From: Cytophagales bacterium
Lineage (GTDB): Bacteria > Bacteroidota > Bacteroidia > Cytophagales > Flammeovirgaceae
NCBI GenBank assembly: GCA_025056215.1
Contig: JANWWC010000002.1
Coordinates: 299,052-363,051 of the forward strand
Direction of reading: 5' to 3'
Length of the DNA: 64,000 nucleotides
Below, in pieces: positions 1 to 64,000 of this stretch. The notes beneath the pieces were generated by a model that was not told the DNA's origin, searched no databases, and was given only the letters and a program-made list of their open reading frames with translations. Position numbers and translations under genes: made by a program. Numbering within the stretch: position 1 is the stretch's first letter; every line of letters starts with the position of its first letter.

Positions 1-3000
1 ATCTTTGCAACCGATAGCTTCAAAGTCGTCGTCACCAACACATCCCTTTGCTCCGATACGTCTGACTCCTGGATAAAAATTAACGTAGATACCGTTCCTT
101 CGCCCGTATTAATCATAGAGCCAACTCTATCAGTTTATACACTTGGGCAAGTAGATACTATTCGACTCGTAGGATTTCCATATGGAGGAGTATTTTCAGG
201 GAACGGTGTTACATTTAGAAATCTGAATAATCAATATTATTTTAACCCAAACGCAGTAGGAGTAGGTTCCTATCCGATATCATATGAGTATACAAATTCT
301 TTCGGATGTAAAGGAGTTACAACGAAAACTCTTACAATACAACCGCCAGTATTAGATACTATTCCGGGCATTCGTTCTTACTATTGCACAGGAGATCCAT
401 CAAGCTTCATATTTTTCGATACGGTAGGCGTATATGACGGATTGTTTTATACAGGAAGTCAGTTAAAAATGTACTCAGGTTCTTCTTACGAACAAACTAA
501 CTTCCCGATATTTCAACAAAGAGAAATTGTTGAGTTCTATGAGAATCTGGCTTATACGTCTCCATCACCTGCTCGAATTGTAACCTTATCGCCTGACTCT
601 GTAAAATTTTTCTCTAATAACGTAGGTCAAATCATTTCGAATTATAATTTCTACGATTTTACTTTTGACTCATTACTTTCGAGATTTCAAATTTCTACTG
701 TTTACCGACGACCAATAGGAAAGTTTAAATGGATAAATCCATTCAATAACCAACTAACGAATAGTGTTCGTACATTTTGTCGGAATACTCCTGCTTTTGT
801 GTGTACGGGAGATGAAATTGCCAACGGAACATTTATTCGAGGTCGAGGAATTTTAGATGCAATTCCAGGAGATAACACAGCTCTTTACATTCCAGATTCA
901 GCATATCAGCGAACAGTTCGCCTATATCCTTCTTTAGCTCACCAAATAATATTAGATACTATTATTTACGAAACGTTCTTAGCAGATGCACGATGCAAAA
1001 CGCACGATACAGTTGTCTTTTCAATTTACCCGACTCCTATTTTGAAATTAAGAACTATCTCAGGAAATCCGGCTGATACTTCTCTCTGCCAAGAACATCC
1101 TTCATTGATAATTGTCCCAGACTCTGCATACGTTGCAGGAAAGTCACGTTTTTTGATTGATAACAGAGAAAGATTTCCCGACGCAAATGGAAATATCATT
1201 TTTCTACCAGATTCAGTAAGAATTTTAGCAGGCACGCCTAGTGGTGCTATTTCTCAACACATTTTACACTATGAATATACCAACGACCTGGGATGTACCT
1301 CTGTTGAAAGAGATACAATACGTATCAATCCTACGCCAACTCTTCAATTTAATCTCTTTTCCCCGAGCGGATTTGATGTCATTAGCAATCAAAGAAGCTA
1401 TTGCTTTCACACAGATACCATTGACATACAAACTAATCAAGTAAATCTAACAGCTTCCAATTTTTTTGCTCGCGGTTTTGGTCGTATTGCGGGCATCAAC
1501 AACAATACTCTTAAATACGTACCTTCAAAAGCGTATTATGCTTTAGGAGCAAGTCGATTACTTTCTCAAAAAGATACAATTTATTTCTACTATCAAAATA
1601 GCTTTGGATGCCGCGATACCATTGAATATTATATCAACATTACGCCGCGCCCTATCGATAGCATCATTGGGTTTCCCGCAAACAGGCAAATTTGCCAAAA
1701 TGCTTCCATTTTATCATTAACACCTGTTTCTACTGCTAATAACGTTTCACCTTCTTTATTTTCACATCTTAACAACATTGTAGGGCTTTCATATATTCCA
1801 CGGCATACAGGCATAGACACTGTACGATTGCAAATTACTGATGGGAAAGGATGCGTAAGCGATACTACATATTTGATACGGGTAGATACACTACCTTCTA
1901 CAAAAATTATAGAGGTAGATGGAGTTTCTCGCATTCCAGGAAATCAGTATTCTTATTGCATTAATGAAAATAATTTCAGCTTAAAAGGAAATTTTTTAGG
2001 AGCAGGCGCTTCTTTTCGAGTAGGAACCACATTGTTAGTATCTGATACAGGTTCAATTTCATTGAACCCTCACGATTTAGCTTTTCGATTTGGCTTCAGA
2101 AATGCCGACACCTCGAGTATTTCTATTATCTATAGCTACACAGATGCAAATACTTGTAAATCTGAAGATACTCTTCATGTTCGAATTTTACCTCTTCCTG
2201 AAGTGCGCATAGAAAAATTAAAAAACCAGTATTGTTACGATGCTTTTCCAGATACTATTTTAGGATTCCCTCAAATCAATGCAGGAGATTCTGCTGGCTT
2301 TAGCAGCCGATGGGGAACAAGCGCAATTGTCAACTTAGGCGATAAAATGGTATTTTTAGCCTCACAAAATGCTCAAAGCGCTGGTGCTGCTTCTGCCTAC
2401 GATAAAATTACAACCGACACGATTACCTACACCTTCCGCACATCACAAGGATGCCGAAATCAAACTTCTTTACCTATCCGTGTGCTTCCTAAACCTACTT
2501 TGAGCGTTATTGGACTACGCGATGAAGATTCGTTATGTTTAAAAAGTAAAGAAATTCTTTTGCAAGGCTTTCCAAACGCAGGAGGTTTTGGAAGATTTTC
2601 GGGTGCTGGTTTACTTTCTGATGGGCGCACCTTTCGAGCTGATAGTGCAGGAACAGGCAAACACCAACTTTCTTGGGCATTCCGCAACCTAGAGGGATGC
2701 GACGATACTTTGTTCTTTTTTGTAACGGTCAATCCTAATCCAATAGCAAATTTTCGCATCGAAAACTTTTGTAGTGAAATTCCTATCCAATTTACCGACC
2801 TCTCTACAGTGAACCCATCGGTAGTAGATGGTAAACCCCAAACTATTGTATCTTGGCTTTGGAATTTTGGCGATAGCATTTCTTCTATCCAACAAAATCC
2901 ACTTCATCAGTACAACAAAGCAGGCATTTATAACATCACACTCAAAGCTACTACCCAAGCAGGTTGTACTGACGACACAGTTTTTCGCAACGTAAGATTT

Positions 3001-4812
3001 GGAGGTGCGCCTACAGCAAATTTTGGCTCAAGGTTTTTCTGCTTCACAGACACTACCATATTTATGAATCTGACAACCAAATCTTTTAGCGGAGATATAG
3101 TAAGCGAATACGTTTGGATATTTGGAAACGATACAATACGCACCCCTAATGAAAATCCTATCAAATATCGCTTTCCCTCACCAGGTAACTATCCCGTTAG
3201 ACTCATTGCCAACACAGATAGAGAGTGTTCTGACGATACAACTGCTACTGTTTCGATTTTACCTAGCATTGCAACTTTTCCTTATACAGAAACTTTTGAA
3301 TCAGGAAATCAGCTCTATGTTGCTGGAGGAGATAGTAGCACTTGGATACTCGGAAACTCACCTGATACAACGCAAATTCCTAATATTTCCCAAAAATTTT
3401 GGGTAACTCAGCGCTATAAAAGAAATGAACGTTCGTTTGTCGATTTACCATGCTTCAACTTAAGTTCACTGCAACGCCCTATGATTTCTATGGATATTGC
3501 TTACAACACTACGCCTAACACCGATGGAGCAGTATTAGAATTTTCAAACGATGGAGGAATTACTTGGCAACTTTTAGGACGTACTTCTGATCCTTATAAT
3601 TGGTATAACTCTACAGGAGTAGCGAGTGTTCCAGGAAGCAGCCAAAGCGGTATTAACCCAATTGCTTGGACTGGAAACTCAAACGGTTGGATAACCGCCC
3701 GCAATTATTTAGATTACATTCCTAACAAACAACAAGTCCGTTTTAGAATTTCATTTGGTGCCGATGCTAACGCAGATATAGCTGAAAATGGAAAACCTCG
3801 CGTTGGGTTTGCTTTCGATAATATCACAATCTGCGAAAGAAGCCGTAAAGTAGCAATGGAATATTTTGCGTTTGCTCCAAGTCAAAATTCACTTCGCGCC
3901 CAAAAATTTTTGTATAGTGGCGTACTACAAAATCCTGTTCTTCAAAAAGATGCTTATCTAATCCAATATCATACTGATTTTGCTCAGACGCGAGAAGATA
4001 TTTTTAACTTAGACAACACCGCCGACCCCAGTGCACGCGCTTTATTTTATGGAGCTAAAGAATCACCTAGGATTTACATCAATGGAAAACTTTTTGAATA
4101 TAATAATTTATTTTTGGATACGAACATCATTCGCCGAGAAGCGCTCAGTGATGCAGAAGTACAAATTTTAAAACCTACTATTGAAAGTCTTCCAACAGGA
4201 GGAATTCGCGTAAAAACGACGTTTACTCCGCTTAAGAAAAACAAAGATGAATGGGTCGTTCACTTTGCAGTATTAGAAAAAGATATAGAAAGGTTTATTC
4301 CAGCACTTAATGCTACAGAACAATTTCGATTTGTTCTGAAAAAAATGTTACCTGATGCTGCTGGATATGCTTTCCGTCCTTTGGAGTTGGACAGTGGAAA
4401 ATCTTATTCTATTTCGTCAGAGTGGACTTTGAGCTCTGTTTATAATGTCAATAAAGTGGCTGTAGTAGCATGGATACAAAATAGCAGAACTCGGGAAATT
4501 TATCAAATCGCCTATGCAGAACCTGCTACCACTCTTCGAAAAAATGAAACAGGATTCAAAGATATTTCAACGAGTGCTGATGTAATGATATTCCCTAATC
4601 CAGCGAGCGATTTATTATATCTGATATGGGATGAACCTCTTTCTAAAAGTGAAAAAATTGTGCTTAGTAATACTATAGGGCAAATACTGTTAGAATCTGA
4701 CACTGAGCCAGGAACAAATGGTATCTCTTTAAATATTAGTCACTTACCTGAAGGGATCTATCTCTTACAAAAAGAAGGAATCTATATCGGAAAAGTATTA
4801 ATTCAACGCTAA
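1..4812 (+). CDS. Giant T9SS-secreted multidomain protein (3' part; start lies before the window)
   Basis: The frame is open from the first base, so at least 1603 residues are present and the start is outside the window. Residues 1 to about 915 (window numbering) are Ig-like modules of 80-105 residues joined by a recurring linker of the type 'I-x-P-x-P' (for example RINPTPTL, RILPLPEV, RVLPKPTL). Two PKD-like domains follow (WLWNFGD near residue 953; YVWIFGND near 1038), then a jelly-roll-like region (about 1095-1280) and a region resembling Omp28-related proteins (about 1290-1500; HTDF, PRIYING). The last 75 residues form a type A T9SS sorting domain (FPNPASD, then LPEGIYLL). It is inferred to be exported by Sec, moved across the outer membrane by T9SS, and kept at the surface or released, probably for adhesion or gliding. 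The substrate is unknown. Confidence 0.9.
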   Translation: MFATDSFKVVVTNTSLCSDTSDSWIKINVDTVPSPVLIIEPTLSVYTLGQVDTIRLVGFPYGGVFSGNGVTFRNLNNQYYFNPNAVGVGSYPISYEYTNSFGCKGVTTKTLTIQPPVLDTIPGIRSYYCTGDPSSFIFFDTVGVYDGLFYTGSQLKMYSGSSYEQTNFPIFQQREIVEFYENLAYTSPSPARIVTLSPDSVKFFSNNVGQIISNYNFYDFTFDSLLSRFQISTVYRRPIGKFKWINPFNNQLTNSVRTFCRNTPAFVCTGDEIANGTFIRGRGILDAIPGDNTALYIPDSAYQRTVRLYPSLAHQIILDTIIYETFLADARCKTHDTVVFSIYPTPILKLRTISGNPADTSLCQEHPSLIIVPDSAYVAGKSRFLIDNRERFPDANGNIIFLPDSVRILAGTPSGAISQHILHYEYTNDLGCTSVERDTIRINPTPTLQFNLFSPSGFDVISNQRSYCFHTDTIDIQTNQVNLTASNFFARGFGRIAGINNNTLKYVPSKAYYALGASRLLSQKDTIYFYYQNSFGCRDTIEYYINITPRPIDSIIGFPANRQICQNASILSLTPVSTANNVSPSLFSHLNNIVGLSYIPRHTGIDTVRLQITDGKGCVSDTTYLIRVDTLPSTKIIEVDGVSRIPGNQYSYCINENNFSLKGNFLGAGASFRVGTTLLVSDTGSISLNPHDLAFRFGFRNADTSSISIIYSYTDANTCKSEDTLHVRILPLPEVRIEKLKNQYCYDAFPDTILGFPQINAGDSAGFSSRWGTSAIVNLGDKMVFLASQNAQSAGAASAYDKITTDTITYTFRTSQGCRNQTSLPIRVLPKPTLSVIGLRDEDSLCLKSKEILLQGFPNAGGFGRFSGAGLLSDGRTFRADSAGTGKHQLSWAFRNLEGCDDTLFFFVTVNPNPIANFRIENFCSEIPIQFTDLSTVNPSVVDGKPQTIVSWLWNFGDSISSIQQNPLHQYNKAGIYNITLKATTQAGCTDDTVFRNVRFGGAPTANFGSRFFCFTDTTIFMNLTTKSFSGDIVSEYVWIFGNDTIRTPNENPIKYRFPSPGNYPVRLIANTDRECSDDTTATVSILPSIATFPYTETFESGNQLYVAGGDSSTWILGNSPDTTQIPNISQKFWVTQRYKRNERSFVDLPCFNLSSLQRPMISMDIAYNTTPNTDGAVLEFSNDGGITWQLLGRTSDPYNWYNSTGVASVPGSSQSGINPIAWTGNSNGWITARNYLDYIPNKQQVRFRISFGADANADIAENGKPRVGFAFDNITICERSRKVAMEYFAFAPSQNSLRAQKFLYSGVLQNPVLQKDAYLIQYHTDFAQTREDIFNLDNTADPSARALFYGAKESPRIYINGKLFEYNNLFLDTNIIRREALSDAEVQILKPTIESLPTGGIRVKTTFTPLKKNKDEWVVHFAVLEKDIERFIPALNATEQFRFVLKKMLPDAAGYAFRPLELDSGKSYSISSEWTLSSVYNVNKVAVVAWIQNSRTREIYQIAYAEPATTLRKNETGFKDISTSADVMIFPNPASDLLYLIWDEPLSKSEKIVLSNTIGQILLESDTEPGTNGISLNISHLPEGIYLLQKEGIYIGKVLIQR

Positions 4813-4875
4813 ACACGATTTTCAAACAAAAGTTTTTTGACAAAAGTTATTGAACAGAAAACTGTAAATAAAATT

Positions 4876-6348
4876 GTGAAAAAAGTAATCGTCATTGGAG
4901 CAGGTTTTGCTGGAATTTCAGCAGCTACTTCTTTAGCACATCGCGGATACAAGGTTACTGTATTAGAAAAACATCCTGTTCCTGGAGGGCGCGGACGTTA
5001 CTTCCGAGAAAATGGATTTCATTACGATATGGGTCCAAGTTGGTATTGGATGCCCGATGTGTTTGAAAGTTATTTTGCGCAATTTGGAAAGAAAGTATCT
5101 GATTATTATGAACTTATCAGATTGAATCCTAGTTATGCCGTAATTTTTGGAGAAAATGATATTTGGCACATTCCTGCCTCTCTTTCTGAATTTGAAGCTT
5201 TATTAGAACAACATGAAAAAGGTGCTTCTCAAAAGCTCAAAAATTTTTTAGAACAATCCGCATACAAATATGAAGTTGGAATTAAAAAATTAGTATACAA
5301 GCCCAGTCGTTCTATCAGAGAATTCTTAGATGCCCGCTTGCTGTATGACATACTGCGAATGGACATTTTTAAATCTTTCAGCTCACATATCCGAAAATAC
5401 TTTCACCATGAAAAAATTTTAAAATTAATGGAATTTCCTGTTTTGTTTCTAGGAGCAACGCCGCGCAATACACCCGCCCTTTACAGCCTTATGAATTACG
5501 CAGACATCGCTTTAGGCACGTGGTATCCGATGGGAGGCATGTATAAAATTGTAGAAGGAATGTGTAAATTAGCGCAAGAGAAAGGTGTAAACTTTTATTT
5601 TAATATAGAAGTACAAAAGTTTTACCTTCAGAACAATCAAATTACTCATGTAAAAACCTCCCAGGGAGATTTCGAAGGAGAAATAATCATTTCTGGAGCA
5701 GATTATCACCATACAGAAATGGAATTACTCCCAACTGAATACAGAAGTTATTCCGAAAAATATTGGAATAGCCGCGTGATGGCCCCTTCTTGTTTAATAT
5801 TCTACTTAGGCATTAACAAAAAACTAAAAAATTTGCTTCACCACAATTTATTTTTTGATGAAGATTTTTCATTACATGCTGAAGAAATCTATACAACGCC
5901 GCGCTGGCCTTCTAAACCTTTGTTTTATGTATCAGTCCCTTCTATAACCGATAAAAGTGTAGCTCCAGAGGGCTGCGAAAATGTTTTTATTCTTATTCCT
6001 GTAGCTCATAGCTTGCAGGACGACGACCAAATTAGAGAACAATATTATCATATCGTAATGGAACGCTTAGAACGCCTTACCCAACAATCTATACGCGACC
6101 ACGTAATTTTTAAAAAGAGCTACGCACATACCAACTTTATCAACGACTATCACGCCTTTAAAGGAAATGCGTATGGTTTAGCAAATACTCTGATGCAAAC
6201 AGCCATTTTTAAACCCTCGTTGAAAAGCAAAAAAGTAAAAAATCTGTACTATACAGGACAATTAACAGTGCCAGGGCCAGGGGTTCCGCCTTCTCTTATT
6301 TCAGGAATTGTCGTCGCTAACGAAGTAGCGAAGGAATTTCCTTATTAG
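4876..6348 (+). CDS. crtI: Phytoene desaturase-family carotenoid oxidoreductase (CrtI type)
   Basis: This is a FAD-dependent desaturase of the CrtI/CrtN family, which dehydrogenates phytoene or related C30/C40 carotenes at the membrane. It has the N-terminal dinucleotide-binding motif VIGAGFAG, the downstream PGGRGRYF segment, and the C-terminal family motif near GQLTVPGPGVPPSLISG. Length (about 490 aa) is normal. The frame is open back to a TTG at 4837, but the GTG used here gives the family-typical MKKVIVIGAG start; neither has a clear ribosome binding site. It follows the T9SS cargo gene closely and precedes the YdcZ-like gene by 17 nt. No crtB, crtY or crtZ is adjacent, so the desaturation steps cannot be told from the context. 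Confidence 0.88.
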   Translation: MKKVIVIGAGFAGISAATSLAHRGYKVTVLEKHPVPGGRGRYFRENGFHYDMGPSWYWMPDVFESYFAQFGKKVSDYYELIRLNPSYAVIFGENDIWHIPASLSEFEALLEQHEKGASQKLKNFLEQSAYKYEVGIKKLVYKPSRSIREFLDARLLYDILRMDIFKSFSSHIRKYFHHEKILKLMEFPVLFLGATPRNTPALYSLMNYADIALGTWYPMGGMYKIVEGMCKLAQEKGVNFYFNIEVQKFYLQNNQITHVKTSQGDFEGEIIISGADYHHTEMELLPTEYRSYSEKYWNSRVMAPSCLIFYLGINKKLKNLLHHNLFFDEDFSLHAEEIYTTPRWPSKPLFYVSVPSITDKSVAPEGCENVFILIPVAHSLQDDDQIREQYYHIVMERLERLTQQSIRDHVIFKKSYAHTNFINDYHAFKGNAYGLANTLMQTAIFKPSLKSKKVKNLYYTGQLTVPGPGVPPSLISGIVVANEVAKEFPY

Positions 6349-6365
6349 TTGCTAATCTTTTAGTT

Positions 6366-6836
6366 TTGAATAAAATTTTAGATGCGTTGAAATATTTATT
6401 GTTAATTCTACCATTTCTTTGCGGTGTAGCCGCCGCAACTCAATCGGGTATCAACAGCCAACTCCGTTGGGCTCTGCATAGCCCCATCGCGGCTGCTCTC
6501 GTCTCTTTTTTGACAGGAACAATTCTTTTGTTCATCATTTTTTTGGTGTTTTATGATAGGTCTAACTTATTACCTTTTCAAGAATGGACTAAAATAAGTT
6601 GGTATAAATGGACAGGTGGGGCGTTAGGTGCTTTTTTTGTAACTGTAATAATTCTCACTGCTCAAAAAGTCGGCGCTACTAACTTGTTTGCTCTCATCAT
6701 TAGCGGACAACTCATTACAGCTTTGCTCTACGATCATTTTGGAATTTTGGGTTTTAAGCATCATCCTATCAGTTTTATACGCTTATTAGGAGTCGCCTTC
6801 TTGCTTTTAGGGGCATGGCTCATCAACAAAAAATAA
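6366..6836 (+). CDS. YdcZ/DUF606-family small multidrug/metabolite transporter-like membrane protein
   Basis: A 156-residue inner-membrane protein with about five hydrophobic segments, matching the short half-size DMT-superfamily proteins of the YdcZ (DUF606) group. Typical features are the N-terminal GVAAATQSGINSQL segment, the GALGAFFV stretch after a short loop, and LLGAWLI before a basic C-terminus. The only sensible start is a TTG 17 nt after crtI, so it is probably cotranscribed with it. The substrate is unknown; YdcZ-type proteins are annotated as transporters mainly by fold. A strong hairpin begins immediately after the stop codon. Confidence 0.75.
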   Translation: MNKILDALKYLLLILPFLCGVAAATQSGINSQLRWALHSPIAAALVSFLTGTILLFIIFLVFYDRSNLLPFQEWTKISWYKWTGGALGAFFVTVIILTAQKVGATNLFALIISGQLITALLYDHFGILGFKHHPISFIRLLGVAFLLLGAWLINKK

Positions 6837-6859
6837 TGCCTGCAACTTTTTTGCAGGCA
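6837..6859. terminator. Bidirectional intrinsic terminator between ydcZ-like and ferredoxin genes
   Basis: Perfect 9-bp stem TGCCTGCAA/TTGCAGGCA with a 5-nt loop, lying between two convergent genes. Read on the minus strand it is followed by a U-rich tract (TTATTTTTTG), so it is best suited to ending the ferredoxin transcript. It may also stop the plus-strand unit. Confidence 0.75.
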
Positions 6860-6884
6860 TAACATATTCCATCTCTTAAAAAAT

Positions 6885-7256
<372 letters not shown>

Positions 7257-7264
7257 TCAGTTGA

Positions 7265-7294
7265 AAAAAATATGACTTAAAATCATACTACAAA
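7265..7294 (-). promoter_or_regulatory. Putative Bacteroidetes sigma-A promoter of the ferredoxin gene
   Basis: On the minus strand TTTG is followed after 18 nt by TATTTTTT, one mismatch from the TAnnTTTG consensus. The predicted transcript start lies about 25 nt before the ATG. An inverted repeat ACTGAA-N7-TTCAGT (7243-7261) would sit in the leader. Confidence 0.4.
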
Positions 7295-7351
7295 GAACGC
7301 TAGCTTTTACCTTAGTGCCAAATAATTTTAATAAGTGTTATTGTAGTTTTT

Positions 7352-8002
7352 ATGATTTTGAATCAGTTTCGCTTATATCGTCCGCCAGAATCCTTAAGAA
7401 AATGGTTATTTCCTTCTCTTACATGGGCGCGTCCTTCAGGCAACAATACAATTTATTTAACGTTCGACGATGGGCCAATTCCTGCTCTTACTCCCTTTAT
7501 ATTAGATGTTTTAAAAGATTATTGCGCAAAAGCTACCTTTTTTTGTGTGGGCGATAACATCCAAAAACACACAAAAATTTTTGAAAGAATTCTTATAGAA
7601 GGTCACTCTGTTGGCAATCACACTTTTAATCACTTACGAGGATGGTCCACTCGTCACGCCGTATACGTAGAAAACGTTCAAAAATGCCAAACGTATATTA
7701 ATCAGTATACTTCTCAAAAACCGCTTTTTCGTCCTCCTTACGGTATGATTACTCAAAAACAAATTCGAACTCTCCTGAAGGATTATGAAATTGTTATGTG
7801 GGACGTACTTACTTACGATTATTCATCGAGAATATCTCCAGAAATTTGTTTGCAAAAAACTATACAATACACAAAAGACGGCTCAATTGTAGTTTTTCAC
7901 GATAATATCAAAGCAAAAAATAATGTTGTCTACGCACTACCTGGCGTGTTGGAATATTTTTCTAAAAAGTCGTATCTTTTTAATGGCTTAGCTTCGTCAT
8001 GA
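7352..8002 (+). CDS. NodB-type polysaccharide deacetylase
   Basis: A 216-residue carbohydrate esterase 4 (NodB homology) domain protein. Motif 1 TFDDGP (residues 37-42) holds the catalytic base and metal-binding Asp. Motif 2 HSVGNHTFNH supplies the metal-binding histidines, motif 3 is RPPYG, and WDV and VVFHD correspond to motifs 4 and 5. It should remove N- or O-acetyl groups from a surface polysaccharide or peptidoglycan. No signal peptide is visible, although the N-terminus is mildly hydrophobic, so its compartment is unclear. Its stop overlaps the start of the DNA glycosylase gene (ATGA), so the two are translationally coupled despite unrelated functions. Confidence 0.88.
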   Translation: MILNQFRLYRPPESLRKWLFPSLTWARPSGNNTIYLTFDDGPIPALTPFILDVLKDYCAKATFFCVGDNIQKHTKIFERILIEGHSVGNHTFNHLRGWSTRHAVYVENVQKCQTYINQYTSQKPLFRPPYGMITQKQIRTLLKDYEIVMWDVLTYDYSSRISPEICLQKTIQYTKDGSIVVFHDNIKAKNNVVYALPGVLEYFSKKSYLFNGLASS

Positions 8003-8592
8003 AAGTCCTTCCAAGAAACTTTTACGAAAGAAACGACGTTGTGCTCATCGCCCAAGAACTTATCGGAAAAACTCTCTGTACGCTCTCCGAAGAAGGAATC
8101 TTCACTTCAGGAATGATCACAGAAACAGAGGCGTACTGCGGTGCTACCGATAAAGCGTGCCACGCTTATTTGAATAAAAAAACCAAGCGAACTCAAGTGA
8201 TGTTCGGGAAAGGAGGTACTGCTTATGTATATCTTTGTTATGGCATTCATGCTTTGTTCAACGTGGTAACGAATGCAGAAGGATTTGCCGATGCTGTTTT
8301 AATTCGCTCTATACAGCCTTTAGAAGGAATCGAAATTATGAAACAAAGAAGAAAAGGCGCTAAAGGCTATGCTCTTACTACAGGACCAGGAGCAGTTTCT
8401 GCAGCATTAGGCATCAAAACATCAGACTACGGAACTGACCTTACTTTGCCTAAGCGCATTTGGATAGAAGATGCGCCAAACGTTCCTCTTGAAGAGCTTA
8501 TAATAAGTCCACGCGTCGGCATTGAGTACGCTCAAGAAGACGCTCTTTTGCCTTGGCGCTTTCGTCTGAAAACTCCTTGGGTAAGCAAATAG
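7999..8592 (+). CDS. DNA-3-methyladenine glycosylase, AAG/MPG family
   Basis: A 197-residue monofunctional base-excision glycosylase of the mammalian-type AAG fold, which removes 3-methyladenine, hypoxanthine and other alkylated purines. Diagnostic stretches are ITETEAYCG (with the catalytic Glu that activates water), ACHAYLNKKTKRTQVMF, and GGTAYVYLCYGIHALFNVV (DNA-intercalating and binding-pocket residues). Length matches the bacterial family. It overlaps the NodB gene by 4 nt and is followed 37 nt later by the SRPBCC gene. Confidence 0.92.
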   Translation: MKVLPRNFYERNDVVLIAQELIGKTLCTLSEEGIFTSGMITETEAYCGATDKACHAYLNKKTKRTQVMFGKGGTAYVYLCYGIHALFNVVTNAEGFADAVLIRSIQPLEGIEIMKQRRKGAKGYALTTGPGAVSAALGIKTSDYGTDLTLPKRIWIEDAPNVPLEELIISPRVGIEYAQEDALLPWRFRLKTPWVSK

Positions 8593-8629
8593 TTTCCGAG
8601 TAGAAATATCTTAAAGTTAAAAATTTCTT

Positions 8630-9070
8630 ATGAAGCATCTCATTTTCAAAACTTATATAAAAGCAAATCCTGATGTTGTGTGGAAAAAATTCGATAAGAA
8701 TTTATTTACAAAACTTAATCCTCCTTTCCCACGCGTAGTTGTTCTTCGTTTTGATGGTTGCCAGGTCGGTGATATTGTAGCCCTGAACTTAGATTTTTTA
8801 ATTTTTCAACAAACATGGATTTCTAAAATTATAGAAAACAATACTACTGCACAAGGCTATTACTTTATAGACGAAGGAATTAGTTTGCCATTCATGTTGA
8901 GCGCTTGGAAACATATTCATCGGATTGAATCTTTCCAAAGTGGAACTCTTATCATAGATGAAATATTTTTTGAAACACCTTGGTATGTTCCTTATTTTCT
9001 TGTCAAGATGGCGCTTTGGATGCAGTTTATGTACAGAAAACCTATCTACCGAAAAGTTCTTGAATCATAA
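8630..9070 (+). CDS. SRPBCC-fold (START/polyketide cyclase-like) protein
   Basis: A 146-residue protein resembling the SRPBCC ligand-binding family: a first strand with alternating hydrophobics, the ANPDVVWKKFD segment typical of the first helix, and a C-terminal long helix (PYFLVKMALWMQFMYR). No catalytic residues can be assigned and the ligand is unknown. It probably belongs to the upstream NodB-AAG transcript. Its 3' end overlaps the convergent nuoL by 6 nt, leaving no room for an intrinsic terminator. Confidence 0.7.
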   Translation: MKHLIFKTYIKANPDVVWKKFDKNLFTKLNPPFPRVVVLRFDGCQVGDIVALNLDFLIFQQTWISKIIENNTTAQGYYFIDEGISLPFMLSAWKHIHRIESFQSGTLIIDEIFFETPWYVPYFLVKMALWMQFMYRKPIYRKVLES

Positions 9071-10999
9071 GAAAATAATCAATCCTACTAAACTCAACAT
9101 GAGAGCAATTGTCCATTTGAGTAACACTTGAATATTACTTTTTTGAATGTTGCTAATCTCCTTTCCCAAAAAAAATGCAGTTTTATAAGTTATTTTAATT
9201 GCTCCGTCCACAAATGTCCTATCAAACCAAGCTAATAAAAACCCCGCCACTACCGTGGATTTTGCCCACAAATGAAGGATTTGATTTATAAAATAATCGG
9301 ATATTTCTAAATATCGACTGGCTAGAAGAGCAAAACGAGTAAACGTAGTATAAAGTCTATCTAAAAAACAAAACTCCAAAGAAATCTGCTTTAAAAAGTA
9401 AAAGTTCGTCCATTCTTGTTGCCGCCTAAAAAACTGAACATAGCCTACTATCATTCCACTCAAAGAAAGCAATATCGAAATTACTTCTACACTCCACAGA
9501 TGTACAACATCAAACTTTCGCAAAAACCAAGCAGATTTTGCTGAAAACATCGAAGGCGAAAAAACAACACCTAAGGAACCAATCGCTAAAATTAATGTAG
9601 GAATAAGCAAAAAAAGCGATTGCCTTTGAGGAGATAGCACAAAAAGAGATTTTTTCCAAAAAACGTAGTAATATTGTCTCATCATATAAAATGAACTGAT
9701 AAAAACAGTTAAAAAAGCAGCTATTGCACAAACTATTTTTAAAAAAGACGGATTTTGAATACAAGAATGCACTATTTGAGATAAAATAGCATCTTTAGAA
9801 AGAAAACCCGAAAAAAATGGAAACCCTACTAATGCTAACATAGCCACAGAATACGCGTAAAAAACAGTAGGTAGCTTGTAGTAAAGTTCTCCCATGTTTC
9901 GCATGTCTTGTGCATCTATCTCTTCGGGAAGTTGATGATGCAAGTAAGAAATGATAACTCCTGCACATAAAAACAAGCAAGCTTTAAAAAAAGCGTGTGT
10001 AAGCAAATGAAACATCGCCAAATGAGGTGCTTCACATCCGATGGCTATCATCATATAACCGATTTGAGAAATTGTAGAAAAAGCCAGTACTCTTTTGATA
10101 TCTGTTTGAGAAAGAGCAGAAAAAGCAGCTATCAAAGCTGTTGTACTTCCTACAAATACGATGGTTTCTCGTACAAATGGCAAAAGCAAAAAATGCGTTC
10201 GCACCAGTAAGTAAATCCCTGCTGCTACCATAGTAGCCGCATGAAGTAGAGCCGAAACAGGTGTCGGTGCTTCCATTGCATTGGGAAGCCATGAAGAGAG
10301 CGGCAACTGTGCTGACTTCCCTATCGCCCCTGCCATCAGCCCTAAACCTATGACAGAAAGCATTTCATTAGAAGTTGATGAGAGTTCTTTTTGCGCAATT
10401 TCTTGAAGGCTAAGGGTTTGAAAAACAGTATAAGTAGTAATAATGGCTATTAAAAATCCTGTGTCTCCGATTCGATTCAACAAAAAAGCTTTTTGAGCAG
10501 CGCGCACTGCCGATGTTTTAGTGCTCCAAAAGCCGATGAGCAAATAAGAAGTAAATCCAACAAGCTCCCAAAAAACATAAAAAAGAAGTAAATTATCGGC
10601 CATTACTAAGCCTAGCATTGCAAACACAAACATGCTGAGATAAGCAAAATATCTGGCATAAGATGGTTCATCTTTTAAATAAGTAAATGAAAACCATTGC
10701 ACCAATCCACCTATCAAAGCAACAAGAAAGAACATTATAGCGCTGTAATGGTCAAGCCTAATTGAAAATGAAAAATGTTTTTCAGAAAAGAATATCCAAG
10801 AAAAATAACTCAAATAAGTTTGGTCTTTCCCCCACACGATTCCGAACAAATACAGAGCGACTCCTACAATAAAAAGTGTGCTCACACTCACCACAAAATT
10901 GATGAACTTATAAGAAAGGTATTTTTCAGTCAACAAAAAAAGCAAAAACACAAACAAAGGAAAGAGCCACGCTACTAATACCCAATTCAAAATGCTCAT
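9065..10999 (-). CDS. nuoL: NADH-quinone oxidoreductase subunit L (NuoL)
   Basis: A 644-residue polytopic antiporter-like subunit of respiratory complex I, proton-pumping arm. It has the conserved TM5 glutamate in FYVFWELVGFTSYLLIGFW, the lysine of GAIGKSAQLPLSSWLP, and the following EAPTPVSALLHAATMVAAG signature. The C-terminal 140 residues fit the lateral helix and last membrane segment. Length is close to E. coli NuoL (613). No other nuo gene is adjacent: upstream on the same strand are a phosphatase and a FAH hydrolase, downstream a convergent unrelated gene. NuoL paralogues also occur in Mrp antiporters and DabAB, but no mrp or DUF2309 gene is here. Confidence 0.9.
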   Translation of the reverse strand: MSILNWVLVAWLFPLFVFLLFLLTEKYLSYKFINFVVSVSTLFIVGVALYLFGIVWGKDQTYLSYFSWIFFSEKHFSFSIRLDHYSAIMFFLVALIGGLVQWFSFTYLKDEPSYARYFAYLSMFVFAMLGLVMADNLLLFYVFWELVGFTSYLLIGFWSTKTSAVRAAQKAFLLNRIGDTGFLIAIITTYTVFQTLSLQEIAQKELSSTSNEMLSVIGLGLMAGAIGKSAQLPLSSWLPNAMEAPTPVSALLHAATMVAAGIYLLVRTHFLLLPFVRETIVFVGSTTALIAAFSALSQTDIKRVLAFSTISQIGYMMIAIGCEAPHLAMFHLLTHAFFKACLFLCAGVIISYLHHQLPEEIDAQDMRNMGELYYKLPTVFYAYSVAMLALVGFPFFSGFLSKDAILSQIVHSCIQNPSFLKIVCAIAAFLTVFISSFYMMRQYYYVFWKKSLFVLSPQRQSLFLLIPTLILAIGSLGVVFSPSMFSAKSAWFLRKFDVVHLWSVEVISILLSLSGMIVGYVQFFRRQQEWTNFYFLKQISLEFCFLDRLYTTFTRFALLASRYLEISDYFINQILHLWAKSTVVAGFLLAWFDRTFVDGAIKITYKTAFFLGKEISNIQKSNIQVLLKWTIALMLSLVGLIIFL

Positions 11000-11054
11000 T
11001 TTCAGGTTATTTTATAAAAGTGCAAAAAGTTTGATTAAAAGAAAGCAACCATGG

Positions 11055-11738
11055 CTACTGTGCCACTAAAGGCGTTGTTGAAATAGATAAAGTCAACATT
11101 TCAGGAGTAAGTTCCTCTAAAGACGCGATTTTGACATCTGCAGCATAAAAGCGCAACTGGGGAAAATGAGAGGCATCTGGCACAGCGATTACCTTCATGC
11201 GAGCTGCTTTTGCTGCAATTACACCGTAAAAAGAGTCTTCTAAAACAGTACACTCAGAGGGTAAAACTCCTAATTTTTGTGCCGTTGTCAGAAACACAGC
11301 GGGATGAGGCTTCCCATATTCTTCAAACTGTGCTGAGTGCACCACATCAAAAAAAGAACGCAAGTCGAACTTATTTAAAACAGCATCGATTAACACCGTA
11401 GAAGAAGCTGAAGCAAGAGCTATTTTTAACTCTAATTCTCGAGCCATTTGTAGAGCACGCAAAGCGCCTGGCATTAATTCTCCTTGTTGTTCGATAAGTT
11501 CTTTAACGCGTTCTGCTATTTTTTTACTTATCTCTTTCTTTGAATAATTAGACCATGGATGACGACTGTACCAATATTCTACTACTTCATCAAGACGCAA
11601 GCCCATCGTTTGCTCACACATCTGGGTAGTAAGCTCTAAACCTACTAATCGAAATGTCTCTTTTTCAGCAATTTTCCAAAACGGCTCAGAGTCAATCAGC
11701 AAGCCGTCCATATCAAAAATAACTGCTTTTTGTTTCAT
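11055..11738 (-). CDS. HAD-superfamily sugar-phosphate phosphatase, HxpB/YniC-like
   Basis: A HAD phosphatase of the beta-phosphoglucomutase-like subfamily. Motif I is DMDGLLIDSEP (nucleophile Asp and acid/base Asp), motif II is ALASAS, motif III is GKPHP, and motif IV is LEDSFYG. The cap and flanking segments (GLRLDEVVEYWYSRHPW, AAKAARMKVIAVP) resemble E. coli YniC (HxpB), a hexitol/2-deoxyglucose-6-phosphate phosphatase, so a hexose-phosphate substrate is likely. The start giving MKQKAVIFDMDG is preferred over an ATG six codons upstream. It lies 41 nt after the FAH-family gene and 55 nt before nuoL on the same strand. Confidence 0.85.
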   Translation of the reverse strand: MKQKAVIFDMDGLLIDSEPFWKIAEKETFRLVGLELTTQMCEQTMGLRLDEVVEYWYSRHPWSNYSKKEISKKIAERVKELIEQQGELMPGALRALQMARELELKIALASASSTVLIDAVLNKFDLRSFFDVVHSAQFEEYGKPHPAVFLTTAQKLGVLPSECTVLEDSFYGVIAAKAARMKVIAVPDASHFPQLRFYAADVKIASLEELTPEMLTLSISTTPLVAQ

Positions 11739-11779
11739 ATATCGATATTTTATCATTAAAAAGGCACGCGAGCTGCCCT

Positions 11780-12643
11780 TTATCCTTGGTAGGCAATCGC
11801 TTTCTGCATAGAACTTCCTAGTCCGTCAATTCCGAGTTCTACGACGTCTCCCGGTTTTAAATACTGAGGCGGATTAAACCCTAATCCTACTCCGGCAGGA
11901 GTTCCTGTAGAAATAATATCACCTGGTAGTAAAGTCATATACCTGCTTATATAGCTCACCAAAGTAGGTACATTAAAAATCAGATTTTTAGTATTTCCAT
12001 CTTGTTTAATCACTCCGTTTACTTTCAACCACAAACGCAAGTTATGCACATCTGGAATTTCGTCTTTAGTAACTAACCAAGGACCTAAAGGAGCGAATGT
12101 ATCGCACGATTTTCCTTTCACCCACTGCCCACCGTGTTCAAGTTGAAACTCGCGCTCACTATAATCGTTGTGCAGCACGTAACCTGCAATGTAATCGTAG
12201 GCGTTTTCTACACTTACGTGGCTTGCTTTTTTGCCTATTACTACGCCGAGCTCTACTTCCCAATCTGTTTTTACAGAATTTTTAGGAATAATTAAATTAT
12301 CATTAGGTCCGCATATGGCTGATGTAGCTTTAAAAAAGATGAGTGGCTGTTTAGGTACTTCCATTCCGCTTTCTTTGGCATGGTCGATGTAGTTAAGCCC
12401 TACACAAATAATTTTACTCACTTGAGCAATCGGCGGACCTAATCGCGTTTCAGGAGAAACTATTGGACAGCGTGAAACATTCGATTTTAACCAATTGGAA
12501 AGCCTTTCTAAGCCATTATTTTGAAAAAAACGCTGAGTATAATCTTCTCCAAATTCACTTACATCTACCCTTGTGCCATCAGAAAGCTGTACTCCAGGTT
12601 TTTCTGCCTCAGGATTGCCAAATCTAATAAGTTTCATTTTCAA
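11780..12643 (-). CDS. Fumarylacetoacetate hydrolase-family protein (2,4-diketo-3-deoxy-sugar hydrolase-like)
   Basis: A 287-residue FAH-fold hydrolase or decarboxylase. The metal-binding acidic residues are visible in WEVELGVVIG (E-x-E) and HNDYSERE, with the lid motif GLNYIDHAKESG and the C-terminal STGTPAGVGLG loop. The full-length two-domain form with a regular N-terminal domain (MKLIRFG...GVQLSDGTRVDVS) resembles 2,4-diketo-3-deoxy-L-fuconate/rhamnonate hydrolases more than the short acylpyruvases. The divalent metal and exact substrate cannot be read from the sequence. It is first in a minus-strand unit with the HxpB-like phosphatase (gap about 40 nt); a second ATG two codons in is an equally good start. 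Confidence 0.85.
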   Translation of the reverse strand: MKMKLIRFGNPEAEKPGVQLSDGTRVDVSEFGEDYTQRFFQNNGLERLSNWLKSNVSRCPIVSPETRLGPPIAQVSKIICVGLNYIDHAKESGMEVPKQPLIFFKATSAICGPNDNLIIPKNSVKTDWEVELGVVIGKKASHVSVENAYDYIAGYVLHNDYSEREFQLEHGGQWVKGKSCDTFAPLGPWLVTKDEIPDVHNLRLWLKVNGVIKQDGNTKNLIFNVPTLVSYISRYMTLLPGDIISTGTPAGVGLGFNPPQYLKPGDVVELGIDGLGSSMQKAIAYQG

Positions 12644-12707
12644 AAGTGATTTTAGAAATTATAAAGAGAATTTTTTTACAAACCTATTACAAGAATATCT
12701 TTATTTG

Positions 12708-12715
12708 TAGATTTG
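12708..12715 (+). promoter_or_regulatory. Putative -7 box of hisF
   Basis: TAGATTTG matches TAnnTTTG exactly, about 23-30 nt before the start codon. No TTTG is found at the expected -33 spacing, so only half of the promoter is supported. Confidence 0.35.
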
Positions 12716-12737
12716 TACATAAAATTTTTATGTGCAC

Positions 12738-13490
12738 GTGCTGACCAAACGAATTATTCCTTGTTTAGATATCAAAGACGGCAAAACTGTAAAAGGCATT
12801 TATTTCGAAAATTTAAGAGAAGCGGGTGACCCCGTCGAACTCGCTGCCTACTATAGCGATCAAGGTGCTGATGAACTAGTATTTTTAGATATTACAGCAA
12901 CTGTCGAAAAAAGAAAAACGCTTGCAGATCTTGTCAAACGAGTTGCTCAGCAGATTAATATTCCTTTTACTGTAGGAGGAGGTATCAGCACAGCGCAAGA
13001 TGTTTCAGTTTTATTAAATAGCGGAGCCGACAAAGTATCGATAAACTCCTCTGCTGTACAAAACCCTTCTTTAATCGATGAATTAGCCAAAGAATTCGGT
13101 TCTCAATGCGTTGTAGTTGCTATCGATACAAAATCTATCAACGGAGAAAATATTGTACACATAAAAGGAGGGCGAGAAGCTACTTCTCTTAAAACTCTCG
13201 AGTGGGCAAAAGAAGCTCAGGAACGCGGTGCAGGTGAAATCCTTCTCACTTCTATGGACCATGACGGCACAAAATCGGGATTTGCTGTAGAGCTTACGGG
13301 AAAAATCACAAAAATGCTTCATATTCCTGTAATTGCTTCGGGAGGAGCTGGCACAATAGAGCATTTTTATGAAATCTTTCGAAACGATGATGCAGACGCC
13401 GCTTTAGCAGCAAGCATTTTTCATTTTAAAGAAATTGAAATTCCTTTTTTAAAAGCATTTTTAAAAGAAAAAAAGATTCCGATTCGTTAA
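12738..13490 (+). CDS. hisF: Imidazole glycerol phosphate synthase cyclase subunit HisF
   Basis: A (beta/alpha)8-barrel enzyme that combines PRFAR with ammonia from HisH to give IGP and AICAR in histidine synthesis. The catalytic aspartates are in [11 protein letters not shown] and VVAIDTKS. The phosphate-binding loops FTVGGGIST and IASGGAGT are intact. The GTG used here gives the family-typical [11 protein letters not shown] start; another GTG two codons earlier would add two residues. No other his gene is nearby, so HisH and the rest of the pathway must be encoded elsewhere. Confidence 0.95.
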
Positions 13491-13509
13491 TTTTAATTTT
13501 TTTTATCAT

Positions 13510-13539
13510 TTTGGCATCAATTTTATAAAATTACTTTCG
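13510..13539 (+). promoter_or_regulatory. Putative sigma-A promoter of the SPOR-like gene
   Basis: TTTG, 18 nt, TACTTTCG (one mismatch from TAnnTTTG), placing the transcript start about 10-15 nt before the clustered ATG codons. Confidence 0.45.
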
Positions 13540-13555
13540 CAAAATAAAACCATTG

Positions 13556-14203
13556 ATGACGATGAAAATCCAACAATATGCTTTTTTACTTCTCGCAGTT
13601 TGCTTGTTTGCAACTCAAGAGGTAGCTTATGCTCAAAAGAAAAAAGAAAAAGGAAGTGGCATGAGCAAAAGTGAAATCAAGCAATGGGAAAAGAAAAAGA
13701 AAGAAATGACTGCAGAAAAATTCAAAGAAATGTATGAAGATTACAACACCATGAAAGGAGAATCTGCAGGATTAAAACGCCAAATAGAAGCTTTGCAACG
13801 CCAAGCTAGCAACAACGAGGCGCTCTTAGCTGCTAAAGACCAAGAAATTGCTTCTTTAAAAGAAGAACTCGAAAAAGCTAAAGCAGAAGCAGCAGCGGCG
13901 ACTACCTCTAAGCCTACTTCCAACTGCGATGACTATACTAAAGGGCTTGTATATAAAGTACAAGTCGGTGCTTTCCGCAACAAAGATTTGGCAAAGTTCC
14001 AAAACAGAGGAAACTTTTGGATGGAAGATGCTGACGGCATAAAAAAATATACTATCGGTTTCTTTAGAGAGTATTGGGAAGCCGACGAATTCAAAAAATA
14101 TTTGCGCGAAATGGGCGTAAAAGACGCTTGGATTGTGGCTTACGAAAACAACCAGCGTCGCGATATCAAAGAAGTTCTAGAAAGCGGAAACAAGAAAAAA
14201 TAA
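13556..14203 (+). CDS. Periplasmic coiled-coil protein with SPOR-like C-terminal domain
   Basis: A secreted protein of about 215 residues. A signal peptide (MKIQQYAFLLLAVCLF..., cleaved after AYAQ) is followed by a lysine-rich segment, a coiled coil (about residues 55-115, ending in an Ala/Glu/Lys-rich stretch) and a C-terminal domain starting KVQVGAFRNKD with the fold and spacing of SPOR domains, which bind denuded glycan strands. Such proteins are often annotated 'ezrin/radixin/moesin-like' in Cytophagales because of the coiled coil. A role in the cell envelope or at division sites is inference. TTG 13553, ATG 13556 and ATG 13562 are all possible starts. It lies 34 nt upstream of pdhA. Confidence 0.75.
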   Translation: MTMKIQQYAFLLLAVCLFATQEVAYAQKKKEKGSGMSKSEIKQWEKKKKEMTAEKFKEMYEDYNTMKGESAGLKRQIEALQRQASNNEALLAAKDQEIASLKEELEKAKAEAAAATTSKPTSNCDDYTKGLVYKVQVGAFRNKDLAKFQNRGNFWMEDADGIKKYTIGFFREYWEADEFKKYLREMGVKDAWIVAYENNQRRDIKEVLESGNKKK

Positions 14204-14237
14204 TTTCAGTTTTAATTTTAACAATCAATAGTTGAGT

Positions 14238-15263
14238 ATGACGCGCACTGCTGAAAAAAAATCATCGAAAAAATACGAATTTAGCCAAGAACAATATTTG
14301 TTCTGGTACGAAAATATGTTGCTTATTCGCCGTTTCGAGGAGAAAGCAGCTCAACTTTACGGACAACAAAAAATCAGAGGTTTTTGCCATTTGTATATTG
14401 GGCAAGAAGCCTGCGCTTCCGGAGCAGTTTCAGCTCTTAATCCTCCAGGTGATAAGTTTATCACAGCCTATCGCGACCACGGACAGCCTCTTGCTTTAGG
14501 TACTGACCCTAAAATACTCATGGCTGAACTTTTCGGAAAAGCCACAGGATGCTCCAAAGGAAAAGGAGGCTCTATGCATTTTTTCGACAAAGAAAAAGGA
14601 TTTTGGGGTGGACATGGAATTGTCGGAGGACAAATTCCATTGGGAGCAGGAATTGCTTTTGCTGAAAAATATTTAGAAACTAATAACGTCTGCATTTGTT
14701 ATTTGGGGGACGGCGCTGTAAGGCAAGGTTCTTTTCACGAAACGCTCAACATGGCAATGACTTGGAAATTGCCTGTCATTTTTGCAATAGAAAATAATGG
14801 CTACGCTATGGGGACTTCTGTAGCGCGCACCTCTAACGTAACGGATTTGTATATTTTAGGAGAAGCTTATCAGATGCCTTCGGCGCCTGTCGATGGCATG
14901 ACAGTAGAAGAGGTTCATATTGCAGTAAGTGAAGCAGCAGAACGCGCCAGAAAAGGAGAAGGTCCTACCCTTTTAGAATTCAGAACTTATCGCTATCGCG
15001 GGCATTCAATGTCAGACCCCGCTAAATATCGCACTAAAGAAGAAGTAGAAGAATACAAACAACAAGACCCTATTGAAAAAGTAAAACGCACTATCTTAGA
15101 AAATAAATTTGCTGATGAAGCTTATTTTGAGGCTGTAGAAGCTAAAATCAAAAAGCAAATAGAAGAGGCAGTGAAATTTGCAGAAGAATCTCCTTTCCCT
15201 ACTCCTGACGAAATTTTTAAAGACGTATATGCTGAGCCTAACTACCCTTTTATTACAGAGTAA
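14238..15263 (+). CDS. pdhA: Pyruvate dehydrogenase E1 component, alpha subunit
   Basis: A thiamine-diphosphate-dependent E1 alpha subunit that oxidatively decarboxylates pyruvate together with E1 beta. The TPP/Mg motif runs from YLGDGAVRQGSFHE to ENNGYAMGTS. The phosphorylation-loop-like region YRYRGHSMSDPAKYRTKEE and the early RRFEEKAAQLYG...GFCHLYIGQEA block are classical. The ATG is preferred to a TTG two codons upstream. E1 beta, E2 and E3 are not adjacent; an lpd gene lies about 29 kb away. A hairpin terminator follows the stop codon. Confidence 0.95.
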   Translation: MTRTAEKKSSKKYEFSQEQYLFWYENMLLIRRFEEKAAQLYGQQKIRGFCHLYIGQEACASGAVSALNPPGDKFITAYRDHGQPLALGTDPKILMAELFGKATGCSKGKGGSMHFFDKEKGFWGGHGIVGGQIPLGAGIAFAEKYLETNNVCICYLGDGAVRQGSFHETLNMAMTWKLPVIFAIENNGYAMGTSVARTSNVTDLYILGEAYQMPSAPVDGMTVEEVHIAVSEAAERARKGEGPTLLEFRTYRYRGHSMSDPAKYRTKEEVEEYKQQDPIEKVKRTILENKFADEAYFEAVEAKIKKQIEEAVKFAEESPFPTPDEIFKDVYAEPNYPFITE

Positions 15264-15268
15264 TTTAC

Positions 15269-15290
15269 AAGGAGCTTAAAAGCTCCTTTT
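15269..15290. terminator. Intrinsic terminator between pdhA and batD
   Basis: Perfect 8-bp stem AAGGAGCT/AGCTCCTT with TAAA loop followed by TT on the plus strand. It lies 6 nt after the pdhA stop and may serve both convergent genes. Confidence 0.65.
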
Positions 15291-15306
15291 GATGTTCAAA
15301 ACATTT

Positions 15307-16773
15307 TTATGAGACATCGCTCTCCTTTTTTCTTCTCCAAAACAACAAAATAGTTGTTCCTAATAAAATTCCTACTCCTGCATTGAACAACCATATTCCA
15401 TAAGAAGACCCAAAGCGAGAACGCAAACGGTTATCTGTAGGAATTTTTGATGAAAAAAGCCCTATATCATAGGAAGCAATTGCTTCGTTGCGTTTGCTTT
15501 CCCCTCTGATCTGCAGCGTTCTTATAGAAGGACGTAAAGTGTCATATCGATGTTGCTGTGGATTAAAATATATCCACATTAAGTAGTCTGCCAAATCATA
15601 TGTGCCTGGTTCTTGAGGTTCAATAAAATATTGAAAGGATTTATTTCCGTACACAATTCCATTAGAGCGATTAATGTTAATAGTAGTATTAGGAGAATAA
15701 AAAACAAATGCTTCGTTCGAAAAAGTCTGAGGTTCTCTGATAGCCGAAATATTTCCTTCTCCTTGAATATCAAACTTGTATGAAATACTTTTTCCTGTAA
15801 ACGCTATTGTATCAGAAATCTTATCTTTTAAGCGATAGTTTCCTACTGCTACAAGGTCGCGCAAAGGATGAGGCGGTAATTCTTTCACCTTAATGCGAAC
15901 AGGTTGCGAATAAAAAGTTTTTCTATCTTCCATCAAATTTTGTCCGAAAAAAGAGGGATTTTTTGCTACTTTGTATTTAATCATTTCTAACTCTACCGAT
16001 GGTATTTCGATTGCTTGAGCATTCAAAGGATAGTAAGTGGCCTGATAAATCTTGTATTGACGATATTGGACATTGTTAATTAAAACGTATTCTGGTTCTA
16101 TTTTTTCAATTCCGAAGTTTTCTTCCCAACACTGAGCGGGTTTTACTTTTTTGAGTATGTTATTGAGTTGTTCGCTGATGTTAAAAAACTCCATTTTAGC
16201 TTTGTTATGAACAGCTACATAAAAAGCAATTGTAAGGGTAAATCCTTCTCCGACATATACTTCTGATTTGGAAGATGTGACAGCAAAAAAGGCATCTTCT
16301 TTGACATCAATAAACTCTTGTGGACGAGTAGAGCGCCCTCCAAAAAAGGGGTCAAAAGAAAAAAAATCAGCAAAAGGGTCATAATACTGTTGTTGAACAG
16401 GAGGACCTACTGTAATTTTAGTAGCTTTCATACTCACTTGCTTTCCGTTGACAGTCATTGTAAAAGGCTTTATTTCAAATGTTCCTTGTTTAGTAGGCGT
16501 ATAATTCTGGATAACGCTCTGTTGAGAAGTAATCTTTCCGTTGATAATATTAGTAGAACTTGATGAAGAAATTCCGCCTCTTCTAAAACCATCTATTTCT
16601 GGAAAATTAGAATATTCCTTGATTTTATCATTGTGTACTGTAACAATAAGTTGCAAAGTTTCGTTTAAGCCGATTTGAGTCGTATTAAGTGAAATTGTTA
16701 CATCTTGCGAAAACGCAAACGATTGAAATAAGAATAAAACCCATAAGACGCATATCAACTTTTTCATATTCAA
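15307..16773 (-). CDS. batD: BatD-family protein (aerotolerance-related, oxygen tolerance domain)
   Basis: A 488-residue envelope protein. A signal peptide (cleaved near AFSQ) is followed by tandem beta-sandwich domains beginning VTISLNTTQIGLNETLQLIVTV, a Tyr/Phe/Gly-rich loop (residues about 128-148), and a single transmembrane helix near residue 460 followed by RRKK. This matches BatD ('oxygen tolerance'), first associated with Bacteroides aerotolerance and usually encoded with the MoxR ATPase and VWA proteins BatA/BatB. None of those partners is adjacent. Its role is thought to be presentation of periplasmic domains for MoxR-VWA complexes; this is family knowledge, not visible here. Confidence 0.85.
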   Translation of the reverse strand: MNMKKLICVLWVLFLFQSFAFSQDVTISLNTTQIGLNETLQLIVTVHNDKIKEYSNFPEIDGFRRGGISSSSSTNIINGKITSQQSVIQNYTPTKQGTFEIKPFTMTVNGKQVSMKATKITVGPPVQQQYYDPFADFFSFDPFFGGRSTRPQEFIDVKEDAFFAVTSSKSEVYVGEGFTLTIAFYVAVHNKAKMEFFNISEQLNNILKKVKPAQCWEENFGIEKIEPEYVLINNVQYRQYKIYQATYYPLNAQAIEIPSVELEMIKYKVAKNPSFFGQNLMEDRKTFYSQPVRIKVKELPPHPLRDLVAVGNYRLKDKISDTIAFTGKSISYKFDIQGEGNISAIREPQTFSNEAFVFYSPNTTININRSNGIVYGNKSFQYFIEPQEPGTYDLADYLMWIYFNPQQHRYDTLRPSIRTLQIRGESKRNEAIASYDIGLFSSKIPTDNRLRSRFGSSYGIWLFNAGVGILLGTTILLFWRRKKESDVS

Positions 16774-16829
16774 AAAATATTTGTTTAATTTTTTTTAACA
16801 CATTTCTCCTCTAAAATTTATATTTGAAA

Positions 16830-16860
16830 TTGGATTTTTTCAAAAACGTCCTTAAATTTG
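16830..16860 (+). promoter_or_regulatory. Putative sigma-A promoter of the 66-aa protein gene
   Basis: TTGG, 19 nt, TAAATTTG. The -7 box matches TAnnTTTG exactly; the -33 element is only partial. The predicted leader is about 35 nt. Confidence 0.5.
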
Positions 16861-16900
16861 TTTAGAAAATTTTTCTTTTAACACAAAATTAAGTAAAACA

Positions 16901-17101
16901 ATGCTCGAGTACATGAAAATGATTCTCCAAAAAGTAAGTTTCGATGCTGGCTTGTTCAGCAAAGAACTTCACAAGGCAGAACGTTTCTTGAGCAAAGACG
17001 AATATTCCGAGTTATACTCGTGGGCATTACTAAATTTTCATGACGTTATCGAAAAGCACCGTGACTTATTTTCTAATCTAAGACGATTTTTAGCAAATTA
17101 A
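16901..17101 (+). CDS. Conserved small protein of unknown function (66 aa)
   Basis: A 66-residue cytoplasmic protein starting MLEYMKMILQKVSFDAGLF, rich in charged helices and aromatic residues, with no signal peptide or metal motif. I recognise the opening as one recurring in Bacteroidota small hypothetical proteins, but know no assigned function. Support for its being real is strong: a consensus -7 box, a short leader and a perfect hairpin plus U-tract after the stop make it a self-contained transcription unit between two oppositely oriented genes. Confidence 0.75.
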   Translation: MLEYMKMILQKVSFDAGLFSKELHKAERFLSKDEYSELYSWALLNFHDVIEKHRDLFSNLRRFLAN

Positions 17102-17116
17102 GTTTGATACAAGCAT

Positions 17117-17138
17117 AAGCGCTTAACAGCGCTTTTTT
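17117..17138 (+). terminator. Intrinsic terminator of the 66-aa protein gene
   Basis: Stem AAGCGCT/AGCGCTT, loop TAAC, followed by T4 and a further T-rich run, starting 16 nt after the stop codon. Confidence 0.75.
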
Positions 17139-18663
17139 ATTTTTCTTTCAATAAATATTCAGCATAAAAAGAATCGTTTTTCCCGATATATTGCCTTAAA
17201 AACCATTCATCATACACTTCGGTAAGTTTTTCAAAAACTCGGCTCTGTTGAATAGGAACGCTTGTGACAAGAGTAGGCTCTAAAATAGGTCTAAACCAGG
17301 AAATAAGTACCGTTCTTATGGCGTCGCTACCGCCCATCAAGAGCAAAAAAGCTAACACGCGAATACGCAAATCTTTCCACAAAGAACGCTCAGAAAGATG
17401 TCGAGCCATCTGCCACATGAGCAGAAACATAAATGGAACGTACATATTAGCCAACGAGTCGTTGTTAGTACCGATGCGATAATGTGGCAAAAGTAACAAC
17501 ATAATTAGCATAAAATACCATAGGTGTTTATGAACCGATTTTACAACGTGCTGATGAATACAAGTTGCGTATGCGCCAAATTTGATTGTTACAAAAACAA
17601 GATAAATCCATATGTAAGTTGGAAAAGGAATTGCTTTCCAAGTCCAATCGCCTGCATCTGGAGAGTTAAGTGGGTAATGCGCTTTGTACATGAAAAAAAA
17701 TACTAAAGCTAAAACAGGAGCTACGAATAAATTTTGAAAACTTATTATAGTATTATTCCTATGTGCTATCAGATAAAACAATCCTAACAGAGCTATTGAA
17801 ACACTAGGAAATGGAGACCACAAAAGCATAATGCCAACTAAAAACGCTACATTGCTTAACTTTTTGTTCTGAATGACTTCATAAAGAAACAAACTCATAG
17901 CAAGCCAAGTGCCAATTGCATGATGAGGAACCCAAGTAAGAGCGATATAATTTCCATTATATCGAAATACCTTGTCAGCTAAAAACACATCCCATCCCGT
18001 GCGGAGAATGTGATATAAAAAGTCCCAGTCTGCCTGCCCTATCAGAATTTTGTAGCACACGTATCCGTAGATAAGAATAGGTTCAAGCCCATTAAACAAA
18101 AAAAATACTATGACAGGAATCCAAAAATCTTTACCAGAAAGCAAAGCGAACCATAAAAGTACTACGGTAAACCCCAAAAATGTCCATATTAAAGCAATAT
18201 CGTCTGCCCAACGAATTCCTATCCACTTAGCAAATAACGCTATAGGAAGTTTATAAGCCATATAATAATTAAAATGCGCTGATGTTTCGGCAATACCTGG
18301 CAAGTTGTAAAAATGAATGGGCCATTCTCTTTCAATAAGCGTACGAAAAATCGCATTGATTTTAATATAATCGTGCCTTTGAAAGAAGTATCCTCCTACT
18401 CCTGCCCACAAAGTCAATAAAAATGAAATAGCTACTAACAGCCCTATCGTTCTTAAAGCAACTTTTTCATGCCCTTCGAACAAAACCAATAAACGATTTT
18501 GCTGAACTATTGTATAAAAGGAAAATCCTAACAGCCCTATGATAGGAATTCCTACAAAAGAATTTATCCAAGTAAGAAAGAAAATCAGATGAGGAAGTAT
18601 CAAGTATGCATACGAAACTATTCTCAAAAAATTGATAATTTGTTGCTTGGAGATGCTACTCAT
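17137..18663 (-). CDS. Polytopic membrane protein, possibly GT-C glycosyltransferase-like
   Basis: A 508-residue protein with roughly 10-13 hydrophobic segments and a short hydrophilic C-terminus. I do not recognise a named family. The first long extracytoplasmic loop (about residues 95-130) contains RHDYIKINAIFRTLIEREWP, a layout similar to the acceptor loop of some GT-C membrane glycosyltransferases, but no clear DxD or ExD metal motif is evident. It starts 20 nt after the SMC-like gene stops and has no promoter of its own, so the two are probably cotranscribed. That link is unexplained, and a surface-polysaccharide role is only a guess. Confidence 0.6.
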   Translation of the reverse strand: MSSISKQQIINFLRIVSYAYLILPHLIFFLTWINSFVGIPIIGLLGFSFYTIVQQNRLLVLFEGHEKVALRTIGLLVAISFLLTLWAGVGGYFFQRHDYIKINAIFRTLIEREWPIHFYNLPGIAETSAHFNYYMAYKLPIALFAKWIGIRWADDIALIWTFLGFTVVLLWFALLSGKDFWIPVIVFFLFNGLEPILIYGYVCYKILIGQADWDFLYHILRTGWDVFLADKVFRYNGNYIALTWVPHHAIGTWLAMSLFLYEVIQNKKLSNVAFLVGIMLLWSPFPSVSIALLGLFYLIAHRNNTIISFQNLFVAPVLALVFFFMYKAHYPLNSPDAGDWTWKAIPFPTYIWIYLVFVTIKFGAYATCIHQHVVKSVHKHLWYFMLIMLLLLPHYRIGTNNDSLANMYVPFMFLLMWQMARHLSERSLWKDLRIRVLAFLLLMGGSDAIRTVLISWFRPILEPTLVTSVPIQQSRVFEKLTEVYDEWFLRQYIGKNDSFYAEYLLKEK

Positions 18664-18683
18664 AATCTTCTTAAATTCAGACT

Positions 18684-21600
18684 CTATACAATAACACTGG
18701 TTAGTAGCGGACGTACAAGTACATTCCCTGAACTTTCTTTTTCGAGCTTATACGTATAGTTATAGTAAGTTTCTAACTTGCTTTCATTAGGCAATCCGTT
18801 TACCAAATAGATATGTCTTTTTTGAGCAAAGCCGATAAGCTCTCTAAGATAAGTAGCCGAAAGTTTTCCCACTTCGTCGATCATTGCATGAATCATGAAA
18901 GGCTCTTGTTGTGAATTGCGAACAGATTCTTTCAAGAAAATATAAATCAACGTGATGTAGATAATAGATTTTACCAAAATATCAGTGCCTTCAGAGCCTA
19001 TATCGTGTAAGCGTTCGGTCCAATCAATCACATTTTTTCCTTCTTTGATTTTGAATTGAAGTTTGAATAAATCTTTTAAACTAATGTATTCCTGCTGAGG
19101 CTCTTTTTCAAGGTGATTTTGAAGAGCTTCTAAAAGCTCCACAGATTTGCGGTCCAGGTCGCTGTGCGAAGTATTATCTGTAAATATTGAATCTTTTCTC
19201 AAATAATAAGAATTCTCTGCATGAAATTTAGCAATTTTCTGTAAAATTTTAAGTATCGGACTTTCTGCTTCTTGCACTCTTACGTCGATGTACTCAATAA
19301 GTTTCGCATCTTCAAATTCTGCTTTCTTGAAGTCACGCTTCATTTCGGCAATTTTATCATCAATCTTGTCGAGCTGTCTTATCAACTCAGTTACTTTCAT
19401 AGCAATCGTATCGAGAAGCATATTTCTGTTTTGAGCGATTTCTTCTATAGAGGCATTAATGCGTCCTTCGTTGATAAAGTTTTCGAGCTCTTCAGCAAAT
19501 CGCTCATAATCTCGTGCAGAGGCATTTCTATCGATTCGAAAGCCGAAATGATTTCCTTCCCTGAAACGCCCTACATAATCGCGAATATATCCTTCAAACA
19601 GACTTCTTTCTTTTAAGATTTCTTTTTCATTGTTATCAATATTCTTACAAAGGATGCTAATTTCTTCGTCAACAGCGCGCATTGAAGCACTCTCGATACG
19701 CGCTTCAAGATGCGGGTGTAATTCTGGGCGAACCTTTTCATAGTAGCTAAGCCCTTCATTGCATTTGATGAGCTCTTTTTCCAATTCAACTCGCTTGTCA
19801 TAACATTCTTTCTGAAGAGCTATTAGATGTTTTCGCTCTGTTTTAAAAGTTTCTTCTAAAGTACAAAGTTCTTGTTCGAGCTTGGCGCGTTCTAATTTAA
19901 ACTCTTCGATCCTGTCGAGATACTCTTCTTTGTCGTTCTGATACTTGAAAACTACTTTTTCGATATTTCGCAATTCGTGAAGTTGTTGCTGAACTTCTGC
20001 GATTCGCTTATCAGCGTTTTCGATATCCTTCGAATCAATACCTTTTTCTTCGAGAGCTTTTTTATACTGAAGTTTAATATCGTTTTCTTCTTTGTGAAAA
20101 GCAGCATTTTGTATGCGTCGTCGTTCTTCTAATTTAGCGAGTTTATCTGTGTGAGCATGTTGCAACTGATTGATTTTTTGAGAAAGAGAAGTCCGAAGTG
20201 TTTCTAAGGTGATGTTCAGATTTTGAGTAACTTCTTGAATTTTTTGTTCTGTTTTAGAAATCTCAATTTGTTGAACTGAAATTTTTTGTTTACAAATTTC
20301 AAGTTGCTTATGAATTTCTTCGTCGGCTTTTGCCAAATAATCGGCAAGTGAGAGCTCAATTTCTTGTTTGCGATTGTGAGCTTGCCCAATTTGATAGCGA
20401 AGTTGATGCAGATTCTTTTCTAATTCATTTTTTTGAGTTGCAAACTTTGTTTTTTCTTTTTTGATTTTTTCCTTCAACTCTTCTTCAAAAGTATGAAGCT
20501 GGCGAACCAACTCTTGAATTTCTTTTTGGATTATTTGCTTTTCTTGCTCATAATCCGCCACTTTTTTAACACTTATCGGAACATTCGTCAGATTCAGCTT
20601 TACGCCATAAAAGTTTTGAAAAGCAGTAGCCTTCAGTTCAGGATTCAAATCAGAGCGAAATAGAATTTCTTCATTCACTACTTTTCCGATAGTTTCAGTC
20701 CACTTAGGATATTCTCTTTCTAAGAACCCAAAAAAAGTCTCGTCTTTTATTTGAAGGCGATGTTTGATGCGATTAAGTTGTTGTTCGGAAGCTTCTATCT
20801 TAGCATATTGATTCTTTTGAAATGTTTCGTATTCTTTTTCGAGCTGAGCATCAATTTTTTTGCCTTCTTCCATTAAGCGCTGAAGTTCTTTTTCGCCACT
20901 CAAAAAATTCAACTGATTTTGAATAAGTTGTTTTTCGAGAGCAGATAGTTCATCGCGAAGAGCTTGAATTTCAGCTTTAAAAAAATCTCGCCTTTTAATA
21001 TTGAGCATTTCATTTTCAAGCAAGCGGATTGTACCTTTAGCTCGTTCGATACTTACTTTGAGTTCTGCAATTTGAGCACTACATTTTTCTCTGGCTGTAT
21101 TTTCTTCTTTTGCATAGAATTCTTTTTGGAGTTGTATTTCTTCACGCAATTGTTTTTCAGCAAGAGCTACTTCTTCTCGCAACTCAAGTTCGAATTCTTT
21201 TTTTTCGTTGCGCAAACGCGAAAGACGATTGTCAAACTGGCTTTGAATATCTTGATAGGCAGCTGTCAAGTCATTGCGATCGGCATAGAGTTGAGAAAGT
21301 TTTCGCTCTAAATCCGGTTTTTGAGCAAATAGTTCTAATATTTGTTCGATATTCATTCTTTCGTACTCGCGTCGTTTGCTCTCAGCCTCCCGGAGCTTTG
21401 ACTTGTAAATGCCGAGTTGCTCGCGTATTCCGTCTGTGCTGACTTTGTACTGGCTTTCTAAAGCATTGAGCTGAAGTTGATACTCATTAATTTGATGATC
21501 TAATTCTGCAATTTGCGCTTCTAGCTGCATTTTTTTTGATGCAGTATATTTAAGAGCGGCTCCTAAACGGTCGGCGAATTCTACTTCTTGTGCTTTGAGT

Positions 21601-22361
21601 TGTTGAAGCAGTTGATATTTTTCTTGAATAAGCTGCCGACGCTGCTCATTTTCAGGTTTCTTGTAATCGGTTAAATCTCTGAATTTGCCTGAAAATTGCT
21701 TAAGATGATTGCGCAATAAAGAAAGCTCTATTTCAGTACCGACATCAGAAACCGCATTCGCAATAAATTCTTTCACAAAATCGGCTTTTATTTCGGCGTG
21801 AGCGCTGTTAAAAATATCGCTTATTGCACGCGGAATATTATCAAATCGTCCATTTGTATAGAGCAGCGCATATTTTTTAAATTCTCTTTCTTGCACAGCA
21901 CCGTACAAAATTTCGCGATAGCGCTTAAATGAGTCGATAGGTTTTGTAAACTCGATTTGAGGAACTGCAGTAATGAACCTTTTTTGTACTTCAGTAATCG
22001 GCAAAACGTTCTCTTTTTCATCGAGATAGTAAGACTTATCAAAAGGAGCATTGACAAATCTGTACTTGATACTATCACTTTTATATACCCAAATGTGAAA
22101 GGCATTTACTCCATCACTCACTTCGTAAATAATGTACGAATTAGGATATTGAAAATAGTACTCTTCAAAGGGCTTTTTAGAGCGTGAAATTCCTAGACGC
22201 TGAGTGTTCGCATTGTAAAAAAACAAAATCACGCGTAAAATAGTAGTCTTGCCCAAATTATTTTTGCCTATAAAACAAGTATTTCCATCTAACTTAATAT
22301 TCGCATATTCCACTTGAGCAACATTGAAAAGCACAACGCGCGAAAGAGACTTTGCTTTCAT
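18684..22361 (-). CDS. SMC/MukB-like ATPase, DUF3584-type
   Basis: A 1225-residue protein with an SMC/Rad50 layout: an N-terminal ATPase lobe with Walker A GKNNLGKTT (residues 32-40), a very long coiled coil (about 225-1010) broken by a globular hinge-like region near residues 525-585, and a C-terminal lobe with signature-like GSEGTDILVKS and Walker B MIHAMIDE (Asp/Glu near 1162-1163), then a VNGLPN segment. This resembles MukB/MksB/JetC and DUF3584 proteins more than SMC or Rad50 (no LSGGE, no CxxC hook). Such ATPases act in chromosome organisation or plasmid defence with kleisin and KITE partners; none is encoded nearby. It is followed by a membrane protein gene. A dyad overlaps its promoter. 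Confidence 0.85.
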   Translation of the reverse strand: MKAKSLSRVVLFNVAQVEYANIKLDGNTCFIGKNNLGKTTILRVILFFYNANTQRLGISRSKKPFEEYYFQYPNSYIIYEVSDGVNAFHIWVYKSDSIKYRFVNAPFDKSYYLDEKENVLPITEVQKRFITAVPQIEFTKPIDSFKRYREILYGAVQEREFKKYALLYTNGRFDNIPRAISDIFNSAHAEIKADFVKEFIANAVSDVGTEIELSLLRNHLKQFSGKFRDLTDYKKPENEQRRQLIQEKYQLLQQLKAQEVEFADRLGAALKYTASKKMQLEAQIAELDHQINEYQLQLNALESQYKVSTDGIREQLGIYKSKLREAESKRREYERMNIEQILELFAQKPDLERKLSQLYADRNDLTAAYQDIQSQFDNRLSRLRNEKKEFELELREEVALAEKQLREEIQLQKEFYAKEENTAREKCSAQIAELKVSIERAKGTIRLLENEMLNIKRRDFFKAEIQALRDELSALEKQLIQNQLNFLSGEKELQRLMEEGKKIDAQLEKEYETFQKNQYAKIEASEQQLNRIKHRLQIKDETFFGFLEREYPKWTETIGKVVNEEILFRSDLNPELKATAFQNFYGVKLNLTNVPISVKKVADYEQEKQIIQKEIQELVRQLHTFEEELKEKIKKEKTKFATQKNELEKNLHQLRYQIGQAHNRKQEIELSLADYLAKADEEIHKQLEICKQKISVQQIEISKTEQKIQEVTQNLNITLETLRTSLSQKINQLQHAHTDKLAKLEERRRIQNAAFHKEENDIKLQYKKALEEKGIDSKDIENADKRIAEVQQQLHELRNIEKVVFKYQNDKEEYLDRIEEFKLERAKLEQELCTLEETFKTERKHLIALQKECYDKRVELEKELIKCNEGLSYYEKVRPELHPHLEARIESASMRAVDEEISILCKNIDNNEKEILKERSLFEGYIRDYVGRFREGNHFGFRIDRNASARDYERFAEELENFINEGRINASIEEIAQNRNMLLDTIAMKVTELIRQLDKIDDKIAEMKRDFKKAEFEDAKLIEYIDVRVQEAESPILKILQKIAKFHAENSYYLRKDSIFTDNTSHSDLDRKSVELLEALQNHLEKEPQQEYISLKDLFKLQFKIKEGKNVIDWTERLHDIGSEGTDILVKSIIYITLIYIFLKESVRNSQQEPFMIHAMIDEVGKLSATYLRELIGFAQKRHIYLVNGLPNESKLETYYNYTYKLEKESSGNVLVRPLLTSVIV

Positions 22362-22381
22362 AGTTTGTTATTTTGAAAGCA

Positions 22382-22415
22382 CAAATTTATACAGGAATCT
22401 TATCTGTATAAATTT
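22382..22415 (-). promoter_or_regulatory. Promoter and operator-like dyad of the SMC-like gene
   Basis: A perfect 12-bp inverted repeat (AAATTTATACAG at 22383-22394 and CTGTATAAATTT at 22404-22415) is separated by 9 nt. The gene-proximal arm contains the minus-strand -7 box TAAATTTG, an exact TAnnTTTG match, about 20 nt before the ATG. A dimeric repressor bound here would cover the promoter. The ACAG...CTGT order is the inverse of a proteobacterial LexA box. No regulator gene is adjacent. Confidence 0.55.
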
Positions 22416-22667
22416 TACAATCTCTCTTAAAAAAACTAACCAATGATTTAGGCAATTTTTGGAGCCTCATCAATTACACTGTAATGTAGAAGCAAGATTC
22501 TCAAATTCTGCAGGTGAATCACCTCTCGAAGTGCTACGGTGAGCAACTGATTTTGTTGAGAAGGCTAATTGAGCAAAGGATTGTTTTCATTGAATTTACT
22601 GCAACTCAAAAAAACCCGTCATTTAAAGCTCTATCACCCATTACAATAGTTTTCATACGAATTAAAT
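22416..22667. other. Intergenic stretch without a recognisable gene
   Basis: Apart from the dyad and promoter at its left edge, no open frame of useful length, hairpin terminator or repeat is visible. It separates the SMC-like gene from the remnant of an outer-membrane protein gene and may hold decayed sequence. Confidence 0.5.
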
Positions 22668-23276
22668 TTATATTTTAAGTAATACACAAAGTGTAATTGC
22701 AGGTGAAAGAGTTTGAACTCGCAATTGAATACTTGCTTCACCGCTTTGCAAAGAAGATGTGAGTTCTATAGAAGGAAGAGTAAATTCGATGCCCCATTTG
22801 CTCGGATAAAGACCTACGCCAGGAGCAACGCCAATTCCAAAAGCGCTTACAGATTTAGGCTTATTGGCATTCTTAGGATATTGTGCCACAGAGAATGAAA
22901 ACCCTATGTTAGCCTCTTCCCCAAGAGCCACTTTCAGCTTGCCTAAAGCTAAGCTCCAGTTTGGTAATAACACCCTAAAATACCTAACTCCGTAGTACCT
23001 CCTTTTTATATTTTCTGCCACAGCAGTTGTGTATTGCAAGCGAGCTCCAATAGCCAGATTATCGCTCAAAAAAAGTAAGTTCTACCTAGTGCAAAATACC
23101 AAGTTTCCAGTTGTAGTGCTATTTGCATTATAGGCTTAGTAGTAACAGAAGAATAGCCTGCAGTACCCACAGTAAAAATTCTCCTTGCTCCTGACCCTTG
23201 TTCTATTCTGTGCAAAAGCATCGCAAACGAATCTCAAAAGTGCTGCAAAAGAAAAAATGATTTTCTTTATTTTTAA
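22668..23276 (-). pseudogene. Degenerate outer-membrane beta-barrel protein gene
   Basis: Three reading-frame pieces line up as one protein. A signal peptide (KIKKIIFSFAALL...DAFAQ) starts at a TTA where ATG would be expected. The frame then shifts near 23200 into a barrel segment (GARRIFTVGTAGYSSV...WYFALGRTYF), which ends in a stop. A second shift in a T7 run (23068-23074, minus strand) gives the remaining 133 residues (LSDNLAIGARLQYTTAV...). The alternating hydrophobic strands and the 'G-R-x-Y-F-L-S-D-N-L-A-I-G' turn are typical of small Bacteroidota outer-membrane barrels (PorT/OmpW-like). Lost start plus two frameshifts argue for a true pseudogene. Confidence 0.65.
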
Positions 23277-23435
23277 GAAATACAAAAAATGATATGCAAA
23301 AATATCATTCATCTTTTTGCAAAAAAATCTTCAGAAGAATATCCAACACACATTTTGAATAAAGAAGCCTTTCAAAGCTGATAATGCTTATTAGATTAAT
23401 AGCAATTTTTTTTCTTTGTATTGAAAAACAGTGTT

Positions 23436-24677
23436 ATGAAACTTAAACTTCCGCCATACCTTCGCGTGTCGTATTTCATTGCATCTCGGTTGCGGAGCGG
23501 TTCGATTAAAGGTTTTTCATCCCTTATTACGCAAATCGCGATTGCAAGTATTGCCTTTGGCTTAAGTGTAATGATTGTCTCTTTTGCAATCTTTGAAGGA
23601 TTTAAAAAAAACATTCAAGCTAAAATTTTTAACTTTGGAGGACATATTCAAGCGACCAAACACGATTCCGGAAATTCCTATGAAGAAGTTCCTGTTAGCA
23701 CAAGCAGTGTATTATATAAGCACGCCACAACTCTTCCAGGAGTGCAACATATCCAAAAATACGCTCGCAAAGCAGCTTTGCTTCGTACAGAAACAGAAGT
23801 ACAAGGCGTCATTTTCAAAGGAATCTCTACCGACTACGATACCTCTTCATTTAAAGAAATGATTACACAAGGGCGTTTACCAGATTTTCAAAAAGGCGAT
23901 TACGCTTCTGAAATTGTTATAAGTCAGCGCATCGCCAATAAACTCCTTTTACAACTCCACGACGAAGTAACGATTTTTTTTGTGCAAGAACCGCCACGCG
24001 TTCGCAAACTCAAAATTGTCGGAATCTACGATTCTGGCATCGAGGATTTTGATAATCAAATTGTAATAGGAGACATTCGCCTTATTCAACGCATCAACAA
24101 CTGGGCAGATACACTAGTAGGCGGCTTTGAAATTATCTTAAGTGATTTTCAAGAACTCGAAAAAAGATTTTTTGAAATCTACGACTTTATGGATTACGAC
24201 ATTCAAATTATTAAAATTACAGACCTTTACAGCAGTTTTTTTGATTGGTTTATCATGCTCAATCGAAATGTAGTGATTTTTACTTTTATTATTCTTTGCG
24301 TGGCTTCTTTTAACATCATTTCTATTCTTTTGATTCTGATTATGGAAAGAACTCAAATGATTGGTACTTTAAAAGCTCTTGGCGCTACGAATACTCAAAT
24401 AAGATATATTTTTATTTTTAATGGATTGCGAATTCTCATCAAAGGATTGCTCATCGGAAACAGCTTAGCCATAGGCTTATGTTTGATACAAAAATATACG
24501 CACATCGTTCCGCTCAACCGCGAAAATTATTACATCAGCTTCGTACCTGTAGAAATTGACTGGTTATCGATTGTATTTTTTAACCTTCTTACTATCAGCT
24601 TTGTAGCACTTGTTATTTTGCTACCTTCTTTTATTATTACGCGCATCGAACCTATCAAATCTATTCGATTTTCTTAG
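23436..24677 (+). CDS. FtsX/LolC-E family ABC transporter permease
   Basis: A 413-residue MacB/LolCE-type permease: N-terminal helix with VSYFIASRLRSG and SLITQIAIASIAFGLSVMIV, a periplasmic domain of about 210 residues, and three C-terminal membrane helices with the FtsX-core motif RTQMIGTLKALGATNTQIRYIF. It is the usual Bacteroidota 'lipoprotein-releasing' permease, likely working as a homodimer with a LolD ATPase encoded elsewhere to extract lipoproteins from the inner membrane. A TTG five codons upstream is possible but the ATG is preferred. It is 2 nt upstream of sbcC. Confidence 0.85.
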   Translation: MKLKLPPYLRVSYFIASRLRSGSIKGFSSLITQIAIASIAFGLSVMIVSFAIFEGFKKNIQAKIFNFGGHIQATKHDSGNSYEEVPVSTSSVLYKHATTLPGVQHIQKYARKAALLRTETEVQGVIFKGISTDYDTSSFKEMITQGRLPDFQKGDYASEIVISQRIANKLLLQLHDEVTIFFVQEPPRVRKLKIVGIYDSGIEDFDNQIVIGDIRLIQRINNWADTLVGGFEIILSDFQELEKRFFEIYDFMDYDIQIIKITDLYSSFFDWFIMLNRNVVIFTFIILCVASFNIISILLILIMERTQMIGTLKALGATNTQIRYIFIFNGLRILIKGLLIGNSLAIGLCLIQKYTHIVPLNRENYYISFVPVEIDWLSIVFFNLLTISFVALVILLPSFIITRIEPIKSIRFS

Positions 24678-24679
24678 CT

Positions 24680-27600
24680 ATGTTACCTCTTTATCTTTCT
24701 ATAGAAGGGCTCTATTCTTATCGAAAAAGACAAGAATTACATTTTGAAAAACTAACTTCTGCCCAATTATTCGGGATTTTTGGCAATGTTGGAAGTGGAA
24801 AGTCTTCGCTCTTAGAGGCGATGACGCTTGCCATTTACGGAAAAAATGAACGCGTCATCACCAAAGAACAAAATCATCTTATCAACTTGCAATCTTCAAA
24901 GGCACATGTTATTTTCGATTGCTTAGTAGGTACTTCAAAATATCGATTTGAATGGAAAGCTATTCGCCAAAAAGAAGGCGACATAAAAAAATCACATCGC
25001 ATTTATGTATTTGAAAATGCTGCTTGGAAAGCCTTACCCACTGAAAAAAATGATAAGTTTAGCGAAGAGCTTCTTCATATAAAATATGAATATTTCAAGC
25101 AAGCTATTGTCATTCCACAAGGGAAATTTCGAGATTTCATAGAGCTCTCGCCTACTAAAAGAGCAAATTTATTAGAAGATTTATTTCATTTAGAGCCATT
25201 TAAATTAGGACAAAGCGCCAGAAAGCTACTTAACAAAGAAAAAGAAAAATTAAGCCAACTTTATGGAAAACTCGATGAACTCGAAGAAATTACAGAAGAA
25301 AAATATGAAGAAACTCAAAAAGAACTTGTTACTGTACAACAACTATCTTCAAAAATACTTCAAGAATTAGAACAAACACAAAATATTATTAAAGCTCAGC
25401 AAGAAGCTTTTACAACATTTCAAGAACTCCAACAAGCTCAACAGCAGCTTTCTGCTCTTTTAGAAGAACAACCATCCATTGAAGAAAAAAAACGACAACT
25501 TCTTTCTTATCAAAAAGCTTTTGCTATAGTTCGACCCTTAGCAGAAAAACGACAAGAGCTCGTAGAAGCCTCGCAAAATATTTACAAAGATTTGCAATCA
25601 TTAACAAACATTTTGCAAAATTTGCAGTCAGAAAATGCTTCAGTAGAGAATGAATTTCAAAAAACCCAACAAGACTATGAACAAATACAAGACTTCCAAA
25701 CTAAAATACATGATTTACAAGCTATTGCTTCGCTTATTGATTGTAAACAAGAAATAAGTTCCCTTCAAAATCAACAAAAAGAATTGCAAGTGCGCTTAGA
25801 AAGCTACACAAAACAAATAGAATCTCAAACAAAACAGTACGACTTATTAAAAAATGAAATCATTCGCCTAAAAGAAAAAACGCCTAACATAGCTCTCCTT
25901 GCTCAGAAATTACAAGCTGCCGAAAACTTTCAAAATCTTAATACTCAGCTAACTGAACTACAAGAAAGAATAAAAAAAATTCAAAACGAAAAAAAACAGG
26001 TATTCCAAGAAATCAAATATTTGTTTGAAAACCAGCAAAATGTTGCTCTTTCTTCGCTTATCAAAATCTATGAAAGTTATACTAATCACTTCCTCGAAAA
26101 AATAGAGCAACTCTCTAAAGAATTGCAGCCGTATCGCATTCGAGAACAGTTAGCCTCTTTTGCTCATCATCTACAAGAGGGAGAGCCTTGTCCACTCTGC
26201 GGTTCAACGCATCACCCCCATAAATATACTGATAATGAAAAAGAAAAACGCCTATTTCTCGAAAAAGAAATCGAACAATACAATATTTCTTTACAAGAAA
26301 GTCAAAATCATCTAAAAAAATTGCAATCTTTTCAGATTGAACAGGAAAGATATAATTTTCAGGAAGAAGAACTCCAAAAAAGAATTGATGAAATCGAACA
26401 TCAAAAAACAAAGTATTCTGGAGCCCCAGAGCTAAGTGTAGCCCAAAAAAATTTGGAAAACGCTCAAAGATATCTGAATGAAATTCAAATCAAAGAAAAA
26501 AGGTTATATGAAATAGAAAAAAATATAAAATCGACACAAGCAGAAAAAGAAAAGCTTCAAAATCAATACTTTGAAGTCCAACAACGCATTGCTTCTAAAA
26601 ATGGAGAATATCAAAATATTCAATCTACTATTAAGAACATTCAGTTTTTAAGTTACTTAAACTACCCGAAAGAAAAAATCTTAGAATCGATTTCGAAAGG
26701 AAAAGAAAAAATCGAAAGAATAGAAAAAAACTATCATCAAATCCAAAAACGGCGGGAAACACTTGAAAAAGAAATTCTTTCTAACAAAGTTCAACTCGAA
26801 GAAAAACAAAAACAAATGGAATCTATCTCTTCGGAACTGGTCCATAACGAACAACAACTTTCAATTGCTCTTAAAGATTGTGGATTTGAGTCGTTAGAAA
26901 ACATTCAAAACATCATAAAAAATCCGCTTGAAATAGAAAAAGAAAACAATTTCATTTCTGAGTACGAACATCGATTGGCAATTGCCAAAGCACGATATGA
27001 ACAACTCACTAAGAAACAACAGAACAACCCGTATCAAGCAGAACTCTTAGAAAGCAATCGAGCTTTGTTTCAACAACAAAACCTTCAATATCAAAACCTT
27101 ATTCAAAAGTTAGGAGCTCTGAACCATCATTTACAAATATTTCAACAAAAATTAGAGAAAAAAAAACAATTGCTTTCTGAAATAAAAGTATTAGAAAAAA
27201 GAGTTTCTGGTTTTGAACAAATCTCAAAACTCCTGTACGGAGAAGCTTTCATGAAATGGGTCTCTGGCTACTATTTTTCGCAACTTATTGCTTCTGCCAA
27301 CCGAAGATTTCAAGTTCTTACTAACTATTCTCTTAGCTTGGCTCTTGATGAAACTCAAGAAAACATCATTGTGCACGATCACTTAAACGGAGGAAAAACG
27401 CGACTTCTGAAAACACTCTCAGGAGGTCAGATTTTTCAAGCATCTTTATGTTTAGCCTTAGCGTTAGCAGAAAGTATCCATTCTGCAAACATGGTAGCTC
27501 ATAGCTTTTTCTTTATCGATGAAGGATTTGGCAATTTGGATAAACAATCTTTGCAACTTGTAATCGAAACGCTTCAAAACCTCAAAAAAGAAAACCGTAT

Positions 27601-27712
27601 AGTAGGAATCATTTCACATGTAGAAGAATTGCAACAAAAAATCAATGTATTTGCATATATCCAACAAAAAAAAGACGGAAGCCAAATTCGTTATTCTTGG
27701 GAAATGTTCTAA
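24680..27712 (+). CDS. sbcC: Exonuclease subunit SbcC (Rad50-like ATPase)
   Basis: A 1010-residue Rad50/SbcC ATPase. It has Walker A GNVGSGKSS (residues 34-42), long coiled-coil arms, a zinc hook CPLCGSTHHP near residue 507, ABC signature LSGGQIFQASL near 913, and Walker B FFIDEGFGNLD near 949. With SbcD (Mre11-type nuclease) it processes DNA ends, hairpins and protein-blocked ends. sbcD usually adjoins sbcC, but here the upstream neighbour is a LolC/E-type permease 2 nt away and the downstream gene is convergent with a 4-nt overlap. Unlike the SMC-like protein at 18.7-22.4 kb, all SbcC hallmarks are present. Confidence 0.93.
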   Translation: MLPLYLSIEGLYSYRKRQELHFEKLTSAQLFGIFGNVGSGKSSLLEAMTLAIYGKNERVITKEQNHLINLQSSKAHVIFDCLVGTSKYRFEWKAIRQKEGDIKKSHRIYVFENAAWKALPTEKNDKFSEELLHIKYEYFKQAIVIPQGKFRDFIELSPTKRANLLEDLFHLEPFKLGQSARKLLNKEKEKLSQLYGKLDELEEITEEKYEETQKELVTVQQLSSKILQELEQTQNIIKAQQEAFTTFQELQQAQQQLSALLEEQPSIEEKKRQLLSYQKAFAIVRPLAEKRQELVEASQNIYKDLQSLTNILQNLQSENASVENEFQKTQQDYEQIQDFQTKIHDLQAIASLIDCKQEISSLQNQQKELQVRLESYTKQIESQTKQYDLLKNEIIRLKEKTPNIALLAQKLQAAENFQNLNTQLTELQERIKKIQNEKKQVFQEIKYLFENQQNVALSSLIKIYESYTNHFLEKIEQLSKELQPYRIREQLASFAHHLQEGEPCPLCGSTHHPHKYTDNEKEKRLFLEKEIEQYNISLQESQNHLKKLQSFQIEQERYNFQEEELQKRIDEIEHQKTKYSGAPELSVAQKNLENAQRYLNEIQIKEKRLYEIEKNIKSTQAEKEKLQNQYFEVQQRIASKNGEYQNIQSTIKNIQFLSYLNYPKEKILESISKGKEKIERIEKNYHQIQKRRETLEKEILSNKVQLEEKQKQMESISSELVHNEQQLSIALKDCGFESLENIQNIIKNPLEIEKENNFISEYEHRLAIAKARYEQLTKKQQNNPYQAELLESNRALFQQQNLQYQNLIQKLGALNHHLQIFQQKLEKKKQLLSEIKVLEKRVSGFEQISKLLYGEAFMKWVSGYYFSQLIASANRRFQVLTNYSLSLALDETQENIIVHDHLNGGKTRLLKTLSGGQIFQASLCLALALAESIHSANMVAHSFFFIDEGFGNLDKQSLQLVIETLQNLKKENRIVGIISHVEELQQKINVFAYIQQKKDGSQIRYSWEMF

Positions 27713-29871
27713 AATTTAAATCTAAGTTGGGCGCGGATATCTGTTTTTTGATTTCCGTTGATTTGTTCAAGTCCTGAACCTATAGTATTATTGTCATTAG
27801 GAGTTCTTTGGTAAAGAAAATAAGCGTATTTGCACCAAAAATCAATCTTACGAGTAATCTTCCAACGAATGACATAATAATTTCTCCAACCTCTTCCGTA
27901 ATAAGCTGGAATAGCAAAAGCATATAAAACATCTTTTTCATAAGCAAACTGCCGATTGTCGAAATCGTCAGTATCGAAATTAGCAAATCGGGCCGCAAGC
28001 TCAAAATTAGAGGTAATATCCCAAGTAATATCTTGCATAATAGCGTAACCATAAGTAGTTTTTGTTCGCCTCGTATCAAGGTCTATCTGGGAAAAGTCGC
28101 TCCATTGCACGCGTGAACGCAGATGAATTTTTTCTGAGGCTCTATAATCTGCATTTACCATGTAGTTGCGCCGAGTAGTAGGGGTCGGATAGTCAATTCT
28201 TGTAATGTTATCTGCCAAATTGCGAGGTTTATCTTCTTGCCGCGCCTGAAAATAAAGCGTAATCGTACGAGAAGGGCGATAAGTAGCGCGAAAGAGCCAT
28301 TCATCGCCTGCTGTAGGTGCATCTACTCGAAACTTTAACCAAGGAAATCGAAATTGGTCGTAATACAAAGCAAACTGCCACTGGCGACTGGGCGAATATT
28401 TCAAACCCATATAAAAGCCCTCCTCATTAATATTGCGAGAGTTTTCGCCAATAGCTCTTCCATAAAGAGTGTGAAAGTTTTTTTGATAGTTCCGATAAAA
28501 AGCAGCAAACTCTACAGTTTTTGCCAAACTTGAAGCCAAGCCTTGAATAATACCTATTCCTCCGCTCTGAGAGCGCCCTATTTCTCCAAAAAAAGAAGTG
28601 TTCTGGATACTCCAAGCGTAGTCGGCTCCTATAACAAAATTATTTTTCCCCTGAAATTCAAACTGATTATAATCTGTAGGCTCCCTTTGGATAGGAATGC
28701 TAAATAGAGTATTGAGAGCTGTTAGTCCTGCCATGAATCGCTTGTTAGGACTTTTATAATGTATATTTGTGCCCACTACTTGTTCTCGCAAAGTTTTATA
28801 AGCAGCAAGTTCTGAGGCAGTTCGATGCATGCCAAACTGCCGAAGAGTAGCTGAAAACTCACTCACTTCATCGATGTTTTGAATTCCTTCTTCAGTAAGA
28901 ATAGCCAAAGAATCCAACTCTTCGGCAGCAGAGAAGGTAGTCCTATTTTCACGTATGCCTGCATCTATGTACTTATCGGAGTAGAAAGAAGTAACCTCTA
29001 CATTAGAAGATAGTTCGTAAGTAGCAGCTGCTCCGCGAAAAAACCGAGTTTCAAGCAAAGAAGTATAAGGTAAAATGCCGAGCGTATTGCGTCGAAGCGT
29101 AGCCGTAGGTTCTGCTCCTTTTCCGACTTGAAAGCCTCCTGTAAGCAAAAGACCTTGTCCAATCTGCAACTGATAATCTCCTAAAGAAATCGTTTTCCAG
29201 CGCCCACGGTTGTAAAGCGTAAGATGATAAGAAAAAAAATCTATTCCCATATATCGCCTTGGAGGGCTCCAAAAAAAACGTTCTCCTGCATCTTTTTCGA
29301 GTGTAAATCCATAACTAAAATCTTGAGTGTTTCGCGAGAGAAAACGCGCATACAGCTGGTCGGGGTCTCCTAAATAACCATTTTTTATTTCAGGGCGATA
29401 ACCTCTTTTGGTTTGTAATGTTCTGGCATAGCGCAACATCAAAAATCGATTGTTGTCGTTTTGAAGCATACGCCGAAAAATAGAGGACGCATCGGCGGCC
29501 ATGCCTGCATCTCTTACCTCCACAAAAGGAAGCAGTTTTTGAAAAGTTGCACGGTCAAATCCTTCGATGGCTTGCAACTCATAAATAGTAAGAAGTTTGC
29601 CATTTTTAGCACGATACTTTAAAAACGAGTTGATCTGATATTCTGTAAGGATGAATAGGTTTTGCAAATCTTCTCTTGTAGCGCGATTCAAATCCAGAGG
29701 ATCTGTGTACATTTGTAACATGGCTTCGTAAAAACTTTCGTAATCAGCCTCTTCGTCTTGTAAGTTGAATAAATTTTGAATAAAATCATCCACATCAATT
29801 TCAGGTCGTTTGGGCGTTTGCGCTATAACTATCGTTCCCCAAAACACTAACAAGCAAACTAATCTTCTCAT
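27709..29871 (-). CDS. Helix-hairpin-helix outer-membrane beta-barrel protein
   Basis: A 720-residue protein: signal peptide (cleaved after VIAQ); an N-terminal region with two ComEA/GspK-like helix-hairpin-helix repeats (DPLDLNRATREDLQNLF... and LLTIYELQAIEGFDRATFQKL, about residues 56-115); then about 590 residues of alternating strands and turns ending in a terminal phenylalanine (RAQLRFKF), as in outer-membrane barrels. HhH motifs normally bind DNA backbone or mediate protein contacts, so a periplasmic HhH plug on a barrel is suggestive but its function is unknown. It is coupled by a 4-nt overlap to the upstream PorV-like gene, and converges on sbcC. Confidence 0.75.
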   Translation of the reverse strand: MRRLVCLLVFWGTIVIAQTPKRPEIDVDDFIQNLFNLQDEEADYESFYEAMLQMYTDPLDLNRATREDLQNLFILTEYQINSFLKYRAKNGKLLTIYELQAIEGFDRATFQKLLPFVEVRDAGMAADASSIFRRMLQNDNNRFLMLRYARTLQTKRGYRPEIKNGYLGDPDQLYARFLSRNTQDFSYGFTLEKDAGERFFWSPPRRYMGIDFFSYHLTLYNRGRWKTISLGDYQLQIGQGLLLTGGFQVGKGAEPTATLRRNTLGILPYTSLLETRFFRGAAATYELSSNVEVTSFYSDKYIDAGIRENRTTFSAAEELDSLAILTEEGIQNIDEVSEFSATLRQFGMHRTASELAAYKTLREQVVGTNIHYKSPNKRFMAGLTALNTLFSIPIQREPTDYNQFEFQGKNNFVIGADYAWSIQNTSFFGEIGRSQSGGIGIIQGLASSLAKTVEFAAFYRNYQKNFHTLYGRAIGENSRNINEEGFYMGLKYSPSRQWQFALYYDQFRFPWLKFRVDAPTAGDEWLFRATYRPSRTITLYFQARQEDKPRNLADNITRIDYPTPTTRRNYMVNADYRASEKIHLRSRVQWSDFSQIDLDTRRTKTTYGYAIMQDITWDITSNFELAARFANFDTDDFDNRQFAYEKDVLYAFAIPAYYGRGWRNYYVIRWKITRKIDFWCKYAYFLYQRTPNDNNTIGSGLEQINGNQKTDIRAQLRFKF

Positions 29872-30722
29872 TCTTTTTCTGCATTTTCAAGCATAGGCGA
29901 TGCTTGCTTCCTTCTTTCTATCTTAAAAGAAATCGCAAAGTGGTGTGAAAAACCTAATACTTGATGGCGATCAATAGCATAATCAAAAGAAAATTTTTGA
30001 TACACATACCCTACTCCAAAAAACGCTTTTGTAGGAAAAGTATTAGCGCCAGCGCGCACAAAACCATTCTTAACAGGTTGATATTCAATTCCAAATCGGT
30101 AAAGTGCGAGTTTATCTATATCCTTTTCCGCTTCTAAATTCACCATAAGACGTTCATGAGGGCGATAAGAAAGTCCTACATTCACAAGCGAAGGCAATCG
30201 TTCGTTCATAAAATCAGAAAATTTAGCGCGCATCATGTTTGTAACTCTTCCACCCAAATAAAGTTGCTCAGAAAGTTGAACAAGTGCGCCAAAATCAAAC
30301 GTAGGAATTGCCCTATTTCCCACAGATTCGATATGATACTGAAGCAGGTTGGCTCTTAAACCTAATGCAACATTCGCTATTTGGCGCGCAAGGCTTATTC
30401 CGAGTTGTTGTTCGTTGTAGATATCATCGCCGAAGCGGGATGCTGCCATTCCAAAAGTCCCGTATCTGGGAACAGGCGCTATAAAACCCGCGTACACTGT
30501 TCTCCAAGCTTCTACGTTATAACGCGAATCATACCCCAAAGCAGCTGCAGATTGCTCAACCCAAGCCAACCCCGCTACATTATTAAAAATAGCCCAATGA
30601 TCCGCTATCGTGACAGCCGAGTTTCCCATCGCTGTTGCACGTGCGCCCGACACATTTAAGCCCAATTGTGCCTTTCCAAACAAAGGGAAAAGCAACCCTG
30701 CTATTATTAAGTAATTTCTCAA
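29868..30722 (-). CDS. FadL-superfamily outer-membrane protein, PorV/PorQ-like
   Basis: A 284-residue protein with a signal peptide (cleaved near GKAQ) and the opening GARATAMGNSAVTIADHWAIFNN, characteristic of the PorV/PorQ/UPF0164 branch of the FadL-type barrels ('SARA-AMG-A--A' motif, then a conserved N-N-x-A-G). The remainder alternates short strands and turns. PorV is the T9SS shuttle that binds cargo sorting domains and PorQ is another T9SS component. This one is shorter than PorV (about 390 aa) and about the size of PorQ, so it could be PorQ or a paralogue. It overlaps the HhH-barrel gene (ATGA), suggesting they act together. Confidence 0.7.
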   Translation of the reverse strand: MRNYLIIAGLLFPLFGKAQLGLNVSGARATAMGNSAVTIADHWAIFNNVAGLAWVEQSAAALGYDSRYNVEAWRTVYAGFIAPVPRYGTFGMAASRFGDDIYNEQQLGISLARQIANVALGLRANLLQYHIESVGNRAIPTFDFGALVQLSEQLYLGGRVTNMMRAKFSDFMNERLPSLVNVGLSYRPHERLMVNLEAEKDIDKLALYRFGIEYQPVKNGFVRAGANTFPTKAFFGVGYVYQKFSFDYAIDRHQVLGFSHHFAISFKIERRKQASPMLENAEKE

Positions 30723-30848
30723 ACCTTCTCTTATTTTTAAACAAAATAAAGAACAGCTAACATATTTTAAAACAATGTACTCAAATGATCACAAAAAATT
30801 CACACTCCTAAAAAATAGATGTTAATAGCCACAAATCATCATAACAAA

Positions 30849-33800
30849 TCAGGGTGACTCATTATTCTTAAGCGCCATTAAAAGTGTATAAGCGCCCTTC
30901 AAAACCACATTCTGAGTGTCGAGAAAAGGCACGTTTTGCCACGATAAAGCTGTAAAATCTTTTTCGTTATGGATTACTTTGATTTCTTTCATTTGAAATG
31001 TATTAGGGCTTATTTGATAAAAAATCTGATCTTTCCCATCAAAACGTACAACCGCCTCAGAGGGAACAGCGTAGTATTCTCCTTTCTGAATCGGTACCTC
31101 CACATTCATATACATTCCAGGAAGCAAAGTAGATTCGTATCTTTCGAAATGACAATGTACAGGAAATGTTCTTTCTGAGGTAATCGACATTGCAATCTGA
31201 ATCACGCGACAACGATATTTTTTTTCAGGTGCGTAATTGGTATACGCCCATATTTGCTGACCTATGTCAAGTTTATTGATATCTTTTTCCAAAACATGAA
31301 CTACCAAATGAATATCTTCTGTATTGACAATTTTAAAAATTACGTCTGATGGGTTTGCGTATTTGCCCACATTTACATTCACTTCTGTAATATATCCATT
31401 AGAAGGCGATAAAATCGGAATTGAGGCAGTAAGATTATTTTCCGAAAGTGTTTGATAACGCACTCCTAACAGTCGCAACTTTTCTTGTAAAGATTTTTGC
31501 AGCGCCTTTTGAGCCAAATAGCTTGCTTTAGCTTGCTGGAAATCCTTTTTTCCGCCGATCTGCTCTTGAAAAAGCTTTTCTTGGCGCAAATACTCTTCTT
31601 CAATGGCAAACAACTGAGCCGTTACTACTAAATACTCCTGTTGTAAAGTAATATAATCTAAATCTTCTAAAACAGCTAAAGTATCTCCTTTTTTTACTTT
31701 TGCGCCAACAATTGGTCGAATACTTTTTACATATCCTCCTATGGGAACGCTAATAGAAATCAAATTTTGAGGTGGTACTTCTATTATGCCGTTCATTTGC
31801 AAAACAGCATTTATAGGCTTGCGAGAAATGTTTCCTACTACAATCCCTGCCCGCTCTATTTGTACCTGCGAAAGTGTAACTATGTCAGAAAAATGCGATT
31901 CTGAAGGTTCTTCGTTAGACTTATGAGTATTTTTTGTACAAGCCGAACTTAATAGAATTACTACGATCAGACCGAGAACATTCATGTGAGAAGATATTTT
32001 AAAAAGTTTTTTTTGAAAAAGTGTGTACAACAAAGGGAGAATAAAAAGAGTAAGAAGTGTAGATGTTACCAACCCTCCAATGACTACTGTCGCTAAGGGG
32101 CGCTGAACTTCAGCGCCTGCTCCTTTGCTAAGCGCCATCGGCAAAAACCCTAAAGAAGCCACTAACGCTGTCATCAAAACGGGGCGAAGCCTTGAAGTAG
32201 CACCGTATAAAACTCTATACGACACCGTTTGAAGGTGTTTAATTTGTTGAAAAGAAGCAATCAATACAATTCCATTGAGAACAGCTACTCCAAAAAGCGC
32301 AATAAAACCAACTCCTGCACTAATACTAAAAGGCATCTGACGCACTCCCAAAGAAAAAATACCTCCAATTGCAGCAAAAGGAATAGCAGTATAAATCAAT
32401 ACACTATATCTAAAAGATTGAAAAGCGCTATACAACAAGATAAAAATCAAAAGCAAAGCAATAGGTACAGCCACAACCAACCGAGCTTTAGCCGCTTGCA
32501 GATTTTCAAAATTTCCGCCGTACTCGATTGTATATCCTTCTGGAAGTGGAAGTTCTTTCTCTACAAGTGATATTAAATCTTTCAATATACTTTCTGTATC
32601 GCGGTTTCTTACATTAAACCCTACAAAAACACGCCTTTGCGTATTCTCGTGCTGAATTTGGTTAGCACTTTCCTTAAATGAGATTTGAGCCACTTGATAA
32701 AGTGGAACCTGCACTCCTATAGGTGTAGGAATGAGCAATTTTTGAATATCCTCGAAGTTCTTGCGCGCCGAATCTGCTAATCTGACTACTATTTCAAATC
32801 GCTTTTCACCTTCGTAAAACCAACCTACTTGCCTTCCAGCAAATGCAGTATTGACAATATGATTCACTTTCTGAACAGACAATCTGTAGTGAGCTAACAT
32901 AGCGCGATCTATCGAAATAACTACCTGTGGAATACCTGCTACTGGCTCTACATACACATCGGTAGCTCCTTCTACTCTGCGAACAAGTTCTGATAAACGC
33001 TCAGAAAGGCGAACTAGAGTATCTAAGTTTGTTCCGAAAATCTTACAAACAATGTCTTGCCGCGCACCTGTCAAGAGTTCATTAAAGCGCATTTGCACAG
33101 GAAATTGAAATCCTACAGTAATCCCTGGAATTTCTGCCAAACACTGGCTCATTTTTTTTTCCAACTCCGCAAAAGTTCGAGCGCTCTCCCACTTAGATTT
33201 CTCTTTGAGAATTACCATCATATCCGCAGCGTTCATGGGCATAGGATCGATCGGAATTTCTCCACTGCCAATTTTAGTAACTACCTTTTCTACTTCTGGA
33301 AACCTTTCTTTCAGGATACGCGCAGCCTGTTGCGTAGCTTGAATCGTAGTATTCAAGTTGCTGCCAGCCAATACTTTCGTGTCTACGGCGAAATCGCCTT
33401 CTTCTAAAACAGGAATAAACTCTCCTCCTAAATTCAGTGCAATCCAAAAAGCCCAAGTTCCCACAATTAAAACTCCTACTAATACATACTTTCCAAACCG
33501 AAGGGTCTTTAAAAGCAACAGTCGATAAAATCTTCGAAGAGAATCGAAAAAACTATCAGCAAACGAAGTATGAGCAGCATTAGGCAGAAACCAAGCACAC
33601 ATCATAGGAACATAAGTAAAAGACAGTAAAAAGGCTCCTATCAACGCAAAAACAACTGTTTGCGCCATAGGCTTAAACATTTTTCCTTCAATACCGTGAA
33701 GTGCAAAAATGGGCAAGTACACAATTAGAATGATGAGTTGCCCAAAAACAGCGCTTTTCATAATAGAAGTAGCTACTTCTACTACCAATTCGTTTTTAGA

Positions 33801-35093
33801 AAGTTGATGAGAAAGTACACCTGAATGGGAAAGGCGATACATTACTGCTTCTACAATAATCACAGCTCCATCGACAATCAAACCAAAATCTAACGCACCT
33901 AAACTCATCAAATTGCCACTCACCCCAAACAAATTCATCATACAGATCGCAAATAGCATCGCCAATGGAATAACAGAACCCACTAGAATACCCGCTCTCC
34001 AATTCCCTAAGAACAGTACTAGCACCAGCACTACAATGAGTGCACCTTCTATAAGATTCGTCTCAACGGTTCGAATAGCTTGATGGACCATTTTTGTCCT
34101 ATCTAAAAACGGCTCTATGATTACCCCTTCGGGAAGCATTTTTTGAATCTGCTCTATGCGCTTTTTAACCTTTTTTACTACCTGACTACTATTTTCTCCT
34201 TTGAGCATGAGCACAATTCCTCCTGCTACTTCTCCTTCGTCGTTGTAACAAAGAGCTCCATAACGTATGGCATGACTAATTTTAATTTCTGCTACATCTC
34301 TTAAAAACAACGGCATTTCTCGATTAGGAACAGGAATAACGATTTTCTCAATATCTGCTACCGAGGTTACTAAACCTTCTGTGCGAACATAAAGAGCTAT
34401 TGCATTTTTTTCGATGTAAGCTCCTCCTGTGTTTTCGTTGTTACTTTCGAGTGCATCGAGTACATCTTGCACGCTAATTCCCAAAGCGTGTAATTTCTGA
34501 GGAAACAAAGAAATTTGGTACTGTTTGACCTTTCCACCAAAGCTACTTACATCTGCTACTCCTTCTACTCCCAAAAGTTGGCGACGCACTATCCAATCCT
34601 GAAGTGTGCGAAGCGTAATAATGTCATACTGATTCTCATAACCCTTTTTAGGTTTGATGACATATTGATAAATTTCTCCTAATCCTGTAGTAATAGGCGC
34701 CAACTCGGGCTTTCCAACTTGAGAAGGAATCTGAGATTGAATTTGCTGTAAACGCTCGCTTACCTGCTGCCTTGCCCAATAAATATCAATATCATCTTCA
34801 AACACAATTGTTATTAACGACAAACCAAAGCGAGAAAAACTTCGCAATTCTATTACATGAGGAATGTTGCGAACTGCAAATTCAATAGGATAAGTTACCA
34901 AACGCTCGATATCTTCTGCCCCAAAAAAAGGAGCTGTAGTAATAATTTGAACCTGATTGTTCGTAATATCTGGAACAGCATCAATCGGTAATTTTGCAAG
35001 CTGGTAACTTCCATATATAAGAAGAACCGCCACCAATAAACCGATGACTAATTTGTTCCTTACGGAAAAATAAATCATGTAAGAGAGTATCAT
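30849..35093 (-). CDS. Heavy-metal efflux RND pump fused in frame to its membrane-fusion adaptor (CzcA-CzcB)
   Basis: A single 1414-residue frame. Residues 1-1036 are a complete HME-type RND transporter of the CzcA/CusA group: 12 membrane helices, the proton-relay signature LDFGLIVDGAVIIVE (D402, D408, E415), porter-domain TGARQD...KIFG, and a normal C-terminus. Residue 1037 is a methionine opening what looks like the lipoprotein signal of a CzcB-type adaptor (MNVLGLIVVILLSSAC), followed by its beta-barrel, lipoyl and alpha-hairpin domains (378 residues, full length). Zn/Co/Cd export is more likely than Cu by the TGxRQD motif. The junction has an A8 run; with A7 the pump would stop at a TGA overlapping the adaptor ATG. 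The outer-membrane channel gene (czcC) is absent. Confidence 0.85.
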   Translation of the reverse strand: MILSYMIYFSVRNKLVIGLLVAVLLIYGSYQLAKLPIDAVPDITNNQVQIITTAPFFGAEDIERLVTYPIEFAVRNIPHVIELRSFSRFGLSLITIVFEDDIDIYWARQQVSERLQQIQSQIPSQVGKPELAPITTGLGEIYQYVIKPKKGYENQYDIITLRTLQDWIVRRQLLGVEGVADVSSFGGKVKQYQISLFPQKLHALGISVQDVLDALESNNENTGGAYIEKNAIALYVRTEGLVTSVADIEKIVIPVPNREMPLFLRDVAEIKISHAIRYGALCYNDEGEVAGGIVLMLKGENSSQVVKKVKKRIEQIQKMLPEGVIIEPFLDRTKMVHQAIRTVETNLIEGALIVVLVLVLFLGNWRAGILVGSVIPLAMLFAICMMNLFGVSGNLMSLGALDFGLIVDGAVIIVEAVMYRLSHSGVLSHQLSKNELVVEVATSIMKSAVFGQLIILIVYLPIFALHGIEGKMFKPMAQTVVFALIGAFLLSFTYVPMMCAWFLPNAAHTSFADSFFDSLRRFYRLLLLKTLRFGKYVLVGVLIVGTWAFWIALNLGGEFIPVLEEGDFAVDTKVLAGSNLNTTIQATQQAARILKERFPEVEKVVTKIGSGEIPIDPMPMNAADMMVILKEKSKWESARTFAELEKKMSQCLAEIPGITVGFQFPVQMRFNELLTGARQDIVCKIFGTNLDTLVRLSERLSELVRRVEGATDVYVEPVAGIPQVVISIDRAMLAHYRLSVQKVNHIVNTAFAGRQVGWFYEGEKRFEIVVRLADSARKNFEDIQKLLIPTPIGVQVPLYQVAQISFKESANQIQHENTQRRVFVGFNVRNRDTESILKDLISLVEKELPLPEGYTIEYGGNFENLQAAKARLVVAVPIALLLIFILLYSAFQSFRYSVLIYTAIPFAAIGGIFSLGVRQMPFSISAGVGFIALFGVAVLNGIVLIASFQQIKHLQTVSYRVLYGATSRLRPVLMTALVASLGFLPMALSKGAGAEVQRPLATVVIGGLVTSTLLTLFILPLLYTLFQKKLFKISSHMNVLGLIVVILLSSACTKNTHKSNEEPSESHFSDIVTLSQVQIERAGIVVGNISRKPINAVLQMNGIIEVPPQNLISISVPIGGYVKSIRPIVGAKVKKGDTLAVLEDLDYITLQQEYLVVTAQLFAIEEEYLRQEKLFQEQIGGKKDFQQAKASYLAQKALQKSLQEKLRLLGVRYQTLSENNLTASIPILSPSNGYITEVNVNVGKYANPSDVIFKIVNTEDIHLVVHVLEKDINKLDIGQQIWAYTNYAPEKKYRCRVIQIAMSITSERTFPVHCHFERYESTLLPGMYMNVEVPIQKGEYYAVPSEAVVRFDGKDQIFYQISPNTFQMKEIKVIHNEKDFTALSWQNVPFLDTQNVVLKGAYTLLMALKNNESP
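32007..32014 (-). other. A8 homopolymer at the pump-adaptor junction
   Basis: On the coding strand the run reads CAA AAA AAA CTT in the fused frame. Deleting one A gives Q-K-N-F-L-K-Y-L-L-T-stop, where TGA overlaps the ATG at 31985 as ATGA. A -1 shift instead ends at a TAA three codons on. So the run length decides between fusion, coupled separate genes, and plain termination. A_AAA_AAA is a known slippery sequence type. Confidence 0.8.
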
Positions 35094-35146
35094 GTTTGAA
35101 GTAGATTAGAAATAATGAAAGCGAATTTGTAAAGCGAAAAATACCT

Positions 35147-35524
35147 TCAAACACTTCTCTTGGGAGGCTGCCAAATGGAGCAGAAAAACAAAGAACAATT
35201 GCTAAACCGATAAAATTCTCGCTTTTCTGGTAGTAGGACACCTTCAAAAAGGTTATCTGTAATTATTCTAACACAAGTAGGTAAGTGGTATTTATCTGTA
35301 AAGAGAAAAAAAGATGGACTTTTGAAAGGTAACTTTTGATGTTCTTTTTCTTCGGAATTAGAGTGAGCGTAGTGTAAAATTAAAAAATCCCAAAAATTGA
35401 GAGTCTCATTTTGAAGCTGATGCTGTTCGAAATGTTCCATCAATGCCGGTAGTTTAAATAACTCCACTACCGGAAGGCGAACTGCATAGATGCATAAGCA
35501 CCCTATAACCATCCAATTTTTCAT
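35147..35524 (-). CDS. Small His-rich protein preceding the CzcA-type pump
   Basis: A 125-residue protein with a weak N-terminal hydrophobic segment, then LFKLPALMEHFEQHQ...NFWDFLILHYAHS with clustered His, Glu and Asp, and a C-terminal IWQPP motif. I recall short proteins of this layout ('L-P-x-L-x-x-H-F-x-x-H', 'F-x-D-F-L-x-x-H-Y') encoded directly before czcA-like genes in Bacteroidota, without an assigned function. The histidine clustering and the 53-nt spacing to the pump suggest a periplasmic metal-binding or sensing accessory; that is inference. Its C-terminal part overlaps other open frames that are not coding. Confidence 0.65.
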   Translation of the reverse strand: MKNWMVIGCLCIYAVRLPVVELFKLPALMEHFEQHQLQNETLNFWDFLILHYAHSNSEEKEHQKLPFKSPSFFLFTDKYHLPTCVRIITDNLFEGVLLPEKREFYRFSNCSLFFCSIWQPPKRSV

Positions 35525-35679
35525 GGCTTTAAATTAAAAAAGAACTCTTCTTTTCAAAAAAATTTGTGATTAAACTTTTCTAATAACAAAAACTTTGAAA
35601 CTTCAAACATCGCGCCGCATCCGCTGAATTAGTTTTTTATTACCTGAAGATTGCAAGATTGTAAAATTTAAATACAACT
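35525..35679. other. Divergent intergenic region between metal-efflux and phoD genes
   Basis: Contains the near-perfect palindrome TTTGAA-AC-TTCAAA (35594-35607), a possible operator between the divergent genes. No clear sigma-A promoter for the leftward genes was found here. Confidence 0.3.
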
Positions 35680-35710
35680 TTTGACAACCCACTGCATCCT
35701 TGTATCTTGC
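35680..35710 (+). promoter_or_regulatory. Putative sigma-A promoter of the phoD-like gene
   Basis: TTTG, 19 nt, TATCTTGC (two mismatches in the -7 box). It lies inside the longest open frame, which supports the downstream ATG at 35735 as the real start. Confidence 0.45.
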
Positions 35711-35734
35711 TATGCGAAACATTCTAAAATTCTC

Positions 35735-37075
35735 ATGAAGTATTTAATAGGGTGTTTTCTGTTAGGATTGAGTACAACAGGTTTGAATGCCCAAAAAACT
35801 TTCTCAAGTTTGTTGCAATCTGGTCCGATGGCAGGTTATTCTACTATGCGAGAGGTGGTTATATGGGTACAAACTACTCAGCCAGCATCTGTTTATATCG
35901 AATACTGGGAAAAAGATTCTGTGAAGAATCGATTTAAGTCAGAAACTATTCAAACACAAGCTCTTTACGCCAATACGGGAAAAATTGTCGTTTATCCTTT
36001 AGAACCGGGCAAAAAATACGAATACGAACTTTTTATTAATGGAAAGAAACATATTCGTCCGTATGCTTTTACTTTCCAAACGCAACCTCTGTGGCAATAT
36101 CGAACTGACCCTCCGCCTTTCTCATTTGCTGCAGGAAGTTGTGCATTTATTAATGAAGAAAAATACGACCGCCCAGGAAAAGGATACGGAGATGAGTACT
36201 TCATTTTTGATTCTATTGCACGTCGAAAGCCCGATTTTATGCTTTGGTTAGGCGATAATATCTATCTAAGAGAGCCCGATTGGGATAGCTTCAACGGGAT
36301 TTTATACCGATACACTCATACGCGCTCTATTCCTGAAATGCAATCACTTTTAGCAACTACTCACCATTACGCTATCTGGGATGACCACGACTATGGTCCT
36401 AACAATGCCGATAGGAGCTTTTGGAATAAACAAGCCTCTTATGAAGCATTTCAACTTTTTTGGGCAAACCCTACGACCAACGCCACAGGAGAGGGAGGAA
36501 TTACAGGAAAATTTTCTTGGAATGATTGCGATTTCTTTCTTTTAGATAATCGTTGGTTTAGAGCACCAGAAAATCTGCGCGAAGGTAACAAAGAAATCTT
36601 AGGAAAAAAACAAATTGATTGGCTTATCGATGCACTTGCTTTTAGCAGAGCTCCTTTCAAGTTTGTATGCGTAGGAACGCAATTTATTAGCTCTGTTCCC
36701 GATAAAGAAAACTTTGCAATCTATCCTGAAAGAGAAGAAATTATCAGACGAATTCGTGCTAATAAAATAGAGGGAGTTATATTTCTGACAGGTGACCGGC
36801 ATTTTTCTGAAATTAGCGTTTTTAAAGAATTTTCTAAATACTATCCGCTATACGATTTCACGATTTCACCTCTTACTTCTGGCATTTACGAAGTAGCTAC
36901 AGAAGGAAATATTTATCGGGAAAATGGTACTTTTGTCGCCGAACGTGCTTTTGGGTGGTTTGAAGTGAGCGGAAAACGCAAAGAAAGAGTTCTCACAGTT
37001 TCTCTCATCAATAGCAAAGGAGAAATTAAATGGAAAAAAGAAATCCGCGAAACAGAACTCAAATACGAAAAATAA
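35735..37075 (+). CDS. PhoD-type alkaline phosphatase/phosphodiesterase
   Basis: A 446-residue secreted metallophosphoesterase. The signal peptide MKYLIGCFLLGLSTTGLNAQ is followed by an N-terminal beta-sandwich (FSSLLQSGPMAGYSTMREVVIWVQT) and the PhoD metallophosphatase domain with AAGSCAF, FMLWLGDNIYL, IWDDHDYGPNN and FLTGDRHFSE, which hold the metal ligands (D, N, H). PhoD-like enzymes hydrolyse phosphomonoesters and diesters, including teichoic acids, in the periplasm or outside. Choosing the ATG gives a clean signal peptide; an upstream TTG would add 18 residues inside the promoter. It is followed by queA after 73 nt. Confidence 0.88.
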   Translation: MKYLIGCFLLGLSTTGLNAQKTFSSLLQSGPMAGYSTMREVVIWVQTTQPASVYIEYWEKDSVKNRFKSETIQTQALYANTGKIVVYPLEPGKKYEYELFINGKKHIRPYAFTFQTQPLWQYRTDPPPFSFAAGSCAFINEEKYDRPGKGYGDEYFIFDSIARRKPDFMLWLGDNIYLREPDWDSFNGILYRYTHTRSIPEMQSLLATTHHYAIWDDHDYGPNNADRSFWNKQASYEAFQLFWANPTTNATGEGGITGKFSWNDCDFFLLDNRWFRAPENLREGNKEILGKKQIDWLIDALAFSRAPFKFVCVGTQFISSVPDKENFAIYPEREEIIRRIRANKIEGVIFLTGDRHFSEISVFKEFSKYYPLYDFTISPLTSGIYEVATEGNIYRENGTFVAERAFGWFEVSGKRKERVLTVSLINSKGEIKWKKEIRETELKYEK

Positions 37076-37148
37076 TTTAGAAATAGAAACCTTATTTCGC
37101 TCAACTTGCAAAGCGCTCAAAACACCGTAACAAAAAACTTTTCTGTAT

Positions 37149-38360
37149 ATGAATTCTCTTTCACTCGACGAATTTGATTACGAACTTCCAGAAGAAAGAA
37201 TAGCTCAATATCCTGTTTCGCCTCGTGATGCATCAAAGTTGCTCATTTACAAGCATCCTACTATTCAGCATACTATATTCCGAGAACTACCCAAATTATT
37301 ACCTGCTAATTCTGCCTTGTTTTTTAACAACACAAAAGTGATTCCAGCAAGGTTGTTTTTTCAAAAAAAAACAGGAGCAACTATCGAAATATTCTTAGTA
37401 AATCCTGTATTTCCTACTGCTGTAACAGATAAAGCAATGTTGGTTACTGAATCTGCTACTTGGAAATGCATGATTGGAAACTTAAAACGTTGGGATTCAG
37501 AGACAACTCTCACCTTAGAAATTCACACCGAAAAAGGAGAACCTTTGCAACTGCAAGCATCGCTTTACAATCGAAAAGAACAACTGGTTACATTTCGTTG
37601 GACGCCTTCTCATCTTTCTTTTGCAGAAATGCTCACCTGTTGCGGACAAATTCCGCTACCTCCTTACCTAAAACGGAAAGCTGAAAAAAACGATTATCAA
37701 ACTTATCAAACTGTTTACAGCAAAAAAGAAGGTGCTGTCGCGGCTCCTACAGCAGGCTTACATTTCACTGAAAATGTGTTAGAAGAACTTCAAAAACGAA
37801 ACATACGCTTAGAAGAACTTACTTTGCACGTTTCTGCTGGAACTTTTCAGCCTATCAAAGGCAGTATCGAAACGCATACGATGCACAAAGAACAAATAAT
37901 AGTTTCAAAAAGCAATGTAGAAACGCTTTTAAATCGAACTTTTGTCACCGCTGTAGGTACAACCTCGATGCGCACCTTAGAAAGTTTGTATTGGTATGGA
38001 GTTTTATTACAAGAAAACCCACATGCAGAATTTTTCATTCCGCAAAATATTGCATACGAATATTGCGGTTCTCTACCTTCCTTAGAAGAAGCTGTGCAAA
38101 AAGTTCAAAAGCGCATGCAAGCTTTACAAACCGAAATTCTTATAGGAGAAACTCAGATTTTTATTCGACCTGGCTACGACTTTAAAGTTTGTAACGCTTT
38201 GATTACTAATTTTCACCAACCTAAAAGTACTCTTATTTTGCTTGTAGCAGCTTTCACAAATGGAAACTGGAAAAAAATTTACGACTATGCCCTACAAAAT
38301 GAATTTCGATTTTTGAGCTACGGCGATTCGTCTATTCTGTTTAGAAACGAACCTACCTAA
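37149..38360 (+). CDS. queA: S-adenosylmethionine:tRNA ribosyltransferase-isomerase QueA
   Basis: A 403-residue enzyme that transfers the ribosyl moiety of SAM to preQ1 in tRNA, giving epoxyqueuosine. Family features include the opening LDEFDYELPEERIAQYP, FNNTKVIPAR, GQIPLPPYLKRKAEKNDYQTYQ (with the YQTVY block), GAVAAPTAGLHFT, THMKSE-like THTMHKEQI, TTSMRTLES, and the C-terminal LITNFHQPKSTLILLVAAF. tgt, which acts before it in the queuosine pathway, is in this window at about 55 kb but not linked. It converges with the NlpC/P60 gene. Confidence 0.95.
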   Translation: MNSLSLDEFDYELPEERIAQYPVSPRDASKLLIYKHPTIQHTIFRELPKLLPANSALFFNNTKVIPARLFFQKKTGATIEIFLVNPVFPTAVTDKAMLVTESATWKCMIGNLKRWDSETTLTLEIHTEKGEPLQLQASLYNRKEQLVTFRWTPSHLSFAEMLTCCGQIPLPPYLKRKAEKNDYQTYQTVYSKKEGAVAAPTAGLHFTENVLEELQKRNIRLEELTLHVSAGTFQPIKGSIETHTMHKEQIIVSKSNVETLLNRTFVTAVGTTSMRTLESLYWYGVLLQENPHAEFFIPQNIAYEYCGSLPSLEEAVQKVQKRMQALQTEILIGETQIFIRPGYDFKVCNALITNFHQPKSTLILLVAAFTNGNWKKIYDYALQNEFRFLSYGDSSILFRNEPT

Positions 38361-38368
38361 ACACTTCT

Positions 38369-39139
38369 TTATAACACTCTTTTTAAAAAAATACCTCGAT
38401 GAGTATAACAATTTTCTGAAGCGCTCCATATTCCACAAGAATCGTATGAATCTATTCGAACTTCTCCCGAAGCATGAAAAATTTGCTTTCTATTAGCTAA
38501 AAAACCTACATGAACAACTTTTCCAGCGTCGTTTGTAAAGAACGCTAAATCTCCTTTTTGTCGCATTGCAAACTCTATAGAAATTCCTTTTTGCGCCTGT
38601 TGCCAAGCGTCTCTTGGAAGAAAAATGCCTTGTGTGCGATAGAGTATTTGCACAAAGCCCGAACAATCAAATCCCCAAACTGTTTTTCCACCCCATAAAT
38701 ATGGTACTCCAATCAAACGTTTGGAAGTTCTTATAATATCTGCCTTTTTGAACTGATGCTCAACAGGAACCTTAAATTGCATATTTCCTACTTGCAAATG
38801 AGCATTATTGTGTATCTTGTAAAAAAAGCTACCTAAGGGAGCTATTATTCGAAACTCAGAAACTGTCTTAGCAACTATTTGCAGATGCGGATTGCAAAAA
38901 CGAATGCCTTGCAAATGTTCTTGAAATAGTTGCTCAGAAATTTCGGAATAATTTCGCTTATGAATCCAACCTAAGTATTCATCGACGTGAGCGAGAATCA
39001 AATACCATTCGCCACAAGAACTTTGTTCTACTATAGAATACAATTCTCCTAAAATCAATTGAGAAACCATTTCAGATGCATGACTCGGCTCTTTCCGAAC
39101 AGGCACATAGGCGCGATGACATATTCCGTATTTTTTCAT
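38369..39139 (-). CDS. NlpC/P60-family peptidoglycan endopeptidase with SH3-like N-terminus
   Basis: A 256-residue C40 cysteine peptidase. The N-terminal 60 residues form an SH3b-like domain (VPVRKEPSHASEMVSQLILGE...W) and a second sandwich-like region leads to the catalytic domain: Cys in WGFDCSGFVQILYR, His in KVVHVGFL, and the polar third residue near IFHASG. It should cleave D-Glu/meso-DAP-type stem-peptide bonds. No signal peptide is visible, as in several Bacteroidota YkfC-like enzymes that act on recycled muropeptides in the cytoplasm, so a recycling role is possible. It overlaps xseA by 4 nt. Confidence 0.88.
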   Translation of the reverse strand: MKKYGICHRAYVPVRKEPSHASEMVSQLILGELYSIVEQSSCGEWYLILAHVDEYLGWIHKRNYSEISEQLFQEHLQGIRFCNPHLQIVAKTVSEFRIIAPLGSFFYKIHNNAHLQVGNMQFKVPVEHQFKKADIIRTSKRLIGVPYLWGGKTVWGFDCSGFVQILYRTQGIFLPRDAWQQAQKGISIEFAMRQKGDLAFFTNDAGKVVHVGFLANRKQIFHASGEVRIDSYDSCGIWSASENCYTHRGIFLKRVL

Positions 39140-40344
39140 GAAATAACTACTGATTGAATAGTTTGCGTAGCTGTATGAGTAGTTAAAATATCTCCCTTGT
39201 TTACAATTTGATTTTTAATATTTTTTCCATTGACCTCTGTAAGAGTAAATCCTCTTTCAAGCACTTTTTGAGGATTTAGCGCTTGAATTTCGTTGAATAT
39301 CATAGCTAACTTATGTCTTTGCCTTTGCAGAAACTGTTCAGCAGCATAGCGAATTTTAGTTTCAAGCTCTATTAAATAATGTCTCTCTTGTTCAATGTTG
39401 CTTTTAACAACTTGATAAACGAGCAATTTTATTTCTTGAAGCTGATACTTCTGTTTGAGTACAAGCATGTGGGCCGACTGCTCAATTTGTTGCCGAAGTT
39501 GCAAAACAGTTTGGTGAAAAGAAACTAGACGCTCAAGTAGAAAGTCAGCCACGGCAGTAGGCGTTTTAAAAGATTGGTAAGCTGTAAGGTCTGCAGCCGT
39601 CTGGTCTCGATGATGTCCAATTCCTGTAAGCACTGGCAAACGGCACAGTGCAATAGCTTGAGCAACTTCATATTCGTTGAATACTTGCAAATCTAAAGCT
39701 GAGCCTCCACCTCGAATTACTACTACTACGTCGTGTTTTGTTTCATCGATGCGATTGAGTTGCTCTACAAGAAGAGAAACAGCGTTTTCCCCTTGCACCA
39801 AGGTCGGATAAAGGGTAATTTCAAAGAAATAATGAGAATGCTCTTTAGAAAGATGCTGCATAAAATCTTCATAACCTGCTGCATTTGCAGAAGAAATGAC
39901 CGCTATTCGCTGAGGAACAAGAGGAAGAGACAGCTTCTTTTGTTGAAGATTGAGACCTTGTTTAATCAATAAAGCAATCGTTTCCTGATTTTTTTGTTCA
40001 AGTTCTCCTAAAGAATATTCAACATCGATGTTTTGAACAATAAGCGATAATCCGAAGACTTCATGAAAATGAAGAGTAGCCAAAAAAAGAACTTTATTTC
40101 CTTTTTTAAGGATGTTCCACAAGTTTTGATGATTTTTTTGATTCAAATAACGCGCTACATTCTCCCAAATAATACCGCGCATTTTAGCAACAATCTGATT
40201 ATCAGACTTTTGAACCAAATCTAAATATACGTGGTTTCTGGAATCTATTTGTGCTATTTCTGCTAAAATCCAAAATTCTGTTTCAAAACTGTTAAAAACT
40301 TGCTTAATACCTTGGCATATTTCTAACAAAGTATAGTGTTTCAT
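39136..40344 (-). CDS. xseA: Exodeoxyribonuclease VII large subunit
   Basis: A 402-residue XseA: N-terminal OB-fold (FETEFWILAEIAQIDSRNHVYLDLVQ), then the catalytic region with RIAVISSANAAGYEDF, VVVIRGGGSALDLQVFNEYEVA and LTGIGHHRDQTAADL, followed by coiled-coil helices (about residues 270-350). It degrades single-stranded DNA to oligonucleotides together with several copies of the small subunit XseB. No xseB is found nearby; the gene is short and may lie elsewhere. It is coupled to the NlpC/P60 gene by an ATGA overlap. Confidence 0.93.
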   Translation of the reverse strand: MKHYTLLEICQGIKQVFNSFETEFWILAEIAQIDSRNHVYLDLVQKSDNQIVAKMRGIIWENVARYLNQKNHQNLWNILKKGNKVLFLATLHFHEVFGLSLIVQNIDVEYSLGELEQKNQETIALLIKQGLNLQQKKLSLPLVPQRIAVISSANAAGYEDFMQHLSKEHSHYFFEITLYPTLVQGENAVSLLVEQLNRIDETKHDVVVVIRGGGSALDLQVFNEYEVAQAIALCRLPVLTGIGHHRDQTAADLTAYQSFKTPTAVADFLLERLVSFHQTVLQLRQQIEQSAHMLVLKQKYQLQEIKLLVYQVVKSNIEQERHYLIELETKIRYAAEQFLQRQRHKLAMIFNEIQALNPQKVLERGFTLTEVNGKNIKNQIVNKGDILTTHTATQTIQSVVIS

Positions 40345-40390
40345 TGTAAGAATTTGTTGAATCTTTTTTAGAAAAAATTATACAAATAAA

Positions 40391-40421
40391 TTTGTTTTTT
40401 GTTTAACTTTTTATAATTTTG
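40391..40421 (+). promoter_or_regulatory. Consensus sigma-A promoter of the ECF sigma gene
   Basis: TTTG, exactly 19 nt, TAATTTTG (TAnnTTTG). This is one of the best promoter matches in the window; it predicts a leader of about 20 nt. Confidence 0.65.
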
Positions 40422-40447
40422 GTTAGACAAAAATAAATAATGCTGCC

Positions 40448-40969
40448 ATGACAATTGCCGAATTTTCTCAAAATATAGGAAAACTTCAGAATTCATTGAA
40501 ACCTTTTGCTCTTCGTTTGACAAAAGATGTAGACGATGCGTACGACTTGCTTCAAGAAACTATGATGAAAGCCTACACCAATCGCGATAAATTTACCGAA
40601 GGTACTAACTTGAAGGCGTGGCTTTACACTATCATGAAAAATACATTTATTACCAATTACCAGCGCAATGCTCGCCGAAATACCTTTATTGATACGACGG
40701 ATAATCTTCGTTTCATCAATTCAAGTGAAAGCATAACTTATAATTTAGCTACTTCAAACTTTGCGGTCGCTGATATTGAAAGAGAAATCGAAAAGTTAGA
40801 TGAATCTTACCGAATTCCTTTTGTCATGCATTTCAGAGGGTTTAAATACCACGAAATTGCAGAAAGATTAAAAATTCCGATTGGAACAGTTAAAAATCGA
40901 ATTCATATTGCTCGCAAAGAATTAAAAGATAAGTTAAGTGCCTACGGATACAAGTTTTCTAATAATTAA
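40448..40969 (+). CDS. ECF-family RNA polymerase sigma factor
   Basis: A 173-residue sigma-70 family factor with only regions 2 and 4. Region 2 includes LTKDVDDAYDLLQETMMKAY and the -10-binding LKAWLYTIMKNTFITNYQRN. Region 4 includes LDESYRIPFVMHFRGFKYHEIAERLKI (helix-turn-helix) then PIGTVKNRIHIARKEL. It is a single-gene unit flanked by a consensus housekeeping promoter and a strong terminator. No anti-sigma factor gene is adjacent, in contrast to many ECF loci, which suggests control by transcription or turnover rather than by a partner. This resembles stand-alone ECF factors common in Bacteroidota. Confidence 0.92.
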   Translation: MTIAEFSQNIGKLQNSLKPFALRLTKDVDDAYDLLQETMMKAYTNRDKFTEGTNLKAWLYTIMKNTFITNYQRNARRNTFIDTTDNLRFINSSESITYNLATSNFAVADIEREIEKLDESYRIPFVMHFRGFKYHEIAERLKIPIGTVKNRIHIARKELKDKLSAYGYKFSNN

Positions 40970-40992
40970 TCTCAATACAATCAACTATTTCC

Positions 40993-41020
40993 AAAAAATC
41001 CCTTTCCAAAAGGGATTTTT
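40993..41020. terminator. Bidirectional terminator between ECF sigma and rimO
   Basis: Perfect stem AATCCCTTT/AAAGGGATT with a 3-nt loop, flanked by A-rich and T-rich arms that act as U-tracts on both strands. Convergent genes end on either side. Confidence 0.85.
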
Positions 41021-41024
41021 ATTT

Positions 41025-42347
41025 TTATTTGACAATATCTCCAAATAAATCAAACTCTTCTGCATGAGTAATTTTTACATTTGCAAAATCGCCTATGCGA
41101 ACATAATTGTTTTTGGCATCTACAAGTACTTCGTTATCTACTTCTGGAGAATCTGCTTCTGTTCTTCCTATGAAATAACCACCTTCTTTTCGGTCAAACA
41201 AAACTTTTTGTATAGTACCAACTTTCTCTTGATTAATTTGAGCTGAAATTTCTTGCTGCAATTCCATGATAGCCTCGGCGCGTTCTCGTTTGACTTCTTC
41301 TGGTACATTGTCTTCCATACTAAAAGCATAAGTTTGTTCTTCATGAGAATAAGTAAACACCCCTAAGCGTTCAAAACGCATCTTTTCAATAAAATCGAGA
41401 AGCTCCAAAAAATCGGCTTCTGTTTCACCAGCATGTCCTGCAATCATGGTGGTTCTAAGAGTAATCCCAGGTACTTTTTGGCGAATCTTCGCAATAAGTT
41501 CTTCTGTTTTTTCTTTAGTAATTCCTCTTCGCATAATTTTTAGCATGCGCGTAGAGGCGTGTTGCAGCGGAATATCTAAATATTTGCAAATATTAGAGCG
41601 CTTTGCTATCACATCGAGAACATCTTCGGGAAAACCAGTTGGAAAGGCATAATGCAATCGAATCCATTCTATACCTTCTACATCTGCCAGGCGCTCCAAA
41701 AGTTCAGCTAAAGCTCGTTTCTTATAGAGATCTATTCCATAGTAAGTAGAATCTTGAGCGATGAGCAAAATTTCTTTAACTCCATTTTTTGCTAAGTGGT
41801 GCGCCTGAGAAACAAGTTCTTCCATAGGGCGAGAAACGTGCCGACCTCGCATAAGCGGAATTGCACAAAAAGAGCAAGGGCGGTCACAACCTTCAGAAAT
41901 CTTTAAAAAAGCATAATGCTTGGGAGTTGTGGTAATTCTTTCACCAAGAAGCTCATGTTTATAATCCGCTTTGAATTTTTTCAGCAACGCAGGAAGTTCG
42001 TTAGTTCCAAAAAAGGCATCTACTTGCGGAATTTCTTTCTCAAGTTCATTTTTATAACGTTGCGAAAGGCAACCTGTAACATAAAGTTTTTCAATTTTTC
42101 CTTTCTCTTTTGCTTCAGCAAAACGAAGAATAGTATCAATCGATTCTTGCTTTGCATTTTCGATAAATCCACAAGTGTTAATGATGATGATGTTAGCATC
42201 GCGCTTTTTAGATTCGTGAACTGTTTCTATCTGATTAGCGCGCAGCTGCGTAAGAATATTTTCAGAATCTACTAAATTCTTAGAACAACCTAAAGTAATG
42301 ATATTTACTTTATCTTTTTGGAACTTTTTAGTTTTCATACCCGACAA
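41025..42347 (-). CDS. rimO: Ribosomal protein S12 methylthiotransferase RimO
   Basis: A 440-residue radical SAM methylthiotransferase that modifies Asp88/89 of ribosomal protein S12. The N-terminal UPF0004 domain carries the auxiliary cluster cysteines (LGCSKNLVDSE, NTCGFIE, VTGCLSQRY). The radical SAM motif is CDRPCSFCAIP (CxxxCxxC) with the RimO-like RGRHVSRPMEELV block, and a C-terminal TRAM domain ends the protein. The 'GCSKNLVDSE' opening separates it from MiaB. It starts 17 nt after the glycosyltransferase gene and ends at a strong bidirectional terminator. Confidence 0.94.
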   Translation of the reverse strand: MSGMKTKKFQKDKVNIITLGCSKNLVDSENILTQLRANQIETVHESKKRDANIIIINTCGFIENAKQESIDTILRFAEAKEKGKIEKLYVTGCLSQRYKNELEKEIPQVDAFFGTNELPALLKKFKADYKHELLGERITTTPKHYAFLKISEGCDRPCSFCAIPLMRGRHVSRPMEELVSQAHHLAKNGVKEILLIAQDSTYYGIDLYKKRALAELLERLADVEGIEWIRLHYAFPTGFPEDVLDVIAKRSNICKYLDIPLQHASTRMLKIMRRGITKEKTEELIAKIRQKVPGITLRTTMIAGHAGETEADFLELLDFIEKMRFERLGVFTYSHEEQTYAFSMEDNVPEEVKRERAEAIMELQQEISAQINQEKVGTIQKVLFDRKEGGYFIGRTEADSPEVDNEVLVDAKNNYVRIGDFANVKITHAEEFDLFGDIVK

Positions 42348-42364
42348 ATACGCGCCAAAGTTAG

Positions 42365-43495
42365 CTAATTCTGAAATAACTTATCATAAAGGCGCAACAC
42401 TTCTTCTGAACGATTAAACTTTTGATAAACTGTTTCGCGCAAGCGAATGCCTAATTCCTGAAAAGCAATCGGGTTTTGATAAACTTCTTTGATAATAGTT
42501 TTCATTTCCTGATGCGTATGTTCGCGGCTTACTAAAAATCCATTTTTTCGATGTTCTATGTAGTCGTCAAAATCACCCACACCCTTACAAACTACTACTA
42601 ACTTTGCTAACATTCCCATTTCTTTTACAACGCTATTACTTGCCTCTGTTAAAGAAGGATGTAGCAATAAATCTGCAGCCATCATATATTGAATATATTC
42701 TGTTTGAAAGCCAAGCAAATGAACTTTTTCTTCAAGTTGATGTTGCTTTATAAATAATTCTAAACGCTCTTTTTCTGGACCATTATCCAAACAAATTAGC
42801 TGAACATCGTAACCTTCTTCTAATAACTCTTTGACAATTTCTAACAACAAAAGATGTCTTTTTAATTTCATCAGGCGCATGCATGCCAATAGAATGAGCT
42901 TGGAAGAATAACGTTGGCGAATTTCTGCTACTTTTTTCTCGTCAGGCTTGGGATACTTAGAAAAATCATAAATGTAAGGAACAATGTATACTTTTTTTAT
43001 ATCCACTTTTTCATAATTTTTCATTCCGTTATAAACCCCTGAAGACGGAACTGTAATAACTTTTGCCAAACGATTGATAATCTTATCAAATAAAATTTCA
43101 TTTGAAGGCGGAGTGTAAGAAATTCCGTCAATTTCTTTTACGAAATCGAAGTGATGCCTTCCCACAATTAGTTTAGCTCTAAAAAAAAATTGCGCTATAC
43201 ATGCAATCACATTGGCGTGTTGCAAATTGCTGTACACAACTTCTATGCGATGTTTCCAACAAAACCATACCAAAAACAAAATTTGCTTAATGTAATAAAG
43301 TTTATTCTCTTCGACAGGATGTGCCCAACATCGAATGTCGTATTTTTCCAAATCATCATGAAGTGTTCCTCGCTTTGTAGTGCTTAAAAAATAAATTTTA
43401 TATCCTCGTTTCTGTAATTCTTCTAACAAAGTTTCAATGGAAATAGAACTTTTATTATTAGAATAATAAAACAAAACGCGTTTCCTTTTTTTCAT
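42365..43495 (-). CDS. GT-B glycosyltransferase (GT4-like)
   Basis: A 376-residue two-Rossmann-fold glycosyltransferase. The N-terminal acceptor domain begins VLFYYSNNKSSISIETLLEELQKRGYKIYFLS. The C-terminal nucleotide-sugar domain contains ILLACMRLMKLKRHLLLLEIV and the EX7E motif in LLHPSLTEASNSVVKEMGML typical of GT4 retaining enzymes. It probably adds a hexose to a cell-surface polysaccharide or glycolipid. It is not in a polysaccharide cluster: its transcript continues into rimO (17-nt gap), and a divergent small membrane protein lies upstream. Confidence 0.85.
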   Translation of the reverse strand: MKKRKRVLFYYSNNKSSISIETLLEELQKRGYKIYFLSTTKRGTLHDDLEKYDIRCWAHPVEENKLYYIKQILFLVWFCWKHRIEVVYSNLQHANVIACIAQFFFRAKLIVGRHHFDFVKEIDGISYTPPSNEILFDKIINRLAKVITVPSSGVYNGMKNYEKVDIKKVYIVPYIYDFSKYPKPDEKKVAEIRQRYSSKLILLACMRLMKLKRHLLLLEIVKELLEEGYDVQLICLDNGPEKERLELFIKQHQLEEKVHLLGFQTEYIQYMMAADLLLHPSLTEASNSVVKEMGMLAKLVVVCKGVGDFDDYIEHRKNGFLVSREHTHQEMKTIIKEVYQNPIAFQELGIRLRETVYQKFNRSEEVLRLYDKLFQN

Positions 43496-43548
43496 TGCTT
43501 AAACTTGAGTATATTGTCAAGAATTCAACATTCAAAAATAGAAAAAAC

Positions 43549-43920
43549 ATGCAAAAACGAGTCACATGGTTGTTTTTTATTACACTCGCCATACCTTTTG
43601 TCTTGATGCGAGATATTTACCCGATGTTCCGTTTCGGTATGTTTGCAGAACCAAGAAAAAAGGAAACTTTAAATGAAAATATTAGCATTTACTGCGGAAC
43701 CTCTGCTTTACAACTCAAAACTTTTGATGCGTCCGAAATTAAAATAAATCATTCCGTTTTTGAGCAAATTAAAAGAAAATATTATTACACCCAACAAAGC
43801 GAAAAGCTTCTCAAAATACTCGATTCTCTTACGGGCTTCCGATACCCTTACTGGAAATTAGAGAGAATTGCATACCAAAATCTGACTTATGATACAATTT
43901 CTATCGCAATATTGCGATAA
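43549..43920 (+). CDS. Small membrane-anchored protein of unknown function
   Basis: A 123-residue protein with one N-terminal hydrophobic helix (VTWLFFITLAIPFVLM), then RDIYPMFRFGMFAEPRK and a hydrophilic domain of about 90 residues. The 'YP-x-x-R-F-G-M-F-A-E-P' motif recurs, as I recall, in Bacteroidota hypothetical proteins, but I know no function. The frame is open back to a TTG at 43495, yet that would overlap the divergent glycosyltransferase start and lacks the hydrophobic N-terminus, so the ATG is chosen. Confidence 0.6.
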   Translation: MQKRVTWLFFITLAIPFVLMRDIYPMFRFGMFAEPRKKETLNENISIYCGTSALQLKTFDASEIKINHSVFEQIKRKYYYTQQSEKLLKILDSLTGFRYPYWKLERIAYQNLTYDTISIAILR

Positions 43921-44452
43921 CAAAAACACCAACTAAAACAAATCATTCACTTTGATTGGGCTATCGAAAAACTAACCTTGTCGTCTCGATGACATCAAAA
44001 TACAAGCTCAAGCCATTCTCGAAAGCAGTTCTATCAACAAACCGAACACGATAAACAAAAACAGAGTGAATATCTTGACCATCAAAGTCCAAAACAAACT
44101 TAACAGAATTTCTAAAACCTCAAGGAACTTTTACCCAACAAGGGGAAATGATATCCGCAGAGAAAACAATACTTTTCTTAGAATCGAGTAAAAATGAAAG
44201 ATAATTTAAAAGAACTTGCAGAAGTTCAAGAAATCTTAGAATCATAAAGCCCGATGGGAACTATAACGCAGTTATAATCGTTATTCAAACCACTTACTTA
44301 AAGCCCGTAAAATGCTTTCACTTAAAATAAAAAGACGAGAAAAAAATTAAACCGCGCTGAAAGAATCGAAACCTTCCCAAAAAAGATTTTAATAAGTTTT
44401 TACAGGTCTAACTATCAAACAAACTTTAGAGTTGCGAAAAGAACTATTAAAA
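43921..44452 (-). pseudogene. Non-coding stretch with traces of a decayed gene
   Basis: No intact gene in about 530 nt. On the minus strand, from about 44247 down to 43962, one frame reads as protein-like sequence (FLLDSKKSIVFSADI..., FVLDFDGQDIHSVFVYRV..., LYFDVIETTRLVF) broken only by a TGA near 44129, and ends at a stop. The hydrophobic pattern looks like a real domain but I cannot name the family. Upstream of it the frame is lost. It is best regarded as a possible gene remnant. Confidence 0.35.
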
Positions 44453-44478
44453 CTTTCGGAACTTCATAGTTCCGAAAG
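44453..44478 (-). terminator. Intrinsic terminator of lpd
   Basis: Perfect 11-bp stem CTTTCGGAACT/AGTTCCGAAAG with a TCAT loop; on the minus strand it is followed by TTTT. It begins 8 nt after the lpd stop. Confidence 0.8.
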
Positions 44479-44485
44479 AATATTG

Positions 44486-45883
44486 TTATATATGAATCAC
44501 TTCTCCATAAGCGGCTGCAACAGCCTCCATAATAGCCTCTGACATAGTAGGATGTGGATGAACAGACTTAATAATCTCGTGCCCAGTGGTTTCTAAATTA
44601 CGGGCTACTACTACTTCAGCGATCATTTCCGTTACATTAGCTCCAATCATATGAGCACCCAACCATTCGCCGTACTTAGCATCGAAAATGACTTTGATAA
44701 ATCCTTCCTTTGAACCGCCGGCACTCGCTTTACCAGAGGCAGAAAACGGAAACTTTCCAACTTTGATATTATAACCGAGTTCCTTTGCTTTTGCTTCAGT
44801 AAGACCTACAGAAGCTATTTCTGGAGAACAATAAGTGCAAGCAGGAATATTGTTATAGTTTAATGGATGTGGATTTAATCCTGCTATTTTTTCAACGCAT
44901 ATAATACCTTCAGCAGAAGCCACATGAGCAAGCGCCTGCCCTTTTACAATATCCCCAATAGCGTAATACCCAGGAATATTAGTGCGATAATAATCATCTA
45001 CTAACACTTTGCCTTTGTCTGTAGCAATTCCAACTTCTTCTAAACCAATCCCTTCAATATTAGCTTGAATCCCCACTGCTGAAAGCACTATATCACATTC
45101 TAAAAAAAATTCTTTTCCTTCTTTGGTTTTTACTTTCACTTTGCAGTTAGCTCCTGAAGTATCCACATTTTCTACAGTAGCATCTGTAATAATTTCAATG
45201 CCCGCTTTTTTGAAACTAGCAGTTAGTTGCTTAGAAATATCTTCATCTTCAGCAGGCACGATGCGCGGCATATATTCTACAATTGTAACTTTCGTACCAA
45301 TAGTATTATAGAAGTAGGCAAACTCTACACCAATAGCCCCCGACCCTACTACTACCATCGAGGAAGGTTGTTTTTCGAGAACCATCGCTTGGCGGTAACC
45401 TACAATTTTTTTGTTATCAATTTTCAAGTTAGGAAGTTCACGAGCTCGCCCCCCTGTAGCAATAATAATGTGTTCAGCCTGATAAACTGTTTTTGTGCCA
45501 TCAGTAGTAGTTACTTCTACTTTTTTGCCTGGCAATACTTTACCAGTTCCCATTATTTTTTCTACTTTATTTTTTTTGAATAGGAACTCTATTCCTTTGC
45601 TCATGCCATTTGCCACATCACGGCTGCGTTTTATCATACCCGCAAAATTCACCTCTGCTTTAGGAACGTCTATCCCATATTCAGAAGCGTGCTTAATATA
45701 CTCAAATACTTGTGCACTTTTAAGAAGAGCCTTCGTAGGAATACAACCCCAGTTCAAACAAATCCCCCCCAGTGCCTCGCGTTCTACTACGCCCACTTTC
45801 ATGCCTAACTGAGCAGCCCGAATTGCAGCTACGTATCCACCTGGACCTGCCCCTATCACTATTACATCAAATTTTGCCGACAT
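44486..45883 (-). CDS. lpdA: Dihydrolipoyl dehydrogenase (E3)
   Basis: A 465-residue flavoprotein disulfide reductase that reoxidises dihydrolipoamide of 2-oxoacid dehydrogenase complexes and the glycine cleavage system. FAD motif VIGAGPGGYVAA, redox-active pair GGICLNWGCIPTK, NAD motif VVGSGAIGVEFA, second FAD motif YYAIGDIVKG, and the interface catalytic His-Glu pair in HPHPTMSEAIMEA are all present. It is a single-gene unit with its own terminator. pdhA of this genome is about 29 kb away, so this E3 may be shared by several complexes. Confidence 0.95.
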   Translation of the reverse strand: MSAKFDVIVIGAGPGGYVAAIRAAQLGMKVGVVEREALGGICLNWGCIPTKALLKSAQVFEYIKHASEYGIDVPKAEVNFAGMIKRSRDVANGMSKGIEFLFKKNKVEKIMGTGKVLPGKKVEVTTTDGTKTVYQAEHIIIATGGRARELPNLKIDNKKIVGYRQAMVLEKQPSSMVVVGSGAIGVEFAYFYNTIGTKVTIVEYMPRIVPAEDEDISKQLTASFKKAGIEIITDATVENVDTSGANCKVKVKTKEGKEFFLECDIVLSAVGIQANIEGIGLEEVGIATDKGKVLVDDYYRTNIPGYYAIGDIVKGQALAHVASAEGIICVEKIAGLNPHPLNYNNIPACTYCSPEIASVGLTEAKAKELGYNIKVGKFPFSASGKASAGGSKEGFIKVIFDAKYGEWLGAHMIGANVTEMIAEVVVARNLETTGHEIIKSVHPHPTMSEAIMEAVAAAYGEVIHI

Positions 45884-46206
45884 AACATTGAATTTAACTT
45901 TTGATTAGGTGCCAAATTACAAGAATCATTTCGAAAAACTACTAATCAACTATAAATTTTGGTTTATAATTCCTCTTGCACAGATTATCTTCATTAGGTC
46001 GGATAAAAAATTTGAAGAATTCTGATTTAGTTTATTTTTTTTTCTAACCTTTCTGATAAAAACTACTTCTGAGCAACGGCGTGCGAAAGAATTTAGGAAA
46101 TTAAGAAATTTCTTAACCAAGAGAAATAGAAAAAAACAAAACTGCTACATGCTTATCAAAAATGTTTTAAAAATTTCCAACTCGAAAGAAAAGTTTTATA
46201 AACTTA
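45884..46206. other. Intergenic region between lpd and folB
   Basis: AT-rich, no convincing gene. The most distinct element is the perfect 16-bp palindrome TTAAGAAATTTCTTAA (46101-46116). On the minus strand, a partial promoter for lpd may be TAATTTGG near 45925. A plus-strand frame starting at 46148 is antisense to the folB 3' end and looks like chance. Confidence 0.4.
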
Positions 46207-46602
46207 TCAATCTCCTGCCATTATTGATTTATCTCTTTCTTTCGAACAAATTGGCAAATGAAGCGTTACAGCCGCACATTGACAAACGCCTCCAATCGGC
46301 GGATTAAACTTCTTGACTGTAATGCTTACTGATTTTACAGCAGAATAGGTTCTAAGAATGCGTTCTCCAATGCGAAAAGCCAAATGCTCTAACAAGCGAG
46401 CAGGAATTTCCATTTCCTCACAAACCATTTGATAAATATGTTCATAATTAATAGTTTTTCGGAGTTCATCGTCAGTAGCGGCAGGGAATAAATCTGTATG
46501 GATACTTACGTCTACACCGTATTTATTTCCTATTTTTTGTTCTTCCTTGTAAAAACCGTGATAAGCAAAAAATTCAAGTCCCAACAGTTGTATTGTTCCC
46601 AT
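46207..46602 (-). CDS. folB: Dihydroneopterin aldolase FolB
   Basis: A 131-residue tunnelling-fold enzyme that converts dihydroneopterin to 6-hydroxymethyl-dihydropterin and glycolaldehyde in folate synthesis. It has FFAYHGFYKEEQKIG (with the catalytic Glu region), the NYEHIYQMVCEEM helix and the catalytic Lys in VKKFNPPIGG. The chosen ATG (MGTIQLLGLEFFAYHG) is the family start; the upstream in-frame extension is inside lspA and is not coding for FolB. The gene thus overlaps the lspA 3' end by 29 nt on the same strand, pointing to coupled translation. Confidence 0.92.
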   Translation of the reverse strand: MGTIQLLGLEFFAYHGFYKEEQKIGNKYGVDVSIHTDLFPAATDDELRKTINYEHIYQMVCEEMEIPARLLEHLAFRIGERILRTYSAVKSVSITVKKFNPPIGGVCQCAAVTLHLPICSKERDKSIMAGD

Positions 46603-47236
46603 GATGTTTAGATGACTCCGCAATTTGAGTAGTTTCAGTAGAAGATACAAAAAATTTTCTTTGAAAAAGAAGAATAATACATACTCCAATAAAAATTGAA
46701 GAATCAGCTACATTAAAGATAGGCCATAAAAAAATGTAACTTCCTCCTATAAGCGGAATATTTTCAGGCAGATAACCTTGCCAAATATCCAAATAAAACA
46801 TATCTATTACTTTTCCATGAAACCAAGGGTAAAGCCATGGCTCTTCTTCTGACGGATAATAGGAGGCGTTCCCTTCTAAAAAGACCCCATAAAAAACACT
46901 ATCTATCACATTACCAACAGCTCCTCCTAAGATGAGCGATATACACCAAATGTACGCCTGAGGATATTTCTTTTTCACTAAGTAATAAACATAATATCCT
47001 ATTGCTATAACAGCTACTATGCGAAAAAAAGTTAAAATAAGCTTTCCATATTCTTCACCCAGCTTAATGCCGAAAGCCATTCCTTCATTAATCGTATAAT
47101 GAAGTTTAAACCAGTTTCCAAATATAGGAATTTCGCCTGCCGTACCAAATTCCATATGATGATGAACCCAAAGCTTCAAAGATTGGTCGAGCAAAATAAT
47201 GAGAAAAGCCACTAAATAAAATTTAAGATACTTCAT
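46574..47236 (-). CDS. lspA: Lipoprotein signal peptidase LspA
   Basis: A 220-residue inner-membrane aspartic peptidase with four transmembrane helices, which removes the signal peptide of prolipoproteins. The catalytic aspartates are in GGAVGNVIDSVFYG and FNVADSSIFIG; LDQSLKLWV and the NEGMAFG loop are further family marks. A long loop between helices 3 and 4 (about residues 119-165) is typical of Bacteroidota LspA. The hydrophilic tail of about 25 residues is encoded by the region that overlaps folB. Upstream on the same strand lie the DUF6952-like and thioredoxin genes. Confidence 0.94.
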   Translation of the reverse strand: MKYLKFYLVAFLIILLDQSLKLWVHHHMEFGTAGEIPIFGNWFKLHYTINEGMAFGIKLGEEYGKLILTFFRIVAVIAIGYYVYYLVKKKYPQAYIWCISLILGGAVGNVIDSVFYGVFLEGNASYYPSEEEPWLYPWFHGKVIDMFYLDIWQGYLPENIPLIGGSYIFLWPIFNVADSSIFIGVCIILLFQRKFFVSSTETTQIAESSKHHGNNTTVGT

Positions 47237-47290
47237 TGAGTTTTAATTTTGAGCGTAAAGCTACACCACAACGATAAGTTTACCAAGCAT

Positions 47291-47530
47291 TTAAGAAATA
47301 GATTGGCGGACACGCTGTGTGTACTCTCGCAAAGCATTTGTGAAAGACTCACCTTTTTCTATTTTTTCTTTAATCCAATAAGCCGCATAGGCGTGTGTAA
47401 GTTGCTCACCTTCGTCTTCTCCTTCGATGAAAATAGCAGGAGGAAGTCCTTCTGAAAGCGCTTCTTCTGCTTTTTTAAGTTCAGCGGATGTATAAGTTTC
47501 CACTAACTTTTTAATGATAGGAATTTTCAT
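47291..47530 (-). CDS. DUF6952-like small protein
   Basis: A 79-residue acidic helical protein beginning MKIPIIKKLVETYTSAELKK with EGEDEGEQLTHAYAAYWI in the middle and ALREYTQRVRQSI at the end. I recognise it as the DUF6952-type Bacteroidota family, which has no known function. It starts 5 nt after the thioredoxin-family gene ends, so the two form a unit; a link to thiol redox or oxidative stress is suggested only by that arrangement. Confidence 0.8.
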   Translation of the reverse strand: MKIPIIKKLVETYTSAELKKAEEALSEGLPPAIFIEGEDEGEQLTHAYAAYWIKEKIEKGESFTNALREYTQRVRQSIS

Positions 47531-47535
47531 ATTTT

Positions 47536-47859
47536 TTATTCTGATTTTAGTTGCTCTAACAATTCTAAAACGGTTTCTTCTTTGCTTGTGGCTACGCTAT
47601 TAAGAAGTGTTCCGTTTTTAAAAATAGCAAAAAACGGCAAGTTGTTTACATGAGCTAATTGACGAGCTTGCGGATTGTGTTCTGCATTTACATATAAGAA
47701 AACAATATCTTTGAAGCGTTCATCATCCGATAAACGCTTGTATTTGGGTTTGAACAATCTGCAATTACCACACCAATCTGCGTAATATTTTACTATTACT
47801 TTCGGATTTTCATTTAAAAAATTTTGAAAATTGCTATCATTTACATCTACAATCGCCAT
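47536..47859 (-). CDS. Thioredoxin-family protein (CGNC active site)
   Basis: A 107-residue cytoplasmic thioredoxin fold. The active site is WCGNC in VKYYADWCGNCRLFKPKY, and the cis-proline is in NNLPFFAIF. CGNC in place of the usual CGPC changes the redox potential of the dithiol, so it may be a specialised reductase rather than the housekeeping TrxA. There is no signal peptide. It is coupled with the DUF6952-like gene 5 nt downstream. Confidence 0.9.
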   Translation of the reverse strand: MAIVDVNDSNFQNFLNENPKVIVKYYADWCGNCRLFKPKYKRLSDDERFKDIVFLYVNAEHNPQARQLAHVNNLPFFAIFKNGTLLNSVATSKEETVLELLEQLKSE

Positions 47860-47936
47860 AAGTGAATAGTTAATCGTTTTCCACTACAAACCTACGATGA
47901 TCGATATAAGGGAATTGTACGTTCAATTAGGAACGC

Positions 47937-48347
47937 TTATGAAAGAACATCGAAAAGGCGCGATATCCTGTCGGGAACCAAGCAAGGTCTTCCTGTTTGT
48001 TTATTGACAAAAACGAGAGTAGTACTTCCGATATTAATAATTTTTCCGTTTTCATTGAAAATTTCATACTCGAACTGTATTCGGCTTGAAGTAGGTTTTT
48101 CCTTAATTCTTGTTTTAATAGTAAGAATTTCATCGTAGCGAGCGGGTGCAATAAACTTGCTATAATGTTCATAAACAGGTAACAAAATGCCATCTTCTTC
48201 CAAAGACTTATAAGAACAACCCAACGCACGAATACATTCTACGCGTGCTACTTCATAATAAATAGCATAATTTCCATAATAAACGTACCCCATTTGATCC
48301 GTTTCAGCATACCGAACTCTCAATGAAATCGTATGTTCAAAAACCAT
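47937..48347 (-). CDS. Hot-dog fold acyl-CoA thioesterase (YbgC/FadM-like)
   Basis: A 136-residue thioesterase of the 4-hydroxybenzoyl-CoA thioesterase family. The signature RVRYAETDQMGYVYYGNYAIYYEVAR contains the catalytic Asp replaced in register by the ETDQMG motif usual in Bacteroidota; the long central helix follows. The gene opens divergently from mscL, about 96 nt apart. The acyl-CoA substrate cannot be read from the sequence. Confidence 0.87.
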   Translation of the reverse strand: MVFEHTISLRVRYAETDQMGYVYYGNYAIYYEVARVECIRALGCSYKSLEEDGILLPVYEHYSKFIAPARYDEILTIKTRIKEKPTSSRIQFEYEIFNENGKIINIGSTTLVFVNKQTGRPCLVPDRISRLFDVLS

Positions 48348-48369
48348 AATCTCGTATTTTATAAAAAAT

Positions 48370-48399
48370 TTTGAAAATGATGCAAATATGCTAATTTTG
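48370..48399 (+). promoter_or_regulatory. Sigma-A promoter of mscL
   Basis: TTTG, 18 nt, TAATTTTG (exact -7 match). It predicts a start about 40 nt before the mscL ATG. Confidence 0.55.
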
Positions 48400-48443
48400 A
48401 TGTAAAACTTACAGATACCATAATTTATTAAATCTTGCGATAC

Positions 48444-48848
48444 ATGATAGAAGAATTCAAACAGTTTTTACTGCGAGGCAACGTATTCGATTTAGCTGTT
48501 GGAGTCGTTATCGGAAGTGCATTTGGAAAAATTATAAGTTCACTCGTAAGCGATATACTAATGCCTCCTATAGGTCTTCTTTTGAGCGGAATAAATTTTA
48601 AAGATGCCAAATTTATTATTCAAGAAGCTAATCCATCCGAAAATAAAGTAGAGGTAGCTATCGGATACGGCAATTTTATTCAGATTCTCATTGAATTTGT
48701 AATCATTGCATTTGTCATTTTTCTACTAATCAAGGCTATTAATCGATTGTTCCGCAAGGAAGCATCTAAGCCTGCAGAACTGCCTACTCCTTCTAAAGAA
48801 GAAATCTTGCTGACAGAAATTAGAGACCTACTTGCTAAACGTTCTTAA
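48444..48848 (+). CDS. mscL: Large-conductance mechanosensitive channel MscL
   Basis: A 134-residue inner-membrane channel that opens under high membrane tension to protect against osmotic downshock. The N-terminal amphipathic helix ([13 protein letters not shown]) leads to the pore helix [32 protein letters not shown] second membrane helix ([22 protein letters not shown]) and a charged C-terminal bundle follow. An upstream TTG would add three residues, but the ATG gives the family start. The hybrid kinase gene begins 12 nt after the stop, so the two may be cotranscribed. Confidence 0.95.
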
Positions 48849-48860
48849 CATTACACTACT

Positions 48861-50429
48861 ATGAGTATACATCATTTGGCATACGAAGCACAAGCTTATT
48901 TATTTGAGAACGCTTTGAATGCAGCAGGAGATGCAATTCTTATAACAGATACTCTCAGCGGAGCAGAAGGAGGACCTCATATTATTTTTGCTAACGATGC
49001 ATTTTATGAAACAACTGGCTTCTCTAAAGAAGAGGTTTTAGGAAAAACTCCTCGCATTTTGCAAGGAAAAGATACTGATAAAGAAGCCCTTAAGAGAATT
49101 GCAAAAGCACTGGAGTTGCGAAAAACAATCCGCGAAGAATTGATCAATTATCGCAAAAATGGAACCCCGTTTTATTTAGAATTAGTGATTACTCCTATTA
49201 AAAATCCTCAAGGAGTAGTTACTCATTTCATCAGCGTCCAACGAGATATCACTGAAAGAAAACAAAAGGAAGAAGCTATCCGAACTCAAAAGGTATTAGA
49301 AGAACTCCTTAATTTCCGTTTACTTCTTTTCAAGAAGTTAAACCATGAGCTTAGAAATCCACTTAATGGTATTATAGCAACGATCGAAATGCTTCTTCAA
49401 GAAAAAATGCTCTTACAATATCCAGAAACTTATCGACGGATAGAAATCTTACTGCAAGCATCGAAACAAATTCAAAATATTTTACAAAAAAACATTCAAA
49501 TTCAGGACAATTATACTGATTTACCCGTTCATTTTTCTCTTTTCCCTATCAAAGTAATAATTAATCAAGTAGTATCTCTCTTCGAACCAATAGCTCATAA
49601 ACAAAATAAACACTTTTCTCTAACTTTTTCGAACGGTGTTCCTGAAAACATCAATAGCGATGAAGTAAAGTTTATTCAAATATTTTCCAACCTACTCCAC
49701 AATTCCATTAAGTACTCTACAGGAAATTTAATTCAGATTGCTGTAAGCTATCAACAGGATTTTTTGAAAGTGGAAATTTACAACGATTCTACACCTTTTG
49801 AAGAAGATGATATTCATAAACTTTTTATGCCTTTTTCACGCCTCAGCAACAAGGATGATGGAATGGGATTAGGGCTCACTATAGCAAAACAACTCACGGA
49901 GCAATTAGAAGGAGAAATTAGTATCGTCCCACAAAAAAGAGGAAATACTTTCTACTTTACTATTAAGAATCATCCTCTTTTAATAAAAAGCTTTCCTTCA
50001 CCAATTGATTTATCTTCTTGCCTTGAAGATATTAGAGCCAAAAAATACAAAGTTTTGTTGGCTGACGATCATGACCTGAGTCGTAGAGTCTCCAAAATGC
50101 TCTTAGAATATTTCGGTTGCCAAGTAGTAGAATGCAAAAGCGGAGAAGAGGTTCTTCAAAATCCTGATATTATGTCGTATCATATGATTTTATTAGATAT
50201 TGTAATGCCCGAACTCAATGGAATTCAAACTCTTCAAGCACTTCGGCAAAAATATGTTTCTCTTCCCCCTGTCATAGGTGTAAGCGCTAATATCTTACCT
50301 GCGCAAGTAAAGACATACTTAGAAAAAGGTTTCAGCGGATTTTTGGAGAAACCTCTTCAAAAAAACAAAGTATTAGAATTTTTAGTAAAACTCAACGTTT
50401 CTCCTTTTCACCAATCTCAGTTGAATTAA
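48861..50429 (+). CDS. Hybrid sensor histidine kinase: PAS, HisKA, HATPase, receiver
   Basis: A 522-residue soluble hybrid kinase. The N-terminal PAS domain (about 15-130) is of the LOV-like type but reads GKTPRILQG (residues 61-69), with Pro64 where the photoactive Cys of true LOV domains sits, so it is not a flavin photoreceptor of that kind. The dimerisation domain has phospho-acceptor His162 in KLNHELRNPLNG. The ATPase domain carries LLHNSIKYS (N box) and GMGLGLTIAKQL (G box). The C-terminal receiver has ADDHD and the phospho-Asp in ILLDIVMPELNG. No membrane segment or output domain is present; a phosphotransfer partner must be elsewhere. It follows mscL by 12 nt. Confidence 0.92.
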   Translation: MSIHHLAYEAQAYLFENALNAAGDAILITDTLSGAEGGPHIIFANDAFYETTGFSKEEVLGKTPRILQGKDTDKEALKRIAKALELRKTIREELINYRKNGTPFYLELVITPIKNPQGVVTHFISVQRDITERKQKEEAIRTQKVLEELLNFRLLLFKKLNHELRNPLNGIIATIEMLLQEKMLLQYPETYRRIEILLQASKQIQNILQKNIQIQDNYTDLPVHFSLFPIKVIINQVVSLFEPIAHKQNKHFSLTFSNGVPENINSDEVKFIQIFSNLLHNSIKYSTGNLIQIAVSYQQDFLKVEIYNDSTPFEEDDIHKLFMPFSRLSNKDDGMGLGLTIAKQLTEQLEGEISIVPQKRGNTFYFTIKNHPLLIKSFPSPIDLSSCLEDIRAKKYKVLLADDHDLSRRVSKMLLEYFGCQVVECKSGEEVLQNPDIMSYHMILLDIVMPELNGIQTLQALRQKYVSLPPVIGVSANILPAQVKTYLEKGFSGFLEKPLQKNKVLEFLVKLNVSPFHQSQLN

Positions 50430-50431
50430 AA

Positions 50432-50451
50432 AGCTCGCTTTTCGACGAGCT
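50432..50451 (-). terminator. Intrinsic terminator of secDF
   Basis: On the minus strand AGCTCG, an 8-nt loop, CGAGCT, then TTTTTAATTC. It lies just after the secDF stop codon and also touches the end of the convergent kinase gene. Confidence 0.6.
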
Positions 50452-50456
50452 ATGCA

Positions 50457-53429
50457 TTATGCTGCTTGAGGAACCTGCTTTTGGGATTGGGCTAACTGAA
50501 TTGTATCATAAACAAGAGGCGTTGCAATAAATACAGAAGAATAAGTTCCCCACAAGATTCCTACCAAAAGCGCATAAGAAAACCCTCTAAGAATTTCGCC
50601 TCCAAATATCAATAAGGTAACTACCACAATCAAAGTAGTAAAAGAAGTCATTAATGTACGGCTTAGAGTTCCATTAATGGCGTTATCGATAGTTTGAGAG
50701 AGTGGCAGTTTAGATACATTCATGTTCTCGCGTACACGGTCAAAAACGACCACTGTATCGTTAATAGAATAGCCAATAATAGTAAGCATAGCAGCCACAA
50801 ACACTTGATCGATTTCGAAGCTAATACCTATTGCACGCGTGATAGCAAACATCGCTAGAAGCATAAGCGCATCGTGCAACAAGGCTACTACTGCCCCTAA
50901 TCCAAAACGCCATTGGCGGAATCGCATCCAAATATAAAAGAATATGGCTAATAAAGATAGAAGCACGCTCCAACGCGCAGATTCGGCAATGTCATCGGCA
51001 ATAGTAGCTCCTACTTTTGCAGTACTTGGAATTGTGAACTCAGTTCCTGTGACAGACGAAGCATTTTCTACATATTGCGCACCTGTAAACTCTGTAATTC
51101 CTTTGATAAGTGTCTGCAAGACTTTCTCATCAGCAGCATCACTTTCGTCGTTTACGAGATAGTTAGTCGTAATTTTTACTTTATACTCTGAGCCAAAAGA
51201 TTTTACTTCTACACTCGCATTATCTCCCAAAAACTTATCCAAAGCTACTTTCATTTCTGAGGGTACAATAGGTTTTCCAAACTCTACGACATAAGAGCGT
51301 CCTCCTAAAAAGTCCACCCCTAAGTTTAGCCCTTGAATGGCAATAAGCCCCATTCCTATTATAATTACAGAAACAGAAATTCCATAAGCTATCTTGCGGT
51401 TAGGAATAAATTTTATTTTAAAATCAGAAAGCGCATTGCGAGAAAGTGCTGTTTCGAAATTAATAGCGCTCGCATCTGCTTTCTTAGAAAGGATGTATTC
51501 CACAATTACCCTTGTAATATATACTGCCGTAAAGAAAGAACAAGCAATACCTACCATAAGGGTAACAGCAAAACCTTGCACAGGACCAGAACCAAAAGAA
51601 TATAAGAAGAATCCCACTAGAAGCGTAGTAATATTAGAATCGAAAATTGTCCAGAATGCGCGTTCGTAGCCTGTTGTAATAGCATTTGTAAGAGCTGAAC
51701 CCTTTTTCAATTCTTCTCGGATGCGCTCAAAAATCAAAACATTAGCATCTACGGACATTCCCATCGTAAGAACAATTCCAGCAATTCCAGGCAAGGTCAG
51801 AGCCGCATGAAGCTGCGCTAAGATGCCAAAAATAAAAAACATATTGAACAATAAGGCTGCATTTGCTATCAGTCCTCCCTTCCCGTAATACATGATCATG
51901 AAAATTACTACCAAAATCAAACCACAGACTATGGAAATAAGTCCTTGATTTTGAGCTTCTATTCCGAGAGAAGGACCTACTACGGCTTCTTCTACAATTC
52001 TGGTAGGAGCAGGAAGTTTTCCAGCTTTCAGCACATTTGCCAAATCTTGTGCTTCTTCTACAGTAAAATTGCCAGAAATAGAAGATGAACCATTAGGAAT
52101 TTCGGCTTGCACAACAGGAGCAGAATATACATAATCATCAAGTACGATAGCTATTTTTTTGCCAATGTTGTTAGCTGTCATCTTTTTCCAGCGCTTAGCA
52201 CCTTCTACATTCATTTGCATTTGTACCTCGGCGCGCCCCATTTGGTCGAACGATTGCCGCGCATCTACGATCTCTTCTCCTCCTACTTGTGCTTTAGCTC
52301 CTTTCATTTTTTTGACGGGGAATAATTGCACATATTGTTTTCCGTCGTCACTTGTAAACGGTTTAACTGCCCACAAGAAACGCATATTTTGAGGCAAAAG
52401 ATTCCTGACAGCAGGATCATTTAAAATTGAATTGATTTTAGCAGTATCTTGCGTTTCATAAATTAGAGCATCTCGAGCGCGGAGCAATTTGTAAATGTCA
52501 GAAACTTCAGCAAGTTCAGTAGTATCTTGCTTAGTTTGAGCAGAATCTTGTCGAGTAATTTGAGTGTCATCAAAAAGCTCATCTTTAACGACAACTTTGG
52601 CTGTATCTGTTGAGACATTGTCAATTTTAGACTGGGCTTTTTGGCGCTTTACGAGAAAATCATTCACTTTTTCTAAATAAGGAGCCACTTCTTGTGTTTC
52701 CCATACTTCAATAAACTCGAGTTTGGCAACTCCTTGCAGAAGCTTGCGAACACGTTCAGGGTTATCTACGCCTGGAAGTTCGAGTTGAATTCTTCCAGTT
52801 CCCTGAATGCGCTGAATATTAGGAGAAGTAACTCCAAACTTATCGATACGAGTAGTAACAATTTTTTCAGCGCGATTGATAGCATTTTCAATTTCATATT
52901 CAATAACGCGACGCACCTCTGCATCTGAAGAATTGAAATCTATTCTTCCTTTATTAGAAGAGTTTGCAAATACTTCAGCTAACTTACGATTGGGAGCTAT
53001 TTCTGCAAATGCTTCAAAAAACAATGTAGCGAAAGGCTTGTTGCTTCCCGCTTGGCGTTCCTGAGCAAGTTTGAGCGCCTTCAAATAATCGGCATCATCA
53101 CTATTGCCAGAAAGTCCATTCAAAATCTCGACAGGCGAAACTTCCAAAACGACGTGCATTCCTCCTTGTAAGTCCAAGCCTAAGTTCAGTTCATTTTCTT
53201 TTACTTCTTTATAAGTGTATTTGGCAAATCCTAAGTCGTAGACTACTGTGTTATATATAGAGTCGAGGTAAGCGCGTTTCTTGGAGTAATCTATTTTTCC
53301 ATCTGCTCCGCGCGCATATTCATTCGCTTTATTTTCTACGCTCCGACTTACTAGCGTAAAAGATAAGTAAAATAACGACAACACTGTAATAACAATACCG
53401 AGTGTTATCACACCTGTTTTATTTCGCAT
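50457..53429 (-). CDS. secDF: Fused protein translocase subunit SecDF
   Basis: A 990-residue natural SecD-SecF fusion, the normal form in Bacteroidota. Residues 1 to about 660 are SecD: TM1, LGLDLQGGMHVVLEV (83-97), the P1 periplasmic domain, and the GMSVDANVLIFERIREE membrane motif. The rest is SecF, with LGVDFLGGRSYVVEF and SINDTVVVFDRVREN. SecD's P1 contains a long, low-complexity insertion (about 265-320). It uses the proton gradient to pull exported proteins from SecYEG. The two 'D-x-N-V-x-x-x-E/D-R' motifs for proton conduction are intact. tpiA and a small hypothetical gene lie upstream on the same strand. Confidence 0.96.
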   Translation of the reverse strand: MRNKTGVITLGIVITVLSLFYLSFTLVSRSVENKANEYARGADGKIDYSKKRAYLDSIYNTVVYDLGFAKYTYKEVKENELNLGLDLQGGMHVVLEVSPVEILNGLSGNSDDADYLKALKLAQERQAGSNKPFATLFFEAFAEIAPNRKLAEVFANSSNKGRIDFNSSDAEVRRVIEYEIENAINRAEKIVTTRIDKFGVTSPNIQRIQGTGRIQLELPGVDNPERVRKLLQGVAKLEFIEVWETQEVAPYLEKVNDFLVKRQKAQSKIDNVSTDTAKVVVKDELFDDTQITRQDSAQTKQDTTELAEVSDIYKLLRARDALIYETQDTAKINSILNDPAVRNLLPQNMRFLWAVKPFTSDDGKQYVQLFPVKKMKGAKAQVGGEEIVDARQSFDQMGRAEVQMQMNVEGAKRWKKMTANNIGKKIAIVLDDYVYSAPVVQAEIPNGSSSISGNFTVEEAQDLANVLKAGKLPAPTRIVEEAVVGPSLGIEAQNQGLISIVCGLILVVIFMIMYYGKGGLIANAALLFNMFFIFGILAQLHAALTLPGIAGIVLTMGMSVDANVLIFERIREELKKGSALTNAITTGYERAFWTIFDSNITTLLVGFFLYSFGSGPVQGFAVTLMVGIACSFFTAVYITRVIVEYILSKKADASAINFETALSRNALSDFKIKFIPNRKIAYGISVSVIIIGMGLIAIQGLNLGVDFLGGRSYVVEFGKPIVPSEMKVALDKFLGDNASVEVKSFGSEYKVKITTNYLVNDESDAADEKVLQTLIKGITEFTGAQYVENASSVTGTEFTIPSTAKVGATIADDIAESARWSVLLSLLAIFFYIWMRFRQWRFGLGAVVALLHDALMLLAMFAITRAIGISFEIDQVFVAAMLTIIGYSINDTVVVFDRVRENMNVSKLPLSQTIDNAINGTLSRTLMTSFTTLIVVVTLLIFGGEILRGFSYALLVGILWGTYSSVFIATPLVYDTIQLAQSQKQVPQAA

Positions 53430-53517
53430 AACGATTTGATTGTTTTAAAGTGATTAAAGTGAATAATATAAAGTCTGTTTAAAAAAGAATTGACTAATCA
53501 AGAGAAAGGAATCCCTT

Positions 53518-53871
53518 TTAAGGAGCATTTGCAGCAATAATATATCGGAAAAGGACAAAATAAAAAGATAAGAAAACACATATTTTGCTAAGCTCTCTAC
53601 TTTCAAGTAGCAAAAAATAATGGGAATGCTTTTCAAAAGAATGTATAAACTTGGAAAATTCGATGATAGGGAAAGAGGAATGAAGAAAATCCGCGTCATT
53701 AGCTATCTGCCAACTAATATTTTTTTCTTCATCGTCAGGTTGAGTTGAAAATTTAGAGATTGCGTTTAATGCAATAGCAGCGCTTGAACTGTATCGAAAA
53801 GACGATACAAATAACAGGCTGATCAGAAATATGATTTTTGCGTACTCCAAATTTTTGAGGTTTTGAGGCAA
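53518..53871 (-). CDS. Hypothetical protein between tpiA and secDF
   Basis: A 117-residue open frame starting 6 nt after tpiA. It has a hydrophobic N-terminal segment (IIFLISLLFVSSFRYSSSAAI) and a hydrophobic C-terminal one (ICVFLSFYFVLFRYIIA), with a polar middle. I do not recognise a family. The tight spacing to tpiA and orientation support it, but its composition is ordinary for AT-rich non-coding DNA and there is no ribosome binding site. Treat it as doubtful. Confidence 0.4.
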   Translation of the reverse strand: MPQNLKNLEYAKIIFLISLLFVSSFRYSSSAAIALNAISKFSTQPDDEEKNISWQIANDADFLHSSFPIIEFSKFIHSFEKHSHYFLLLESRELSKICVFLSFYFVLFRYIIAANAP

Positions 53872-53877
53872 AAATAA

Positions 53878-54633
53878 CTAAAAACTATTCACAATCGCAA
53901 CAAAATCCGATGCTTTTAATGAAGCTCCTCCAATCAGCCCTCCATCTACATCTGCACAAGCAAATAATTCACGAGCGTTTTCAGGTTTGCAACTACCCCC
54001 ATACAAAATTGAAATTCGCTCAGCTATATCAGAACTGTACTTTTTGGCAATCATTTGCCGAACTGCATTGTGCATTTCTTGGGCTTGCGCTGTAGTAGCA
54101 GTAAGTCCTGTGCCAATTGCCCAGACGGGCTCATAAGCAATCACAATTTTAAAAAAATGTTCGGCAGATAAATGGAACAAACTTTCTTCTAACTGACGTT
54201 CAACTACTGAAATATGAACACCTGCTTGACGTTCTTCTTTTACCTCTCCTACGCAGAAAATGGGTATTAAGTTGTTTTCTAAAGCTATTTTTACTTTTTG
54301 CGCTAATTCTGCATTCGATTCTTTGAAGTACTCTCGTCGTTCGCTATGTCCTAAGATTACGTATTCTACTCCATACGATCTTAGCATCGGAGCAGAAACT
54401 TCTCCTGTATATGCACCTGAAGGTTGGGTGTAACAATTTTGAGCTCCTGTTTTAATAGAGCTTCCGTCAAGAACTCGTTTGACTTCAGAAATGTGGACAA
54501 AAGGAACACATAAAACGACCTCTGTATTTGAAGGAACACTCACAAGCTGATTTTTGACTGCCTCTGCCAAAGCAATAGCGCTACTTTTATCTGTATTCAT
54601 TTTCCAATTGCCAGCAACAATTCGTTTTCTCAT
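53878..54633 (-). CDS. tpiA: Triosephosphate isomerase
   Basis: A 251-residue glycolytic and gluconeogenic (beta/alpha)8 enzyme that interconverts DHAP and glyceraldehyde 3-phosphate. Catalytic residues are intact: Lys in AGNWKMN, His in ILGHSERRE, Glu in AYEPVWAIGTG, and the phosphate-binding ILYGGS and GLIGGASL loops. It is first in a minus-strand unit that may include the hypothetical gene and secDF. A near-perfect -7 box is found 20-30 nt before its ATG. Confidence 0.97.
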   Translation of the reverse strand: MRKRIVAGNWKMNTDKSSAIALAEAVKNQLVSVPSNTEVVLCVPFVHISEVKRVLDGSSIKTGAQNCYTQPSGAYTGEVSAPMLRSYGVEYVILGHSERREYFKESNAELAQKVKIALENNLIPIFCVGEVKEERQAGVHISVVERQLEESLFHLSAEHFFKIVIAYEPVWAIGTGLTATTAQAQEMHNAVRQMIAKKYSSDIAERISILYGGSCKPENARELFACADVDGGLIGGASLKASDFVAIVNSF

Positions 54634-54658
54634 AAAACCACTTTTTAAATATGCTCCA

Positions 54659-54666
54659 CAAACTTA
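54659..54666 (-). promoter_or_regulatory. Putative -7 box of tpiA
   Basis: Minus-strand TAAGTTTG matches TAnnTTTG exactly, about 26-33 nt before the ATG. No consensus -33 element sits at the right distance. A second candidate further upstream is TTTG-N20-TAGATTTT. Confidence 0.4.
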
Positions 54667-54776
54667 TGGAAAATCTAATATCTATAAGAGTCTTGTACAA
54701 AAATTATTCATCTTTCCCAAAGAGTCGCATCATCAGAAAAATTTTTCATTTTTGTAAAGATTTTACCTAACAAAGA

Positions 54777-55907
54777 ATGTTTTTTTATCTACAACATACT
54801 GATAATCAGAGCAAAGCCCGTGCAGGAGAAATTCATACTGAACATGGAATTATTCAGACTCCTATTTTTATGCCAGTAGGTACAGCGGGTACTGTTAAAG
54901 CAGTTCATCAACGAGAACTTATCGAAGAAATTGGCGCACAAATTATTTTGAGCAACACATACCATCTGTATTTGCGCCCAGGAACTTTTGTAATAGAAAA
55001 AGCTGGCGGATTACACTGTTTTAATGGATGGAATCGCCCTATCCTTACAGATAGCGGAGGATATCAAGTATTTTCATTAGCAGAAAATAGAAAAATCACG
55101 GAAGAAGGCGTAATTTTTAAATCTCATATCGATGGTTCTAAACATATTTTTACGCCTGAAAACATTATTGATATTCAAAGAAGTATTGGCGCCGATATTA
55201 TCATGGCTTTCGACGAGTGCCCACCCTATCCTTCCGAATATGGATACGCTAAAAAATCCATGGAACTCACACATCGGTGGCTAACGCGTTGTATTCATCA
55301 ATTTGATAATACTACTTCCCGTTATTCACATCGACAAGTTTTGTTCCCTATCGTACAAGGAAGCACTTATAAAGACTTGCGAAAATGCGCTGCCGAATGG
55401 ATTGCCTCTTTAAACCGAGAAGGCAACGCTATCGGGGGACTTTCTGTAGGAGAACCTCCTGAAAAAATGTACGAAATAACCGCCTTAGTGTGCGAAATTC
55501 TCCCTGAAAACAAGCCTCGCTACCTTATGGGAGTAGGAACGCCTGCCAATATTTTAGAGTGCATTGCCTTAGGAGTAGATATGTTCGACTGCGTGATGCC
55601 TACGCGCAATGCTCGAAATGGAATGCTTTTTACTACCCAAGGCATCATTAACATTCGAAATGCTAAATGGGCAACCGATTTTTCTCCAATTGACGAGTCT
55701 TTAGGCGGATATGTAAGCACGCATTACACAAAAGCCTACCTTCGCCATCTAATTCACTCAAAAGAAATTCTTGGAGCACAAATTGCTTCTATTCAGAATC
55801 TTACATTTTATTTGTGGTTGGTTCGGCAAGCCCGCCAACATATCTTACAAGGAGACTTTATGGCTTGGAAAAATGCTATTTTGCCACAAATCATGCAAAG
55901 GCTTTAA
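54777..55907 (+). CDS. tgt: tRNA-guanine transglycosylase (zinc-ligand-free variant)
   Basis: A 376-residue TGT that replaces guanine 34 by preQ1 in GU(N)-anticodon tRNAs. The catalytic nucleophile Asp is in DCVMPTRNARNG, the general acid Asp in LTDSGGYQVFSL, and the TIM-barrel markers FMPVGTAGTVKAV, SNTYHLYLRPG and IGGLSVGE are intact. The usual C-terminal zinc site C-x-C-x2-C...H is missing: the segment reads SLGGYVSTHYTKAYLRHL, and the later His is replaced in SIQNLTFYL. It probably acts as the other half of the queuosine pathway with queA at 37 kb. It is followed by argH after 27 nt. Confidence 0.95.
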   Translation: MFFYLQHTDNQSKARAGEIHTEHGIIQTPIFMPVGTAGTVKAVHQRELIEEIGAQIILSNTYHLYLRPGTFVIEKAGGLHCFNGWNRPILTDSGGYQVFSLAENRKITEEGVIFKSHIDGSKHIFTPENIIDIQRSIGADIIMAFDECPPYPSEYGYAKKSMELTHRWLTRCIHQFDNTTSRYSHRQVLFPIVQGSTYKDLRKCAAEWIASLNREGNAIGGLSVGEPPEKMYEITALVCEILPENKPRYLMGVGTPANILECIALGVDMFDCVMPTRNARNGMLFTTQGIINIRNAKWATDFSPIDESLGGYVSTHYTKAYLRHLIHSKEILGAQIASIQNLTFYLWLVRQARQHILQGDFMAWKNAILPQIMQRL

Positions 55908-55934
55908 TCTCCTAAAATAAAATACACAATCGAC

Positions 55935-57272
55935 ATGAAACTTTGGCAAAAGCACTTCGAAACCGATAAAATGATTGAAAAATTTACTATCGGAACAGAC
56001 CGCGAAACAGATATCTTTTTAGCACCTTACGACATTCTTGCTTCTTTAGCACATGCCCACATGATTACATCGATTGGGTTACTCTCTCAAGAAGAGCTAA
56101 AAGCAATTCGAAAAGAACTTTTGTTGATGTATCAACAAATCAAAAATGGCACTTTTTCGATTGAACCTCCTTTAGAAGACATTCATTCCAAAATTGAGTT
56201 TGTCTTAACCCAAAAATTAGGGGAAACTGGTAAAAAAATTCATAGTGGACGCTCTCGAAACGACCAAGTGCTCACAGCTCTCAAACTTTATATAAGAGCA
56301 GAAATAAGGCAAATCACTCATCTTGTACACCAACTTTTCGAGGTACTACTCGAACGCGCGCAATCTTTTCAAGATGTGCTCATGCCAGGTTATACGCACT
56401 TACAGGTAGCTATGCCTTCTTCTTTCGGATTGTGGTTTAGCGCATATGCCGAAAGCCTCACGGATGACCTTTTGGTCATGCAAGCTGCCTATAGAGTAGC
56501 TAATCAAAATCCGTTAGGTTCAGCTGCAGGCTACGGAACATCTTTTCCGCTCAATCGCCAAATGACTACCGAACTTCTCGGCTTCGAAACCATGAACTAC
56601 AACGTTATAAATGCGCAGTTCACAAGAGGAAAAACAGAAAAAATTTTAGGCTTTGCACTCAATAGTATTGCTTCTACTTTAAGCCGCTTGGCAATGGATA
56701 TCTGCTTGTACAGTGGTGCAAACTATAACTTCTGGAAACTACCTGATGAGCTCACAACAGGCTCGAGTATTATGCCTCACAAAAAAAATCCTGATGTTTT
56801 CGAACTCATTCGCGGAAAATGCAATCAAATTACGGCTTTCTCTAATGAAGTAAGCCTTATTATGAACAACCTACCTTCTGGATATCATAGAGAAATGCAG
56901 ATTATAAAACAACCACTTATCAATGCTATCACCCAACTCAAAGATTGTTTAGAAATGACACTCTATGCTATTCCGCGTTTGGAAATCAATCGACGCGCTA
57001 TAGAAAGCGATTGTTATCGATATATGTTTAGCGTAGAATTAGTTCATGAATTCGTCAAAAAAGGACTTTCTTTTCGAGATGCTTACCAAAAAGTGTCACA
57101 ACTTATTGAAAATCAAGAATACGAAGAAATAAAAACTATTCATCATACTCACGAAGGAAGCATTGGAAATTTGTGCTTAGAAAAAATTAGGGAAAAAATC
57201 GACCGAATTATTACCGATTTTCAATTTCATATTGCAATTTCAGCAGAAGAAAAATTGACACTTGAAAACTAA
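55935..57272 (+). CDS. argH: Argininosuccinate lyase
   Basis: A 445-residue fumarase/aspartase-superfamily enzyme that cleaves argininosuccinate to arginine and fumarate, the last step of arginine synthesis. Family signatures are SGRSRNDQVLTALKLYI, PGYTHLQVAMPSSFGLW (catalytic His) and the flexible loop GSSIMPHKKNPDVFELIRG (catalytic Ser and Lys). The N-terminus MKLWQKHFETD is usual for Bacteroidota. No other arg gene is adjacent. It is likely cotranscribed with tgt (27 nt upstream) and the response regulator (7 nt downstream). Confidence 0.95.
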   Translation: MKLWQKHFETDKMIEKFTIGTDRETDIFLAPYDILASLAHAHMITSIGLLSQEELKAIRKELLLMYQQIKNGTFSIEPPLEDIHSKIEFVLTQKLGETGKKIHSGRSRNDQVLTALKLYIRAEIRQITHLVHQLFEVLLERAQSFQDVLMPGYTHLQVAMPSSFGLWFSAYAESLTDDLLVMQAAYRVANQNPLGSAAGYGTSFPLNRQMTTELLGFETMNYNVINAQFTRGKTEKILGFALNSIASTLSRLAMDICLYSGANYNFWKLPDELTTGSSIMPHKKNPDVFELIRGKCNQITAFSNEVSLIMNNLPSGYHREMQIIKQPLINAITQLKDCLEMTLYAIPRLEINRRAIESDCYRYMFSVELVHEFVKKGLSFRDAYQKVSQLIENQEYEEIKTIHHTHEGSIGNLCLEKIREKIDRIITDFQFHIAISAEEKLTLEN

Positions 57273-57279
57273 AAATAAT

Positions 57280-57642
57280 ATGGCACAACAAGTTTTAATA
57301 GTAGATGATTCTCTCTATATGCGTACTATCATCAAAGATACTTTGGTAGCAGAAGGCTTTGAAGTGGTAGGACAAGCAGCCACCGGCGAAAGTGCTATCG
57401 ATTTAGCTCTCGAACTTCAGCCCGACCTTATCACGTTAGACAATATTTTGCCCGACATGTTAGGATTAGATGTTTTAAAAGTCCTCAAAAAAGAAAATAT
57501 TAAATCTAAAATTATTTTTATAAGTGCTGTGGGACAGCAATCTGTTATCCAAGAAGGAATGAGCATAGGAGCAGACGCTTATTTAGTCAAACCCTTTACG
57601 AATCAACAACTTATCGATACTATCAGAAATGTTCTGAAATAA
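57280..57642 (+). CDS. CheY-like single-domain response regulator
   Basis: A 120-residue stand-alone receiver domain. The acidic pocket is VDDS near residues 8-11, the phospho-acceptor Asp is in TLDNILPDMLG (about residue 53), the conserved Thr/Ser position is the S of FISAV, and the Lys is in LVKPFT. There is no output domain, so it works through protein contacts, as in chemotaxis- or gliding-type pathways or phosphorelays. A TTG upstream would extend it across the argH stop; the ATG is preferred. It ends at a strong hairpin. Confidence 0.92.
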   Translation: MAQQVLIVDDSLYMRTIIKDTLVAEGFEVVGQAATGESAIDLALELQPDLITLDNILPDMLGLDVLKVLKKENIKSKIIFISAVGQQSVIQEGMSIGADAYLVKPFTNQQLIDTIRNVLK

Positions 57643-57670
57643 CACCTGACAATGTTTTTTGTCAGGTGTT
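57641..57670. terminator. Bidirectional terminator between response regulator and T9SS cargo gene
   Basis: Perfect 12-bp stem AACACCTGACAA/TTGTCAGGTGTT with a 6-nt T-rich loop, between convergent genes. It overlaps the response-regulator stop codon and ends 5 nt from the T9SS gene's stop. Confidence 0.85.
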
Positions 57671-57675
57671 TAAAT

Positions 57676-60600
57676 TTATTCTTTTAGTACACTAATAATC
57701 TTAATTCCTTGTCCACTCGACACTTTAACAAAATATCTACCTGCCGGGAAGTTGCTCAAGTTTATATAAGGTAGTTGGTTGGAAGAAGCAACATAACTCG
57801 AAAGTGTCTCTCCAAGGACGTTTACCACGCTAACCGAAACTTTTTCGAACGCTTTAGCCCAATCAAAGTACAATTTATCCCGCGTCGGATTAGGGTACGC
57901 TATTACCCATTCAACATTAGATGGCAAATAAAAACCAAGCGGAGTTTCATTTACATCGTTAATTGTAATTGTAAATACTTTTTCGAAAGAAAGCCCTCCG
58001 TTATCTGTTACACGTACCCGAATTGAATATGAATTTTTTAGCTCATAATCAAATACTTGGGCTGCTTTAAGTTGATTTCCTACAATTGAAAAAGAAGCAT
58101 TATCTGTACTTCCTGTACCACTTACTAAACTAAATGTAAACGTATCGCCAGTATTAGGATCTATGGCAGAGAACGTACCAACTACATCTCCTATTTGATT
58201 ATTCTCGTTAATAGCAGATTGTGAGAGTAAAATGTTTGTGGGAGCTTGATTAGGCACCACCACTGTAATACTCTTCGCAACTGAATCTACACAAGAACCT
58301 TGCACTACGCGAAGTTTTACACTATAAGTGTTAGCACTCGTATAAACAAAAGAAACAACTGTATCTCGATCGGTAGTTAGATCGTAAGTTCCATCCCCAT
58401 TGAAATCCCATGCATAGGTAGCTCCTGTAGGAAGAGTAAGCCCTTTAAAGTAAATTTTTTGTCCGACATGAAGCGTGCCACTTACAGAAAAATCAATAAT
58501 AGGCACACTGCCAATCACAATTGTTTTTATAATACTATCGTAATCATAATTATTAGAAGTAATTTTTAGTTTTACGTGATAAGTTCCAGGAGAAAATACA
58601 TATGAAACATTCTGATTAACTGTATTTTGCACCAAATCTGTAACACCATCTCCGTTAAAATCCCATTCGGCACTTCTAAAAAAGTCGTTCCAATCGTATT
58701 GAGTGCTATCAAAAAATACAAGAGAATCTTTTCTGCATAAATCAGGTTGCCGATAAGTAAAATCAGCTTTTATGAACTCCGAACAACCAATTGCAATTAC
58801 TCGATATTCGACAGGTAGCCCTGTAGTAGTGTAATCATACCAAATCGTAGGTGGAATAGGACGCGATGCTATAAGACCTGGATAGCCCAAATCGGAAGTA
58901 AGAACAGTATCTAAGGCTTTCATCGGACGGTAAGCAATTAGTTTCCAAGTAGTATCTCCAGTAAGATTTCTCCTTTCTACTCGAAACCCTATTTCAAAAG
59001 AGCTTGTATCCGTCCACGAAATGCGCGTTCTCCCTAAGTGCGGCTCTGGAGTTACTTGCAAATTAAAAGGCTGCGTAGGTTTTATAGTAGGACAAGAAGC
59101 AATGAATTCAGGAGTTGTACTGTACTGAGTAGGGTTGGTTCCCCATATTTGCGCCGAAATGTTATTAACCCATGCAGCACCTTTTATAATATTAGCAGGT
59201 TTTGGATAATGACCTACAGCACCAGAAGGAATTATGTTTTTATATGTAAGCATTCCTAACACATGTACATCGTAACCTGCCATATACGATGGCTCTCCTG
59301 ATAATTGTTGATATCGATTTCGAGTAATTGCCCAGTCGAAAATTTCTACATCGCCATGGCGTTGGCACAAAATACCTTCTCCATCATTGCCAGGATGTGA
59401 ACCAGTAGAATTAAACCAGTTGCTATCAATCCACATAGATTTTCCTGAAAGGTCAAAAGCGCGAGAAAGATTGTCATCAATTTCATTGGCTACAAGAGAA
59501 CCATCTAATGTAAGTATCGCACTTGGCAATCCGTAAATAGTATTATCTTGGTCTAAAAAGTCGCGTTTATTGCGATTTCTTTTAATGATTACCCACTCGC
59601 CAGAGATTTCATAACCTTTTTGTCCGTGACTATACACAAAGTTATCTTGCACGATTATGTTAGGAAGATAATAAGGACTTGTGGAAGAAACCGTTTTGCG
59701 CTGTAGAACACTCACTTGCCCCGTAAGTTGTTTGTTAATATCAATTCCGATTGTTTTAGCATAATCGAACAATATTTCTCGATGCCCTAGACGGTTGTTG
59801 CGATCGTATGTTAGCTGCGTGTAAAGAAAGTTTTTATTAGGCTTAGGAATTGAATTATTTGCCACAAAAATATTACTGCCATACACAGTAAGTCTTCCCA
59901 CAAAGCGATAAGTATGATAAAAATCAGGCTCGTTGTAAGCTTCGATTACTTCTCCAGGCTGGCTTTGAGCATAAATCCAACTTTTTTTAGTATAATCAAT
60001 TTGGTCTACGAAAGGGGTTGCATTATTAAACTGACAACCAAAAATTACGATATTAGAAGGAGCGCCTTCAAAGGTAGCTTCAAAGCCATTGCTGTTGCCT
60101 CGAGCCCCGCAAAAAATATCTAAGAAATGAGTACCGTCAGGTTTTCGCGCTCCCCATGGAGTGCCTGTTTTCACGAAGCGAGATTCCCATGCGCGCCGTT
60201 GTGTAACGCTAAATCCTATCGTATCATAACGCGTATTCCATTCGAGTTGCATTCCCATATATACGATAGCTCCTTCAAAATCTATCCAACAAACGCCTAC
60301 ATTTTTAATATCTTTTAGTTGTTCTGTAGGACTTCCTGGCATAATTCCTACTAAGTTCCAACGTCCAGGAACTTCTCCCTGTCCTAAAATTCTCCATTGT
60401 GTTACAGAGTCTCGAAGTGTTCTAGTAGTGTTAGCATTCACGTAATTTGATGCTCGCAATACAGTATCTCTTCCTACTTCTCTAATAAAAACATCGTTAG
60501 AATCTAATTCATTGCGAATAAATATAGAAGTATCGCCTGCCACTCCATTAGTTACTACTTCAAAACGAAAAACTCTGAAACCTCCTGAAATGGAATCTAG

Positions 60601-61455
60601 CCCAGCAGGAGCTACAAAACGTTGATTACTGCTCACAAAGTTAGCTGCGCGAATAACAGTTGAATCAATAGTAATAGTTAAAGAAGAACGCGGAATATCA
60701 TAGATTTCATACTTTGAAGTATCAGCTACACTTCCTCCGCCGTTGATTCGATTTTCATAGACGATTCGCAATACCGTTCCACTGTTTACGAAACTATAGC
60801 CTGAAGGGCTACCTGGAGAAAGCCTTCTGTCAGTTGTATTCACGTAAGTAGGAGCGCGAACTACTACTGAATCTCGGTAACTGATGCTCGATAAAGGAGC
60901 TAGATTTCTTTCAAATCGGGAAGTGTCTGGAAGAGTATTGTTCGGAAGAACAGCATTTCTTACATTTTCGATAAATCTGATTTTAATAGCAGGCTTTCTT
61001 ATATTTACTTTTCTAAAAGGAAATATGAACTTGGTTCCTAAATTCATGGTTCCATCTTCGTTTTTGGTAGCTAAACTATCGGAGGTAGGTTTTTCGCCCA
61101 TCAGCACTACTCCACTTTTTAGCATCAAGCCTCGCGAGTGAACAGAGTCTTCGGGAAATCCTCCTGTAAGTGTATCTGCGAAATTATAAATACCCGCAGG
61201 ATAATATAGAACTCCTCCTCCTTGGGCATATAGTACATCGCGCGCGTGTTCAAACTTTTCAAACAAAGTAGCATTCGGCTTACCAGGAATAGAATATGTC
61301 GCCATATTGATACGATGATGCCATTTGATGGAGTCTGTCCAGGCAGGATATCCTTCTTGAGCGTAAAATTCTGCTATCGGATTTTGCGAGAATATTTTTT
61401 GAGATGTACAGCTAAAAAACACTACAAACCAACTTATTAGTAATCGAATTTTCAT
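57676..61455 (-). CDS. T9SS-secreted beta-helix protein with PKD and cadherin-like domains
   Basis: About 1259 residues. Signal peptide (cleaved near KIFSQ); an N-terminal right-handed beta-helix/pectate-lyase-like module with FEHARDVLYAQGGGVLYYPAGIYNF (residues about 65-95) and repeated turn motifs such as NIVIFGCQFNN and NIIVQDNFVYSHG up to about residue 760; a fibronectin-III-like segment with RISWTDTSS; two PKD domains (EWDFNGDGVTD, YAWDFNGDGTYD); a cadherin-like domain (ENNQIGDVVGTFSAIDPNTGD...DVNETP); and a T9SS sorting domain (YPNPTRDKLYFDW...FPAGRYFVKV). It is probably a surface polysaccharide-degrading or polysaccharide-binding protein; the catalytic residues are not identified. The ATG giving MKIRLLISWF is preferred over one 18 nt upstream, which would sit at the transcript start. 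Confidence 0.88.
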   Translation of the reverse strand: MKIRLLISWFVVFFSCTSQKIFSQNPIAEFYAQEGYPAWTDSIKWHHRINMATYSIPGKPNATLFEKFEHARDVLYAQGGGVLYYPAGIYNFADTLTGGFPEDSVHSRGLMLKSGVVLMGEKPTSDSLATKNEDGTMNLGTKFIFPFRKVNIRKPAIKIRFIENVRNAVLPNNTLPDTSRFERNLAPLSSISYRDSVVVRAPTYVNTTDRRLSPGSPSGYSFVNSGTVLRIVYENRINGGGSVADTSKYEIYDIPRSSLTITIDSTVIRAANFVSSNQRFVAPAGLDSISGGFRVFRFEVVTNGVAGDTSIFIRNELDSNDVFIREVGRDTVLRASNYVNANTTRTLRDSVTQWRILGQGEVPGRWNLVGIMPGSPTEQLKDIKNVGVCWIDFEGAIVYMGMQLEWNTRYDTIGFSVTQRRAWESRFVKTGTPWGARKPDGTHFLDIFCGARGNSNGFEATFEGAPSNIVIFGCQFNNATPFVDQIDYTKKSWIYAQSQPGEVIEAYNEPDFYHTYRFVGRLTVYGSNIFVANNSIPKPNKNFLYTQLTYDRNNRLGHREILFDYAKTIGIDINKQLTGQVSVLQRKTVSSTSPYYLPNIIVQDNFVYSHGQKGYEISGEWVIIKRNRNKRDFLDQDNTIYGLPSAILTLDGSLVANEIDDNLSRAFDLSGKSMWIDSNWFNSTGSHPGNDGEGILCQRHGDVEIFDWAITRNRYQQLSGEPSYMAGYDVHVLGMLTYKNIIPSGAVGHYPKPANIIKGAAWVNNISAQIWGTNPTQYSTTPEFIASCPTIKPTQPFNLQVTPEPHLGRTRISWTDTSSFEIGFRVERRNLTGDTTWKLIAYRPMKALDTVLTSDLGYPGLIASRPIPPTIWYDYTTTGLPVEYRVIAIGCSEFIKADFTYRQPDLCRKDSLVFFDSTQYDWNDFFRSAEWDFNGDGVTDLVQNTVNQNVSYVFSPGTYHVKLKITSNNYDYDSIIKTIVIGSVPIIDFSVSGTLHVGQKIYFKGLTLPTGATYAWDFNGDGTYDLTTDRDTVVSFVYTSANTYSVKLRVVQGSCVDSVAKSITVVVPNQAPTNILLSQSAINENNQIGDVVGTFSAIDPNTGDTFTFSLVSGTGSTDNASFSIVGNQLKAAQVFDYELKNSYSIRVRVTDNGGLSFEKVFTITINDVNETPLGFYLPSNVEWVIAYPNPTRDKLYFDWAKAFEKVSVSVVNVLGETLSSYVASSNQLPYINLSNFPAGRYFVKVSSGQGIKIISVLKE

Positions 61456-61480
61456 TTTCACATTCATTTTCAAATAATTT

Positions 61481-61511
61481 CAAACTTACGAAAAAATAAA
61501 ATTTGAACAAA
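61481..61511 (-). promoter_or_regulatory. Consensus sigma-A promoter of the beta-helix T9SS gene
   Basis: Minus-strand TTTG, exactly 19 nt, TAAGTTTG: both elements match. The predicted transcript start is about 20 nt before the ATG at 61455. Confidence 0.65.
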
Positions 61512-61626
61512 AATATTCTGCAAAAAAAGAACAATTACACTTTGGCTCGATAATGTGCTCTTAATCAAAACACGAAGCCTATTACATTTGGGATTATGAA
61601 AACTTACCAAAATACCCTAATAAAAA

Positions 61627-62835
61627 TTATAAGTTGCGCGGATAACAAAAATAATGCTTAGTTACTACGCGACAGAGAGCTTCTATATTAGGTAAATCTG
61701 ATGCTTTGGTTACATCAAGGAGAAAATCGTTTTTATGCCGAATTAAAATATTTTGAGCATCAGAGACATATCCTGCATTTGAAATCGTAGAACTCTCCCA
61801 AAAAAAAGAAGCTTCTTCTTGATCGAAACACAGTTTGTTTCGAATCTTTTCAATCTTTTCCAAAATATGAGCTTCAGAAAAAGGAGACGATGAAATTTCC
61901 ATTCGAAACAAATTTCTTTTTAAAAACATCTGACAAAGAGTTTTTAAAATAAAGTCTTTTTCGAACTGCCAATTTTTAACATTTGCCCAAATATCATAAT
62001 CGTCTAATGTTAAAAACTGACGAACTATTTCGGCAAAAGACAAGTTTTCTGCATTCAAAAAAAATTCAAGGTTTTTAGTAATTGACAAAGAATAACCATT
62101 TACCCATAAATCTTTTGCCCGCTTCATAATCTTGATAAGCATGCGTTCTGCACTGAGAGTCGTTTTGTGTAAATAAACTTGCCAGTACATCAGACGGCGC
62201 GCATTTAAAAAATTTTCTATGCTATAAATCCCTTTTTCTTCTACTACAATTGTGTCGTTTACAATGTCGAGCATTTGAATAATTCTGTCAAAACCTACTT
62301 TCCCTTCTACCACTCCTGTAAAATAGACATCGCGCTGAAGATAATCGAGTCTATCCATATCCAATTGCGAAGAAACTAATTGATGAAAAAAGTGGCGGGA
62401 ATAAGTATCTTCAAAAATTTGAATGGCTAAGTTTAGTTTTCCTTCAAACTCTTCGTTAAGAAGATACATAACTTGAAGAGACATCTTTTCATGGTTCAAA
62501 TTAGGCAGTAATACAGATTCTAAAACGTGTGAAAACGGACCATGTCCAATATCGTGCAAAAGAATTGCTAATAGAGCAGCTTCGTATTCTTGCTCAGAAA
62601 TAAAATGACCCTTATTGCGCAACATATCTAATGCAATAGTCATTAGATGCATCGCTCCAATAGCATGATGAAAGCGCGTATGAATAGCACCCGGATACAC
62701 AAATTCTGCTAATCCTAACTGTCTAATTCTGCGCAAGCGCTGAAAATAAGAATGGTTAATAACTTCTAATATTAAAGGAGACGATATGGAAATAAAACCA
62801 TGAACAGGGTCATTAATAATTTTTTTAATTTTCAT
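61627..62835 (-). CDS. HD-domain phosphohydrolase (dNTPase-like, COG1078)
   Basis: A 402-residue HD-superfamily metal-dependent phosphohydrolase. The metal-binding histidines and aspartate are in AIHTRFHHAIGAMHL and LLHDIGHGPFSHVLE, and a later aspartate is in SQLDMDRLDYLQRD. The opening IINDPVHGFISIS and the LRRIRQLGLAEFVYPGA segment are typical of this family, which includes dNTP triphosphohydrolase relatives. The substrate here is not known. It may be cotranscribed with the sensor kinase that ends 30 nt upstream on the same strand. Confidence 0.88.
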   Translation of the reverse strand: MKIKKIINDPVHGFISISSPLILEVINHSYFQRLRRIRQLGLAEFVYPGAIHTRFHHAIGAMHLMTIALDMLRNKGHFISEQEYEAALLAILLHDIGHGPFSHVLESVLLPNLNHEKMSLQVMYLLNEEFEGKLNLAIQIFEDTYSRHFFHQLVSSQLDMDRLDYLQRDVYFTGVVEGKVGFDRIIQMLDIVNDTIVVEEKGIYSIENFLNARRLMYWQVYLHKTTLSAERMLIKIMKRAKDLWVNGYSLSITKNLEFFLNAENLSFAEIVRQFLTLDDYDIWANVKNWQFEKDFILKTLCQMFLKRNLFRMEISSSPFSEAHILEKIEKIRNKLCFDQEEASFFWESSTISNAGYVSDAQNILIRHKNDFLLDVTKASDLPNIEALCRVVTKHYFCYPRNL

Positions 62836-62865
62836 GCAACTAAATTTTAAAAAAACTCACGACGT

Positions 62866-64000
62866 CTATTCGAGTTTGGGGCGAGAATAAATCGTTGCAA
62901 AAGAAAGATAAACAGTTGTGCCTTTATTTTCTACGGATTCAATCTTAATTTCCCCTTCATGAAGTTGCACGATATTTTTCACTAAATACATTCCTATTCC
63001 AGAACCTTTCCGTTTCTCTACGTTTTTGCCTCGATAAAATGGCTCAAAAATATGAGCAATTTCACTTTCAGGAATTCCGATTCCTTTATCTTTTATTGCA
63101 ATAGTCACTTTGTTATCTTGACTAAAAAGCTGAACACTCACTTGTTGAAAATCCGAGAACTTACAAGCGTTCTCTATGATATTTTTAAGCATGATATTAA
63201 ATAAATTGTAGTTCGTAAGAATAGTAATAGAAGTACCATCGGAAGGAGGAGTAAATTCAAACAATACATCTGCTTGTGGTTGTTCTCTTCTCACATCTTC
63301 AATGGCTTGCTGAATGAGAAAATCTACGCGTATTTCCTCATCAAGAAATGACTGACGATGCGAACCTATTTGAGCTAACAAAAGAAGATGATTTGTAATT
63401 TTTTGAAGCTTTTCAGCTTCTTTCAATTGTGCCTGGATAACTCTTCGATACTCTTCAGGAGTGCGCTCGCGGCTCAACGCTATATCCGCCTCTCCAATAA
63501 TTTTAGTAAGCGGAGTTCTTAATTCATGAGAGACATTGTTTACAAATGCTTTTTGCATATTGAAAGCTTCTTCTAGACGGTCTAAGAATTTATTAAAAGA
63601 TTTCGCAAGTCGGCCGATTTCATCTTCTTCGTGGTATTCAGCTAAGCGTAGATTTAAATTTGTTACTGAAATAGCATTCATCTGCTCTACAATATGCTCA
63701 AACGGTCGTAATGCGATATGAGTAAGCACAAAACCAATAGCTATTACTAAAAAAACAGAAATTATAAAACCTAAAATCAAAACTTTTCGAAAAAACGCAT
63801 CTTGCTCCTCAGCGTATCGATTGTATGCACTAATGAGAGTAATGTAATCAGAAGCTCCGTTGTTGTAAAGAATCCATAGACTTACTTTCCCATTGTTGCT
63901 TTTTTGTACAACTTCCTTGTATTGCTTTATTTTTTCTATGACTTTTTTAGAAAGTGCGGTACAAGTATTAGTTCCTGAGTAGTAAACGCTTCCTTCTGTA
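62866..64000 (-). CDS. Membrane sensor histidine kinase (5' end lies beyond the window)
   Basis: The frame is open to the window edge, so at least 378 residues are present and the start is outside. The visible order is part of an extracytoplasmic sensor domain, a transmembrane helix (VLILGFIISVFLVIAIGFVL), a HAMP domain (HIALRPFEHIVEQMNAIS), HisKA with phospho-acceptor His in FVNNVSHELRTPLTKI, and an ATPase domain with IIENACKFS (N box), DKGIGIPE (G1) and GSGIGMYLVKNIV (G2). It resembles two-component kinases of the CusS/QseC type; a partner response regulator should be encoded beyond the right edge of the window. It precedes the HD-domain gene by 30 nt on the same strand. Confidence 0.92.
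   Translation of the reverse strand, partial: TEGSVYYSGTNTCTALSKKVIEKIKQYKEVVQKSNNGKVSLWILYNNGASDYITLISAYNRYAEEQDAFFRKVLILGFIISVFLVIAIGFVLTHIALRPFEHIVEQMNAISVTNLNLRLAEYHEEDEIGRLAKSFNKFLDRLEEAFNMQKAFVNNVSHELRTPLTKIIGEADIALSRERTPEEYRRVIQAQLKEAEKLQKITNHLLLLAQIGSHRQSFLDEEIRVDFLIQQAIEDVRREQPQADVLFEFTPPSDGTSITILTNYNLFNIMLKNIIENACKFSDFQQVSVQLFSQDNKVTIAIKDKGIGIPESEIAHIFEPFYRGKNVEKRKGSGIGMYLVKNIVQLHEGEIKIESVENKGTTVYLSFATIYSRPKLE

Follow-up and report, generated by a model that had tools for sequence, protein, structure and literature searches.

An SMC-like ATPase gene that lies without kleisin or KITE genes beside it, and directly ahead of a gene for a membrane protein, raises the question of what its product works with. 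We consider this for a 64,000-nucleotide stretch of a Cytophagales genome (the window; C10:299052-363051), whose assembly comprises 2.83 Mb in 17 contigs and is 99.5% complete. The ATPase is very probably MksB, the motor of a nuclease-free MksBEF condensin whose MksF gene lies 45 kb from mksB and whose MksE gene is on another contig. MksBEF is a known kind of condensin, and in this respect the finding is largely ordinary; what is unusual is the scattered layout of its genes.

The mksB reading frame (C10:317735-321412) is intact and encodes an SMC-like ATPase of 1,225 residues. As Pfam DUF3584 spans residues 21-1208 with E = 3.4e-55, it is not a chance ORF. The description in the first-pass annotation of a 1,225-aa SMC-type ATPase with the motifs GKNNLGKTT and MIHAMIDE and no CxxC is confirmed. 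The 508-aa membrane protein that it placed 20 nt behind the ATPase gene is likewise present as an ORF (Table 1); the stretch that it delimited, 17137-22415, contains both genes, although its upper end lies 54 nt beyond the mksB start codon.

Table 1. Features of the ATPase gene and its neighbour, in window coordinates.
Feature	Position	Strand	Basis
mksB, SMC-like ATPase	18684..22361	-	DUF3584; 36-37% full-length identity to f16 MksB
Walker A GKNNLGKTT, MksB residues 32-40	22242..22268	-	G32, G37, K38 and T40 invariant in 22 MksB
Hinge-like break between two coiled-coil arms, ~residues 540-600	20562..20744	-	Composition break
GSEGTD motif, residues 1122-1127, at the ABC signature position	18981..18998	-	Alignment of 22 MksB
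Walker B MIHAMIDE, residues 1156-1163	18873..18896	-	D1162 and E1163 invariant in 22 MksB
508-aa membrane protein, predicted GT-C fold	17137..18663	-	Predicted structure; no linkage elsewhere

Beyond the Walker motifs, the 22 aligned MksB proteins share five invariant residues in the hinge-like stretch (L547, W554, G559, L567 and G586), which probably represents the MksB hinge, and five in the GSEGTD motif (G1122, S1123, G1125, T1126 and D1127), whose position suggests the role of the ABC signature. The Walker B region aligns with the C-terminal head of MukB (E = 0.002), and the head architecture resembles that of E. coli MukBEF, whereas the ATPase is shorter (1,225 versus 1,486 aa) and MukE and MukF cannot be aligned by sequence. 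A CxxC zinc hook of the Rad50/SbcC type is absent from MksB, whose seven cysteines are isolated, and the canonical Smc model TIGR02168 scores it at 22.3 bits, below the cut-off of 567. Sequence searches of the PDB with the MksB protein and with MksB, MksF and MksE profiles returned coiled-coil or chance matches only, and a promoter and terminator scan did no better than on shuffled sequences. A 133-aa ORF (window 22668-23069, minus strand) separates mksB from the divergently oriented gene upstream of it; this ORF resembles an outer-membrane barrel's C-terminal end that lacks its start, and it has no Pfam match.

Partner genes elsewhere in the genome

The first-pass annotation saw neither a kleisin nor a KITE gene, which is right within the window: a search of all six frames of its 64 kb with family profiles for the Bacteroidota kleisin and MksE gave best E values of 0.39 and 3, and remnants of mksE or mksF turned up neither next to mksB nor in the rest of the window. 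The kleisin gene, mksF, starts 3.3 kb past the window end on the same contig (C10:366334-367548), and mksE lies on a different contig of this genome (C9:231 kb). Each of mksB, mksE and mksF was found once genome-wide. Since all three lie well inside large contigs (1,026 kb for C9 and 508 kb for C10), contig ends do not explain why they are apart.

MksE is recognised directly, reaching 118 bits against PF21980 (cut-off 27). MksF has no match in Pfam or NCBIfam; it was found with a single relative borne on plasmid pPP3 as query (E = 2.8e-28) and matches its family profile at E = 2e-123, its own sequence being among the 19 in that profile. In an orthologue test it reached E values down to 2e-97 with operon proteins of the f16 genomes, which supply the best relatives of all three subunits: identity to proteins from their intact F-E-B operons is 39-44% for MksF and 42-44% for MksE (for MksB, see Table 1). 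Most of the named relatives that the searches returned are Bacteroidota, and several belong to the Cytophagales. Profile alignment (hhalign) of MksF gave E = 0.6 with E. coli MukF and E = 0.003 (probability 11%) with proteobacterial proteins in the MksF position, and that of the MksE profile with E. coli MukE was uninformative. Orthology to an operon member, position and size together suggest that MksF is a kleisin. Both partner genes have regulators ahead of them: mksE on C9 (region L040 6686-9822) and mksF on C10 (region L039 8335-11407) each come directly after co-oriented genes for a histidine kinase and a response regulator of the LuxR type, a separate pair in each case, and no such regulator was seen ahead of either gene in the relatives examined.

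The usual arrangement, typical of MksBEF though no defining trait, is compact. In a sample of 291 genomes of the order we found 29 mksB genes in 25 genomes; mksE adjoins mksB in 26 of the 29 and the full F-E-B block is present in 24, the window genome being an exception. The operon of Bacteroidota plasmid relatives likewise encodes a protein of ~400 aa, one of ~180 aa that is MksE (PF21980), and the ATPase. The F-E-B block is also intact in the f16 genomes, though in one of them (G195; L059 6528-10215) mksB is frameshifted and split into two overlapping frames, as in a pseudogene or through a sequencing error.

Trees of B, E and F recover the same three groups. The first unites the window genome with f16 and the genome G093 (support 99 for B, 98/97 for E and 100/99 for F), the second comprises the nuclease-free sets of family f1, f15 and plasmid pPP3, and the third holds the nuclease-associated sets, including one Parabacteroides set without an adjoining nuclease. 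This congruence is our chief reason for thinking that the dispersed genes still specify a single complex. As the partners are in the same genome and all three trees agree, we regard the system as a complete but scattered MksBEF. The ATPase is therefore not the orphan it was first taken for, and of the suggestion of a reduced complex with its partners elsewhere, the second half was correct but the first was not.

Nucleases and the place among known condensins

A close parallel is offered by P. aeruginosa, where Smc and MksBEF are both present and MksBEF helps to organise and segregate the chromosome (PMC7485682, PMC10586767). The window genome likewise combines a nuclease-free set of SMC-like ATPase, kleisin and KITE with canonical Smc (TIGR02168, 1022.8 bits) and ScpA; it differs from P. 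aeruginosa in having the genes at three loci, in its very divergent sequences and in a kleisin that Pfam does not recognise. From its relatives and the lack of a detected nuclease we infer a chromosomal role. Two MksB chains would dimerise at the hinge, and their ATPase heads would be closed by MksF, to which MksE would be bound; ATP hydrolysis would then power the loading of DNA and the formation of chromosomal loops, and MksBEF would serve as a second condensin beside Smc-ScpAB, as is reported for P. aeruginosa (PMC7485682).

The same three core subunits also make up Wadjet (JetABCD, also MksBEFG or EptABCD), and a plasmid-defence system of this type, with its nuclease encoded elsewhere or of an unrecognised family, has to be weighed. 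A fourth gene, DUF7281 or JetD-like, accompanies eight sets in the order sample, in every case directly downstream of mksB; such genes occur in sister clades of the same family, on plasmids and in the outgroup, and this very genome shows that subunits can lie far apart. However, neither DUF7281 nor JetD_C, the domains used to look for a TOPRIM-type nuclease like JetD or MksG, is found in the window genome at E ≤ 1, in searches that recovered the positive controls. No nuclease gene lies beside mksB in f16, two f16 genomes searched for DUF7281 have none, and the PADLOC JetA-C models give no significant match, that of JetC to the window MksB being E = 0.01 at best. We thus consider a Wadjet-type system unlikely here, while noting that a nuclease from some family outside DUF7281 and JetD_C could be encoded in the genome.

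On one view, MksBEF arose from Wadjet by nuclease loss (PMC10586767). Our MksB tree, for which proteobacterial sets with a nuclease served as the outgroup, would allow such a loss, though it does not resolve the deep branching of its three groups. Four-gene sets also occur on plasmids of Proteobacteria and Persicobacter (L018, L022, L088, L089 and L090), where MksB and a protein in the MksE position are joined by a third protein and by one that resembles a DUF7281 nuclease. For the two sets compared with the PADLOC JetA-D models (L018 and L022), matches were weak or absent.

A motor that works by itself or with other proteins, while the kleisin and KITE genes have some different purpose, has a precedent in B. 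burgdorferi, for which MksB without MksE and MksF has been reported and proposed to act so (PMC10406323). There too mksB is without neighbouring partners and coexists with canonical Smc, and the three mks genes of the window genome are indeed unlinked. Unlike B. burgdorferi, however, the window genome has partners elsewhere and a single gene for each subunit, and the three trees show the agreement that co-evolution of the subunits would produce, which makes a true orphan very improbable.

The neighbouring membrane protein

The membrane protein gene follows mksB on the same strand and encodes many hydrophobic segments. Its product has no sequence family match, but a model built from seven sequences (pLDDT 70.5, pTM 0.80) is helical, and the first 43 structural matches of this model are all to proteins of the GT-C fold, with Z scores from 14.6 (ALG12) to 7.7 before a drop to 3.7. 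Foldseek alone places PglB, AftA and ArnT among its first four matches, with weak E values (best E = 0.02). The fold as modelled is thus that of GT-C glycosyltransferases such as ArnT, ALG12, AftA and PglB, from which the protein differs in lacking a sequence family match. D98, invariant in 11 of 11 relatives, would fit a catalytic or metal-binding aspartate. The protein is most likely a GT-C glycosyltransferase, predicted from its modelled structure, that stands outside the condensin.

Homologues occur in 29 of the 291 genomes of the order sample, some with several copies (four in tandem in G002), and 27 of these 29 are without mksB (E ≤ 1e-20); five of the 29 belong to the family and yielded no mksB. 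The only other genome with both genes (G250) has them on different contigs, and the genomes of the closest mksB relatives, f16, contain no homologue at E ≤ 1e-3. Since the homologues are mostly in genomes without mksB, the data do not support linkage of the two genes. This lack of linkage, combined with kleisin and KITE genes at other places in the genome, is the outcome that the first-pass annotation had named as refuting its reading. Its idea of a distinct membrane-linked system, which might tether or transport DNA, could draw on the shared strand and the 20-nt gap, by which co-transcription appears likely, but it is hardly credible given the predicted GT-C fold, the distribution of the homologues and the usual soluble partners of the ATPase, encoded elsewhere in the same genome. 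The pairing most likely reflects a chance arrangement of genes at this locus, in which the membrane gene is possibly co-transcribed with mksB.

Elsewhere in the window, a 1,414-aa ORF (30849-35093, minus strand) encodes an RND efflux pump fused in frame to a CusB-like adaptor (ACR_tran at residues 6-1026, HlyD_D23 at residues 1094-1328); where the two parts meet there is a lipobox-like stretch.

Scattered genes and compact operons

The scattered state requires four changes on the MksB tree. The genes lie at three loci in the window genome and in genus g43 of f15, mksF lies ~155 kb away in G017, and in G093 it is on another contig. The mks loci of all four lineages are nuclease-free; genome-wide searches for DUF7281 covered the window genome, G113 and G062 among the scattered, and only G113 exceeded the cut-off, in a separate intact set. 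Conversely, none of the nuclease-bearing sets is scattered, and all stay in one operon. Given the small sample and the relatedness of the lineages, this pattern is an observation rather than a tested rule.

Scattered mks genes could be regulated apart. It is conceivable, if improbable, that a mobile defence operon became a housekeeping condensin by losing its nuclease and that its genes then scattered, with mksE and mksF in this genome behind separate regulators so that assembly would come under two signals. That nuclease-free sets may be scattered whereas nuclease-bearing ones are compact fits the view of an origin of MksBEF from Wadjet by nuclease loss (PMC10586767).

More generally, the absence of kleisin and KITE genes beside an SMC gene does not by itself make it an orphan. 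Its partners may be encoded on other contigs, as in Bacteroidota, where PADLOC and NCBIfam models fail to detect them and Pfam likewise fails to detect the kleisin. Missing partners or condensins have been claimed for Borrelia MksB (PMC10406323) and for gut Bacteroidetes (PMC10197239); the B, E and F profiles built here offer a means of re-examining these claims.
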